Source: Panaeolus papilionaceus
Lineage: Eukaryota; Basidiomycota; Agaricomycetes; Agaricales
Reading direction: 5' to 3'
DNA length: 64,000 nucleotides
Assembly: GCA_015501605.1 (NCBI GenBank)
Contig: JADNRZ010000025.1
Location: 575,592-639,591 of the forward strand
The notes under the pieces were generated by a model. That model was not told where the DNA came from. It searched no databases and saw only the letters and a list, made by a program, of their open reading frames with translations. Both the position numbers and the translations under genes were made by a program. Of this stretch, positions 1 to 64,000 are shown piece after piece (position 1 is the first letter of the stretch; each line of letters opens with the position of its first letter).

Positions 1-1
1 A

Positions 2-905
2 AAGTCTCTCCAACACGAATCCAACAAGAACGGCAACGATTGTCCCACTCCGGTGGCTCAAACAAGCAGTGGGCTAGGTCGAATCACGATCCCCCCAAAA
101 GTAACAAGGTCAATCACCCACACATCTTCCACTACTACTAGCACGGAAGTTCACATTACCCGCAGTCAGACATCCTCTTCCACTACCGCGAGTCGGAGGG
201 AGAAGGCCCTCGAGCAGCAGCTTGAAGACGCTTTGAATGAGCTCGGCCGGGAACGAGAGTTGATTGCTCATTTGAGGAAGAGACTAAACCAAGAAGGTCA
301 TGCTAATGCTACGATTGCGGGTACTGAGCAAGCGAAGAGGGAATCCCTTTCGCAAGGGTACCGGGATCAGATCAATGGTGAGCTTTTTTTATTGTTTGAC
401 CTGTTCTTGTTTGTATGAATGGATGGAACTGATTTATTTATTCATGATAGTTCTGAACTTACAACACAAAGCACTCAAGGACGACCTTACTCGCACCCTC
501 ACATTGACCTATGCAGTGCTTACTCCTATATCGGAGGAGATCAACCGATTAAAGCAGTCGGGTGCCGATGTGGCCCGACTCGATAGTATCGTTGGTGTTT
601 ATCGCACTTCTGTTTGCAACACCTTCGATCAACTCTTGGGGACATCGACAGGTGTCACCGCCATGTCTGATCTCCTCGGTTCTGGCTTTAATGCCAGCAC
701 CTCGTCTGCGTTTGCAGCGAACGAGGGGATGTCAGCGAGGGGTGATGTGACGATTATGAGTGCGTCAGCGATGCTTGCTGCGACCTCCGCGGAACAGGAG
801 GGAAGGGAGGCTCTAGAGCTGAAGAGAGCGAGAGAGTCGGATGCGAGGGCATCTAAGGAGAGTGCAGAGTCGGAGAGACGGTCTAAAAGGACGCGAGTAG
901 CTTGA
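2..905 (+). CDS. 3' part of a coiled-coil protein gene (5' end outside window)
   Basis: An open frame runs in from the window edge, so the start codon lies upstream. Exon one ends at 377, a 73-nt intron (378-450, GTGAGC...GATAG) follows, and exon two runs 451-905 to a TGA; the frames join cleanly. The visible protein begins Ser/Thr-rich, then has a charged heptad-like stretch (around REKALEQQLEDALNELGRER) that should form a coiled coil. A helical middle follows and then an Ala/Glu/Arg/Ser-rich, basic C-terminus ending RRSKRTRVA that could act as a nuclear localisation signal. I do not recognise the family. The reading frame and intron are seen in the sequence; nuclear location is inference. 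Confidence 0.75.
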
Positions 906-1963
906 TGGAGGACGGTGTCCTCTTTTACTGCATTTTTTTCTGGGTCATGGAGATGTGATGATGGGGTGGACGACTTTGGATGAGGAGTGGTTTAACACGT
1001 CCTCTGGTCGTCTTTGCTTTCTCATCTTTCACGAGAATGCAGTTCTGTATGCTTTTTTCTGCTGCCTTTGTTGTACTTATTTTTTTTCTGGCTACCTATG
1101 CCTTGAGCTCGCCATTTCGTAGTAGTACGATAAACATGGTTATGTTCATGCATCCTCTGGCGATTTGGGACTAGTTGTTGCGATTCAACTCATCGTTTTT
1201 ACTAGTCCATGTTATGTTTTATTTCTGTCGTTAAGTTAAATTCGTGTTAACTGGTAACGGGCTGTATATCATTTAGAAATTAGTCTTTGTTAATCTACAA
1301 TAAACACGTTGTATCTATAGACGACTGGATAGGAGGGGGAAGAGCACGACGAAATATCGTCTATAGATGGTCAAGTAATCCCACCTGGAGCATCTGAGGC
1401 TGTTCATGGTCGTATATTTAACCTAATTTTACTGCAACTAACATGAAGCTCCGCTGAGAGTAGACCAGATGAGCAAGTACGGTGTAATCGATGTCAGACA
1501 TTACCCATAAGAGGATCATAAGTCGCACCCATGGACCTTGGATATCCCCAATAAAAAAGACCGCGCTGAACGGATCACTGCCCATGAATGAAAGCACAAA
1601 GGGTAAATAGGCGCTTAGTAGTGAAGAGGAAATTAATGAAGGGAAGAAATTTATTGATGAAAAGAAAGCTGTTGACGTTGAGGCTCAATTCAGTGGGTTG
1701 TGGTTCAACACGTGTCGTCATAGCTCGCGGGCATTCAAACAGGACAAAACCCAGGAACGTTTTGAAGCAGGAAAAAATGATTTATTTGACGAGTGTTGTA
1801 AAAATGTAATACAGTTATTGGTTGCATGAAGGGAAAAGTGACGGAGGAAGATGCGAGATCCAGTCGCCTTGAGCCGAGTCTAGCCGACCAGATTGTGCTA
1901 AACCATCTGAAACTGGGAAAAAATAAGCATCACAACGTCGCGGGTGAAAAAAATATAGCCAAC
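906..1963. other. intergenic, no gene supported
   Basis: Only short open frames without splice support are visible. The first 250 bases are probably the 3' untranslated region and terminator of the upstream gene (T-rich runs). The rest is AT-rich spacer up to the first secreted-protein gene and contains one small hairpin, listed separately. Confidence 0.6.
1313..1368. repeat. short perfect inverted repeat (12-bp arms)
   Basis: ATCTATAGACGA at 1313-1324 is matched by its reverse complement at 1357-1368 around a 32-nt G/A-rich spacer. It could be a terminator-type hairpin or the trace of a small element. No function is supported. Confidence 0.5.
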
Positions 1964-2278
1964 CTAGCAGTTGAGGATGGTAGATCCACAGCCAGTGACG
2001 ACCTTGTTGAACTGGTACTCCGACGAGACATGGTCGTTGTTGTAGGCAGGGCCGCGGTATCCCATCTCAGTGTTTTCCTTGCAGAACTTGATGCAGCACT
2101 TGTCGCCTTTGTTTGAAGCCCACTTGTAGGACTTGGCGGTGAAAGCGAGCTTGTGAGTTCCCTTGCAGGTGGTGAAGAAAGCAGTGGGTGTGTAGCCGTT
2201 GATGTACCAGGCTGCGAACGTGAAAGCATTAGCGCTGGCAGCAGCAGCGACGACGGTAAGGATGGTGCAGAACTTCAT
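1964..2278 (-). CDS. small secreted cysteine-rich protein, copy A
   Basis: A 104-residue protein in one coding exon. The start chosen is the ATG at 2278, which matches the starts of copies B and C; an open frame extends 18 codons further but is 5'UTR by comparison. Residues 1-18 are a signal peptide (MKFCTIL..., Ala-rich, cleavage near ANA/F), so secretion is expected. The mature part keeps the family motifs: a W near its start, a T-G-A-like turn, AKSYKW, CCIKFC, and a C-terminus with GCGS and a final Cys. It is clearly diverged from B and C. The Cys in GYRC of B/C is Gly here, while a new Cys appears earlier (TTCKGTH), so the total stays six but the pairing must differ. The family is not one I can name; effector-like or cell-surface roles are guesses. 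Confidence 0.8.
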   Translation of the reverse strand: MKFCTILTVVAAAASANAFTFAAWYINGYTPTAFFTTCKGTHKLAFTAKSYKWASNKGDKCCIKFCKENTEMGYRGPAYNNDHVSSEYQFNKVVTGCGSTILNC

Positions 2279-2415
2279 TGCTAAAAGAGAAACGAGTTTG
2301 AGAAGTATGAGTGGGAATTCAGCATCGACCATGGAAGAATAAAATATACTGAAAAGACAGAGGAGCGGGATGTCTTCAGAGTGCGAAAGCTGATGGAACT
2401 GAGAGGCAAATAGCA

Positions 2416-2426
2416 GGCCTTTTATA
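2416..2426 (-). promoter_or_regulatory. TATA box of SSP copy A
   Basis: TATAAAAGGCC on the minus strand, about 140 bp upstream of the ATG. Copies B and C have TATAAAGGGG at the same distance. The surrounding 200 bp is repeated near copy D and as an orphan block at 7640-7990. Confidence 0.6.
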
Positions 2427-2599
2427 CTGTTCCTTGGCCTTCGTCAACTGAGCACTTTGTCTTCTGCAACAAATTCAGGAGGCAGCCGAGGAATGTTGCC
2501 CACCTGGTCAGGCTCTTCAGGAGTGAAAACAGCAGGCGCTGGTGTAAGAGTTATCAGAGTCTTTCTCAAATTCAAATGGAAACCAGGTCATGAGCGATG

Positions 2600-4030
2600 A
2601 GACAACAGACATCGTATCATCATTATTGAAGTAATCTTGTCCAAAAATTCAACGTTCTCTTTAGAAATATTCTGGGAATATGTTTATCATGGCTAGTGTA
2701 GTTAAGAGTTGAATTAGTGTGATAGTTGTTAAAATGAAAGTTATCGCTTACTGACAAAATGGGTATGGCGCGACAGCGATGTTGACGTCGTTCCATTGTC
2801 GCAGGACCCACGGTGGACATCTTTTAAGCACTCAGAAGTTGGCAGGGGTTGACTATAATTCAAGTCCATCGAATGTGGTTTTGGAAATATAGGAACGTCA
2901 GAACACATTTAAAGTGGATCATTGACCCGTAGAGCTGTGACAGGAAAGTCAGTGCCGCTATTATCAATTGAGGATCGACAAGCTGGTCCCATACAATGAC
3001 TACCAGAACTTATCTTTAGAACCGTAGTCAATTCCGCTGCATGTGGACTTGGACCCACTATAATGAAGCAAGGTGTAGTTGGTTCAGAAAAATTCTAGAC
3101 CCTTGGGGTGAAAGTCGGCGTTTGCGAGTCTGCTCAAAAATTCAAGGTCAACGGGTAATATCACATAGATGAACCAAAAAGCACCCACAAAAATTGATAT
3201 CAAGCGGGTGCCCTAGAACGATCAACAGGGAAGGGTGAACTGGACGAGAAAATAAGATCGGAAGTGGAGCCAGTATACTGCGTCTGAAGGCCTGACGAAA
3301 ATGCTCACACCTCCGATCTGCTGGCGTGAAGTGACAGGATAAAACAAGGCTGCTAGATTCCTCTGCAGCGTTCGAGTAGAAGTGCGTCGATTTTATTGGA
3401 CCTTGTCTAGCTGGTTGGTTCAAAAGATATACTTTTCTTCCATGTGCACCGTAGACCCCTGCTAAGGTCGACGAGAAAAAAGTATGCACAATGTTAATTG
3501 ACACCAGAATGTTCATCGTCGATCCAGCTCCTAAAGGACAATCAGCAAATGACTCTACCCGGATAATTGACGGGCACCTACGCATAAACGGAGAGCGTCT
3601 GTCTTCTCCCGGGGTGAGCCGTGGAATTCGTCAACCTACGGGAATCTAGACAATGAACACTTCCACACCTTGGGAAGAAAAACAGGATCAGAAATGGATG
3701 AAAGATAAGAGGAAAAGAAAGAACAAGATCCTACTGGTAACAAAATATCGGTAAGCTGCCTGCAGGTGCACGTTTATCGCAGAAAAGGCATCGTATACCC
3801 CACAGATTTTTACTTTCCTTTCACAAATCAGATTGCACAAGGCTGTATACTCGTAATTTTTCAGAAAAAATCAGCTCGACTCGGATTGAATATCGTTTTC
3901 GAGATTAAGCACATTGAAGAAACGCTCGTATTGACGACATCATAGGAAAATACTGTCTGATATGTAGGTTTAATTGAAGCCAAAGCGAATGAAAACAAAT
4001 TTCGACACTCACTTTACAGGTAACTACATA
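2600..4030. repeat. duplicated non-coding block upstream of the SSP genes, first copy
   Basis: No gene is supported here. The segment about 2,600-3,140 recurs, diverged, at about 6,120-6,790 (shared stretches around the words GGACATCTTTTAAGCACTCA and AAGTTGGCAGGG). The segment about 3,820-4,030 recurs at about 6,895-7,100 (around GGCTGTATACTCGTAATTTT). The spacer between the two blocks differs between copies. This shows that the array grew by duplication of units larger than the gene. Confidence 0.6.
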
Positions 4031-4868
4031 AGTACCTCAGTGTAGTAGTGTCTGCCAAGGCTCAACAATACGGAGGTGATGGTTCGACAGCTAATGTCAC
4101 GTCAATATTTCAGGACCTGTCACGCCTACCTGACGAAGTGAGTAGCAACTCACAACTTAACTTGCACAGTAATTGTGCGAGTATGACGCGTTTGCTTATA
4201 CAAGAGCCAAGATCCCTTACCAACCTTCTGATAAATAAATTTTATAGGTTATAATATAGCAATAACAAGATTTCTCAAAATTAAAATGCCAACTTGGACG
4301 ATTAAACTTGTTCATCATCGAAAGTTGAGGACAACGTCTCCATGTTATACCTTTTCAGTCCCCCGGTCTTCTCAACTTATTCTACGTCACATTGTCTAAG
4401 CGCTCAACCCTTTCTTGCTTGTGTGGCGTCTTCCGACAAACACGCATCCACATTCATTTATGGGGCTAAGTTACTCTCTTTCTTTCCTGATCTCCGCATA
4501 TGGTCAACAATTCACATCCCCGAAGTACTATCTACACGACTGTCTTCACAAAAAATTCTCTGCGTTGGCAGAAACAAGCGTAACAACGTGCCTCCAGCTC
4601 CATCTTTGACATCTCATATTTGTTGCTTGTCCTCACAATCAGATGACGTTGGCAACGACAAGGCCGCCACAAGCTTAAGCTCAGGTAAACACGCAAGGGG
4701 TGGTATAAACTGAAGAAATAATCCTATTTATCAATTACAATCAAGATGGGACGCGGTCATATTACAACGCCTTAAGCATCGGCGAGTGGGCCATGTGCTG
4801 ATAGATAATCTGTGGGGTGTTCATCGTCATCACCTAGTGCATCGCAATTAATCGCAAACATCACGAAC

Positions 4869-5183
4869 CTAGCAGTTGAGGACAGTACTGCCGCAGCCAG
4901 TCACGACCTTGTTGAACCGGTTGGCAGTAGCAACATTGCTATTAGAGTAGGAGGGGCAGCGGTATCCTGTCTCGCGCTGGCCGTTGCAGAATTTAATACA
5001 GCAGCCGTCGCCGGGGGGTGAGTTCCACTGGTACGATTTGGCGAGGAAGCCGAGGTTGTGGGTTCCTGTTCCACTGGTGCGGAATGCAGTGCCGGTGTAG
5101 CTAGTGCCGGACCAAGCGGAGATGGTGAAGGCGTTGGCGCTGGCAGCAGCAGCGACGACGGCAAGGACGGTGGTGAATTTCAT
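4869..5183 (-). CDS. small secreted cysteine-rich protein, copy B
   Basis: 104 residues. Signal peptide at residues 1-19 (MKFTTVLAVVAAAASANA), then a mature domain of about 85 residues with W, Y and Gly-rich turns, AKSYQW, DGCCIKFC, GYRC and the C-terminal GCGS...NC; six cysteines in all. The start is fixed by the signal peptide and by the 5'UTR intron ending two bases before it. It differs from copy C at only two residues (Thr/Ser at position 20 and Thr/Arg at about 39), so the duplication is recent or the copies are homogenised. Function unknown; the secreted, disulfide-rich, expanded pattern is typical of fungal small secreted proteins. Confidence 0.85.
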   Translation of the reverse strand: MKFTTVLAVVAAAASANAFTISAWSGTSYTGTAFRTSGTGTHNLGFLAKSYQWNSPPGDGCCIKFCNGQRETGYRCPSYSNSNVATANRFNKVVTGCGSTVLNC

Positions 5184-5185
5184 TG

Positions 5186-5331
5186 CTAGAAGAACATAAG
5201 GGTTAGTTGTGTAGTTAACGCGAAGACTAAGGGTGTCTTACTGAAGAACTGAGAGTGAGTAGAGTAGATGAGAGTACTTTTCAGTGTTTAAGCTGATGAG
5301 GTCGACAGCCCAAACCACTCGCCCCTTTATA
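5186..5331 (-). promoter_or_regulatory. SSP B promoter with TATA box and 5'UTR intron
   Basis: TATAAAGGGG lies at 5331-5322. A 56-nt intron in the 5' untranslated region runs 5241-5186 (GTAAGA...CTAAC...TTCTAG) and ends two bases before the ATG. Copy C has the same arrangement, and copies A, D and E keep the acceptor just before their start position. A conserved leader intron may affect expression, but that is inference. Confidence 0.7.
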
Positions 5332-5578
5332 CGTTTTCGTTGGCCCCCCAAGCCTTTAAAAGCTCACGGTCGACACAACTTCTATAATGAATTCGAGGTA
5401 TAGCCAAGGATTGGCAATCCACCTGCTCCATTGATACACCAAGGTCATCTTCAGTATTGGCACGGCGGCCGTGGGGAAGTTGTCCAGGGACCCAGGTAAA
5501 CTCGGACAGGCTATGGGGTATGCGTTCATAGAAATGCTATGGTGCTGATCATTTTGGTGTCGTTAATCAAATTGGACA

Positions 5579-5815
5579 TCAGCCAGCCTTTCTCCATCTC
5601 CAGACTCCAAGAACGGGGCTTCTCTTGATATCGTGCATCTGGGCCCTAGAGTGGTCAATCATCATAATTGAGTAAGTGACAGAGAATGGAATTCCAAACC
5701 TTCGACGACGCTTAAAGCCGAGAATAATTGCCCGCATGAGCAAGTGTTGTCTTTCACTGAGCCCTGTTACTTCAGGCCGAACAATTTCAACATATGTTTT
5801 CGTCTGCCCATAAGC
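5579..5815 (-). repeat. block W, copy 1 (open frame of unknown meaning)
   Basis: About 230 bp that is almost identical to 9,210-9,440. It holds a minus-strand open frame ending WRWRKAG with an Arg-rich centre (GFKRRRRFG). No start codon or family is recognisable, so it may be the 3' end of a lost gene. At its upstream edge (5815) it is fused to SSP relic D, whereas copy 2 continues into different sequence. Confidence 0.55.
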
Positions 5816-5911
5816 AGTGCCGGTGTAGCAGTTGTTGGACCAGGCAGAGAAGGCGAAGGAATCGGTGCTGGTGGCGGCAGCGATGGCAGCAAGGACGGTG
5901 CAGAACTTCAC
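5816..5911 (-). pseudogene. SSP copy D, truncated and start-less relic
   Basis: The signal-peptide half of an SSP gene (KFCTVLAAIAAATST..., then FSAW and YTGTAY) is preserved for 32 codons. It then breaks abruptly into block W, so all the cysteine-bearing mature region is missing. The start codon is GTG instead of ATG (5911-5909), directly after a conserved TTCTAGCA acceptor. Its upstream region to about 6,100 still resembles the promoter of copy A but lacks a TATA box. Clearly non-functional. Confidence 0.8.
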
Positions 5912-7099
5912 TGCTAGAAGACAAGTGAGTGTGAGTGGGATTTCAGCAGCGACAAAAGAGGGAATTAAACGTACTGATTGAGAGAAGCGGAGTGTTTTCA
6001 AAGTACTTAGATGTCCCTCTAGGACTTTGTCGACTGAGTAATTTGTTGTCTGCACAGATTCAACAGTCATCCAAGGAATCTGGTCCGCCTGGTCTGGCTC
6101 CTCAATAGGACACCGGATGTCGTATCTATTTTCTCCAACAATTAGGCGTTCTCATCAGAAATATTCTGTGAATGTGTTTATCATGGTCTAGGGAAGTTAA
6201 GAGTCGGATCAGTGTGATGGCCGTTAAAGAGAAAGTAGTATCGCTTACTGACAAAATGCGACAACAATGTTGAAATGGTTCCATTGTCGTAGGACTAGCA
6301 GTGGACATCTTTTAAGCACTCAAAAGTTGGCAGGGTTGTAATACAAGTCCATAGGATATATTGTCAGAAATATAGGAACCCTGGGACACATTTGTAGTCG
6401 GTCGTTGAGCCGTGGAACTGTGACAGGAAAGTTGGTGCGTGCCTCTATCATTAATTGAGGATCGACAAGCTGGACCCATGGAGTCACTACCGAAACGTAT
6501 CTCTAGAACCATAATCAATAAGTATGTTAAATCTTTAATTGTTAATTACACAGACCTTGCTACGAGTAGCCCCACTTAAACGGATACAGTTTCCGCGACG
6601 TGGGGACTTGCACCCACAAGCCTGAAGCCTCACACAGAGTCGCCCTTGGTAGAGTAATTTAAATAAAGCGAGGTGTAGTTAGCTGAGAATAATGCTAGAC
6701 CATGGGTGAATAGAGGTTAAGATCTTACGATCAGATTAAATGCATTAGGTCGATGTTTGCGAACCTGCTCGAAAATTCAAGGTCAACAGGTAATTGAGTG
6801 GTTTACCCGACTCACCTTGTGGTTCCGACCATGACGCCCCGTCTGAGGGGGTTATCCAGTATTCTGCTTTTTTTTTTGTGCAAAATTTCTGGGAAGTTTC
6901 TTTCACAAATCAGATTATGCAAGGCTGTATACTCGTAATTTTTCAGGAAGAATCAGCTCGACTCGGATACAAAATATTCAATGTGCTTCATCGGATGAAG
7001 CACGTCGAAAAACGCTTGTATTGACAACATGATAGGAAAATTCTGTCTGATATGTAAGTTTTAAACCAAAGCGAATGAAAACAAATTTCAGCACTCACT
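5912..7099. other. non-coding, SSP promoter relic plus repeated block
   Basis: Contains the degenerate promoter of relic D (5,912-6,100), the second copy of the 2,600-3,140 block (6,120-6,790) and the second copy of the 3,820-4,030 block (6,895-7,100). No coding sequence is supported. Confidence 0.55.
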
Positions 7100-7639
7100 T
7101 TACAGGTAACTACATATGTAACTGGGTGTAGTATCATGGTCGTCGTGTCTGCCAAGGCTCAACAACTTGAATACGGAGGTGACGGTTCGACAGCTAATGT
7201 CACGTCAATTTCAGGACCTGTCACGCCTACCTGACCAAGTGAGTAGCAACTCATGATCACTACTTAACTTGCACAGTAATTGTGCGATCATGGTGCGTTT
7301 GCTTTTACAAGAGCCAAGATCCCTTACCAACCTTCTGATAAATAAATTTTATAGGTTATAATATATCAATAAACAAGATTTCTTAAAATTAAAATGCCAA
7401 ATTGGACGATTAAACGACTGCGAAGGACCAAAAGGCCAGGCGCATTAGCCTATGTGAACAGTAAGCGGCGCCTGTTTCATGGGCCGTCGATGTACTGACG
7501 GATCGCTATTTTCACTCGATAGGGATGATCATAATACCATACTCTGAGAATATTTATGATAGGAATAACTCCTCGCTAATGGAAAATTATTGGACGAATC
7601 ATTTTGGCATTATGATACGACTGCCAGTATCTCACCCTC

Positions 7640-7990
7640 GTCACCATCTGAATTTGAGAAAGACTCTGATGACTCTCACACCAACGCTTACCGTTTTTAT
7701 TCCTGAGGAGCCAGGCCAGTTGGGCGATCTTCCTTAGCTGCCTCCTGAATCTGTTGCAGATAACAAAGTACTCGACAAAGTCCTGAGGGACATCCAAACG
7801 GTATATAAGGCCTGCTATTTGCTTTTCAGCCTCATCAGCCATTACAATCTGAAAACACTCCACTTCTCTCACTCATCGGTGCGTTTTACTCTGACTTCCG
7901 TCGCCACTAAAGTCCCACCATTAATAGACGATTGCTTCATTGGATCGCATCTGTGCTTCCCTTCAAGTTCACTTGCCTGTCACTGGTCCA
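7640..7990 (+). promoter_or_regulatory. orphan SSP-type promoter in plus orientation
   Basis: Read on the plus strand, this stretch matches the upstream region of SSP A and D: a segment near GAATTTGAGAAAGACTCTGA, then CTGCCTCCTGAATCTGTTGCA, then TATATAAGGCCTGCTATTTG with a TATA box at 7802, and leader-like sequence to about 7,920. No SSP coding region follows, so the gene has been lost or the promoter was moved alone. Confidence 0.6.
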
Positions 7991-8498
7991 TCATCGAAAG
8001 TTGAAGACAAAATCTCCATGTTATACCTTTTAGTCCCCCGATCTTCTGAACTTATTCTAGATCACATTGTCTAAGCGCTCAATCATTTCTTGTTTATGTG
8101 GCGTCTTCCGACAAACACACATCCACATTCATTTACGGGGCTAAGTTACTCTCTTTCCTGATCTCCGCTTATGGTTAACGATTTACATCCCCAAAGTACT
8201 ATGTATGCGACTGTCTTCATAAAAAATTCTCGTAACAACGTGCCCCCAGCTTCATCTCACAATTTGATGACGTCGCAACGACCAGGCCGCCACAAGCTCA
8301 GGTAAACACGCAAGGGGTGGTATCAACTGAAAAAAATGATCGTATTTTACAATCAAGGTGTTTACATTTAATTGCATGAAAAGTGGTCATATTACAACGC
8401 CTTAAGCATCGGCGAGTGGACCATGTGCTGATAGATAATCTGTGGGGTGTTCATCGTCATCACCTAGTGCATCGCAATTAATCGCAAACATCACGAAC

Positions 8499-8813
8499 CT
8501 AGCAGTTGAGGACAGTACTGCCGCAGCCAGTCACGACCTTGTTGAACCGGTTGGCAGTAGCAACATTGCTATTAGAGTAGGAGGGGCAGCGGTATCCTGT
8601 CTCGCGCTGGCCGTTGCAGAATTTAATGCAGCAGCCGTCGCCGGGGGGTGAGTTCCACTGGTACGATTTGGCGAGGAAGCCGAGGTTGTGGGTTCCTCTT
8701 CCACTGGTGCGGAATGCAGTGCCGGTGTAGCTAGTGCCGGACCAAGCGGAGATGCTGAAGGCGTTGGCGCTGGCAGCAGCAGCGACGACGGCAAGGACGG
8801 TGGTGAATTTCAT
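8499..8813 (-). CDS. small secreted cysteine-rich protein, copy C
   Basis: 104 residues, same layout as copy B: signal peptide, then a six-Cys mature domain with CCIKFC, GYRC and the terminal GCGS...NC. Two conservative-to-moderate substitutions separate it from B. Promoter, leader intron and about 600 bp of upstream sequence are also shared. Both copies look intact, so the locus probably makes almost the same product from two genes. Confidence 0.85.
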   Translation of the reverse strand: MKFTTVLAVVAAAASANAFSISAWSGTSYTGTAFRTSGRGTHNLGFLAKSYQWNSPPGDGCCIKFCNGQRETGYRCPSYSNSNVATANRFNKVVTGCGSTVLNC

Positions 8814-8815
8814 TG

Positions 8816-8961
8816 CTAGATGAACATAAGGGTTAGTTGTGTAGTTAATGCGAAGACTAAGGGTGTCTTACTGAAGAACTGACAGTGAGTAGAGTAGATG
8901 AGAGTACTTTTCAGTGTTTAAGCTGATGAGGTCGACAGCCCAAACCACTCGCCCCTTTATA
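8816..8961 (-). promoter_or_regulatory. SSP C promoter with TATA box and 5'UTR intron
   Basis: TATAAAGGGG at 8961-8952 and a leader intron at 8871-8816, position for position like copy B. The acceptor is ATCTAG instead of TTCTAG. Confidence 0.65.
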
Positions 8962-9209
8962 CGTTTTCGTTGGCCCTCCAAGCCTTTAAAAGCTCACGGT
9001 CGACGCAACTTCTATAATGAATTCGAGGTATAGCCAAGGATTGGCAATCCACCTGCTCCATTGATACATCAAGGTCATCTTCAGTATTGGCACGGAGGCC
9101 GTGGCGAAGTTGTCCGGGGACTCACGTAAATTCGGTTCAGGCTATGGGGTATGCGTTCATAGAAATGCTATGGTGCTGATCATTTTGGTGTCGTTAATCA
9201 AATTGGACA

Positions 9210-9515
9210 TCAGCCAGCCTTTCTCCATCTCCAGACTCCAAGAACGGGGCTTCTCTTGATATCGTGCATCTGGGCCCTAGAGTGGTCAATCATCATAATT
9301 GAGTAAGTGACAGAGAATGGAATTCCAAACCTTCGACGACGCTTAAAGCCGAGAATAATTGCCCGCATGAGCAAGTGTTGTCTTTCACTGAGCCCTGTTA
9401 CTTCAGGCCGAACAATTTCAACATATGTTCTCGTCTGCCCATAGATGCGCGCAAGGTATAAATTAGCAGAACGTCTCAAAAACGGCCTCGTCAAACTTCT
9501 GAACGATGAAGCCAA
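9210..9515 (-). repeat. block W, copy 2
   Basis: The same 230-bp open-frame block as at 5,579-5,815. Here the frame continues upstream for about 25 codons to a TTG at 9515, with no ATG. This copy probably shows the original flank that SSP D replaced in copy 1. Confidence 0.5.
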
Positions 9516-10064
9516 GAAGAGTGGTTGAAATCATCCATGCGTGGGTTATGCACACACGCTAGAGCCTAGCCAAGATGAAGTATCAATAGCATAACGCATG
9601 ATGCAAATCCAAGTACCCACCTCCAGACTTCTCCAAAGCTGGATTGCATGCAAAAAATCTATAGGATCCTTATCAGTTAGCTCTCTACATGGAGATTTTG
9701 AAGGCCTATGGATGCATAGCAACATAAACGCCTATCTCCTTCATGGTGGAGGAATAAACGAAGAGTTTCGTTGATGTTCAGTTACCAGAACAGGAAAAAA
9801 TCATGTCCGACTGAGTCGACTTGTTTCCATCTATCGACCGGCGGTTCATGTAGTGGCTTCCATTTGCCAGTGCTAAAGGAAACCTAAAATAGATTGAGGG
9901 TTCGTTTTCACTCCCCAACTGAAACAGGCTTGATCTTTGGGCAGAAAACCGGAATTTGCCTTGGCAGCAGTTCTGACAGACACAAGGTATTTGGATGTCA
10001 TTTGTGCTGAGACTGGGCAGTCTGTGCAGATAAAATTGCGAGAAATACGCGAAATTGATATACA

Positions 10065-11465
10065 TCACAAGAAGTAATCAGCAGGAGGCCGTTTAGCAGG
10101 TATCGATCGCACATCCTACAACATGGTGAGTAGATTATTCTCTCATGGAGGTTGGGGCGAAGACTTACGACGGGAGCGTGTCGGAAGACTTTGTATTCTT
10201 GTGCGAGATGCTCGTCAAGTTCTAGTATGGAGGCTACATTTCCACATCTTGAGGAAAGGAAGCCACCATAATCAGAGCAAAGTTGGAGAAATACCAAGAA
10301 AATAGGCTTACCGATAGCAATAGTTGGGGGCGCTCCAAACAGTTACAATAGTTTTATCGAACATTAGCTTGAATCCTTCCATTGCAAGCTGATGAGCGCG
10401 TGCAATTAAATCAATTCCATTGTGGTGAGCAAATGCTTTCGTTATATCTGCGCCGAATAAGTATCCAGCACCACGGGGTGACAGTCCCCACCCAGATATA
10501 TCTGCAACGAAAATTTGTAAACGCCATGCATTTCTGAACAACTGAACTCACCCTCAGGATCGGACCAAAGGAGATCACACATCGCTCCATCATGGGGTAC
10601 CTCCTGCTTCCTATCAAGTACACGGATCTAAAGACAAAATATGAGATTTCACGGGCTTTAGAAGGGCAGGATTACATACTTGGTCGATTGAGCTTAGGTT
10701 TGGGCTTAGACCACCATGCACACAAAACACTCTTCCATCAACAATGGCTGCCAAAGCCAGGTAATCGAACACTTCGCAACACCACCTCCAAACATTGCTA
10801 CTGCCGTACTTGCGTTGACATTCATCATAGAACCCATAAACTTGGGTTATCTGTCTTGATTCGTGGTTACCCCGGATCAGCGTGATTCGCTCTGGGTAGC
10901 GGACTTTCAGTGCCAATAGCAGTAGGAAGGTTTCTACGCTATAAAAACCACGATCCACGAAGTCACCTGTAAGATGAATCGTCAGTTCTAGTTTAGCAAG
11001 GAAGCTGGTAATGGTTACCCATAAACAAATAATTTGTTTCTGGGCAGAAGCCCCCATGTTTAAAGAGTTCCATAAGGTCAAAAAATTGACCGTGGATGTC
11101 GCCGCATATCTATAATGATTGGATGAGCCATTTAGCGGCGTTCTTGTGCTGCTTTCATGAAACATACCGTCACAGGTGAATCAACAGTCTGGACGTTGGC
11201 CTCTTCAATGAGAATTTCACGAGCTTTCAGACATAGTCTCTTGACCTGTTCTTCTGATATCGGTTCACAGCGTGTCAGTTGCTCGATTTGCCTTCAGGTA
11301 AAGCAGGCTCAATAGGGTAACACGACCAAGAAAAATAGCGAAGTTTCAGGTTGGATATAGCCAGAGAATGAGCAGAACATACATTAATAAAAGAATAGTT
11401 GTATGATTAGTCCTCTCAAAGCGCCAGACACAACTGCAAACTCACTTATCAAGGTCTCCGGGCAT
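10065..11465 (-). CDS. PPH3 (PPP4C): serine/threonine protein phosphatase 4 catalytic subunit
   Basis: Metal-dependent phosphatase of the PPP family. Eight exons rebuild a complete protein with consistent frames: 11465-11446, 11291-11168, 11109-11019, 10966-10680, 10627-10552, 10501-10312, 10247-10169, 10115-10065. Visible motifs in order: MPGDLDKQIEQL start, CGDIHGQ (metal ligands), [59 protein letters not shown], then [12 protein letters not shown] and a C-terminus ending DYFL, the methylated tail of PP2A-type enzymes. The N-terminal QIEQL, the stretch Q-V-Y-G-F and the GYLFG loop fit PP4 better than PP2A or PP6. In fungi PP4 (Pph3-type) works with regulatory subunits in DNA-damage recovery and cell-cycle control (family knowledge). 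No defect seen. Confidence 0.93.
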
Positions 11466-12540
11466 TGTTCGTGGTGGTTGTTGATAAGGACTCTGGTCTA
11501 TACCGACCCTGGGCAGTTGCGTCTGATGTGACGGTAACCGTGATGGTGACATTGGCATCACCAGGTTTGAGGCCACCATCCTCCTTTCTTCTTGTCATTG
11601 ACCTCGCTGGTTTGGACTTTTCACGGAGTTTGCCTGCCACCACTCAGTTTCTGTGCTTTGAAATCAAGCGCTACAAAAAAACCTAAATTTGTCTGTTTTT
11701 TATTGCTTTGGTGTGCCAGGGCCGAATGCAGTCATGACGCCTTAAAACAGCCATTCTCGTTCGGGTTGTGACTTAGGCGCCTTGTCTTGTTCTACGACGT
11801 TCTCTCATGCTATGGAACATTCTACGCTGGAAAGGTATTATCCAGAAAATTCAATGGCACCAAAATGAACTTGGTGGAATCTGATCCACTGCAAGACGCA
11901 CTCGTGCTCTCACTTACTAGGTGATCCAGGGGGCTCATCCTTCTCCACAAGATCTCCGAATCCACGGCTCTAGTCTCCTCTTCCATTTTGCATGTACGAA
12001 CCCCATATTAATCGTCGTAAATCTAGGATTAGGCTATGAGAAAGAGGGTAAAGATTTCTGTCAAATTCCCCGTACTCTCCCACATGGAGAAACACCAAGT
12101 TCATAAGAACAAACAGGTTACACGCACAAGGAACTACCGAGCCCAGCAACAAAAATAAATAAACGACAATGTGCTCCACTTCACAGTAGGTCCATTACCG
12201 TTGGATTGCCATCCGATGGTTATCTGACGTGTCGTATTGTTGCCAAGTTGGAGGTATGGGGAAACCCTCGTCTCTGACCTCGATTACAGACTTGAAATGT
12301 ACTTCATGTCAAATTTGTCTTTACGGTGGTTTTTCGAATTTAAGAAGTCCCAACGAAGTCTCCTAACTTACCCGGGTCCGCACATAACCATTTTGAATAT
12401 CATCTAATCTGTGGTGCTTTTACCGATTCTGATTAATCCTCCCCTGTTTGTGGCCTTGTTGAGTATTCTCTGCACATTTGATATTAACGTCAGGTTCAAC
12501 ATGCATTCCAAGCTGCCCACCTCTTCCATAAACCAAAAAG
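11466..12540. other. intergenic region upstream of PP4
   Basis: No supported gene. The part next to 11,465 should hold the PP4 promoter. Short frames here lack splice signals or recognisable motifs. Confidence 0.5.
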
Positions 12541-12606
12541 TATGTGCATACTTCCTCATGTTGAGGATTGTTTCCTATTGCTGACGCTATCTTTCATCTT
12601 CTACAG
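12541..12606 (+). other. leader intron of SSP copy E
   Basis: GTATGTGCAT...GCTGAC...TTCTACAG forms a good 66-nt fungal intron ending two bases before the codon that aligns with the SSP start. It is equivalent to the 5'UTR introns of copies B and C. Confidence 0.6.
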
Positions 12607-12608
12607 CG

Positions 12609-12926
12609 ACGAAAATTATCTCCCTTCTCACCGTCGCTGCTGCAGCAGTCAGCGCTGACGGCTTCACCATTACAGCTTGGTCTAGTATCGGCTACACTGG
12701 TAGCAGCAAATTCCAGACCTCCTCATCAGGCACACACAGCCTCGGTTTCTTAGCCAAGACGTACAACTGGATATCTTCTCCCACAGTTCAGTGCCGTATC
12801 AAGTTTTGTAATGGGAGCACTGAAACGGGTTACTATTGCGACTCGTACAGCGAATCCAATGTGGCTAGTAGCAGCCAATTTACTAGGACTGTTACGGGAT
12901 GTGGACTGATGACGCTTCGCTGCTAG
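12609..12926 (+). pseudogene. SSP copy E, intact frame but start codon lost
   Basis: Plus-strand member of the secreted family. The frame is open to a TAG at 12924 and keeps signal-like and mature motifs (FTITAWS, GTHSLGFLAKTYNW, IKFCNG, GYYC, CG near the end, terminal RC). At the position of the family ATG it has ACG, followed by AAA ATT as in MK. An ATG at about 12,502 in the upstream exon joins in the wrong frame. One Cys of the CC pair is Arg (QCRIKFC). It is either a pseudogene with a single start mutation or depends on a non-AUG start; I favour pseudogene. It is the most distant copy and lies on the opposite strand. Confidence 0.7.
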
Positions 12927-14512
12927 AATCGTACGTCGGCGTGATCCCGGTCATATCTTTTGGTTATGTTATCGAGAAATGTTAACGAGCTCTAACGCAG
13001 CTGTTTAATCAAAGTGAATTACGTTCCTTTGTACAATTCAGTGTGCTGTATGTCCGAGTGTGGGGTTACAATACCCTGTTCAGACTTGGCTGAGCTAAGT
13101 GTTATGCTTAAGCGCCCACTGGTCCAACTGCCAAGAGAGAGTCGGGCGATGTGAAGATATCAATATACTGATTGTGATTGGAGCAGAAAATAATTGCCTT
13201 ATAACTAGAGATATATATGCACGTCAATACAAGTAAGAGCTCCTCACGAACCCCAGGCGCAAAAAGAGCATCGTAGCTATACTGTAGGCATTCGGCAATT
13301 GCCGCACATGTATGTTTCCAGCTCCTGATAGCTCTTTCGATGCTTCAACTCCGACTTTTCGACCTATTCCGACAACAGTCTTGGCGTTTTACTGTCTACA
13401 AATAAGTTTTAAATATGTTTCACCCGAAATGTCGGAAGTTAGTAAGGCGAGACGACATAAGAGTCGACGCCTGAAGCAACAGAGTACGACAGCTCAGGAA
13501 GATAGATAACAAAAAAGAGGTCAGGGGATGCAAGGGATATTTTATCAGCAGAACGAAATCTGTTGTCGTATATACGACGGCCTCGGCGCTAATCACAACA
13601 GGCGTTGCTCTCGTTCGGCTTTACTCCTCCACCCATCGTGTTTCACCTCAGCTCTCTGACCAAACCCCGCTAACGTTCCACAAGTTGCATGACGCAGCTT
13701 GTCCCGTGGGGTTCTCTTTAGTTATTTAGGCTTTTATTTTATTCTTACTGGTAAGAGATTGATTTTTGTGCCATACCAACTATTTGATAACGATGAACAA
13801 TTTGCAAGCCTGCATTCATATTTTCGAGTGGGGCAGCATTTAAGGTAGGGTATGCACCACACACCGACATCCGTCGTGTTTATGAATCTCGGTTATACTC
13901 CTTGGCCTGCTGTCTACTATACTGGGGTATCTTGCTAAACCATGAAGGAGTAAAAACGCGAAGTTTCCCTTTGAGACTCGAGAGACATCACAACTAGTAC
14001 CAGCAACCTCAAAATAATTCTGTCAACCACTATTTATGGAAGCATTGCACGTATCAATAGACGTCAAAATTTAAGAGCTTAAATAATTCAAAATTAGATT
14101 CGCTTCTTATACAATGAAGAAGACCCTCGAAAGTAGCCTGAAAAGGCGTATTTACGCTCAAGACCGCAGAACGAACTAACGCGAGTCACCGCCGCGGCTC
14201 GTGAATATCCCTTACGCTCTTATTTTTTTTATACCTATATATAACAAACTGAAAGAAAGACCTTCTACGCGTAGTACTTGCCACTGCTCATCTTAGCTCC
14301 CACTTTTACAGTTTACGCACGCTTTGATTTTGACCTGACACGCCTTGATCACGGTGTTGTGATCTCAGAGCTTGTCCAAAAGCGGAAAACTCCCGACTTG
14401 GCGATTCTCCCTATCTCTCGTCCATCTTATCTCGGTCGACGGCCGAAGAACCAAACTTTGACCTGAACCACCACCACATTCTCCCTCAACCGCCTAGACC
14501 GTATTTTTAATT
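12927..14512. other. intergenic, no gene supported
   Basis: AT-rich spacer between SSP copy E and phosphoglycerate mutase. The last 200-300 bp, with pyrimidine-rich stretches (CACATTCTCCCTCAACCG), probably holds the mutase promoter. The TATATATAAC at about 14,236 is a possible TATA element. Confidence 0.45.
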
Positions 14513-16555
14513 ATGACAGAGGTGAAGAACAAGGTTTGCCTCATGTAGGATTTTTGAACATTGTTCGATGAAAACGACAGGCTGATTGCGATGATTTAGC
14601 GTCCACGATGGTTGGGGTATTGCCACTGTCCCTGGGCAGAAAGGCGACGCCATTGAGGCAGCAGAGACGGACAATATGGACGGCATCGCTGAGAAGCACG
14701 CTGCAAGCACTCTACTTGCCAGCGGCACCGCTGTTGGCCTCAACGAGGGACTGATGGGAAATTCAGAAGTTGGGTACGTCATGCTTTCGGGTCGCGCTGG
14801 AAGGGTCATTAGGGTCTGACATTCTTCAACTGAAAAAAGCCATCTTAATGTCGGAGCAGGAAGAATCGTTTGGCAAGATATTGTCAGGATTGACATGTCG
14901 ATCAAGAAGAGACAGTTCCATAAAAACGAGGCCATCCTTGCCAGCTGTAAGCGGGCAAAGGAGGGAACCGGAAGGCTTCACCTTCTTGGTTTGGTATGAA
15001 AACTTCCTGTTATGTCGTCTTATCTGAGGACTCAAAAATATTCTTAGGTATCAGACGGCGGTGTCCACTCGCACATCAACCACCTTTTTGCATTGCTCGA
15101 GACTGCCAAAGAGCAAGGTGTACCTCACACTTACATTCACTTCTTGGGAGATGGCCGTGATACCGCTCCTCGCTCAGCTGCCAAATATGCTCAGGAACTA
15201 CTTGACTTTACGAAGAAACTTGGCTACGGTGAAATTGCGACAGTTATTGGACGCTACTACGCCATGGATCGCGACAAGCGATGGGAGCGAGTCAAAATCG
15301 CCATTGAGGGACTCGTTGAAGGTGTCGGCGAGAAGGCTGAGGGTGGCCAGGAGGGTGTCGTCAAGGCCATTGAGGCCAATTACGAGAAGGACGTCACTGA
15401 TGAGTTCTTGAAGCCCATTATTGTGAACGGCGATGAGGGCCGTATCAAGGGTAAGTCGTGTTGGGGCGCGGAAAATGAGTTCTCATGCGTCTTTTACAGA
15501 TGAGGATACTCTCTTTTTCTTTAACTATAGGTCCGATCGCATGAGGGAGATCACCTCTTTGTTCGGTCTTCCCGATAAGCCTATTGAGGTCAACATCCCC
15601 AAGGGTCTGGTTAGTGGGTCTGATCTGTGTCCCCAATTTTTCGCTGACGCTTCAGCAGGATATCACAACCATGTCGAGGTACAATGCCGAATTCCCATTC
15701 GCCGTTGCCTTCCCTCCACAAGCCATGACCAACGTTCTTGCAGAGTGGCTCGCGAAGAAGAACGTCAAGCAAGCCCATATCGCTGGTAAGCTTTATTATC
15801 CCTACCTCAAGATAGTACTTCCTCAAACCTACCTTTAGAAACCGAAAAATACGCTCATGTCACATTCTTCTTCAATGGTGGTGTCGAGAAACAATTCGAG
15901 CAGGAGACGCGATATATGATTCCGTCCCCCAAGGTCGCAACATACGACAAAGATCCTGGAATGAGTGCCCAAGGCGTCGCCGACAAGGTGGCTGAGGTTC
16001 TCAAGAGCGGCACTGAGGACTTTGTGATGTGCAACTTTGCACCCCCTGACATGGTATGCAGACACTTTTCGTTGTAATGTGACATAACTATTAACTTTTT
16101 TTTTTCTGGGATAGGTTGGACACACCGGTGTTTACGAAGCCGCAGTCGAGGCTGTCAGCAAAACTGACCAGGCCGTTGGAACAATCTACCGCGCCTGCCA
16201 GGAGCACGGCTACGTTTTGCTTATCACTGCAGATCATGGAAACGCGGAGCAGATGATCAATCAGGAGACTGGTAACCCCCATACGGCCCACACCACCAAC
16301 CCTGTTCCATTCTACATGGCCGGCATTGGTGAGAACAACGGTGGGCTCCACTTCAAGGAGGATAAACCTAAGGAGAAGAAGGAAGATGAACATGAGGATG
16401 AGGATCCTCCTGCGTTGTGTGATGTGGCCCCTACTGTGCTAGATATCATGGTACGTTCTTTTGACCCAGCAGGCGACAAAAGGAGATGCTGATTGTTTTT
16501 CAAGGGTCTTCCAATCCCTGAAGAAATGACTGGAAGGTCGTTGCTTGCCCACTAA
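14513..16555 (+). CDS. gpmI: 2,3-bisphosphoglycerate-independent phosphoglycerate mutase
   Basis: Glycolytic enzyme converting 3-phosphoglycerate to 2-phosphoglycerate with two Mn ions, alkaline-phosphatase superfamily. Nine exons join in frame: 14513-14544, 14600-14773, 14840-14993, 15048-15450, 15500-15609, 15659-15785, 15839-16053, 16115-16450, 16505-16555. Motifs: HDGWG near residue 14 (metal Asp), GNSEVGHLN with the catalytic Ser, [43 protein letters not shown], then MVGHTG and [11 protein letters not shown] metal ligands, and [12 protein letters not shown]. An acidic/basic insertion ([15 protein letters not shown]) precedes the last motif. All catalytic motifs are present, so it should be active. 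It is convergent with the next gene. Confidence 0.95.
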
Positions 16556-16758
16556 AGTAAAAAGTACAACATCGCTATTAAGACAAATGTAATTGTAAAC
16601 TAGAACACAAATACGACCATAGAGCCCAACACAGAATATGGGTATCGTTTTTATAAAATGTTCACCTACGCAAGTAGAGTAGAAAAAGAAAACAGAAAAA
16701 GAAAAAGGAGAGAAAAAGAAATGACCTGGATGAAATGCTAACTCTAAATATCTTGATT

Positions 16759-18197
16759 TTACAAACTTGTGCCTCGACTTCGACGAGATTTTCCAGAGCC
16801 AAAGAATCCCCACCCACTGGCAAAGCCACTTTTTCCATTCCCCCTTTTCCGATGCGGTGTTGGTGCTGCGCTGGGGACTGACCCACTGTTTCCAGCCCCA
16901 TAGGGAGCCATGTATGCAGACTGTATACCAGACGGTACCGGGTGACCAGGTGGTGCCAAAGTGACGCTCAATGGGGTTGTAGCAGCCACACCTGCAGATC
17001 GCGGTGACGTTGATGGAGCGCCTGCAAGGGGTTGAGGAACAGTCAGCCTTTGAGGTCGCCTGGAGTTTGATGGTGACATTCTTGGGATCTGTGGTGGGGA
17101 ACGTTTCCTGGATGCTGTTGTAGAGGGGGTGGCAGTAACTTGCGTAGGTTGTATGGGCTGCAGAACTTGTTGACGCGGTTGGTGGCGAGTGGATCTTTGT
17201 GAAGTGCTGGGTACTGCCTGAACTGCACCTGGAGCCGGTTGAACAGAAGCGTATGGATGAGCGATGTTAATTGTTGTTGTGGGTTGTGTGGATGCAGCTG
17301 GTGGAGACGAGATACTTTGAGGAACGATAGAGGAACCCCTGGTAGCCGTGTGCGAGGCATTCGCAACAGCGGTGGACGTTGGGTGACCAGAGATTGTTTT
17401 CGGTTCCTGAGTATGGTGTTAGAAATATACAATCTGGGCAGACTGGAATGCATGACGCTACGGACCATTAACGAGACTGAATGACCTACCGGTGGGACAA
17501 CAATCCAACCTCCTCTTCCTCCGTCTACAGGGACAACCGTTGGTTGTCTCCCATGAGAAGGTACGACAGCTGGGCCTTGGGTAGTAGTCATTGTATGAGT
17601 TCGAGCAGCACCATCAAGAGCATCTCCGTGTAACGGTATTGGGACATAGGAACCAGACTGATAGTGGTAATAGACAGGCGCATGTCGACCATCTCTACGA
17701 CGAGATGAGAAGTAATCATCTACAGAGCGCGACCTTCGTCTTTCGAACGCGGGTCGCGTGTGGTGGCCAGATGAATGATGATGTCCATGATCTGACAATC
17801 TGTGACGATAATGACCATCACTTCTCAAACGATCATCGTCGTGGCTGGGTCTTCTATCATGGTAATGAGAAGGCGACTGGGATTCGCGTCTTCTGAGAGT
17901 CGAATGATGGTGCGTCGAATGCCTCGATCGGTCACGGTGCCGATCACGTCGTGAATGATCATCGTAGTCGTCGTACTCATGTCTTGATCTGTGGTGAGGC
18001 GGAGGAGAGTATGATTCCCGTCTTCTGTGGTTTCTATCGTGCCCATGAGAGTACTCGGGGCGTTCAGACCTCGAGGGGTGATGGTGATCATCATGGTACC
18101 TTCCTGTATCGCGGTTGGACGAAGTTGGAGGAAGCATTCGAGGGGCGTGGCCTTCTAAGTCTGGTGTTCGTTCACGACGGGATTTGGGGAAGTGCAT
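16759..18197 (-). CDS. His/Arg/Ser-rich low-complexity protein of unknown function
   Basis: Two exons, 18197-17490 and 17406-16759, around an 83-nt intron (GTAGGT...ACTCAG); both frames agree and give about 451 residues. The N-terminal half is very rich in Arg, His, Asp, Ser and Tyr (runs such as HHHPSRSERPEYSHGHDRN), like disordered RNA-associated proteins. The C-terminal half is Pro/Ser/Thr/Gln-rich and ends in a Gly/Lys/Arg tail (GFFGSGKSRRSRGTSL). No folded domain is visible. It is convergent with the mutase gene, the two stops being about 200 bp apart. The gene model is well supported; function is not. Confidence 0.75.
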
Positions 18198-18862
18198 GTT
18201 TCTCAGCAGACGATTGAGAAATTGGGACAGAGTTAAGAGTTCAAGTACAGGCTCTCTTTATCTTTTCTTCGTTTGGTTCTGCTGCCGAATTTATGTTCGC
18301 GCAAACGATAGTGGCGTCATTGGCGTCCTTTCACTTGGATATGAGGAAGTGTATATGAATGCTCCTCTCCCATTGAAATTATCGGGGCTGATAAGTAACA
18401 CGTTGCATGAGCTGGCCTTCAAATAGATAGCTGTCATGGCCAAGTGGAGCTCTCCAATGATGAAATGGCTCGGGGCTTTATTCCAGCAGTGCCCTGAGAC
18501 CCCAGAGTGCGTTATGTGAGTCAAGAATAATTTAAACATTCTAGCACGTTTGAGGCTGCAAAAAAGAACCATGGCGTCTAGGGACCATGAGTGACGGAAG
18601 GAAAGCTCCAAGTTGGACGATCGTCAGACTTCAGGTGGGGTTGCTGCTGGCTTGTTGGTGCTGCCGACCCGTGCGAACATCACGCCGACTCTGATCCGCT
18701 CTTCGGTTATGTAACAGTCAATGGTTGTCGAATTGACTGGAGTTGGCGGATTGCTTGTTTACTATTACAAGACACCTGTCTTCCTCTTAACTGCATTGTA
18801 TTGGTACTCTTAAGGAGGACAAGGATCATTGGCTTTAACTTCTAGTCCGCCCTCTTTACGCT
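18198..18862. other. divergent intergenic region
   Basis: Lies between the start of the minus-strand His/Arg-rich gene and the plus-strand NACHT gene, so it should carry both promoters. No gene is supported in it. Confidence 0.5.
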
Positions 18863-21368
18863 ATGTCTGAACCATCCAGGCTCTTAATCACTGGGGGCTA
18901 TACTACTTTCATCACGAATAATATACAGGGACAGGGACTAGGAGGTGAGCTTCTTGTCTATCAACGGGCCATTCTTGTGTAAGTCCGTCTCTGACTCCTG
19001 GATAGTGCAGCAGCTTCGCAATGCTGTTCTCAATGAAGCAATGTCCTTATCTCACCTACCACCTGCTTGCTGTCCTGGAACGCGGCTGGACATCCTGAGA
19101 CGCTTGCTGCGTTGGATTAACAGGAGGGAAGGAACAGCAAAGACACTATGGCTCATTGGGGGCGCAGCTTCTGGGAAGAGTGCTTTGGCTCAGTCCATTA
19201 TTCAGTGGTGCGCCCACAATTCTGTGCCCCAAGGGGCTATCGTTTTCTTGTTCCCTTCGCAACCTCAGGCCCCTGAAAATGTATGGCGCTACCTGATACC
19301 TACAATTGCCTGCCAGATAGCGGCATACATTCCTGCATACCTCCAGGAATTGCAGGGAATATCCCAGAATATACTTCGGGGTATCGTCAACATCACCATC
19401 GAGCAGCAAATACAGCTCCTTATCTCTGCCCCACTCTCGGCGATTCTATCGTCCAATCCTCCTCCTGTCCTTCCACGACTAATCGTCATCGATGGGTTGA
19501 ACGAAGTCAATTGTTCCTCACAGTATGACTCCATCGAGGCTCATAAGGACGTTATACTCATGCTTCTGGATCTCGCTCAGAAACCCTGGTTTCCATTCCA
19601 GCTCCTCATTACCAGCCGTCATCCATCTTGGCTGCCTTTCAATTTCAGATCGATATCCTTGGCCAGTGTATTTCCCTCGAACGTCCCTGACATAAAATCA
19701 CTGGAATGTTTTGATGCTCGTCCCGACATCCGGACATACTTTGAAGCAATGTTCAGGTCCATAAAGGAGGCAGATGGACCGCAGACTTTCGCGCCGAGGG
19801 GTGAACATGACTGGGAGAGAATTTACGATATTCTTGTTACTCGAACGGGAGGACACTTCGGTCATGCAGCTTCGATCCATCATTTCATGCACACCAACGC
19901 CATAACTAGTTTACCTGAACAACGCCTTCAATCACTTCTGAATGAGCCAAGTTCTGGGAACTCTCGGGCTGCCCTCGAGGCAAACCTGTTCCAACAGGTC
20001 GACGCTCTGTTTTCTTCCATCCTTAAGGCTGCAACACAACAATCCACCGTTGACAACGCTATTCTTCTTTTTGCGTACTCCATTCTCCCGCATTCACCGA
20101 GACGCGGGAATCGGCGGCTTATTGTGAGCGAGATCGAACAGTTCCATAACGTTCGCTGTAAATCCCTCCTCCCGGGACTGCACCCAATTATCAAGGTTGT
20201 TGAGGGCAGAGTCGAGTTACCGTACCCCTGTATAGCTGAGTATCTGCTCGATAGGGGCAGATCCGGAGATTTTCATTTGGAACCCACAGCGCAATATACC
20301 TTAATGGCAAAATCTGCGCTTGCACATATATCCTGTTCTCTGGTCGATGCTAACGGTGCTTAATGATCATCTCATCTTTCGTCCGCTGTCGAAGCTGATC
20401 AACTCTTAACAGGGCAACCTTCAATTAAGGATAACGTGTATGCCCTGGCTTGTGAATCCCTCAAGGGTTTAATTCACCACGCTTCCCTATCAGCCCTATC
20501 CGGAGCATTTGAGGCCATACGCTTCGCGCATATCCAACGATGCCGGATCCAAGGCCTAGATGCTCTCTGTGCCTTTGATACAATCCTAACTTGTGCGGTA
20601 AGGTTACCCCTGCATTGCACGTTCGTTCAACACTCATCCCTTTCACATCAGGATGTTCTTCCGTCGAATATCAGGGAAACTATTCACGCAAAGTTGGAAA
20701 GGTTCATTGCCAATCAAATGAACGGGTATCGCTCTTCAACTATTTTGGCTTCGGTAATGGACTTGCTTGCATGCTCCGAGCTTATTGGACTCTCAGGAGT
20801 ATCCGATCATAGTGTCCTGTTACGCGTTCTTTTACCCCAGGATACAGAGGAGTATAGGGATGACATGAAATCTCTGAAGCTATGGCAGCTTCTACTTTTT
20901 GGTAGGAAGGGCTGCCCACGTTATTTGGCGTTTATTGGGCGCTCCGTACGGCGCCTTCTGTACCAACAGTTCAGTATGCCTGGCCACGACCCACCTCACT
21001 CTGATCGACAAGTATATAGCGCGATCTACACGCGTCATTCGCAGCTTCTGATAAACATTGTTAACAGGCTGCGGTACGTCAGCGTCATTCATATTCCGAG
21101 CCTTCCAAAAAATTCAACATCTTCATTACCGGTTTTTTTTAGCTCACATGTCCAGCACCAAATACAGAGCGATAGCAATACCGTAGTGTATTGCTTGAGA
21201 TCCCTCATCTCTGTGCTTTCGAAGGCAGAACCATCTGAGGCGATCGCGGTGATGTTGAGGCCTGAGAACCGGCCGTGGAATGGTCTTCCTCCTGAAAATC
21301 TCTCATCTGCCATTGTTAAAGCAGCAGATGAAGCGGCCCAACTTTATCTCCGCCTGCATCGACAGTAG
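18863..21368 (+). CDS. NACHT-domain STAND NTPase (fungal NLR-like)
   Basis: Three exons join in frame: 18863-18944, 19006-20355 and 20413-21368, 795 residues. The apparent long-frame starts at 18945 and 20436 are GTG codons inside introns or exons and are not starts. After a short Gly/Asn-containing N-terminus comes PPACCPGTR, which commonly precedes fungal NACHT domains. Then follow Walker A GGAASGKSALAQ (about residue 84), the region after it with LIPTIACQIA, Walker B LIVIDGLNE (about residue 200), and the sensor-like LLITSRHPSW. No WD40, ankyrin or TPR repeats are visible in the helical C-terminus. In fungi such proteins take part in non-self recognition and programmed cell death; whether this one does is inference. 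Confidence 0.88.
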
Positions 21369-21730
21369 TAATTTGGCGAAAGTCAAGCTTGCATGATTTT
21401 GTAGGGCATGTAAGTTAGGCTGAGTCTTCAGACCGACCATTTTTGACAGTTGGAATTTTGGCTATTGTGGTCCTCCGATTCGCCATACTGGTTCATTCTG
21501 CTTACTTAGGATTTGACTTGTTCTTCAGTGCTATCTTCCTTTATTTCTATTTCTGGATGATCCATGTCATTGGGTTGTTTTGTATTTGAATTAGTGTTGG
21601 TAACGAAATAATGCCGCGTGGTATAAGCATGTTCAGCTGCTGCGTATTACATATAAGCTGTCATTGAAGACCATGGGCAGCCAAAGAACCCCCCATTGTA
21701 AACACGCACCACCCCCTCCTATCTTTTGCG
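21369..21730. other. intergenic between NACHT and GTPase genes
   Basis: 362 bp holding the 3' end of the NACHT gene and the promoter of the GTPase gene. No other feature seen. Confidence 0.5.
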
Positions 21731-22949
21731 ATGGCATCTAGCACATCAATCATTTTGGACGTCAAAGAAATTGCAGACAAAAAGCTCGACAAAAACAAGG
21801 ATATCATTATTGCGTATGGTCACGCTTATTAACGTATTTCGACGGAAATGAACTAATATGCGAAGAGACATTTAGATTTTTAGGGCCTACTGGATCTGGT
21901 AAAAGTCACGTATGTGTATCACTTACTTTCAAGAATTCTGATACCAGTACTCTAATGCCCTATTGCTCTATATTGTAGCTCATCGATACACTCACTGGAC
22001 AAACCAATCAACCCCAGCAGCGCTCGGGCTCACAGCTGGAATCAAAGACGCAACAGGTGCAGGCAACCCGATTAGTACGCCGTAGTACGAGTTCAGTTCC
22101 AGGCTCAGTGCCATCGGAGCGGCGTATTGTGCTGGTTGATACTCCTGGATTCGATGATACTCATCGTTCAGATATGGAGATTCTGCAGCTGATCGCTGCG
22201 TGGCTGAAGAAGACGTACGTCTCACCATTCTAGTTCCATCGAAAAGAGATGCTTTAATTGAACTTACATTCCACAACAGATATGAAGGAGACATCAAGCT
22301 CAAAGGAATTGTGTATACCCACAGAATCACGGACAATAGGATGAGCGGCTCACCGCATCGCAATCTACGCATGTTCAAAGATCTTTGTGGGGACGATGCG
22401 GCCTCTCGAGTCGTTTTCGCGACGACAATGTGGGATAGGCTCACCTCTACGGGCGAGCAAACGGCCAAAAGCAGGGAAAAAGAGCTCATGGATATGTTTT
22501 GGCGGGTAACGATCTGTGCACAATCTGTCGTTGTTCATTGCATTAACCTATTCGCTCTTCTACTTTAGCCTATGATGAACCTTAACTCTCGAACGGCTCG
22601 ATTTTTGAACACGGAGGTTTCAGCGTGGCAGATGATTGAGCACTTGATCCCTCAGGATGGCCAGGAGACACAGATTCAGTTCGAGATGGTCGACAAGCAT
22701 CGAAAAGTGAAGGAAACGAAAGCTGGGATAGCGCTTCTGCGGGGGTTGCAGGAGGTCCTGAAGGAACAGCAAATGGCTCTTGGTCAGCTTGAAGCATCCT
22801 CTGCGAGGAGCTCAAACCAAGCTGCGGTTAAGGCTCAGATGGAACAGATCCAAGATGCTATTCAGAATACTACTCACGACATTCAACAGCTCAAGATTCC
22901 TCTCGCGCGGAGACTGCTTAGCTTCTTCATGTGTGGTGTCATTCATTAA
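21731..22949 (+). CDS. P-loop GTPase of the AIG1/septin-like fungal group
   Basis: Five exons, 21731-21813, 21876-21909, 21979-22214, 22280-22505 and 22569-22949, give about 319 residues in a continuous frame. G1 motif FLGPTGSGKSH (about residue 33) follows a typical DIIIA lead-in. The G3 motif is LVDTPGFDDT. A KGIVYTHRITDNRM stretch and FATTMWDR in the G4 position are typical of a family of agaricomycete GTPases. The C-terminal third is a Gln/Glu/Lys-rich predicted coiled coil ending in a hydrophobic SFFMCGVIH tail that might touch membrane. The first P-loop exon is only 34 nt. The substrate is inferred to be GTP; the role is unknown, though adjacency to a NACHT gene is suggestive. Confidence 0.85.
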
Positions 22950-24873
22950 CTGGATAGATGTTGTTTGCTCATTTATTTATTTCAGTCGATCCTAACGACT
23001 TGATTTATTATTTGAAGCCCGAGGTCACATATTTTATTATTAAGGGTTTTGTTGCCTTAAATATTATTGAGTATTCAGCTATGATGTTGGGAGTCGTCCC
23101 TTATCTTAATACTCTGAGATTGATCAACCATGAGCTCTGAAGGCTTTTCAAGATTCGCGCGCGGATACAACATCGACTCAGAAGGCTAGTTTGCTGCAAA
23201 CATCCGACTTCGCATCATGACGTTCATGAAAAGCGAGAGATGTACAAAGTACAATCATTTAACGAGAAAAAATTATGAAGCCGAGTAAACAAGGACAGCT
23301 ATGCTACACTAGCAAAAAACTGTTAACGATGGCAGCATAATGAAATCAAAATAGGCATCGATCTCGGAGATTGCTGCTCAACAGCAGGTTAGTCACGCCA
23401 CGACTTGAATGACACTGCGTTAAGGCATCAGATCGAGCCTTTTTATATTGGGGGCAGACAATGACGAGCTCCGCCGAGGTAGGGGAGTATCCTGATTACG
23501 AGCAGAAGAGCGGCGTCCACGTCGATTTGCCGAGGAACGAATAGACTTTCTCGAGGTATGAATAGGGGATATTTTGGTGTGCGCCCATTTGTTCCCCATT
23601 ACACCAGCTTGATCGGATGCGACAGCCACATTGAACTTAAAATCTTCACGCTGGGCTTCAGTTTCTTATAGACCTCGGTTTAGTTATTTTCGAGGCAGAT
23701 CCAAAGAGATATTGACCGACGCAAGAGGCAGGGTTGTGCTGGGGATAGGATCTGGCCCCTAGGCCCAATGTTTTACCACGCTTTCGAGTTCTATCTCCAA
23801 CGGATCTCCTTCACTCCAACCCCCCTTTCTCTCTCTTCGATTCGTAAGTAGTAAAGCCCCCCATTTGCTTTCATACGGGTCATAATTACAGAAGTGGTTG
23901 AAAATCTCCTATCCGTAAGTTCAGCGCATGTAAGCATTGGTTGCGATACCATCCTGCACTTGGATGAAAGCCATGACCTAGCACAGCAGTCGTGGCATAT
24001 TCGGCGGCCCCTTCGAATTTTGGCATCCCACTGGTTCCAATACTCCTATTGGTGGCTCCGCCTGCGTTCGTCATGCAGAGCGTTGATGAGCCGCCCGCCC
24101 ATCTACCTCCGTTTTCACGTTTTGGACTATTTCAGCGACTCACTGCTCACGCGCCTATGCCACGGTATCAGTATCGCGCTCACACACACACGCTATCACA
24201 CCCGCACTACCTACCACACTCTAAATTTTCATACGACTTCTTTTCATTCATTTATTCAAAAATCCCTGTTCCATTTTTGTTTCTTTGTTTCGTATGTCAA
24301 CCTCCATCATTTTCATTCTCTTTCTGATGTTGTAGATATTTTCTCTGGTAGCTACTTTGTCACTTGTATACTGGCTTACCAGGTCAACTGGATCATTCTT
24401 ACCTCCCCAGATTTCGTGTCTGAGCTTCGTATCCGTCTCGTTTCGTCTTAGCAGTCATACCAGTCGCCATCTGGTTCGTTTCCACTCGTATTTCGTCGTC
24501 TCTCGGTCCCTCAGCGCCGCCAGCCGTGTCTGGTTCGTTTTCTTGGTTTTTCCTCGTCTCCCAGTTGTCCTATGTAGCCACCGTTGTAGGCTTTCGTTAC
24601 CTGTTGCCGCCGTCGTCGTTTTTCGTCTTTAGTCAATTCCAGCGTTCATATACCGCCTCGTTTTGTCCCTCAGCATCGCCGTCGCTAGCCTAAACGTTAA
24701 CCCCTCTCCAACGCCTCAGTCACCTTCTTCTAACCTCAGCTCTCCGGACCCCACGTACTTGCAACCGAGCGCACATCACTCACCCCACTCACCTTGTACT
24801 ATCACACTCCGACTCACCATCCCATTTTATTTTATTTTTTGTTTCCATTCAATGTCCCACCGTAGCGCGCTCA
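22950..24873. other. intergenic, low-complexity, no gene supported
   Basis: About 1.9 kb. From 24,000 the plus strand becomes C/T-rich with CA and CACT runs (CACACACACACGC at about 24,181). Open frames here have no domain or splice pattern that I can support. Confidence 0.5.
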
Positions 24874-25251
24874 TCAGCGTACCATGTCAGGATATTGAAA
24901 TCCCTGGACTCGAAGTGTTTCCAGCTGGAGGGGGGTATCGAGTATCGGAGGAAAGGACACTGCCAAACAAGAGCATGCAATGGGGAAGAGTTGCACAACA
25001 GCGGCGAGAGTGGTGAATGCGGTACACGCTATGAATATTCCTAGCACAGCACCCTGTTCTATTGAAGTATGGTTCAGGGATGGATGGGAAGTCTCAGTTG
25101 CGGTGTTGGATGCTATGCTATCTGTCGGGGTAGTTGGTAGGCGCGTTATAGGGTTGTTTTCTGAAAGACTGATGTAACTGCACCAAAGGTACCAGCGATA
25201 TCGATTATGGTCAGCGACATAGATTTGATGGCAAATTGCAGTGCGCGTCAT
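24874..25251 (-). pseudogene. relic of a single-pass membrane protein related to the 55-59 kb genes
   Basis: A minus-strand frame has a Thr/Ser/Pro-rich extracellular-type segment followed by EQGAVLGIFIACTAFTTLAA. That is close to QGTVIGIAIACTAIIILI in the gene at 55,586-56,570 and so marks the same transmembrane segment. The basic stop-transfer and PPAYS-type tail that follow in the intact genes are missing, and no good ATG is in place. Upstream exons were not found. Probably a fragment. Confidence 0.5.
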
Positions 25252-25338
25252 GGGCAGGAGCTGAAATGGGATATTGAGCGGAGGGAAAGTTACGAGTCCT
25301 ATTATAGGACGAGTTTTGCTCTTCGTTTTTGTAACGCT

Positions 25339-25440
25339 TTAGCAAGTGATCTTGTGATGGCCCATCATGATGGTTGCCGCATATTGCCGTGCTCTCTGTC
25401 CGCCCTCTGGTAACGCTTCAGCAAGTGATGTAGTGATGGC
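25339..25440. repeat. short local duplication
   Basis: TAACGCTTTAGCAAGTGAT...GTGATGGC at about 25,331 is repeated as TAACGCTTCAGCAAGTGAT...GTGATGGC at about 25,411, followed in both by a CTGCCGCATAT-like word. An 80-bp imperfect tandem copy with no known role. Confidence 0.4.
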
Positions 25441-25664
25441 TCTTACGGAAACTGCCGCATATCCTACAGCTATACATATATTTATTATTTGTCCTATTCC
25501 TGATCCAATAAATCTAATAAATGCCACGTCGCCCTCTCTTGCTCTCTTCTTCATAAGATATCCCCTATCGCGCCACTTTGTAAATATCCAAAAATTAATT
25601 AGATCTTCTTATATTGACCTGAGTGAAAAAATGGGTTTTCCACCTCACTTTCGTCTCTGCCATC

Positions 25665-27166
25665 ATGAACATTGACCAGTTTATGCATTTGCAGAATTCC
25701 TCTCCCGCTGCTCTTGATATGCTTAGAGATTGTATTTCGTCCAGCGCTTCCCCACCATATTTTTTAGCCGCCAATGGGTTTGACGATGGTGACGTAAACG
25801 GTCAAGACAGCACAGATGAAGACGGCGATGCTATTTATCACTTTGGTTTGGGTTTTCATTGTGGCCAGGTTCTCAATTTCCGCCTCACCGATTTGTCCAA
25901 CTCTTCCGCCGAGTTTGAAGTCACCTTGTTTGGTGCTATTTCTTCCCGCGTGCTTCATGCGTCCGTTTTATGCTGTCCAGGTGAACGCAGTATCACAGCC
26001 ATCAAATCTGTTCGGTTTTGTTTTTCGTATTCCATCCTATTGATCTGACAATAGAGTCTTTAGACCCTCGACCATAACAGCTACATCCACGATATTTTTG
26101 ACGTTTATCTGCCTCAAAATGCTAGTGACACCATGGCTGTTGCCTTCAGGTATCAGTTCGATCAAATTGAACAAATTGCTGCTGCCGTCGCTCGCTTTTC
26201 GCAGGTAAGATCATAAATGTTGTTAATCTCTCTTAACACTGACTTTCTTTTTTTTCGTTCGTGGTCTTTAAGACGCAGCCCCCTGTTTTTGGTCCTGTCT
26301 CCGTTCATGAGCCTGCCTTTCAAATTGTTGGGCCCCCAATGTGGAAGGTGTGATAGTACTTGAGTGCGGTTAATGAACTGTTCACTAATCACCATTTCTT
26401 CTAACATTTCAGATAGGTAGTGGTTCTGCCTCTTGCCCTATTTCTCTCCCAGATCGCGAGCCCATTTCCAATGATAATGACCCTAGTTACCCACCAGATG
26501 CGTTTTATGATATCAACCAAAAGCTCCAGCCTACTTTTCAAGCCTTTGAAACTTTATTGATGAACAAAACCCTCGCCATCTTCCAGGGTAAGATGAGATT
26601 CTGGTACAGTGCACCACTGTCATGTGATACACCAAATCTGGAAATTGACCTTCCAAGCCCAATATTGCAGAATATAATTAAGTGATGTCTAGATACAACA
26701 GGTTGGGTAGATATAGTACATAGATACATAATTGAAAATGTTAAAAGCATTGAACAATATAACTTTGTTGTCTTTCAATCTGCAAAATCACAGTGTATCA
26801 TAGGGTGGTGGGCAAACTACACCAGAAAACACCTTATTTTCATTGGACTAGTGTATGAGAAGTAGGGCCCTGAGAATTATAGTTTTAAAAAAAATCAATT
26901 AAGCCTATCTACTAGGTGCGAATACAAGTTATTTCATAACCATTCGTGAAGAATTGGCGAAATTATAAGTGATACAAAAAGTGTATCATACGGTGGTGGT
27001 GTATCATGAGACGGTGCGACACTGTATTCAGGTGAATCTTGCTTGGTGTGTCTTTTTGCTCTGTCAACAGATTTAATCTGGTCTCACGTCTTTTTTTAAA
27101 AATAACACTGCTGAAGACCTTCCGTTTCTTCGCTGACAACATCAAGCTTGTGGGCGCCCCAATGTG
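25665..27166 (+). pseudogene. unrecognised repeat-associated gene, paralogue I (interrupted by a MITE)
   Basis: Begins MNIDQFM followed by Ser-rich SSPAALDMLRD, and runs through several exons with small introns. It is colinear with the gene at 44,166-45,177: MDLDQFM start, LTD...FxxTLFG, IHDIFDVYLPQNAS versus IHEILQIALPVNAS, PPVF...VGPPMWK versus PPVF...VGPRAYK, SNDNDPSYPPD versus TDNNNPYFPPD, and a last exon FRFFADNIKLV versus FYFLANEIRVI. The fifth exon is split by the element at 26,605-27,026. Phase between the first and second exons is not resolved. No known domain is recognised. Being a paralogue is seen; function is unknown. Confidence 0.6.
26605..27026. mobile_element. MITE with terminal inverted repeats and TA target duplication (Tc1/mariner-like ends)
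   Basis: Terminal repeats of about 29 bp start TACAGTG...GTGATACACC at 26605 and end GGTGTATCATGAG...CACTGTA at 27026. The outermost TA on each side is the target duplication, giving a 418-bp element between TAs. CAGTG ends and TA duplication are typical of Tc1/mariner-superfamily elements. Internally the words GTGTATCAT and GGTGGTG recur. It carries no coding capacity. It sits inside an exon of paralogue I: removing it with one TA rejoins TTC TGG TAT TCA GGT, which is colinear with the paralogue at 45,040. Confidence 0.8.
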
Positions 27167-27777
27167 ATCTCGTGTATTTGCTTACAAATCATGTATAAAT
27201 TACTTCCTTATGATGTCATGTTCCCCTTGTCCACCTATGCTAAATTTCTAAGTCGCATTTTTTATTCGTTGTATGACTGTAGCATGCCATAGCTATCTGC
27301 TTAACCATTTGCTAATGGCTACAATATCATTTGTTCTCCTTTTTTGTTCATCACTGACACTAGAGCACTATTTTTATGCACACGTGGTGTTTGTACATAT
27401 TTTGGTGCGTTACGATTCAGAAAATTAGACACCTCACTCAAAAAGGTAGCATTCTCTTATGGAGCCACTCCATGTTGAATCAATTCGAGAACATCTTTGT
27501 TGTGCTGGAAACACATTTTGTAGTTCTCTTTCCCAATTCTCTACCATGCCGCCCTCTGCCCTGTCGATGGATGTATTTGTAAAAGCCTCGGATTATTTTG
27601 ACCCTCTCTGGATTCATCCTGCGGAATCCAGTTATCGAAATCATGTTGGACTCCCTGCCCACCATCAGTCTTCGTCAAAATCTCCACCTCCTCACTGAGC
27701 ACAAACCTTTGACAGCATTATATATATTGATGATCGCTGTTCACTGTCCATCACATTTCCCCCAACAATAGCCTGAT
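27167..27777. other. intergenic, no gene supported
   Basis: A Pro/Ser-rich frame around 27,459-27,698 is open, but it has no convincing exon links or motif. The rest is AT-rich spacer. Confidence 0.4.
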
Positions 27778-29231
27778 ATGTTGCTCCCTAATTATGCGGT
27801 GAACTTCTCAATGTCCATCGTTGCTTTTATCTCCTCTCTTCATAACATCAATATCCACCCAGCAGTACAATTAATTGCGGTCATATCTGCATTTCCTCTT
27901 CTTTCGTTTTCTTTGCCACTCCCTGTTTCTTGTTGTGTGGAAGTCGGTGGTCAGTCGGTGCTTACCACAACTTCTAATCTATTCAATCCCGCTCTGCTGT
28001 CAGATGTACACCCCTTGGAAGTGTGAGTAGGGTTTCATCTTGTTTCGTTTCTCCAATGTCTTCAAAAGCTTTTACTTATACTTCCTCCCTAGGTTGACTG
28101 CAAAGAGGATTTCCAATGTGTTTTTGTCGTTTCTTGACCTTCGCACGTTGTTTGCTTGGGAACAGGTGTGCCGCCGAACCCACCATGCCGTCAACGACTA
28201 CATTTCGTTTGCCTATAGCATTGGGCCATACCTCTCCCCCTTCTTCCCTGATGAAGACTCTTGGCATGCATTCCGTCAACTTCAGTTGGAAACAGACTTC
28301 CTTGTTTGTGGCCTGCCTGTCCTGTACTACTTTGACTGCTTACAGCTTCCACGTCGTTGCGACCTCGATGTATTTGTGAACAAGGAATTCTCGACACTTG
28401 TTTGTGATCGTCTCCGTGCTATTGGTTTCCTCGCTGACCCAAATTCACTCCTGTCTTATCTCCATGGTTCAATGCGCGCAAATGCTACCAATGATAATGG
28501 TTGCTCGACTGTTATTTTTGCCGACGTTTTCATCTGGCCAGGTTTACATTGCAAAACTATCTGCGTATTTACATGCTCTGATGGTCCGTTGCAATCAATA
28601 TTGGACTTTACCAGCAGTAAGTTTCTTTTCGTCACCTTATAAGAGTCTTCCTCATTTTGTCTCAATCACCAGCAATTTACATGAATTTCTTCTCCTATCA
28701 TGCTGCATACTCCCTTTTTGCTCGTGCTACGCTTGTAGAGCATCACGGTATTGTCACTTCACCTACAGCTTCCGAACAGACATTCATTTATCGATTCAAT
28801 CACACTCAATGGTCCATGGCCTACCATCTGCCTCCAAGCGAAATGGAATCCATTTGTACCTCTGCATTTCGATCTGGTGGAAGATTTGTGGGCGACAACA
28901 AGTGCTGGACAATTTGTTTTGATAACAAGCAGTCATTGGTTGAGGGAAATTTGTGGACAGTGAATTATAGAGAAATGGACTTCATGGTGATGGATCTCAC
29001 ATATGGACGCCTTGTCTGTCCTGCGTTTACACACACATACACTACGTGCGATTCTAGGCTGGCTGACATCTTGTTTGATCTCTTTGTACCAGGACACTTT
29101 TCTTCACCTGAAGGGTAAGCTGTTGCACCACTTTTGTTTTACGGTTGTTAACAATCATTTACAGGATAGCTGGCACCCAGGACTCAAGGCTAAGAGATGT
29201 CATTCGCAATCTTTTCTCAAATGTGCAGTAG
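27778..29231 (+). CDS. F-box-like / nucleotidyltransferase-fold protein, paralogue 1
   Basis: Four exons join in frame: 27778-28022, 28093-28616, 28673-29114 and 29165-29231, 425 residues. Around residues 75-115 is an F-box-like stretch (RISNVFLSFLDLRTLF...V) beside the first intron. The core has DFLVCGLPVL and then RRCDLDVFV at about 190, which corresponds to the G-S...D-x-D nucleotidyltransferase motif, although here the GS is degraded to CGLP. A later segment, DFTSTIYMNFF...YSLFARATL, is typical of a large basidiomycete-specific family. The neighbouring gene at 29,606 is a clear paralogue. The catalytic motif looks impaired, so an enzymatic role is doubtful. The family is widely expanded and uncharacterised as far as I know. 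Confidence 0.7.
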
Positions 29232-29605
29232 TCCGTAAGGTAGTCATCCCTCATTTGATTATGAAATTTTTCGAGTCTGATTTCATAGTTTATCCCATGT
29301 TAGCTTCAGATTCCCGTGTTTATATTAAACAAGTTCTACTGCGCCATTTCCCTTTTTGCTTAGATTCATGCAACGTTTTGCTTTATTTAATTAATCGTCT
29401 CACTTCACATCTTTTTATTGTGACCTTTATACCCCACGTTTTGTGCTTCGCCCAACGAATTACTAGTGACACAATATTTGCATCTTCTTTGTCCAATATA
29501 CCCACCTCCAGAACGCTGATGAAGATTTACAACAATGCAGCCCCTTATCGCTTCCTTTTCATCTTCCTGAAAAATCACTATTCCCGACCACATCTCTGAT
29601 CCCTG

Positions 29606-31051
29606 ATGATTTTGTTGTATATATTGTCTGCTCTTCCTGTTGTGCTCCTTATCGCTATGTGGTCCCCTTCGTCCCCTCTTTCCCCAAACATGGACTTTAT
29701 TCTCTCCTCTCCTATCGATGACAAATGTGTTATGGAGATGGAGACCGATTCTGCTAATGCTCTGTACTACGAATATCTTGACGAGGAGCTTTCAGCGATT
29801 AACCACTATATGGAATCAAGCATGCCAAAACTCCTGTCCCCACCCATTGTTCTTGCCAATAGTGAGTCCCTTGTATGTATTAATGTTCTCTGAATGACAT
29901 ATTTTATAGATGGTGCCCTTCGCCTCTGTGAACTCAATACCAACCTCCTACAATTTTTCTCAATGGATATGTTGATTTCTTGGAGTCGTGTTTGTTCCAC
30001 AACTCGCTGTTCCGTCAGCAGCGCTCTGGAGCGTCTATTCAAGGCTGAGCCTTGGCTTCGCCATGTTCTTTTAGCTTCCGAGATATATGGCTTCCGTTAC
30101 ATGCTAAACAAAACCCAGGCCGTGGTTTCGGGATCCGTTGCTCTACAGTGCCTCATTCGGGAACATTTCACCAATGTGGATGACCTTGATGTTTATTGCT
30201 GTAACAGTTCGTTTTCAGAGTGGCTGGATTACCTTTCTCAGCTCGGGTTCTCATTGGACATGAATAGTGTTAAAGACTACAGTCACCAGCGCAGTCCTGA
30301 TGGTGAACCCATTTTTGACTGGATTGGAACATTCAGCAGGTCTGGATGGACAACCAAACTTCAGCTCATTGTATGTAAGAATTCCCCCCTTGAAGCTGTT
30401 ATGGGCTTTCACTCAAGTACATGGTTCATCTCTGTCAATGCTCTTGTCATGCTCATCTTTTTTGCAGCTGTTGTTGTCAATATTATGACAGGCACCCACA
30501 TTTACTGTGCATTTCCGAAGGCTACGCTTTGTCAAAAAATCAGCCTCATTATTTGCAGTGCTCGCCATCTTGTGGACATGCCCTATCTACAAAAATATGC
30601 CTCTCGTGGTTACGAGATTGTCCATCATGGCGCGCCTGGCACTTTTGAAACCTGTCATGCAACTTTTCCAAGCAGTGTCCGTCACTTTGGCGATTCACTG
30701 TCGCTCAAATTACAGCTTCACCCTGTCCTCCCCGATATTTTTCAAAGTGTTGAACATGTGGAGTCGCAGTATTGGAGCTTGAATTTCATACTTTCCAGGA
30801 AGCAGAAGTGGTTGGCATTCGTCTGTTATCATATGTTCTGCACACCTGACCTTCAGCTTGCGCACATGGTCCCATCCAGTCGAATTGCTAAAGCACTCGA
30901 CATCATTGTGCAGAGTGACCTCTCTGACTCCCCGACTCATACGTAAGTGATACCCCTTACCGCTCTTTAGTCCTTTCGCATATTTTAACACCTGTCCACT
31001 AGGAACTGTGACTGTCTGCTTGTTGATATAATGCAAGCCATGTATTCTTAA
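29606..31051 (+). CDS. F-box-like / nucleotidyltransferase-fold protein, paralogue 2
   Basis: Four exons in frame: 29606-29861, 29910-30416, 30468-30942 and 31003-31051, 428 residues. Same plan as paralogue 1, but with better kept signatures. There is an F-box-like helix pair near residue 100 (QFFSMDMLISWSRVCSTT), then VSGSVALQCL at about 158 and DDLDVYC at about 177, the G-S...D-x-D pattern of the DNA polymerase beta-like nucleotidyltransferase fold. The family segment is FHSTVVVNIMTG...YCAFPKATL. The start could instead be an ATG at 29,656 or 29,689. A third acidic residue of a catalytic triad is not obvious. The gene lies 375 bp after paralogue 1 on the same strand, consistent with tandem duplication. 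Confidence 0.7.
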
Positions 31052-31708
31052 GTCGTTTGGTATCTGCTTATCCATTTCTTGCCTCCTTGGAGCACAGGGC
31101 TATGTTGTCACTTGTATATCGCATTCATTGTTCCTCGTTTTCTTGTAACATCACCCACTGCATCCAGATAAATATTAGACATAATAGACAACTTGTCCTT
31201 TTGTTCACAAGTAAACGCTTTTGTCCTAGTCTATATCTTTAATTGAGTTCTCTTTAGCAGCGGTTACGTGCTGCTAATCCCCTCACTAGGAAAATTTACC
31301 CTGACTTCTCAATGCCCTCCTCTTCCGAAGTCATCCACGTGTCGCAATCTTCCTTTCACCACCACGGCTAATCTGTGTGCTAGACTCACATATCGTTTCC
31401 CAATTAATTCTGATTTGATATCGAGCCATCGACGCTATCGCTTCGACTTTGCAGTCTTGTCCTGAATGGCCCTCCTGTTTCAGGAAGCGCTCTATGCATT
31501 TTTCTTATATCAAAGTGCTTCTGTTGGGCATATGATTTCTTTATTGAGAAATACTACTACTAAACACATTTATCGCATTTAAGTGCTATCCCTCTAAAGG
31601 AAAAAGTGAATTAGAAGACATCTGTATTGCCGAGGACCACAGTATCAAGTTCAGGGAATTAATGCATGTCCCCGTTCATGTGCTCTGAACATCGTACTTG
31701 CTCTTAAG
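31052..31708. other. intergenic, no gene supported
   Basis: AT-rich spacer between paralogue 2 and the next open frame. Short frames only. Confidence 0.4.
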
Positions 31709-31818
31709 ATGTCACTTCCGCCCACTCATCTATTCCTTTGCGTCATTTGCTACTGCCTATCTGTGAGTCCCTTTTCAATTTTTATTATCATAGCCCTCAT
31801 CATTTGTGTAGGTGCTGC

Positions 31819-32373
31819 ATGGCTGAATGCACCACAGCCCCCAGAGTTCCAAGAAAGGTTTTGGGTTTTTCCTGTAAATCTTTGCCCTTTGAATCAACAC
31901 GATTTCGTCAGTATGCAACATCAACTGAGCTGTGCTATGAACCCTTTTGCATCTGGGACGGTCAAGCACCATATCTCATTACACTCAAACATCAGGCAGG
32001 CGGCCTCCTTGGTGTTGTGGACAGCCTACATGGGCACCGTTTGCGCCTTCTGCAGGAATACGAGTTCGACTGCTTGGGACACTATTCTGTGTATCCTCTT
32101 GCTGCATTTGATTCTGAGCTTTGTAGCGAGCTCCGATTGTTAATGGAGGAATGGCGTGCTCTATCCCACTCTGTTCAACAATTGGATGCAGGAGTGGGCA
32201 TTTTCTCACAGCTCAGTACATTGCTTCGTGATATGAATATGATAATGTGCGACCATCATCAACAATGGTTAGCCATTTGTATTGTCGCATTGTTGCAGGA
32301 TAGACAAGCTATTGACGAGGGGGGGAATGCATTCTTAGAGCTGTTTGCACGCAGATGGGGCCAGGTGTATTGA
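31819..32373 (+). CDS. unrecognised 184-residue protein
   Basis: An open frame from the ATG at 31819 (MAECTTAPRV) to a TGA at 32371. A candidate upstream exon (31709-31762 with a GTGAGT donor) does not join in frame, so the ATG at 31819 is the safest start. The middle has an aromatic-rich stretch (IWDGQAPYLITLKHQAGG, LLQEYEFDCLGHYSVYPL). The C-terminal half is helical and Leu-rich. No family recognised. It lies directly upstream of the Helitron gene and might be part of that element's cargo, but nothing proves it. Confidence 0.45.
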   Translation: MAECTTAPRVPRKVLGFSCKSLPFESTRFRQYATSTELCYEPFCIWDGQAPYLITLKHQAGGLLGVVDSLHGHRLRLLQEYEFDCLGHYSVYPLAAFDSELCSELRLLMEEWRALSHSVQQLDAGVGIFSQLSTLLRDMNMIMCDHHQQWLAICIVALLQDRQAIDEGGNAFLELFARRWGQVY

Positions 32374-32627
32374 TTGATGTCCTAAACATGGTCATTTTGA
32401 AAAAATACATGCATATATATGTAGTTCATCATCTCTCCAATATTATATGTACCCCGAGACATCCGACACATTAGAATATATTTATTTTGTCGTGCGTCTA
32501 TTCATTTGTGTCAAGTTCAAGTGAAATTCAAATTCAAATCAGATGCGGAAAAGTGGTCACATGAATGCTTATGTGAGTTCGTATAATTTTGCCCGGTTTT
32601 AGATAATTGTATGTATATGTTTGGTAA

Positions 32628-35066
32628 TTGTTGAAGTCTCGCGTTCAAACTTTACACTGGTCTCTACCAACCTTCATCATGTTATATGTCGTGCACGCTC
32701 ACATTATATTGTTGTTCATAATTATCTCACAATGCATTCAATACTCGTCTGCTCCTTTTAACTGTGGCAATGACCGCATGACACGTTTATCATCAATGAA
32801 TCAGCTTTCATTCGTATCTCCCTCATCCTTCTTGTTAAAGGTCAATAACTTGACAAACACTACCTTCGTTGCTTGTGTACCTGACGTTCACTCTGCAAGA
32901 AGTGATTTTTATGACTCTCATTCTCTCATACCAAATGCTTTAATGCAACCTGCCCTGCAGGTACTTGGACATATGATAAAAAGTCTGTCTAATGTTGGAT
33001 TACACTATCCGCAGAAATGGATTCTAGGTACCTGGCAAGCCATTCCTGGATTCCTTGAACGTTTCTGCATTGTGCAAGCGACGCTGTTATCTGTTCCACC
33101 TCTTCATCAACTCTATTTTGTATTATTTCGCCGACGTTACTATGATCTGCCTCTGCTTATGCGGCGTTTGTCTATGAGATGTCATGACTTTCGTGCTGCA
33201 CTCCAGAAAACACGGACTATGGATGTTCTGATTTGTGAATCGCTACGTCGGTTGGCTCTTCTGGCAAGATACCATTGGGTTTTGCACTGGGCAGTATTTG
33301 TGTTGTGGGTTTGCAACGCAGTATCACTTTCCTTTTACTCCTGTTATTTGGATAACGGTACTAGATTTTTGCGTCGTAATGCATATGCAGATACTTCTCT
33401 TTTGTCGACTTTTACTCAGCATTCTGGACGCATATACCCTGATGGAGGTGGATGCCCTCGATACATATCTTTTGATGATCTTGCTCAATTTATTGATGAA
33501 GAACAGCGTGATGGATACACTCCTGATTCTAGGTTCTTATATGTCACTGCAACTGATTCCGAAGGGGCTCTTATCTATGACAAAAGTGACTATTGTGTAG
33601 TCTGTATTCCTCTTCAAGATGCTGTGAGAATAATCCCCCTTCTAAAGGCGCGTTTATTGCTTGCGACTCATGGGTTTTGTGGCCTGCAGAGGAAACCCGT
33701 TCAAGATCTTGTGTCATTATGTGCAGCACATTCTTGCTCAGTCTGTTTAAGTCAAGTTATGGTCTTCAAGAATGTCCCTTCAATTGCCAATCTCACTGCA
33801 GATCGTGTTGCTAAACACCGCAACTATGAGCCTGAGGTGGTGTCATTCTTTCGGCACCATGATTTCCCATTACCAATCTCTGACACAACCTGAGATTGGA
33901 TTATTCGGAATGTTTGTTCTAAGATGTCACCTTCCTTGCTTTCTGAGGCTGGGTGCGCAATATGTGGCCTATTAAAACCATCCAAAGATTTGTTACCCTT
34001 GAGCAAAATAGGCAAACTTTTGAGACATTTGAATGCTCCTGGCATTACCAGAAAAGAGCGACTATCTTCAGATCAGCTCATAACAGATCTGAAGGGTCCT
34101 GTTCTTGACAGAAAGTGCACAATGGCATGTCAACAGTGTCGGAGATCCCTCTTGAATGGCGCTGTTCCAAAGCTTGCTTTGGCAAATGGATTCTGGCTGG
34201 GTGATGTCCCCTCTCAGTTATCGTGCTTGTCTTATGTGGAAAAAATGCTCATCGCTCGTGTCCGTCATACTTGTGCCTATGTGAAGGTATCATCGGGTCA
34301 GCGAAAAATGAAGGCTAATATAATATCATTCAAAACCCCTATCCCAAAGATGTATTCGGTTCTGCCTCCTCCACAGGAGGACATGGATGAAGTATTAGCA
34401 GTTCTTTTTACAGGACCATGCAAACCAACATCTGCCGATCTTCTCCGTACACCAGTCTTTGTTAGACGCAATCATGTCCTCAATGCGCTCGAATGGCTAA
34501 AACTGAATCACTCAGACTATGCTGACATTGACATCTCTGCGGAAAATCTGGCTACCTACGAAGACAATCGACCACCTGTTTCCATTGAGTATCGTCAAAC
34601 AGATGTCAATAATGTACTGGAGGGCACAAGTGTTTTTGACAATGAAACGGAGGACGGCACTGAGACAGGCCCTTGCAGTTATTCGGTCCATGCACTTACA
34701 GGAGACAGTCTCGAAACTATGTTGCCATGTCAGATTAAAGCGGCTGCAATTCGTCATCTGGATGCTGGTGGCAGAATGCTTGCTGTAGGTCATGCAAAAG
34801 AACCAGAGAGCATATGGAATAACGAGCAGCTGTACCCTCAAATGTTCCCTTGGCTTTTTCCATATGGCCTGGGAGGGCTTGGCCTAGGCACACTAACTGA
34901 CACTCTCCATAAACATCACTTGTTGATGTATCATGACTTGAGATTTCAACTTGATATTGATTTTCCCTTCGTAGCTTTCAGTCACGAACAAATTAAATCA
35001 AGCACAGGTCGAAGCTTTTTGCTCGTAAACCAATCACAATTCCAGGACATGAGTGCACCTCTATGA
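32628..35066 (+). pseudogene. Helitron RepHel gene, N-terminal part (in-frame stop)
   Basis: One reading frame runs through 32628-33893, a TGA at 33891, and on from 33894 to 35066. From about 33,500 the translation has features of basidiomycete Helitron proteins: FLYVTATDSEGALIYD and YCVVCIPLQDA. It then shows CAICGLLKPSKDLLPL, CxxC pairs (CTMACQQCRRSL) and GFWLGDVPSQLSCLSYVEKM, the Cys-rich N-terminal domain known as DUF6570. The helicase-like N-terminal domain follows (MLAVGHAKEPESIWNNEQLYPQMFPWLFPYG). It is cut off at NQSQFQD by the foldback element at 35073. The region before 33,400 matches nothing I know and may not be coding. Confidence 0.75.
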
Positions 35067-35072
35067 GCCACC

Positions 35073-36256
35073 TTCATACATGAACCACTGGGTTTAGGCA
35101 GTCTGCCCTCATGTGTCCAGACTGGGTTTTGGCAGTGGGGTCTTAGGCAGTCAATCTGCAGGAGAAACATAGATAGTGGACCTTTAGAATAGATAAGAGT
35201 GAAGAGCATAGATAATGGTCCGGGTTCTTAGATTTCATGGGTAAATACATGTAAACAAACCTTCGGCCTAGATTTAGCAGGGGAAACCACAATTATGCAT
35301 TTCCGGGACACCACACCTGGATATCATGGGTGGTAGTGCTATAACATATTTCTATACATAGATATACACCTTCCTAGATAGTTTCCCCCCCGGAAATACG
35401 AGGGGAATGGGTGGATGCAGGAGGATGCATCTGGATGTAGTTTTGATTTAATTAAATGTGCCCCTATTTGCACATCAAATCTTCGTCCTAATCAGGGATA
35501 TTAGGATGATGTCATTGATTCCATTAAATCTAATAATAGCTCCTTAATTAGTCTTCGCTTTTTTAGGAAATTGGCATCACTGATGTGCTTTCAGGTACAA
35601 ATGACATCACACTAATTAATATTCCTCCCCCACCATTATTGCAGCATTTATTCCACCGCTTTTTGGGCACTTTTATATGGATATGTATATATCACTAGAA
35701 TGCTACAGTTGCCTAGTATTTGAATCTGATTTTTACTTATTTAATTCCCTCCAGTAGATTGCCCAAAACAGCTCCGCTTTTTTGATAATCAATAGCCCCT
35801 ATTTATTAGTAGCATTATTACTGCTGCATTTTCCACCGCTTTTTTGGCTCTTTTTCTGCACACCATATATACCATTAGAAAGCTATAAGTGTCTAGTTTA
35901 AGAATATATCCTTGTATCATTACTATCCTCACTGGGGACTGCATCATTCAATTGCGCTTTTTTGGTAATTAAATTAGCCCCTATCTTTAATTACATTTCT
36001 TTGTGCATCATTTGTATTTATTCCCTTTATTATTTTAATTGACATGTATATATCACTGGAAAGCTACAATCGCCTACTTTCAGAATCTGAAGACAGAATA
36101 GAAATGTTGTGCTTGTGGAAGGAGCAATTCCATTTCGCATTTTGGGTATTAGAGCGTGGGAACACCCTTTGATCCTCCTTCTCCTCCTCCCCCTTCCGCT
36201 TTTTTGGCTTCATTTCTCCACACTCCCTGCAGCTATCAACCTGAAACTTGGCACAC
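35073..36256 (+). repeat. left inverted arm of the foldback element
   Basis: Contains at least six copies of a CGCTTTTTT-type core (near 35,555, 35,656, 35,774, 35,836, 35,954 and 36,187), usually CCGCTTTTTTGG. It also has three related copies of a module around TATATATCACTGGAAAGCTACA...GCCTA...GAATCTGA (near 35,685, 35,865 and 36,047). The arm is therefore itself built from degenerate tandem units of roughly 180 bp. Confidence 0.8.
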
Positions 36257-37441
36257 CCCTTCATAAACGTTATTAAATGGCTCTTACCAGCCCAATAGTG
36301 AAAATACACACTATCTTGCTTTCCATCAACATATTAATATATATTCAATTAAATTGCTAAAAAAGCGCACCAAAATGTAAAGCTTCTGTATGATGTATGC
36401 CAGTAAATGACATTGCTATATCAATATTGCATACTTCAGTTCTGAAATCCAATGGAAGTGTATTATATATCCCTATATTTGCATGTAGAATTAGCAAAAT
36501 GGACACTCCTGTGAGTCTGGACTCCTGTGGGTTTTTCCATCAGTATTTCACTCCATATATACATCTTTAGCATTGTCTAAGCGTTCATATACACCATATG
36601 TAACGTTCCACACACCCCAATACCTGATATATTGAGCCACATTTGTAATATTGGCCATACACAAATGCAGACGTTAAAATACACTATTCTGCACTTTACT
36701 ACACCATAGCAGTCCTATTTATACTTCATAAATAGCAGGAAACGAATATATTAACTCTAGTTACACGATGCAAAAAACCCCAAGTGATTTGGACAAGTAT
36801 AGCCATCTGTATGTTCAAAATGGTGTGCAACCATCATAGTTGATGATAGGTGTTTCAAGAATACATACCATCACCACTCCATCAAACTGCTTCTGACCGC
36901 TTTTTTAAGGCTCTACCTTTCCACAATCATCCAAATCACTTCAAACCTTTTGTGAACATTACATATCATGTCTCTGCATCCATCTATACGTTCTGATTAA
37001 ATTATTTTGTCTCTGATCCTCTGTCATAAGCTTATCAGTGGAAATGTGAATGATTTTGAGACCTGCTCAGAATTCTTTGGGGGTGGGCTAGTTTTGAAGG
37101 CACGATTGAAGCGTCGTCAGAACAGTTTGGAGCATGTTGAAGCGGTCAATATTGATGAAGATATTCACAGATTACTATTCTACATACCCTGAGGTAGCAT
37201 TTAGTGTTTTCTATTCTATTACTTGATCTTTTGAAGCGGTTGAGTGTCAATTTCAATGCTTTTACATGTTATGAGTAATATTCAAACGTGTTTTGAGCAG
37301 TAGAGGAGCCAAAGGAATGTATTATTAGGTATATATGGTGCAAATATGGTATTTTGATATGTAACTGGTGAATAGAATGAGTGGAACCTCTTCAATTTGT
37401 ATATAAGCGGAGATATGGACATACATATGGTATATATAAAA

Positions 37442-38625
37442 GTGTACCAAGTTTTAGGTTGATAGCTGCAGGGAGTGTGGAGAAATGAAGCCAAAAAAGC
37501 GGAAGGGGGAGGAGGAGAAGGAGGATCAAAGGGTGTTCCCACGCTCTAATACCCAAAATGCGAAATGGAATTGCTCCTTCCACAAGCACAACATTTCTAT
37601 TCTGTCTTCAGATTCTGAAAGTAGGCGATTGTAGCTTTCCAGTGATATATACATGTCAATTAAAATAATAAAGGGAATAAATACAAATGATGCACAAAGA
37701 AATGTAATTAAAGATAGGGGCTAATTTAATTACCAAAAAAGCGCAATTGAATGATGCAGTCCCCAGTGAGGATAGTAATGATACAAGGATATATTCTTAA
37801 ACTAGACACTTATAGCTTTCTAATGGTATATATGGTGTGCAGAAAAAGAGCCAAAAAAGCGGTGGAAAATGCAGCAGTAATAATGCTACTAATAAATAGG
37901 GGCTATTGATTATCAAAAAAGCGGAGCTGTTTTGGGCAATCTACTGGAGGGAATTAAATAAGTAAAAATCAGATTCAAATACTAGGCAACTGTAGCATTC
38001 TAGTGATATATACATATCCATATAAAAGTGCCCAAAAAGCGGTGGAATAAATGCTGCAATAATGGTGGGGGAGGAATATTAATTAGTGTGATGTCATTTG
38101 TACCTGAAAGCACATCAGTGATGCCAATTTCCTAAAAAAGCGAAGACTAATTAAGGAGCTATTATTAGATTTAATGGAATCAATGACATCATCCTAATAT
38201 CCCTGATTAGGACGAAGATTTGATGTGCAAATAGGGGCACATTTAATTAAATCAAAACTACATCCAGATGCATCCTCCTGCATCCACCCATTCCCCTCGT
38301 ATTTCCGGGGGGGAAACTATCTAGGAAGGTGTATATCTATGTATAGAAATATGTTATAGCACTACCACCCATGATATCCAGGTGTGGTGTCCCGGAAATG
38401 CATAATTGTGGTTTCCCCTGCTAAATCTAGGCCGAAGGTTTGTTTACATGTATTTACCCATGAAATCTAAGAACCCGGACCATTATCTATGCTCTTCACT
38501 CTTATCTATTCTAAAGGTCCACTATCTATGTTTCTCCTGCAGATTGACTGCCTAAGACCCCACTGCCAAAACCCAGTCTGGACACATGAGGGCAGACTGC
38601 CTAAACCCAGTGGTTCATGTATGAA
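37442..38625 (-). repeat. right inverted arm of the foldback element
   Basis: Reverse complement of the left arm, with the same internal modules read as CCAAAAAAGCGG. The ends differ only in a few bases near the centre of the element. Confidence 0.85.
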
Positions 38626-38627
38626 TC

Positions 38628-41114
38628 TAGCTTACAAGGCTGATGAGTGAACATTTATTATCTGTTGATTGGCCAGTAATGGAAAATTTGGCTAGAAAAA
38701 TAGAGCGGGGTGAGCATGTGGTTCCAACTGAACCTGAGGAGAAGAAATGCTTTCAAATTCTGAATGATTTAGATGCTATGACAACAACAATGCATGGCTC
38801 AGTTGTGAGCAAGAAGGCCATGAGAAATGAAATATGGTCTTTGATCTGCAGAATTGGTGCACCTTACTGGTACATCACATGATCTCCAGCTGACGTTCAC
38901 AACCCTATATGTGTATATTTAGTGTCATCTGGTGAAAATTTTAATCCTGTGCCCTGCTTATGCTGACAGGCTGAGAGTAGTCTGCCAGAATCCAGTAGCA
39001 TGCGCCCGTTTTTTTAATTTTGTGGTTACTACTTTTATAGAGGATGTTCTTGGATACAATTCATCTAACATTGGTGCCTATGGAGTGCCCAATGGATATT
39101 ATGGTACTGTTGAGCAACAAGGCAGACTCTCCCTACACTTACATCTAATGCTATGGATAAAAGGGACCTTGTCTCCCCAGGAAATGCGGACAAACTAACT
39201 TCCGAAGATGCCGGTTGGAAGATAAAAATTACCAACTGGTTAGACTCTTGTCAAGTAGGCCAGTTCTTGACAGGCACACATGCAGAGATAAGCAAGAAAT
39301 CAACAGAAAGGAAGGCAACTGATGGGTATGTGCCTGCCACTGAACAGATGCCTACACCTCCTCCATTAAAGTGTAAGAATACCGCACATGCCAGTGAGCC
39401 CAACATGTCATGCTCTGATTGCACTGCTTATAACAATTGGTCTGCACATTACTGTGATACTGTAGACGAATTACTTCTGCTGTCTAACATGCATACCTGC
39501 ATGAGCTCACTGGGTAAGGAGGGAGTTCAGAAAAAAAGAACATTTGCATCCTCCGCATGTATGGACAACAAATGGGGAAAATGCAAAGCACACTTTCCAC
39601 ACCCCATTGTTGAAGAAACACATGTCGATAGTACTGGTTGTGTTATAATGAAAAAACTAGAACCTATGATGAATACAGTCACACCTTTGTTAACATATTT
39701 GTTTCGGTGTAATACAGATGTAACCAGCCTGGCTTCTGGTACAGCAATCAAGGCAGTTGTGATGTACATATCTGATTACATCACAAAGTCAACGCTGAAA
39801 ACACATGTTGTGTTTGATTCGATTAGGTCTTTGTTCCTTAAAAATAGTGAAATGCTTGGTGGAGGCCTATCCATGCAGGAGAAAGCACGGAAATTCATGA
39901 CCAAGGTTGTCAACATGATGAGCGCTAAGACAGAAATGGGAGCACCCTTGATTAGTATGTATCTTCTGGGACACCCAGATCACTACACTAGTCATATATT
40001 TATTCCATTTTACTGGCAGAGATTTGTATTTGAGGTGAGACATGTTTTCCAGAGAGGGGACACTGATGATGCCAACGATGAGAGAGTTGTCTTGTATAAG
40101 AAACACGATAATTTTGTGGCCTTGACACATGTTCAGGACTACATATTCAGGCCTGATATATTTGAGAATGTCTCTTTGTATGAATGGGTAAGATGTTATC
40201 AACAGGTATATTTCGGTGCTGATAACACCACTGCAACATCATCTGATGATAGGGTTGCTCAAAATGATCCTGATGAGGAACCAATTCAAGATGATGACGA
40301 CTCATCAATCTGTACTGATGACGAAGACAAAGATGAAAGCAATGAACACCCAATTAGTGATATCTGCGGAGAGGAAAAAACAAAAAGGAAATTACCTGCA
40401 AATGTTTATCGCTTACACAGTAATCATCCTCGGAGTGATAAATATGGAATGTGTTACATCAAAAAAAATAACCTTTGAGTGCCAAGCTTTATTGGAGGCA
40501 CCCTGCCCAGGTGCGATAAAGGTGACATGGATTACTACTACAGTGCAATGCTTTCTTTTTTTAAGCCATGGAGATCCGGCATGGAATTGAGAGGTCCTCA
40601 CCCCAGCTGGGAAAATGCCTTCTCTGCACACACATTCACTGAAGATGAGTTAAAGCTCATGGATAACTTTAATGTCAGACATGAATGCATGGACTCACGG
40701 GACGATTACTGCGCTCAACTAAAAGCGGGCGCAGCGCCAGAGCTTATTCAGGGTTGGGGCGAAGCAATGACTGATGCTGCAAACGAATTTGATTGTCATG
40801 CATATGGACAATCGGATGACAACTCCTTGCCTGACAACTTCACCTGACCTAACAAGTGGTATCTTCAAAAGCTGACCGATATGGGGGAACTTAATGCAGC
40901 ATTGATGCAGTCTGGATGGTCCGAAGCCCAACCAACCGTGAATAAGGCTGATGTAAACCAAGCTGAATATATCATAGGACAAATTAAATCTGGTTCGGCT
41001 TGGCATTCTGCTATTGAGAACCTCAGAAAAGCGATGCAAGATAAAAGGATCAATCTTGTGGTAGTGAAAAAACCTTCATCAAAAGTGGACCTTTCCTTTG
41101 ATGCAAGTAGTTGA
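38628..41114 (+). pseudogene. Helitron RepHel gene, middle part with Rep domain (several breaks)
   Basis: Coding sequence resumes after the foldback element with MSEHLLSVDWPV, then SVVSKKAMRNEIWSLI and WYIT. A TGA at 38880 interrupts the expected IT-SPAD motif. A frameshift near 38,955 and another near 39,188 follow. Between them is GRLSLHLHLMLWIKG, which carries the HxH metal site of the Helitron Rep (HUH) region. Further on are CMDNKWGKCKAHFPHP and YISDYITKSTLKTH, the area of the catalytic tyrosine helix (Y...DYIT...). TGA stops also fall at 40476 and 40845, and the frame shifts again near 41,100. Every break restores a recognisable downstream motif, so this was one gene that has decayed. 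Confidence 0.8.
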
Positions 41115-43890
41115 TAAGGCATACCTTTATAAATCATTTTACATCAAGGGACTATCAGAGAAGGTAACTGAGAAGGTTTCTGAATTTCAATTAAATGATG
41201 AACAAAAACAAGCCTTTCGTATTATAGCCAATCATGCAATTTCACCGAATCCCTCACAGCTAAAAATGTATCTGGGAGGAATGGGGGGCACAGGAAAGTC
41301 ACAGGTACTCAAGGCGTTGTCATCATTTTTTGCGGAGAGGGGGGAGTCCTACCGATTTGTTGTTGTCACACCGACAGGAACAGCTGCCGCCTTGGTGCGT
41401 GGCTCCACTTACCACTCAATGTTTTCCGTAAATGAGACTTCCAGTCTGTCATTAGCTGGAGTGAAATCTCGAATGCTTGGTGCTGACTATGTTTTCTTAG
41501 ATGAAGTCTCCATGCTATCAGCGAGGGACATGTATAAAATTCATAAACGGCTAGGTGAAGTTACAGGAAAATGTGACTTACCCTTTGGGGGATTAAATAT
41601 GGTCTTTGCAGGCGATTTTGCTCAACTGCCCCCTGCAATTGGGGGTGAAAGCAAAAGTCTGTATTCACAGTCCATTGGCATACATTCAACCAAGTTAGCA
41701 GACCAAGAGGATGCCATTGGAAAGGGCCTGTGGCACCAGATAACAACAGTTGTGATCCTGCGACAGAACATGCGTCAGCGTAATCAGAGCGAAGAAGACA
41801 CGAAACTAAGACGTGCATTGGAAAATTTGCGATACAAATCTTGTGATGCCAAAGATATTAGCTTTCTCCGCTCATTGAATTCAAGTTCCCTTCCTGGCAG
41901 AAAATCGATCACAGCGCCTGGTTTTAGAGATGCTCCAATCATTACCGGGACTAACGCTCATAAAGATGTGTACAATGCATTGGGATCTGTTAGATATGCT
42001 ACAGAGACAGGCAGAACCCTTGTTGACTTCTTCTCAGACAACTGCACGAATATTCCTGCCAGTGAAAAAGACCTACAGAGTAAACAAGCTTTGCAGCTTA
42101 GGTCGCTACCTGATGATGTGCAGAAAGAGTTATGGAACCAACCCACATGCTGTACAAATAAATTCATTGCTGGAAAGTTATCGCTGTGCATTGGTATGCC
42201 AGTCATGATTGGCTATAATTACACAACGGAATTATGCATGACCAGGGGTCAAGAAGGTGTTGTTGTAGGATGGCAAGATGCAGTAGGCTCTTGTGGTCAA
42301 AGAGTGTTGGATGTCCTGTTTGTGAAACTCGTCAATGCACCTGCATCTGTCTGTCTTGATGGGCTTCCCAAAGACATTGTTCCAATCTATCCAAGGTCAA
42401 ACACAATTGTTTGTTCAATGCCCAATGGAGACAAGGTGATTATTAGGAGAAAACAGGTTGAAGTGCTCCTTAACTTTGCCATGACTGACTATGCATCTCA
42501 AGGAAAAACCAGAGTGTTTAATCCTATCGATTTACTAAGTCTGACATCTCATCAAGGATATTACACAGCACTTTCGCGATGTGCAACTGCTGCAGGTACA
42601 TTGATTCTGAGGGGATTCATTTTGAATATGACCATGGGGGGCTGCTCAGGCTTCCTACACCAGGAATTTCGTGAATTAGAACTCTTGGACCTTAAAACAA
42701 TACACGAGTACGAAGGCTCGCTACCTTCATCTGTCTCAGGGAATCTGAGAAACGACATCATTGCTGAATTGCGGAAATGGAAAGGCAAATCGTTTGTGCT
42801 GGCAATCATGCATCCTTCACTCAGGTGGTCAAAAAAGGATCCATTTTTGGATTCAGAACCTATGCCTATTGTATGCGGCATTGGTGAGAAACCCATTAAT
42901 GAAGAACTGGAAGGTAGTGGCCAATTAAAACGTGACACATCAGCCACGAAAACGCAAACTACCAATAAGCGCCCATCATGTCATTCCAAGCATTTGCCAA
43001 ACACTGGAGAAAAGAGACAAAAGACAAGAGCAGACAAATTGAGTTTACAGCCTGAGGCACACTCCATTTATCTATCAGCTTACGGACAAGGTTTTAAATG
43101 GTACCGAAATAGCTGTGCATATGATGCCGTGTTGACTGTGTTTTTGTGTGTCTTTTTTGAATGTGGGCACCAATGGCCTGACCTAGCTGGAAGGATGAAG
43201 TGTCATCAGATGACTTCGCTCTTTGAAGGGTTTGCGAAGGTGTTCATGTGTTCAATATCACTTGACAGTTACCGGGAACAGTTCCGGTTGCATTGCCAGT
43301 CAGTCAATCCAGTTTCTTTTCCATATGGTCACTTCACTAGTGTCGATGCGCTACTTGAATTGTTGTTGAATGTCCAGACAAGCCCTGTTTCCACCGTTCA
43401 CATCTCCTGTCCAAATAATCATAACCCTACATGCAATTCTCTTTCCACTTATCATATCACTCCGGACAGTCACTATCAACCTTCAACTGCTGCCTGGGTG
43501 AATGCCCTGTCTCAATCTATTGCTTGTACATCCATCTGCCGTACATGTGGACAGACATGCATTTCTAAGCGACACTTTGAAACTACCCCCGAAATTTTAG
43601 CCTTCGATTGGGGATATGCAAAATGTGCTATTGATCCAGTCATTCATATATTTGTCATTGGTATGGGGTTTGTTCCATATGATCTAAAGGGAGTTATCTA
43701 CTTTGGTGGCAATCACTTCACCTCCTGCGTCATAGACCATGGTTTAAACATGTTGTATCATGATGGTCTATGTAACGAAGGCCAGATGTTCCCATTGGGT
43801 CAGCTAAACAGTGTAACTCATCTTCTTGGGAGCATACAAGCAAGAGATGCGTCTGCTGCTCTTTATGTTCAACACCATGTCTTACAGTAA
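41098..43890 (+). CDS. Helitron PIF1-type helicase with C-terminal cysteine-protease-like domain (3' part of RepHel)
   Basis: An unbroken 930-codon frame. SF1B helicase motifs: LNDEQKQAFRIIA, then Walker A GGMGGTGKSQ, TPTGTAAAL (Ia), FLDEVSML (II), FAGDFAQLPP (III), RQNMRQRN (IV), and near 42,480 the TDYASQGKTR motif with TALSRC, typical of PIF1/Helitron helicases. After a Lys/Thr-rich linker (about residues 600-660) comes a second domain with NSCAYDAVLTVF, cysteine clusters (CRTCGQTC), YFGGNHFTSCVID and LYHDG. Those match the Cys and His boxes of papain-fold deubiquitinase-like proteases. The Helitron helicase would unwind the element during rolling-circle transposition. It cannot act without the broken N-terminal half, so it counts as a remnant even though the frame is open. 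Confidence 0.85.
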   Translation: MMQVVDKAYLYKSFYIKGLSEKVTEKVSEFQLNDEQKQAFRIIANHAISPNPSQLKMYLGGMGGTGKSQVLKALSSFFAERGESYRFVVVTPTGTAAALVRGSTYHSMFSVNETSSLSLAGVKSRMLGADYVFLDEVSMLSARDMYKIHKRLGEVTGKCDLPFGGLNMVFAGDFAQLPPAIGGESKSLYSQSIGIHSTKLADQEDAIGKGLWHQITTVVILRQNMRQRNQSEEDTKLRRALENLRYKSCDAKDISFLRSLNSSSLPGRKSITAPGFRDAPIITGTNAHKDVYNALGSVRYATETGRTLVDFFSDNCTNIPASEKDLQSKQALQLRSLPDDVQKELWNQPTCCTNKFIAGKLSLCIGMPVMIGYNYTTELCMTRGQEGVVVGWQDAVGSCGQRVLDVLFVKLVNAPASVCLDGLPKDIVPIYPRSNTIVCSMPNGDKVIIRRKQVEVLLNFAMTDYASQGKTRVFNPIDLLSLTSHQGYYTALSRCATAAGTLILRGFILNMTMGGCSGFLHQEFRELELLDLKTIHEYEGSLPSSVSGNLRNDIIAELRKWKGKSFVLAIMHPSLRWSKKDPFLDSEPMPIVCGIGEKPINEELEGSGQLKRDTSATKTQTTNKRPSCHSKHLPNTGEKRQKTRADKLSLQPEAHSIYLSAYGQGFKWYRNSCAYDAVLTVFLCVFFECGHQWPDLAGRMKCHQMTSLFEGFAKVFMCSISLDSYREQFRLHCQSVNPVSFPYGHFTSVDALLELLLNVQTSPVSTVHISCPNNHNPTCNSLSTYHITPDSHYQPSTAAWVNALSQSIACTSICRTCGQTCISKRHFETTPEILAFDWGYAKCAIDPVIHIFVIGMGFVPYDLKGVIYFGGNHFTSCVIDHGLNMLYHDGLCNEGQMFPLGQLNSVTHLLGSIQARDASAALYVQHHVLQ

Positions 43891-44165
43891 TCCTGCCCCT
43901 AAATCTCGCCTCTTGATGCTCTGTTGCCCGTATAATTTCCCTTTATGTATGTTCTTTAATCGGTTTTCAGTTGTCAAATGTGTACTTTTAAGTTTAAATG
44001 CGCAAAGAACCTCAAGTGTAGTGGTTGATTCGCATTTGCTGTTCTTGTCTCTCGACTTCTTCTGTAGACCTTCATGGCGGATCAATTAACTGGTGACACC
44101 CATTAAATACCTGGCGATTGTGTCTCAAACCCTGCAAGCCTGCTTTCATCACCTGCGTAGCCAAC

Positions 44166-45177
44166 ATGGACCTTGACCAGTTTATGCAAGGGATGCAATC
44201 TTCCTCCCCTGCTTTGCAGTTGCTTAGAGACCGCATAACAAATTCCAGAGCTTCCCCTTATCTTTTCTGTGCAAACTCAGCACTACCCATCATGGAATCC
44301 TATCACTTTCGCGTCACTGGGGTTGATCTCCCAGGATTTGAATACCACCTCACCGACCCCTCGACCTCTCATCTTGAGTTCCGTGCAACTCTTTTTGGCA
44401 CTGTTATGTCCAGTCGTTTCGGTCTTCTTCCATCCTAGAACATAAGAAGAATGAATTGGCTGCTCTTCAGGTATTCCAACTCCCACCTTTCAATATATCT
44501 TTTTAAAATATATTTACAGGTGTGCAATTGCGGGCTTGGTGGTATTCATGAGATACTTCAGATAGCGCTTCCAGTAAATGCAAGTCAATCCATGGTTGTT
44601 GCATTCAACAACCAAGTTAATCAATTGCGCGCCTTTGGTAATCGAATTGCGGCGGGTTTTCAAGTGTGTATCATTTTGCTATTCTGTTTTCCCTTGCCTG
44701 ATTGTTGATACTTTCTTTGATAAGACAATCCCTCCTGTGTTCCCCACCTCAGCGTCACCATTTTATCCATCATTTGAGGTAGTAGGCCCGCGCGCTTATA
44801 AGGCAAGTATAATGCCTTATTGACCCTTAAATGGTCACTCATACATGTCCTCAGACCCAAAAGTCATTTCATGACGACCCCTCACCATTGGAGGAACATG
44901 AGGTTGTGACTGATAATAATAACCCATATTTCCCCCCTGACAATCTCTACAACATTGATCAACAACTGTGTCCAATGTGCCTCGCCTACCAATATCTAAC
45001 TCCAAACACTGTTGCACTCTTTGACGGAACTCTGAAGTATTACCCAGTCTCTGATAAGCCTATGGTATGTCTTTCCCCATCTTCCTTCTGTTCACCTTCT
45101 GACTGTTTTCACCAGGGTTTCTATTTTCTCGCAAATGAAATTCGAGTCATTGCCAGAAACTCAACTGTTGTCAATTA
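44166..45177 (+). CDS. unrecognised repeat-associated gene, paralogue II
   Basis: Starts MDLDQFMQGMQSSSPALQLL, the same opening as the gene at 25,665. Exons and small introns follow in the same order (introns near 44,482-44,519, 44,664-44,725 and 45,064-45,115) and the gene ends FYFLANEIRVIARNSTVVN. It lacks the MITE present in paralogue I. The first open frame stops at 44436 and the next exon (EHKKNELAALQ) is one base out of register, so a one-base frameshift or an unseen splice is needed near 44,400. It begins about 275 bp after the Helitron gene and ends in front of the minus-strand JmjC-like gene. Function unknown. Confidence 0.55.
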
Positions 45178-45394
45178 GGTTACGCATTCTATAGTTTTTA
45201 AAAGACATCCAATACATTATGGGGCGTTGGTGCAACGTCGTTTACTAGACTGTTCAAATTCCTCCTCCTTTGCAATGCTGTTATACTTGTGAAATAAATC
45301 ATTGCGCTTGTCGAAACTAGTATAGCCGAGATTTGTGAAGTCCAACTCATTATCGTTGCCCTTCTTTTCTGTGTGTTTATGCATCAATCAGCCC

Positions 45395-48300
45395 TCACAG
45401 GGCGCAACACATAAATAGCTGCTCACCTGATATCCAATCAGAAATCTCCCTTTTTCTCTCAATCGTAAATTCCTCCTCTCGGTCAAACGCCAATTTTGTG
45501 GTATCGAGATCACATTCGTCATCGTTAAGATAGTAGTAGTTCGCGATTCTGTCATCCCAGTTCACAACATTGTTGAGTTGTCGGTTAAGCAGTTCAGATG
45601 TGCAATGTGGGGCACCTTCGCGATCCACAAACTCGGCTGATTTTTTGAACTTTGAAATAGCCTTCATCTGGCGCGCTAGATGTTTGATAGGCAAATCTTC
45701 AATGATCTCGCCCTGGCGCCTGAACTCGAAACAGTCAGTTATGGCGGTAATCATGGTAATAGCAACTCCACGAGCTATAATGGCCACATATCGATCTGGC
45801 CATGGTATATCATTTTCGTCAAAGTTTACCATCTGCTGCTGCTGCCTAGGCGTTGGATCGTCCTCTGGACATTGATTGGGCGCTCGGTATGTTCAGTAAT
45901 CCAGAACGTTTGCTAGAAGGACAACATTGCAGAGAGCCAGAAAATCACACATGCCTTTCCATGTGTCCAGGTTGGGCACATGTTCAAATGCGACATCTGT
46001 TGAAGGTTGTCAAATCTAACTTGGAAGAAATGGAAGTGAACTCACGATTCGGTGGCAACCTGATATCAAATAAAGCGATATATACAAGGAAAAGCACACA
46101 ACTAAGCACGTAACGTGATGTTTCATGATAGGTGTTGGTAATGAATTTGTGCAGGATAAACGTGCAGATGAGGCCGACCATGGTTCGCTGTAGAACAGCT
46201 CCTGCATAAAAATGAAACCCGTGGCATACGGTGTCGTCTAGCCCAATCACAAAGTGCATTTGGTTTGGACCAAAGCATCTGCAAAACAGTTAATTCCCCT
46301 GTACTGAAGCATAAAGTCGAGGCACTCACATGCCATCCCCTGGCTGGAGTAGAATAATCTCAACTTGAACAGGATTGTTAGGCCTAACATAATCAAGCTC
46401 GAATTGCTCCTGAAGGAGAGTAGATTTGAGATCGGCATCGATCTCACATGGTTCTCAGACAATACCCCACGCTTTCATTCCTGTCTCGACGATTGCTCCA
46501 GTGCAAAACCCCTCTGTATCAACATGTCCATAGGTTGCTGTGTCTGCTGTCCCGACCAAAGCCCATGCCATGTCACCGTAAGGGAAAGGGATATTGAGGG
46601 CGGTTTTGAGATCAGGGAGCATTATCGTGTTATCCCACGCAATTTGGTCTGTGCTAAGATTTATGGGACAAGCCGATTTTCGCAGAGGGAGCTCAATTGC
46701 GTTGAGTATTTTCCCAGCCTTATTGGCGCATTGTAGGAGCTGTCTGGGTGTACCCTTAAAGTTGAAAGGCACACTGAATTCATCCTCAGTCTGTAAATCG
46801 GGGTCTCTGTAAGAGACGTCTTGGAAAGATTTAGCTCGAGGTTGATAACACATTATGAAACAAAAACTGATCATACCTTGTATGGAGATCTCACTGTGCA
46901 ACGCGTGAGCCCGGGACGTCGCAGCCTCGAAACCATCATCCTTAACAGGTGCCCCAGTGAAGACAACTACCTTCTCGTTCAATAGGTTCTGAAGTTGCTG
47001 AGGTGCCATGTTGACCATCTCATCGTATGTCATGATGACAAACATGCTGTTCTCCGGTTGGGCAATGTGAAGTGGTTTGCCATCGACGTATGCAGCTTCT
47101 GCTCGATCATAGAAAGAACAAGTGCACGTGTAGTAATCCTCATGCTAGGATAGCACTAGCTCAGTATGATCCACGATGAGTCTGATTCACTTACGTGGAA
47201 CTGGTGCATTATGTCCACTTTGTTGCCAGCGTGGTCGAAGGTTGTGAATACTTCTTGCTTGTTCAATCTTGGAGCTTCATACAACTCAAGAACGTCCGCC
47301 GCAGGCGTAACATCCTGGGAGTAATTCAGAGCTCTAAACAGACAAAATGAGCAAAAACTTACATATGTCTTGACATTGGTCGCAGACCTGAAACACATGA
47401 TATATTCGACAACAATGGGAGTCTCAGATCCCCCCTCTTCTTCTAGTCCTCGCCATATGCTATTAGCAGCGTTCTTGGTATTGGCCGCCTTTTTCTTTAC
47501 TTTCTTTCGGTCTTTCTGGGTGTTGTTGTTGATAGTTGCCTGGTCTTTCTCCATCTCTTGAACCTCGTTCAGCTTCCGCTTCAGACGACCACTCGCGTAT
47601 CGTTCGCCATCCACATTTTGACCCACAACATCTGTGACTGGTGCTGATGCCTGTTCAGCGGCACCAACTGGTTGAGGATCTAGGGTATTTTCATGAGATG
47701 GCTGTTTAGTGTGTGTTATTTGCTTCTGATGTGGAACTATGAGTGTGTTGGCTGCAGGTCTTGTTGAAGTCGAGATCGGCTGGGTGGCCTGTTGTGTAAT
47801 AGATGCTGTTGTGTAGGCGGATGTCGAGATCAGGTTCGTGGCCTGCTGGAGAATGGACAAGGATTGTTGTGCTGACAGTAATTCATTGGTTTCTACCGTT
47901 TTTCCTTCAATAACTTCATCTGCGTCATCGTGATATTTACATCAACATCGCATCATCAGAACATTTTGGCTCACCAAGAATAAACCAGTCTAAGCAACCC
48001 TTATCCCACATACTATTGTTGATGAGTTCTTCCGGGATGTTTGAAGCGATGAAGTCCATGGCCTGCGAGGGGTCCAAAACATCATGAACGACGTGAACTA
48101 GAGCTTGCCATATGACATGTTCCGTCTTTTCAATGATTTCAGGTTTCGTATTTCCAAGTGAAGTTGACGCTGCAATAAGGGTTTGGCGATTAAATTTGTG
48201 ATTGACTAGACTGATTGTTGATAGTAATGACAGGGGACTGAGCCAGAGGGCCATAAGAAGAGGGAAAGTCATATGTGTGAGACCATCACTCGAAGAAGGA

Positions 48301-49293
48301 CGCGTGCTCTCGCAAAATTCTGCAAATTGTTCAACGTAAGTCTGAAGTTCTGGAGAACGGTCGGCCTGAGGTCCCACAAGCCTGATTTATCATCATTTTT
48401 AAATTATATCCACTTCCTTACACAAAGATTGCTCGTACCTGTCCACCAGTGCTTCTGTTGATGACGGGAACTCTACACTGTCCGATTCTGACATGAGCAG
48501 GTACTTCATGTGCAGCGCGCACACTGTAAAATTCTTCTCGATGGTAGTGTAGTACCCCTGCGCTTTAAACTTCGAAAAGGCACACATGATGTTCACGCTG
48601 TGTCCTTGACCAAGTACTTGAACACCGGGTCCTGTTTGCAGAAGATCGTGCTTTTGCTTGAAGTTAAGGACCAGGTCGCGCCAATTGGATAGATACTTCA
48701 GGGGCTAGACAATGCAGGATGAATGTGTGCCAGGAATAAAAAATACAAGACGGTCAAGAAGCTCACCATAAGCCTAGCTTTCTTGCTATCTGTACAGGGG
48801 GTGCGCGACACAGTTTCTGCACGTTGCCTGGTCTCATCGTCAACGTGCGCCAACACGTCAAATAGTTTATACGCCGAGAGGACAGAACAGACCCTGGGTG
48901 CAATTCGAGTGCTCCAAGACTGTGGTATATCATCTTTTTGGAGAGTTGACATTGACATCCTTATGGGCTGCGATTCTGTGTCAACGGAAATTTGAACCCC
49001 AAGCAACTTGCAGAGCTCATTGTCTGTCTGACTAGCTCCGAATAATTTCTTCTCGAAAAATGCCAGCTTCCTTCCATATGACTAGCATTTGAATTCACAT
49101 ATTAGCTTGACCTCCTTCAGAAAATTGAACAAAGTCTGACCTCTGCATTGCGCAAACAAATACATCCCAAGTCTTGAGCGGTCGCTGGCACATCTGTAAT
49201 CCATGGCAACGCTTGAAAGACAAGTGATTTCGTCCTAAGCCTATAAGGAGCAAGTGGCTCCACATCAGAAGCCACATTTGTAGAGGACTGCAT
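45395..49293 (-). CDS. JmjC-like Fe(II)/2-oxoglutarate oxygenase-fold protein
   Basis: A long multi-exon gene (at least 12 exons). The first eight exons are 49293-49141, 49081-48767, 48704-48439, 48381-47975, 47913-47363, 47314-47195, 47144-46877 and 46819-46461, all phase-consistent, then 46409 onwards. The protein of about 1,000 residues has an N-terminal helical region, a Thr/Ser/Gln-rich and Lys-rich linker (KKVKKKAANTKNAAN, a likely nuclear signal), and a C-terminal JmjC-type domain. Near residue 795 is YGHVDTEGFCTGAIVETGMKAWGI with HxD iron ligands and a 2-oxoglutarate-type Lys. Then VEIILLQPGDGI and NQMHFVI give the second His. The tail from 45,832 is acidic/basic. The iron triad looks complete, so activity is possible. 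The substrate is unknown; histone demethylation is only one option. The small exons near 46,040-46,110 are less certain. Confidence 0.75.
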
Positions 49294-49507
49294 AGTATGT
49301 ACAATTGGAATGTCGCCAGTGGAGAGAGCGCCAACTGTATGACTGATGGGAAACTTGAACGAAAGAACTTGTCGCTTTTGATGATACTCATCCGCATGTG
49401 ATTGGATATAATGACGTCTTGCGTATAATGCACTACGTGATTTGTCATCATATAATACATCAATTCACATTTGGCGCTCAAAAGACGCGGAGAGTACAAT
49501 GTATATA

Positions 49508-50731
49508 TTATATATGATCTATCTCCATGCTAGGATCTGAGCGGGACCGCTTTAGCTCACTGTGCTCTTCGTGCGCCCCTACAGTGCTATCGATGCTATA
49601 GCCAACCTTACGCTTTAGGCTCAGTTTGCCCTTCCCTTTGGCAGCAGATTTGAAGGACGCGAACCAGGCGATGGAGGCAGCCTTGGTCAATAGTTTAGAC
49701 AATTGCCATAAAATGTGTATATCCTTTACCTTTCTATGCCTGTTATCCAATAGGCTGACGCTTCGTAATATCAGGGACATCTTGGACATGTCGTTCCTTT
49801 GTGGCAATGAAACGAAGGAAACCTGGATCTCGACTATGTCGCCGACGCAGAAAAGGGCGGGTGTGGTGGGCTCAAACCTTTGAAAAATATCAATTAAATG
49901 TTCTCCATTGGAAGTAGCAACCAACTTACGCGATCTTTGACCCATCACTGTCACCAGGGCTGTGACGATAATACAGGACTGCATTGTCATCAGTATGAAC
50001 ATACTTGTCACCAGCCGCTGTTTTCAGGTGGCCATGCGGATCGACTTCTTCAGAAAAAGGGATAATGATGCTATTATCTGCATGAGTAACAGGGGTGAAA
50101 TAGCGGTTGATAGCCTCCAGTGCGCCGTGATCATTGTAATTGGTGAAAACAGACGATTGTTGAGTGACACCACCAAGCTGCACGTTGAAAAATGTGTGAA
50201 TGTCATTCATGACTGAAGTCGCGTATTCGAAGGAAGGATCACTGAAACCAGTCAGTACTATGCGTTGGTGAGCATGCTGGCTGCTGCGTGCATCCAATCT
50301 GTGTTACTATTAGTATTTGTTACCAGTCGGAAGTTCGCAGTGAAAAAGACTAACAGCCTTCGAACAGGAGGTAAATTAGAGGCGCAGATAATACCCTGCA
50401 TAGCTGCAACAAACTCTTCGTCCTTGTTGTTGTTGTCTGTGGTGTTATGAATCAGCCTGCCCACGCTGCTGTCCCTTTTAACTTTGAAAGCGCTAAACGC
50501 ATCAGGAGACTAAATGGGATGGTTAGATCATCACCTGAGTGTTGTGAGTAACTGTGTGATGATAATACTGACGTTGAACACTTTGCACAACTGAGGTACA
50601 CCATTCAGTTCCTTGAGCCTTGATATAAACTCATCCTTGAGTGCGGTACCTATGGAATAAATGAACAATCTGGTCACCTAAGCTGTACAGATGCGCTTAC
50701 GAGCTGCCTGAACATCATAGAACCAATCCAT
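49508..50731 (-). pseudogene. repeat-associated basidiomycete protein with VGDIVE domain (probably frameshifted)
   Basis: Exons can be followed from an ATG at 50731 (MDWFYDVQAA) or slightly upstream, through LKDEFISRLKELNGVPQLC, SSVGRLIHNTTDNN, VAAMQGIICASNLPPVRRLL and DWMHAAASMLTNA. The frame then ends at a TAG near 50,259, while the expected continuation IVLTGFSDPSF starts in another frame a few bases later with no splice signal. A one- or two-base loss therefore looks likely. Further exons hold NYNDHGALEAINRYFTPV, then FEPTTPALFCVGDIVEIQVSFVS and LRSVSLLDN, then a Lys/Ser-rich tail to 49508. This layout belongs to a family common in mushroom genomes whose role I do not know. Confidence 0.6.
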
Positions 50732-50857
50732 TGCAGAAAAATGGGTGCGATGTTTGACTGCGATAGAGTTCTGTTATTATGATAACCCTCAAGTACCCCT
50801 AAAAACTAACCTATAAGAACAGACGGACCGATCATCACCCATCGCAATCTGCACTCT

Positions 50858-51546
50858 TCAGCCTACCTCTGAAGATGTTGTCTGTAGATAATTGGGGACA
50901 GGGTGGCATTGATCATATGAGGTTAGGCCACTTACAAAATGACAATATTTGTGCGTCAAATCCGAATCTGTCTCATGCACTCCTATCACTTATTACTGTT
51001 AACGCCTTCCTAAAAAATGACGCGCAGATCCACTTTTGGAAAATTTATTTCTAGAATGAATAATTATACAAGAAACACTCCAGTCATTTCTCTTCTCTGT
51101 AAGTAAATTGCCAAATTGCTTGTGTACTTATGCTTATGGTATTGTGACTACTATGCGAGGTGAGATGACCGAACTTCTGAGAACCTATTGAACAAATTCG
51201 TAGATAGGGAAGCAAATCACCTGTCTTCTGATACGCACCCTTCACTGATTGTGTAGCAATGTGTGCGCTTCCTACCTGCGGAGGAAGTAAATTTTTGGTA
51301 ATCAGAGCTCTGTGATTTATCGGGCATTGTGCTTGAGCAGCAATTGTCATAGAAGTTGGTTAGGGGGCAGGCGTATTCTTCTCTTCCATCCATCATTTTT
51401 ACCAAATTTCTCAATTTATTTATATATTAACAATATTAAATATATCATTTCATTTCTTAGTCGCGACAGATATAAATACAGACGCGTTGTTAAAATTCCC
51501 TTGCAACTCTATACACACATCACCCCTCACTCTCAATCTATCGCAT
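50858..51546. other. divergent intergenic region
   Basis: Separates the minus-strand gene from the plus-strand gene at 51,547 and probably carries both promoters. A TATAAATACAGA-type motif at about 51,470 is a candidate TATA box about 75 bp before the plus-strand ATG. Confidence 0.45.
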
Positions 51547-54040
51547 ATGGCATCCAAAGCCGGTTTGAAGGCAAGCAGGAAAGTGTAAGTCTCTGGATTG
51601 TCTGTGAACGTTCCCCTGACTGATATCCTCCTACCAGGGATGAGCCCAAATCAGCAGTAGGAACGCATGCAACCTCGTAAGTTCATTTGTTGGACCAACC
51701 CATTTTTTCCTTTACTTATTTCCTTATCAACGAGCCACAGCAAATGGAACACCGCAATGATAACTTCATCACCCCCAGGTGCAACGAAAAGTAGTCCGCA
51801 GGGGTAAGACTTTATTTGACCTCTCCTTTTATTTCTCCAGCAATTGACCTTATTTGCTTATTTGAACAGACGAAAACCGAAGAAGAGGTATGGTTCATTC
51901 ACAATCCCCTCTTTCATGTCAAAGCCGACCATTTTCTGTAGCCACTTCGACGAAAATGACGATCAAGTTCAACCCTTTCTTGAGGAGAACGATGATGGCT
52001 TCGTTGCGGACGGATTTCAAAGCGACGAAACCCTGACCGACGTCCCGCCAACCCCTGACGCCACCCAAGAAGCCACCCCGCCCAATACCACATCCAATGA
52101 TGTGGCCGAAGCAGATACAGAGTGCATGTGACCAATATTGTATGTGTTATGTTTAAGACTTCTAACTCCGAGTTACGTGCAGAACTATTGTTGGAAGTGC
52201 ACCAACATATGTTGACCCCATCAAGTCCCAACCGGACAACATGTAAGTCATTTTGTGGCAGTTGCCTATGAACTTGTTTTCATGTGTCCATGCTAGCCAT
52301 GTCATATCCAAGGCGTCTACTTTGAAAAGCACCAACTTATATGCTGTTCAGTATGTTCATCCTGTTTTTTGCTCACTTGAATCGTTCTCATAGATATGCA
52401 GGAATGATGTGGGTGGCAACAGAGCCACTCAACAACCATTCAGTCCTGTCTTTCCCAACTTTAGTCACCCATTCACCCAAAATCCCTCGACACCCACCAG
52501 GCAGGTTCATCGTCCTTCCTCTCTTTGCCCTTCAATGGCGTCGACCCTGTTGATCCTATGATTCCTCTTTCAATGCCAAACCCGTACATGGCACAGATGT
52601 CTGCTATGCACACCCAAATAGCCCATATGTCGGCCCTTTTAGAGCAATTGTGAGTCTTACTTTCGACCCATATTGATCTACAATTCTCTTGAACTCATTT
52701 CATATATCAGTAAAAAAGGGACTCCAGAAACCAATGCCATGGCAACACCGTTCGCCCAGGCACCATCTGTGCCTCTCATGTCTGCCCTGACTCCCGCACT
52801 GACATCACCGAGGCCATCAACAATGAAAACGACCAAGCAGGGTTCCCTGCTGAAGTCGTCTACGCAGAGTGGCTCTTCATGGTACGCACTGTTCCCTTCC
52901 ATCATGACCTTTCCTTGACTTACCTAAACTGCCAGGGACATGACCCAAGATTTGGACGTTGCAGCTCTTTCAGATAATGACAGTCGCGTTGTGTATGCAC
53001 AATTTTTATTATCATGATGGACAGATAAGCTCACAACTTCTTCTCCCTTACCTATTCAGTGTCACTGTCTTCCGAAACATGGGGAACCCTGTCATACCCT
53101 CGTCCAATGATTACATGAACATCAAAAAGCTGGCTGCAGTTCTGCCAGCCCACCAATATGCGTGAGTCTTTCTTGTTTGGCATTCTGTAATGACACAACC
53201 TCATCCAGCACTTCTCTAGTTCTGTTACGCAGGGAGATCTGTTCACCTGCGTAGGGAGGTGCTTTGTTAACCTCGCCTTGTTTAACTCTACTCTTCTCGC
53301 CCTGGACTCACGAAACAGGCTTATTTTCAAAATGGAGAAGCACGACGCCTCTCAGGTCGTTTTGGGCGTAATGGTTGGGGGGGTCAGCGAATGCCACCTC
53401 CACGAACCCACTGATACGGGCACTAACGCCGTCAAGTGCATCACCATAACGCCCACAGAGATCACAATGGCCTCTTTCCGCCACACTATACGCAGGGTTT
53501 TCCGCAGGCCCCTTGTGTGAATCCCTTTTGAATCCGACGCTGATTTGACTTTCTCCTCCAAAAAGAAAGGAGCTCAGACGTCCTATTCCCCCAAGAAGAA
53601 AACAAGTAAGTACTATGGCTCCGATGCGAAGGAAGGTGCTCCTGAGGCTGCACGTGGTCAGGGCGGTAAGCCATGGATGACGATGATCAACCAGACCCCA
53701 GCCCTCGAATTTGAGGCAGAAGGTTCGTGTCTTTTGTCTTTTTCAGAAAGTTAGCACTGTCCTGATTTTTTTTCTCTTTTTTCAAGTACCCATATTCGAC
53801 GCCACGGAGCACGGTTTCGCCTTCGACGACGCTGCATTCGCAGGTCTTACTAAATTGCCTCAACAATTCGGCGACGCTTCTGACAACACCATCGTTGCCG
53901 TGGGATACACTGTTAACCTCTGGAGTCTGAACACCACCATGCTGCCTGCTATTTCCCTTAATGTCCAATTTGTGATCTTGCTCGTGCCTCCTCCCCTCGA
54001 CGATGACAATTGCGCCGCCTCCCCCAAGAATGACGATTGA
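51547..54040 (+). CDS. many-exon repeat-associated protein of unknown function (possibly degenerate)
   Basis: Starts MASKAGLKASRK at 51547. About twelve short exons can be chained by good splice signals, for example 51547-51584, then exons starting near 51,642, 51,749, 51,871, 51,953, 52,183 and 52,300. The text is Ser/Thr/Pro-rich: TDVPPTPDATQEATPPNT, PYMAQMSAMHTQIAHMSALLEQ, LTSPRPSTMKTTK, then VFRNMGNPVIPS, an ordered core QGDLFTCVGRCFVNLALFN, and near the end VPIFDATEHGFAF, TIVAVGYTVNLW and SLNVQFVILLV. That last unit is a recurrent agaricomycete motif set. Two doubtful places exist: the exon near 52,400-52,560 needs a frame change, and a TGA at 53518 must be either a stop or lie within an intron. 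No enzyme motif seen. Confidence 0.5.
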
Positions 54041-55185
54041 TTGACCAACATCCCGACTCCTCAAAAAAAAAAAGTCACTCATGCTTCCTTGAAGCCTTTG
54101 ACAAATGGTGATCCATCTTGACATTTTCTTGACGATATTGAACAAAAAATATATACTTTTATCATTTAAGGACATATAGCACACACTTGCCCTGTATTCC
54201 TTTATTTGATCATACCAATATCTAACTTGTGTTTGCCACTGACTGAGGAGCATCCCTTAATAATATGTCAAATATTTGACTGGTATGTGTGATTTGAAGC
54301 TGTTAGTGGTGTGGGAGCGCTCAAGGCTATCCACGGTGTACATACATGGGCTTAGGCTGACTGGTCCTCGGCAGATCGATTTCAGCCTCTGCTAGTTATG
54401 TAATCATTTCTCAAGACAAAGGACTCGTACCGCCGTGCGAAGCAATGGCCCTCAATAACAAGTGAGACAGAGGCTGAGAGGGTTACAATAGGGAATGGTG
54501 TATGATTGAATTCATATAAACGGCTCCTAGCAATAGAGTTCTCGCCTCCCAATTACATAGTGGTGGATGTACTGTATACAATTTGACAAGGTTTTATTTT
54601 CAATATGACGTTCATCGTAATTTTTGGTTTTGACAGGAGCTGACTTGAATAAGGTGTGCATAGTAGAGATGTGGAGCTCATCATTATGCGAGGCTAATAC
54701 CACCATGCTCATGTCGACAGTACTCTCAATCGAACATGCATGATATCCAGAGCTGGAGGGCTCGTGGTGAGATACCATTCTATTGCGGCTCTGTGAGAAG
54801 TGAACACATTATCTGTTGTATTTCCGTATTAGGTAGTCACCCCAGAATCCCCAAATTGGGGTATTCCGTTACATAATAAACTAAGTTGAACTTCACTCTT
54901 ACCATCGTGTATCGTTGTATATCACAAAATTATCCCTGTATTCTGGGGATGTGACAATGTCCAAGGGTGTGTTTGATAGCGAGAATCCCACGCCTTCGAG
55001 GGTACTCACAGAGATTGCTCCGATCTCCCCCCAAGTCACTAAGCCAAACGAGTTGACTTAGAGATTGTGCACAATTTTTGGAAAAGAAAAGCCAGAATTG
55101 GCTTTATCATCATGAAATTTACATAATAATAATAATATAAGTTTACAACATAAATAGATGAAATCATATAGGTTATTGTCCCAAA
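54041..55185. other. intergenic, no gene supported
   Basis: Begins with the 3' end of the preceding gene (an A-run at about 54,064). No coding or structured element recognised in the rest. Confidence 0.45.
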
Positions 55186-55189
55186 CCGC

Positions 55190-55530
55190 CCTTCCTTCCC
55201 TCGCATTGGAACACCTACTCTGTTTGCTATTCCAACATCATCGGAATAAGCAGTTGGCATGTAGAGCTCCGTTTGGCTTTGCGTAAGGTAATCGTAAATA
55301 AATAGAAGCTTGATGGCGGTGCTTCAGCTGAGGCGGTATTTTTAAATTTGGAAATAGATCTAGAGGCCGTGCTCGGGGTGATGTGGTGGTGTCGTAGTCC
55401 CAGGGGACAGGTTTGGAGGCTTTTTCTGGTGGGAGGATAATCGACAATATGTGTCTGGTGTTCGAACCAGAGTCGGAGTTATTTGGCGCTGATTCGATGT
55501 CCGTCGCCCTTCTCACAGAACAAATTGCCT
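55190..55530 (-). pseudogene. tail relic of a single-pass membrane protein gene
   Basis: Two minus-strand frames resemble the cytoplasmic tail of the protein at 57,739-58,770. WDYDTTTSPRARPLDLF matches DDITTSPPRAWPLSTS, and after a shift of frame LTQSQTELYMPTAYSDDVGIANR matches LTRSRTEISSPPAYSVVIGSANR. The two pieces are out of frame and no membrane segment or N-terminus is attached, so this is a decayed duplicate end. Confidence 0.65.
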
Positions 55531-55585
55531 CTTGGAAGGGGCAATGAACTCGGAACAAGTAATGTCATTAATCGTCCTCCAAAGG

Positions 55586-56570
55586 TCACCTAAGTTCTCG
55601 CTTTTCCGCATCTCTGGCCCTCCGCACTGCAAGAGTTGGCGTTCTCGCACCTTCGATATCAGAATACGCAGGTGGAGCACTCATGAATGTTCGTCGCGTG
55701 GAAGAATCAGGTGACCGACTACGATTCTGGGGTACTTTCGTGTAGAGGGGCGGCGTCTCTACGCGAGTTATATCTCTGGAACTCAAGTGCGATGGTGCTA
55801 CTTGATGAATACCCATGGAGGCATTGCCAATGTAAGGGACTAAATTGTATGAAGCATGTCAGTTCCACGGAATCGGCCTTCGGGTTGACTATCTGGGTGT
55901 ATACCTGCTACATTGTCAACCACATTAACCTCGCAGTTTGCTCTGGCGCTGTTAAGCTTGCTGGATATTCTCCTGTGTCTTCGTAACCGGGACCAAATAA
56001 AAACAAGAATCAGAATGATAATTGCTGTGCATGCGATGGCTATGCCTATCACGGTGCCCTGTGAGGGTGCTGAACGTGAGGAGTCGTCCACAGTGGGAGA
56101 TGCGAGAATGCTTGGAGGTTGCACAGGCGTTTCGAAAACTGTACTTGTCTGGGTTATAAATCTGCGAGAATTCGGGGGTAGAGAGCCTGCTGGCGCAGGC
56201 CCAGTGCTGAACACGAGAGGACCTGTGGGAATGACTGACTCAGAGGCAGTTCGGACACCTGATATGCCTGCAGCCACAGTGATGGTCAGAATCGGATGAT
56301 CGCCCACTATGTGATTGAACGACGAATGCGGTTCAAAGGTACAAAATATCTGCAGGGTTAGCAGATCCGAACTGCATATTCAGCAATGCAACAGTCGCTT
56401 ACCCTGTCGGGGTCTATGGCCCATTGCCTTTGACATGTCAAAGGGGAATGGCGGAAAGGATAAAAGGGTGAAGACGAGCTTTGGAAAGATCCAGCTTTAT
56501 ATGTGTGTATGTGCGGTGAACGTATAAAAAAGGTGGCACTTCCGTTGAGCACTTTGATGGAGGTTGCCAT
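55586..56570 (-). CDS. single-pass membrane protein, Thr/Ser/Pro-rich ectodomain, member 1
   Basis: Three exons join in frame: 56570-56403, 56349-55905 and 55839-55586, 288 residues. The ectodomain-like part (about residues 50-150) is Ser/Thr/Pro-rich and so likely O-glycosylated. One transmembrane helix spans about 155-175 (GTVIGIAIACTAIIILILVF), followed by a basic stop-transfer RLRRHRR. The cytoplasmic tail of about 110 residues contains SAPPAYSDIEG near the end. No clear signal peptide starts the model, so a further 5' exon may exist. The layout recalls fungal Mid2/Wsc-like or EGFR-like-TM sensor proteins; I do not claim a specific family. A paralogue follows at 57,739. Confidence 0.7.
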
Positions 56571-57738
56571 GTTCTAACTGTTTCACCATTATGACTGATG
56601 CTTGCAGCGAACCCGTTGGATTGGCATAATTTAAGATCGCAGTATGGAAAATTAGATCCGGAGATGACACTCAAATATAATACACGGTCCTTGTATCCCA
56701 TTTAAACAATATTCGATTCGAAATCTAAATTAAACGCCAACAAAAGTCACGGTTATCATCCTCTTCCGGGTGACTATTTTGTCCACATTTATGCTTCAAG
56801 CAGCTGTCGTCGGTGTCTCAACAAGCATTGTATCATACAATATTCAAGGATTCACGCTCGTCCTATCATGTTATTGGGAGAATCTACATACTAGTGTTTT
56901 CGGATGGATACATCAACGCTACTTGCTCCGTCAGTAGGCTCTCCCACCCGTTTCTCCTGTGGTCTGTGTACTCGAAGAACTGAATTGCTCGCGTCCCCAA
57001 TATCAGGCGGAAAAAGGATAACCGCTCCCCGTGAAGACGATTCAGGTGTCAGACTCCAGTTTTAATGTCGCCGTAAACATTGGCGGTGCCTGGATTATTA
57101 TTGTGGATTCGGAACTTGGGAGTGGCCCAGCACTGGCACTTTGAAGGATCGACATGGGCGGCAGGCCTTAGACTTGGGATATATACTGTCGATTTATGGC
57201 CAGCTACGGTCTCTGTGAGACGCTGACAGTAGGGGGGCGGTGGAGACGGAGTACGTCATGTCGGGTCATATGCACAACATGTACTGATAGCCCTGTATCC
57301 AATATGCCTTGCGATTGTCCGCTGAAATCTCGGCGCATGCGCAAAGGGGCATTGCATAAAGGAGATCATTAAACACTGAAGGCTACGAGCGTACCTGAAA
57401 GCTAGATGCCGTGGCGATATGTACTCCTCGCGATCATGAACCTCGTTCTGGGCGCCAGTGCCCAAGTTGTGACTCGGATCAATGCGTGCATGGTCGTGTA
57501 TCGCTAGAATGAGGAAATGGTCAAGCGCGTCAAACAATTCCCGAGGGTCCCACGCCTTCGAATTTCCCGATACAAAAGTAGTTTTTTCGGTCTTTCTTGG
57601 GTCTCAGAAAAATGGGTTGGGATGCTGAAATATTTTGCACAAAGAAGTACCTGGACGGAAAAATTTAACCTGATTGTAGTATCAAGTATGATGTAATGTA
57701 TTTTTTTGTAACGGAAATGAACGAAATCATTCACGTCG
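56571..57738. other. intergenic, no gene supported
   Basis: Holds the upstream region of member 1 and the 3' region of member 2. Short frames only. A further degenerate membrane-protein fragment is possible but could not be shown. Confidence 0.4.
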
Positions 57739-58770
57739 TCACAAATCGCCCTTCTTTCTCTCGGGGGCTTGAACGTCTGGTCTGTTTGCGCTCCCAATGA
57801 CGACGGAATAAGCAGGTGGAGAACTGATTTCCGTTCGACTGCGCGTAAGGCTCACCGAAGAGCCTGAATGCGAAGACCCAGACACAAATAAATGAAACCT
57901 TGCCCACGGTACTTCAGCTGTGGTATTTTTGGAAGTCGAGAGAGGCCATGCTCGGGGTGGTGATGTCGTGATGTCGTCCACATAGGGTACAAGGTTGGGT
58001 CCTTTTTATGCACGGGGTATGCGAGGATGGTTGAAAATAATATGAACAGTATTCGATGATCAATTTCAACATCAGGATGATCATAAGATGTAAGTTTTAA
58101 AATATGACATATCAAGTCAACTCAAGCGTGACGTACCAGTCGCGTTCTCGCCCATGATTTCCTGTTTTGCCACCCTCCTCCTCTCGCTCGCTCTGCGTAA
58201 CCAGACGATGACGAAACCCACGAGAGCTGTTGTGATTGCCGTGCTCACCACCGCGATACCTATTACGATGCTTTGTGAGAGCCGAGGAGCTACAGTTGGA
58301 AGAACATTTGCAGTGTTGGAAGTCGAGGAGAGCGACTCGGAGGTGGTGGTAATTGGGGTGTTTGTATTTGAACTACTCTCGAATGAAACGGAAGAGATTG
58401 AAAACTGAGTCGCAGGAGTATTGGGAGGGTGGAGGATTATGGTAGCCAGTGTCGCAGTGGCCGGCGGAAGATTGGTGAATGCGGGAATTGGAATCTCATT
58501 GGCGTGTGTTGTAGGCTGAGTTGGTGTTGGTGTTGGTGTTGGTGTTGGTGTTGGTGTTGGTGTTGGTGTTGGTGTTGGTGTTGGTGTTGGTGTTGGTGTT
58601 GGTTGTGCTATGGGTGAGTTCGTACCGTTGTGGGTTGTTTGCGTTAACGTCGGGAATGTGAATGTGATTAGGGTTTCGTCAGCACAGAAGATAGTTGGTT
58701 CGCCCTCAATATTCTGAGGATCTGGGTCTTCGCCCGGGGAACAGCGACGGTGTAGAGGCTCAACTGGCAT
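57739..58770 (-). CDS. single-pass membrane protein, Thr/Ser/Pro-rich ectodomain, member 2
   Basis: Two exons, 58770-58137 and 58001-57739, around a 135-nt intron (GTACGT...AAAAG), give 298 residues from the ATG at 58770. The ectodomain has a (Pro-Thr)n tract encoded by a hexanucleotide repeat, then Ser/Thr-rich sequence. A transmembrane helix (IVIGIAVVSTAITTALVGFVIVW) is followed by basic LRRASERRR and a tail carrying SSPPAYSVVIGSANR. The absence of a signal peptide suggests another exon upstream, possibly within 58,800-58,960 (KDASCPL before a GTGTGAG donor), but I could not prove it. Related to member 1 and to the relics at 24,874 and 55,190. Confidence 0.7.
58521..58604. repeat. hexanucleotide microsatellite (TTGGTG)14 inside a coding exon
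   Basis: About 14 tandem copies of TTGGTG on the plus strand encode Pro-Thr repeats on the minus strand. Because the unit is six bases, length changes keep the reading frame and lengthen or shorten the ectodomain stalk. Confidence 0.9.
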
Positions 58771-60639
58771 AAGGATTTTGTGAGTGAGGCCTCAGGACCT
58801 TGTGAGTCAGTCTCACACAAAGGGCAGCTTGCGTCTTTTAAGTATATCTCGAGCATCGCCACTTGAGGTACACTGGACTTTGCATGATGTGCTAAAGTGG
58901 TGGGCGCTGTTGGGACCCTTATTATTATCACGATGTATGTATTCATAGATTTATGTTTAAATTTTGAGTACACAGTGGGTAATAATAACTCTGCCCATTA
59001 ATATATAAAGGTATGGATATTTACTTGAACCGACGAAGAATGCGTCTATGTAGTTGGCGATACACATGCATGATATCATGCACCACTATATTATAGAACA
59101 TTTGGATCAATATTTGCGTTGTTGAGGTGCTCGTCAATGCCCTGTCCAATCAATACTTGGAAGAGTTCATTTTTCCCTGTACCGCTAATTGCGTCTATTA
59201 AAGAGTAAGCATTCGAGCGCCGGCAATACTTGGAGTCCCTTGTACAAGCTTTTGTGTTCTGATTGTGGTTTTTTCATGTCAAATTGCAACTGTCAAGCTT
59301 TACATATCATAATGGATTGCTCTCTGAGTGAATATCTGTTTGAATGTCGTGTTCTTTGACTTCAAACTTCTATCTCAACGAAAGTAGCCTGAGGAGATTC
59401 ACCCAAACCGCTCATCTATTTAATCGACACTCATCAGTACCGTTGACCTCGAACCCCTATTCGTATCTCATCACAAGTGGGTCACCCAACCTCCCCTAGT
59501 CTCTCTTATCTCCCCGTGCTGAGGCGGAGATTTTAATTGCCAAGTACTTGCTACGCGTCCCACACCAGTCCCAAAATCCAAGGCCTGTGCGCTGCGTGCA
59601 TGCACCATGTTTCCCTTTCTGGCTTGACATAATTAATTTACTTTACCTTGGCTCCCTCAGTTGGCTTAATGAATTCGAATCGAATGACGAAGTTGATCGA
59701 TTCGCATGATCGATGATGGGCTATGGGGCATATATAGATAGCAAGCCTCGTTCAAGGTGGGCGTGAAGTGAGAGTCGGAGTTGGTGCTGGGGTAATTTGA
59801 CCTTAATTGTGGAGTGTTGAGGGTTAAAGGAAGGGTTGCGTTTAGGAGATAGGGGTGAGGACTAGTAGAGTGCCTCGCGTACGATGGTGTGTAATAATTT
59901 CAAGTAAGAACGTTCGTGTACTTATGTGTCAGCCGCGAATGTCAAATAGGTGAACGACAGGGATTTATGGAGTTATGGAGGACCTTGGTAAAATGACTTG
60001 TGAATGAGGCATGTCACTGTCGAGCACTTACTTGCAAGTGTAACTTGATGGGCAGGGCAGGCACAAGGGGGATAATGAACGATGAGCGATGCTCCGACTC
60101 CGAGGGAGGTCCGGACTGGAATGAGCAACATCAATTCCGGATACATAGGGGTGCCGGTATGCCGCTTTGACATTCCTCCCACGCGTGCAATGAGGGGATG
60201 CTGAACCGACCAGCACACCCAACGGTGCTTCTTCATCTGGAATGCTCGATGTTTTTCGTTCTTCTTTCGCTGGCTGAATGGTGCTAATGATCCCACTCCA
60301 CCACATTTGGGCAGTTATGTTTTTTTTAATTCTTTTCTTTTGAATGTTATCTATGTACTTATGTGCTTGTCTGATCGACAAGTGCTGGTGAATTTAAAAC
60401 GGAGATGAGAGTGGCATTTGGAATTCGTGGAATTCATTTTCTCGGAACGTAGCAGGAGTTCAAGGTGAATGATGGATATGTTGGGTGGATATCATGGGGG
60501 AAAGGCAGAACGAGGTAAGTGGGAGACTTGCTTGCCTTGCCTTGCCTAAACGGTAAATGACATCTAACTCCCTTCTCAGGTCGAGTCCAGTGATAGATTT
60601 GAAGGAGAAGACTGTACTCCGACGGTGCTGTCAAGTTGA

Positions 60640-60705
60640 CTTGCCTCGCCTCGCCTTACCTTACCTCGCCTGTCCTGTCCTGTCCTTCCCTTGCCTTCCT
60701 TGTTC
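60640..60705. repeat. degenerate CCTTG/CCTCG pentamer tract
   Basis: TTGCCTCGCCTCGCCTTACC... continuing to CCTGTCCTGTCCTGTCC is a run of five-base C/T-rich units. A shorter run (CTTGCCTTGCCTTGCC) lies at about 60,531. Confidence 0.6.
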
Positions 60706-61419
60706 CCTTTTGCTTTCCTATTTCTAAAGAAGGATACAATTCCTTCCTTCCTCCCTATTTTTTATTCTTAATCCTTGGCGTTCCTCGGATTACTGTTGAA
60801 GAGACACATTAATAACACAAGTTCACATATTGGCCCTCATCATCGACCTCACGGTTACTATCAGCAATATGTCGCAAGGATCTGGCAGCTGCTGACTGCT
60901 TCTAAGCAACAACTCAATTTTAAAAAAGTGGATCCCATCACGATATCAAGTCTAGGTGGCGTGTGTCCTGTACAGCCTGAGGGAAAGGTGAACCCTTGCT
61001 GGCATTCAATACAAGAGTGATTGCTCATGCATCCGCTGTGCCTAATTTTCATGATAAGAGCGATTGGTATATCAGAAATAAGTAAACATATCGAATGAAT
61101 TACCCTACATTTATTGCTTTCGGAAAGCGCCTCGAGACGAAAAACTTGTGACAGAAAGGGATGGATCCGACCCTGAATTCTTCGGATAGATCACATCCCG
61201 CAATCAGTTCGCGTCGCAACTGGAGACAACTACCAACCGGTGTCCTCTAAATTGTGATGCACCGAACCTCCCCCAATATACGTTCATACGAAATGACCAG
61301 TCAAAAGATAACCAAAAGTCCTATGGGGTTTGATCGTTCAAACGCGACTGAACTAGGTTTAAGTACCGTGTCCTTGATGATGGACGTATGGTGCGCCATC
61401 TGCACATTTATTATTAGTC

Positions 61420-61670
61420 GGAAACATTTCACGCAATTTTAGAACTTAAACTAAACTTTTGTACTTACCTGTTAAATGCAAACATCTTTTGGGCGCTTTT
61501 ATCGTTATTCCAAACATTTTGCGCGTCTACTGCGAAATTTAAGTTTGAACCCAAACATATTTGGGCGCTTACATTGAAATTCCAAACATTTTGCTGAACC
61601 TTTCCATATTCTTCACATTTCTTGTGCGCCTATACAAGTTTGCAGAACAGTTTGAGCGCTTAACACAGCA
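61420..61670. repeat. imperfect repeats with TTTGGGCGCTT / TTCCAAACATTTTG words
   Basis: The words TTTTGGGCGCTTTTAT, TTCCAAACATTTTGCGCG, ATTTGGGCGCTTACAT, TTCCAAACATTTTGCTG and GTTTGAGCGCTTAAC recur at 50-80 bp spacing. No coding frame crosses them. Confidence 0.5.
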
Positions 61671-62389
61671 GGGTGCAAGCATCTCAAACATATTTCCGTC
61701 CTTGAATTGTAAGGAATAAAATATCAATATTTCAAAGGTTCTGTACTTGTTCGAAGAAAGACTACAAAAGCACGATGCCGTCGGAGATTGAAAACGGCAT
61801 TCACGGCACAAATGTCGGACTTTGAAGGTATGAGGCGTTGTCACAGCTCGCAGAGTTGCGTGATTCTGATAGCACGTGGATGGTCTCTGATCAAGCTTAG
61901 TATGTATAGATGCTGTATCTCGGTAATTTGAGCACTTGGGCTCTATCTTTTTTGCATGTGTGTATATCTAGGTATATATATTAATTTGGGTGATACACTT
62001 TATTCTAGAGATAAGTGCCTCGACCTAGAGTCAATGATGAAGGTGAGATGAGGAGGTCACGTGACTACGGACCATCAAGGACCGTGATGTCACCTTCTCA
62101 CCTCTGAAGTGTCCTTATCACAATGTGGAAGTGACGATCATGGTCAGAAGCTTGGCTGTAAGTGAAAACAGTTTCTCAATTCACGAGTGCTTACTAATCC
62201 TAAGACAAGGTTCAGGCGTCAGTGGCTAAAGGCCTCAGAATGTGCTGCGCGCAGCGACGGTCCTGTTTGGCATGTCACACTCATCACACCGGAAGCCATT
62301 TTACAACGAAAACTATCATCTATTGACAGAAAAGCACCAAGTTAAATCTACTATAATGTAAGGCCTGAGCTGAAGAAGGTGTATGTAAC

Positions 62390-62660
62390 AATAGAGAGGG
62401 AGCGGGTAGGGCAGGTGGTAAAGGGTGGTCAGAAGGATAAGGTTTGATGAGAAGTCGAGGAACGAGAGGTATATGGGTCAGTGAGAAGACGAGAGAGAGA
62501 GAGAAAGGGGTAAGGGGTTGGTGAGAAACGAGGAGAGAGATGTGACGACAAGGAGAGAGGGATAAGGAAGATGAGAAGATGAGAGGAGAGAGATAACGTG
62601 AGATAACAGTGAGACGATAAGGGAAGAGAGATAAGGATGGTGAGTAAATGGAGAGAATCC
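62390..62660 (+). repeat. GA-rich polypurine tract
   Basis: Long purine-rich stretch with GAGAGAGAGAGA-type runs and repeated GAGAAGA / GATAAGG words, ending shortly before the next gene's 3' end. It could form unusual DNA structure; no gene. Confidence 0.6.
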
Positions 62661-62851
62661 AGGGAAGAAGCCTCCCAAAGGGGAAAGTAAAAGCGAGGGC
62701 TAGAAAATGATTACGACCGTACTACGGATAAGTGTTTCTATCAGATTATACCAAAGGATAAACTACGGGATATGAGTATGTAAGTGTGGACTTAGAAGAA
62801 ATCAATGCATGTGATGAAGTAAAAAGTAAGGCGAAAATCTGCGGAAGGCAC

Positions 62852-64000
62852 CTAAGAGGACAACCAGCAATAGTCAGCTTCGGCAGGAAGCTCTGGCTGA
62901 CAGTCATGCGGTGCGGAGACATCGTCATGAGTGAACTCAACATCAAAACCCAATCCAGAAAAAGACTGATCAAGATCGATATCACCTGTAGGACTTCCAG
63001 CGCGACTAAATGCCGGCTCAGTGCCTTGCAAATCCGGAGAGCGAAGGACTCGAAGTCTGAGTCGTCATCAGCAACTGATTATGAATATATATGAGCATCC
63101 ATGCAAGTGAAGCAGCTAGGTAAAGATGCTTACTCGAGATAACGTCAACCTTCTTTGGAATCCTTGGGCGAAGTTGGCGAGAGGAAGGCGGTGCCGAGCG
63201 ATGATGTTGAGTGGAAGATGATCTCGATTTTGCTGGTTTGTGGGATGTTGCGGTGGATCTGGAAGGTTGTGCTGAAGGGACGGAGGACTCGTCATCCGAG
63301 ATAACCAAATCATCATCATCAGAGATGCGAATCTTGGTCGTTGAGACTAGAAGATAATATTTAACGCGAAACTCATAAAATAAAAATGAAAATTACTTGC
63401 CAATAATGATGCCTTCATTATCTCCACCACGCTGGTTGCCCGAGATAGCAATGTTCCGCATCACAGAGCCAGTGTAGGGTCCGTCCGCTGGCGAAACAAC
63501 AAATTTACCGCTGTAAGCAACTTTGCTGCATGGCAACCATTTTCGAGGGCCGTTCTTTACAGGATCGTGAGTCTCGTTGAGTGTTTTCGCAGCATTGGGG
63601 AGAAGTAAGCTGATCTCGTGAAAGACGCGATCCTCTGACCAGTTGTCATCAAAAATGAAACCATCAGAGTCCGACGCACGAACAGAAAACCCCTTGGAAC
63701 CAAGATAAGCAAGGTCCCTGCTCCAAAAGGCGAGACTGCGAATGTTGAAAGGGGAGTTGTACGTGTTCCTTTGACCAAGAGGGGCCTGAAAGACAGCGTA
63801 TGAGAAAAACAATTAATTAAAAGACAAAGGAAGTAGGAAAACGTACTGGTGTAACGCCGTACGGCAAAATCATCACAACCTTGACCCTAAACTCGGAAGC
63901 TTTGAGCGCTCGTGCTCGAGGTATGAGTCCCGCGCTAGCTATGCTCTTAGTCGAAGTCGTAGAAGTGGAGGAGGGATCAGCACGAGCTCTTGCAGAGGGA
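62852..64000 (-). CDS. 3' part of an unrecognised gene (5' end outside window)
   Basis: Enters from the right edge in the frame of RALKASEFRVKVVMILPYGVTP (donor at about 63,846). It continues in the exon 63,785-63,404 (APLGQRNTYNSPFNIRSLAF, FIFDDNWSEDRVFHEI, GNQRGGDNEGIII), an exon from about 63,348 (SDDDDLVISDDESSVPS, RQLRPRIPKK) and a last acidic exon ending CWLSS at 62852. The intron after GIII starts GCAAGT, a GC-AG intron that restores the frame. The last intron needs a CGAG acceptor, which is less certain. The middle is a charged Ser/Lys/Arg-rich linker with a possible nuclear signal. Motifs resemble proteins of mushroom genomes that I cannot name. Confidence 0.6.

Follow-up and report, generated by a model that had tools for sequence, protein, structure and literature searches.

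A probable Kyakuja-type foldback transposon with unlike tips outside its inverted arms in the mushroom Panaeolus papilionaceus

Described systems closest to the element

The Kyakuja transposons of the KDZ superfamily are described in PMC12730594, in the parts covered here, as having 7-bp target duplications, CA..TG termini and no terminal inverted repeats. Two of them from Laccaria bicolor, Kyakuja-1_LB and Kyakuja-2_LB, resemble the element reported here in the 7-bp duplication, in CA..TG and in their non-inverted ends, but our element is noncoding and carries 1.2-kb subterminal arms that make up two-thirds of its length, and the covered text on Kyakuja makes no mention of arms just inside the ends. 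The same parts of PMC12730594 give an 8-bp duplication for Zisupton and for a Dileera element. The Cryptococcus elements KDZ1–KDZ3 (PMC12810828, covered in part) share the KDZ superfamily with the coding relative of our family but differ from it in having terminal inverted repeats of 139–241 bp, CxC1 instead of CxC2, lengths of about 9–11 kb, and duplications of 8 bp (KDZ1) or 4–8 bp (KDZ2 and KDZ3) as against 7 bp here. Because KDZ2 and KDZ3 gave 4–8 bp, a 7-bp duplication is a guide to Kyakuja and not proof of it.

Outside KDZ, the closest precedent for arms that are equalised within a copy is, by analogy, Galileo, a foldback element of the P superfamily in Drosophila. In the portions of PMC3573991 covered, its long arms are 98–100% alike within a copy, there is exchange among copies, and the arms contain sub-repeats; it differs in its transposase family and in its arms, which are described as terminal, as against the unlike tips beyond the arms here, and those portions do not mention inversion of the centre. 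Chloroplast genomes (PMC7145664, covered in part) likewise hold segments between inverted repeats in both relative orientations, but these are organelle genomes and not transposons, so the likeness is one of process only. Among the titles and abstracts of the matches listed, a scope outside which lie subscription papers, Repbase and most preprints, we found neither a fungal foldback KDZ family nor inversion of the centre of a foldback transposon.

The element lies in a 64,000-nucleotide stretch of P. papilionaceus DNA (the window) on contig C18, one of 71 contigs in a 50.85-Mb assembly. According to the parts of PMC8480192 covered, strain CIRM-BRFM 715 of this species was sequenced as part of a genome set made with Illumina and PacBio reads. 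We consider it very likely that the window element is a non-autonomous Kyakuja-type (KDZ) transposon in foldback form, moved in trans by a KDZ transposase and recombining through its subterminal arms.

Structure, borders and target of the window element

An earlier note on this DNA, made from its sequence alone, had described 1,184-bp gap-free inverted arms around a 1,185-bp centre, and this description holds: the arms at 35073–36256 and 37442–38625 form a gap-free inverted pair in which 1182 of 1184 positions agree. The two mismatches are at arm positions 1171 and 1180, and in a separate repeat comparison the pair runs to 1208 nt at 99%. The interior is free of stop-to-stop frames of at least 100 aa, as the note's reading of a foldback DNA transposon without a transposase would have it, and an Rfam search of the element returned zero matches at E 0.1. 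The note had also taken the palindrome ends, TTCATACATGAA, as the ends of the element; the palindrome at 35073–38625 stands, but as element borders we rejected its ends, because the sister copies run on for 17 further bp on both sides, with the left sequence differing from the right. Since these tips and a perfectly matching 7-mer, ATGAGTG, sit beyond the palindrome, the inserted unit is 35056–38642, and its parts are as follows.

33894–35055, plus strand: interrupted Helitron gene frame left of the element (DUF6570), from the frame and profile matches
35049–35055, no strand: left target-site duplication ATGAGTG, same as 38643–38649
35056–35072, plus strand: left tip CACCTCTATGAGCCACC, outside the palindrome, common to sister copies, with 9 exact 17-mers in the genome
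35073–36256, plus strand: left arm, 1184 bp
36257–37441, plus strand: centre, 1185 bp, whose direction with respect to the tips is reversed in 7 of the 16 elements compared
37442–38625, minus strand: right arm, the reverse complement of the left arm by alignment
38626–38642, minus strand: right tip TCTAGCTTACAAGGCTG, outside the palindrome, common to sister copies
38643–38649, no strand: right target-site duplication ATGAGTG, same as 35049–35055
38650–43890, plus strand: interrupted Helitron region right of the element, with a PIF1 helicase frame at 41068–43890 and frames broken in places

The two tips differ from each other beyond a few bases, and the left tip has 3 further genomic sites at 1–2 mismatches. 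The element thus has the long inverted arms around a central loop that define the foldback structural class, but the arms are subterminal, and the earlier idea of extremely long terminal inverted repeats has to be given up. Two warnings come with this layout: an element described as having no terminal inverted repeats may still carry long inverted repeats a short way in from its ends, and the true tips are overlooked when borders are set by a palindrome alone. The arms also hold diverged sub-repeats at 180-bp spacing that are 62–92% alike (35651–36223, mirrored at 37475–38047) and that recall the internal repeats in the arms of Galileo.

The reading frame across the joint was used for the window copy in place of a paralogous empty site, none of which was found in the genome, where the 400-bp left flank is single except for a 38-bp match. 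When the flanks are joined with a single ATGAGTG, the frame stays open for 77 codons beyond the joint and then meets a stop, so the host Helitron gene is not intact. The Pfam profile Helitron_like_N (PF14214, E 2.9e-8) covers residues 342–464 of the joined protein and so spans the joint at residue 388, while the left part alone matched only DUF6570. These matches support insertion of the window element into a Helitron gene, as the earlier note had placed its palindrome. Helitrons make no target duplication and end in TC..CTRR; the window element has a 7-bp duplication and CACCT..GGCTG ends, and the Helitron is only its target gene.

Copies in the genome and the Kyakuja placement

The arm has at least 41 matches in the same genome (best 40 of 225 candidates scored). 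The centre has at least 40 near-full copies, at 86–100% identity over at least 1025 of 1185 bases, and one further match of only 64 bp (both from the best 40 of 100 candidates scored). Besides the window layout, three other layouts were seen, which have the inner arm (about 376–1184 of the left arm) and the centre in common with it but differ from it in their tips and in the greater length of their outer arms. We inspected 32 loci (the window, L009–L034, L036, L038, L040, E27 and E107) for tips together with a matching outer 7-mer, and the combination of CACCT...GGCTG-type tips with a perfect 7-bp duplication was present in 19 elements, of which 17 are foldbacks. No two of these 19 duplications are the same (0 of 171 pairs equal). 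The pattern was not found at the remaining 13 of the 32 loci, several of which hold a single end only, and among which is L020, whose right end lies outside the piece fetched.

Two of these loci deserve separate mention. L033 (C14:774500-783000) has both tips but outer 7-mers that do not match, and is possibly the product of recombination between copies. L036 (C70:72500-79000) is a truncated copy, with the left tip and 354 bp of element near a reverse-transcriptase frame (RVT_1, 1.8e-11).

Empty sites were recovered for two copies. In addition to its own two halves, the joined flanks of L012 match 6 uninterrupted paralogues at 97–98% (at least 297 of 300 bp), and those of L009 match at least 40 places over 300 of 300 bp at 95–98% (all 40 scored, from 59 candidates). 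Of what the earlier note had wanted looked for on this point, the target duplication was thus found at the window and empty sites at L009 and L012, but no empty site for the window copy itself.

Near-perfect palindromes are a known type of artefact, which could arise as a chimera in the assembly or library or through polishing that forced the two arms into identity. We regard this as extremely improbable, in view of the 17 foldbacks with 7-bp duplications, the unlike tips, the copy-specific substitutions that are present in both arms, and the exact empty sites of L009 and L012; the earlier note's worry on this score is not upheld. The insertions are real, and the family is not an artefact but most likely a known kind of transposon (Kyakuja/KDZ) in a foldback variant.

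In a second subfamily, the 22-mers of the tips have 9 exact left and 12 exact right sites, zero at 1–2 mismatches and four at 3 mismatches. All 9 left tips face a right tip 1.4–5.9 kb away, 3 right tips have no left partner, and within this subfamily, to which the search was restricted, no left-left or right-right tip pairs were seen.

The earlier note had suggested searching for a relative with a transposase between the same kind of ends, and E27 (C27:260408-276095) is one. This 15,688-bp unit has tips of the window-element type and the duplication GGTGGAC, and it encodes KDZ (PF18758, 1.6e-27) and CxC2 (PF18803, 1.6e-10) in separate frames, from which we read its predicted transposase. Its layout is the same as that of the window element, with inverted arms of ~624 bp at 99.4% that lie inside unlike tips and start 65 bp from the left end and 31 bp from the right end. 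The relatives of its proteins are mushroom CxC2-KDZ proteins, one of them from Laccaria bicolor, and no TET/JBP gene was seen in the 8 of its 11 frames of at least 140 aa that were scanned (one of the 8 in part). The sequence that the window element and E27 have in common comprises the first 163 bp at 83%, the last 47 bp at 98% and, a little inside the right end, a further ~99 bp at 84%. Across the whole genome there are 134 KDZ match pieces, often several per gene, and P. papilionaceus carries a heavy load of the KDZ superfamily.

The window element has ATGAGTG on both sides and CA..TG termini without terminal inverted repeats; it codes for no KDZ transposase, which is present in E27, and is therefore read as the non-autonomous relative. 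Because of the tips, the 7-bp duplication, the KDZ-bearing E27 and the published signature, we read the element as a non-autonomous Kyakuja foldback with subterminal arms, and this placement is best read as one set by descriptions of end features rather than by a transposase tree. The earlier statement that no named fungal family with these ends was known to its author is accordingly narrowed, in that the element is not an orphan but sits beside Kyakuja in KDZ. Against the reading stand the 13 of 32 loci without a matching duplication, the spread of E27's predicted transposase over separate open frames and the confinement of the overlap with E27 to outer stretches.

Another superfamily with 7-bp duplications could be involved, such as hAT7, for which the parts of PMC12730594 covered give that length, or a P-type element like Galileo, itself a foldback with homogenised arms (PMC3573991, in the portions covered). 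We find this very unlikely, as E27, whose tips are of this type and which does have coding capacity, carries KDZ and CxC2 and not a P-type transposase, and as CA..TG without terminal inverted repeats is the published form of Kyakuja in the covered parts of PMC12730594. The 8-bp duplication of Zisupton and Dileera also differs from the 7 bp in the 19 elements. It seems improbable, too, that the inverted arms serve mainly as a putative source of dsRNA that silences related transposons. Arms of 1.2–1.7 kb would fold if transcribed, and many elements hold related arms, but with their target duplications the copies resemble mobile elements, and the window element has only its outer parts in common with the KDZ-coding E27. 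Such a role would be compatible with the Kyakuja foldback reading and does not exclude it.

Under the Kyakuja foldback reading, a KDZ transposase made elsewhere in the genome would recognise the left tip (CACCT...) and the different right tip (...GGCTG) and insert the element with a 7-bp duplication; the common tips and the duplication length make movement in trans by KDZ most likely. The sparsely described Kyakuja group would then gain a non-autonomous foldback family in a mushroom.

Two further loci were considered as possible autonomous partners. E107 (C10:1019600-1030303, duplication ATGGACC, comprising L035, L042 and L037) is 10.7 kb long, has the tips of the window element and contains a small inverted pair of 265 bp at 100% close to its right end. 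It was rejected, as its interior reads as a LINE by endonuclease, reverse-transcriptase and zinc-knuckle frames judged by eye, and it is probably a nested insertion. At L017 (C17:8000-15000) a KDZ gene fragment adjoins a 1.7-kb subfamily-2 arm that ends in an intact right tip, and no left tip was found below the fragment on contig C17; as a candidate autonomous copy it has its gene opposite to that of E27 relative to the tips and little room for the front part.

Concerted arms and orientation of the centre

We compared inner arms in 17 elements, namely the foldbacks with duplications, leaving out L013 because its second arm is short and adding L033, which has no duplication. The arms diverge by 0.13% on average within a copy (median 0) and by 6.0% between copies, and 12 of the 17 elements have zero inner-arm differences over about 707–778 bp. 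In gap-free columns, the same non-major base stands in both arms of a copy in 414 site-by-copy cases, and the arms differ in 2. The two arms of one copy are sisters in 15 of the 17 elements, the exceptions being L027 and L028, which are nearly identical copies. The arms evolve in concert inside each copy.

The earlier note had held that near-perfect arms imply recent origin or gene conversion. Youth of each copy, with no special exchange between arms, would suit the 12 of 17 copies that have no inner-arm difference, but the copies are 6.0% apart on average and yet carry the same changes in both arms. Because both arms bear the copy's own changes despite that distance, the arms have been equalised at least once per lineage, possibly at transposition, and the clustered patches and two centre orientations described below also require recombination. 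We therefore hold youth as the sole cause to be unlikely; of the earlier alternatives, exchange stands and recent origin by itself does not.

When whole arms were compared, with the tips and the innermost edge trimmed, there were 90 substitutions in 25,121 columns, and these are clustered in part, as all 32 in L019 and all 12 in L021 fall within 250 bp. Several other differences sit at the inner edge, where the arms end. The outer segment of L019 has L023 as its nearest relative in one arm (95.6%) and L016 in the other (98.0%); in the next segment inward both arms have the same nearest relative, which is the pattern that a patch from another copy would give.

The unlike tips allowed us to turn 16 elements into one orientation (L013 and L024 were dropped, their centres being incomplete), and relative to the tips the centre is forward in 9 of the 16 and inverted in 7. 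The window element aligns with L009 on the plus strand end to end at 95.3%, whereas with L011 only the arms align on the plus strand and 18–3570 aligns on the minus strand at 95.4%. L016 and L018, the second-closest pair by their arms, have opposite centre orientations. At least 5 orientation changes are needed on the centre tree and likewise on the arm tree, while shuffled orientation labels need 5.43 on average, with 508 of 1000 shuffles needing 5 or fewer. No signal of inheritance in centre orientation was detectable among the 16 copies, which agrees with frequent turning but at this number of copies is weak evidence on its own. Some of the flipped states could come from ectopic exchange of ends between copies.

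The concerted arms and both centre orientations together lead us to a model in which the arms recombine with each other and the tips remain different. Gene conversion between the inverted arms would keep a copy's arms matched, crossing over between them would turn the centre round, and exchange with the arms of other copies would leave patches. The tips would stay unlike because transposition would presumably fail in an element whose tips were both left or both right. The concerted identity, both orientations and the patches are there in the copies; the mechanism of recombination, and whether it acts in place or during transposition, we infer from them. With its many copies, unlike conserved tips and self-equalising arms, the family offers a natural test system whose sequences can be used to trace conversion, inversion and inter-copy exchange.

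It is also conceivable, though we doubt it, that the arms are a working part of the transposon, with a folded or annealed intermediate that copies arm onto arm and flips the centre at random in each transposition or replication. Homogenisation and flip-flop would then be part of the life cycle itself, and the transposase would still meet two distinct tips.

By Jukes-Cantor means over 120 pairs, divergence in the centre is 1.9 times that in the inner arm, and the centre is the more divergent in 116 of the 120. Conversion could restrain the divergence of the arms relative to the centre, and constraint may also be a cause of the lower value in the arms.
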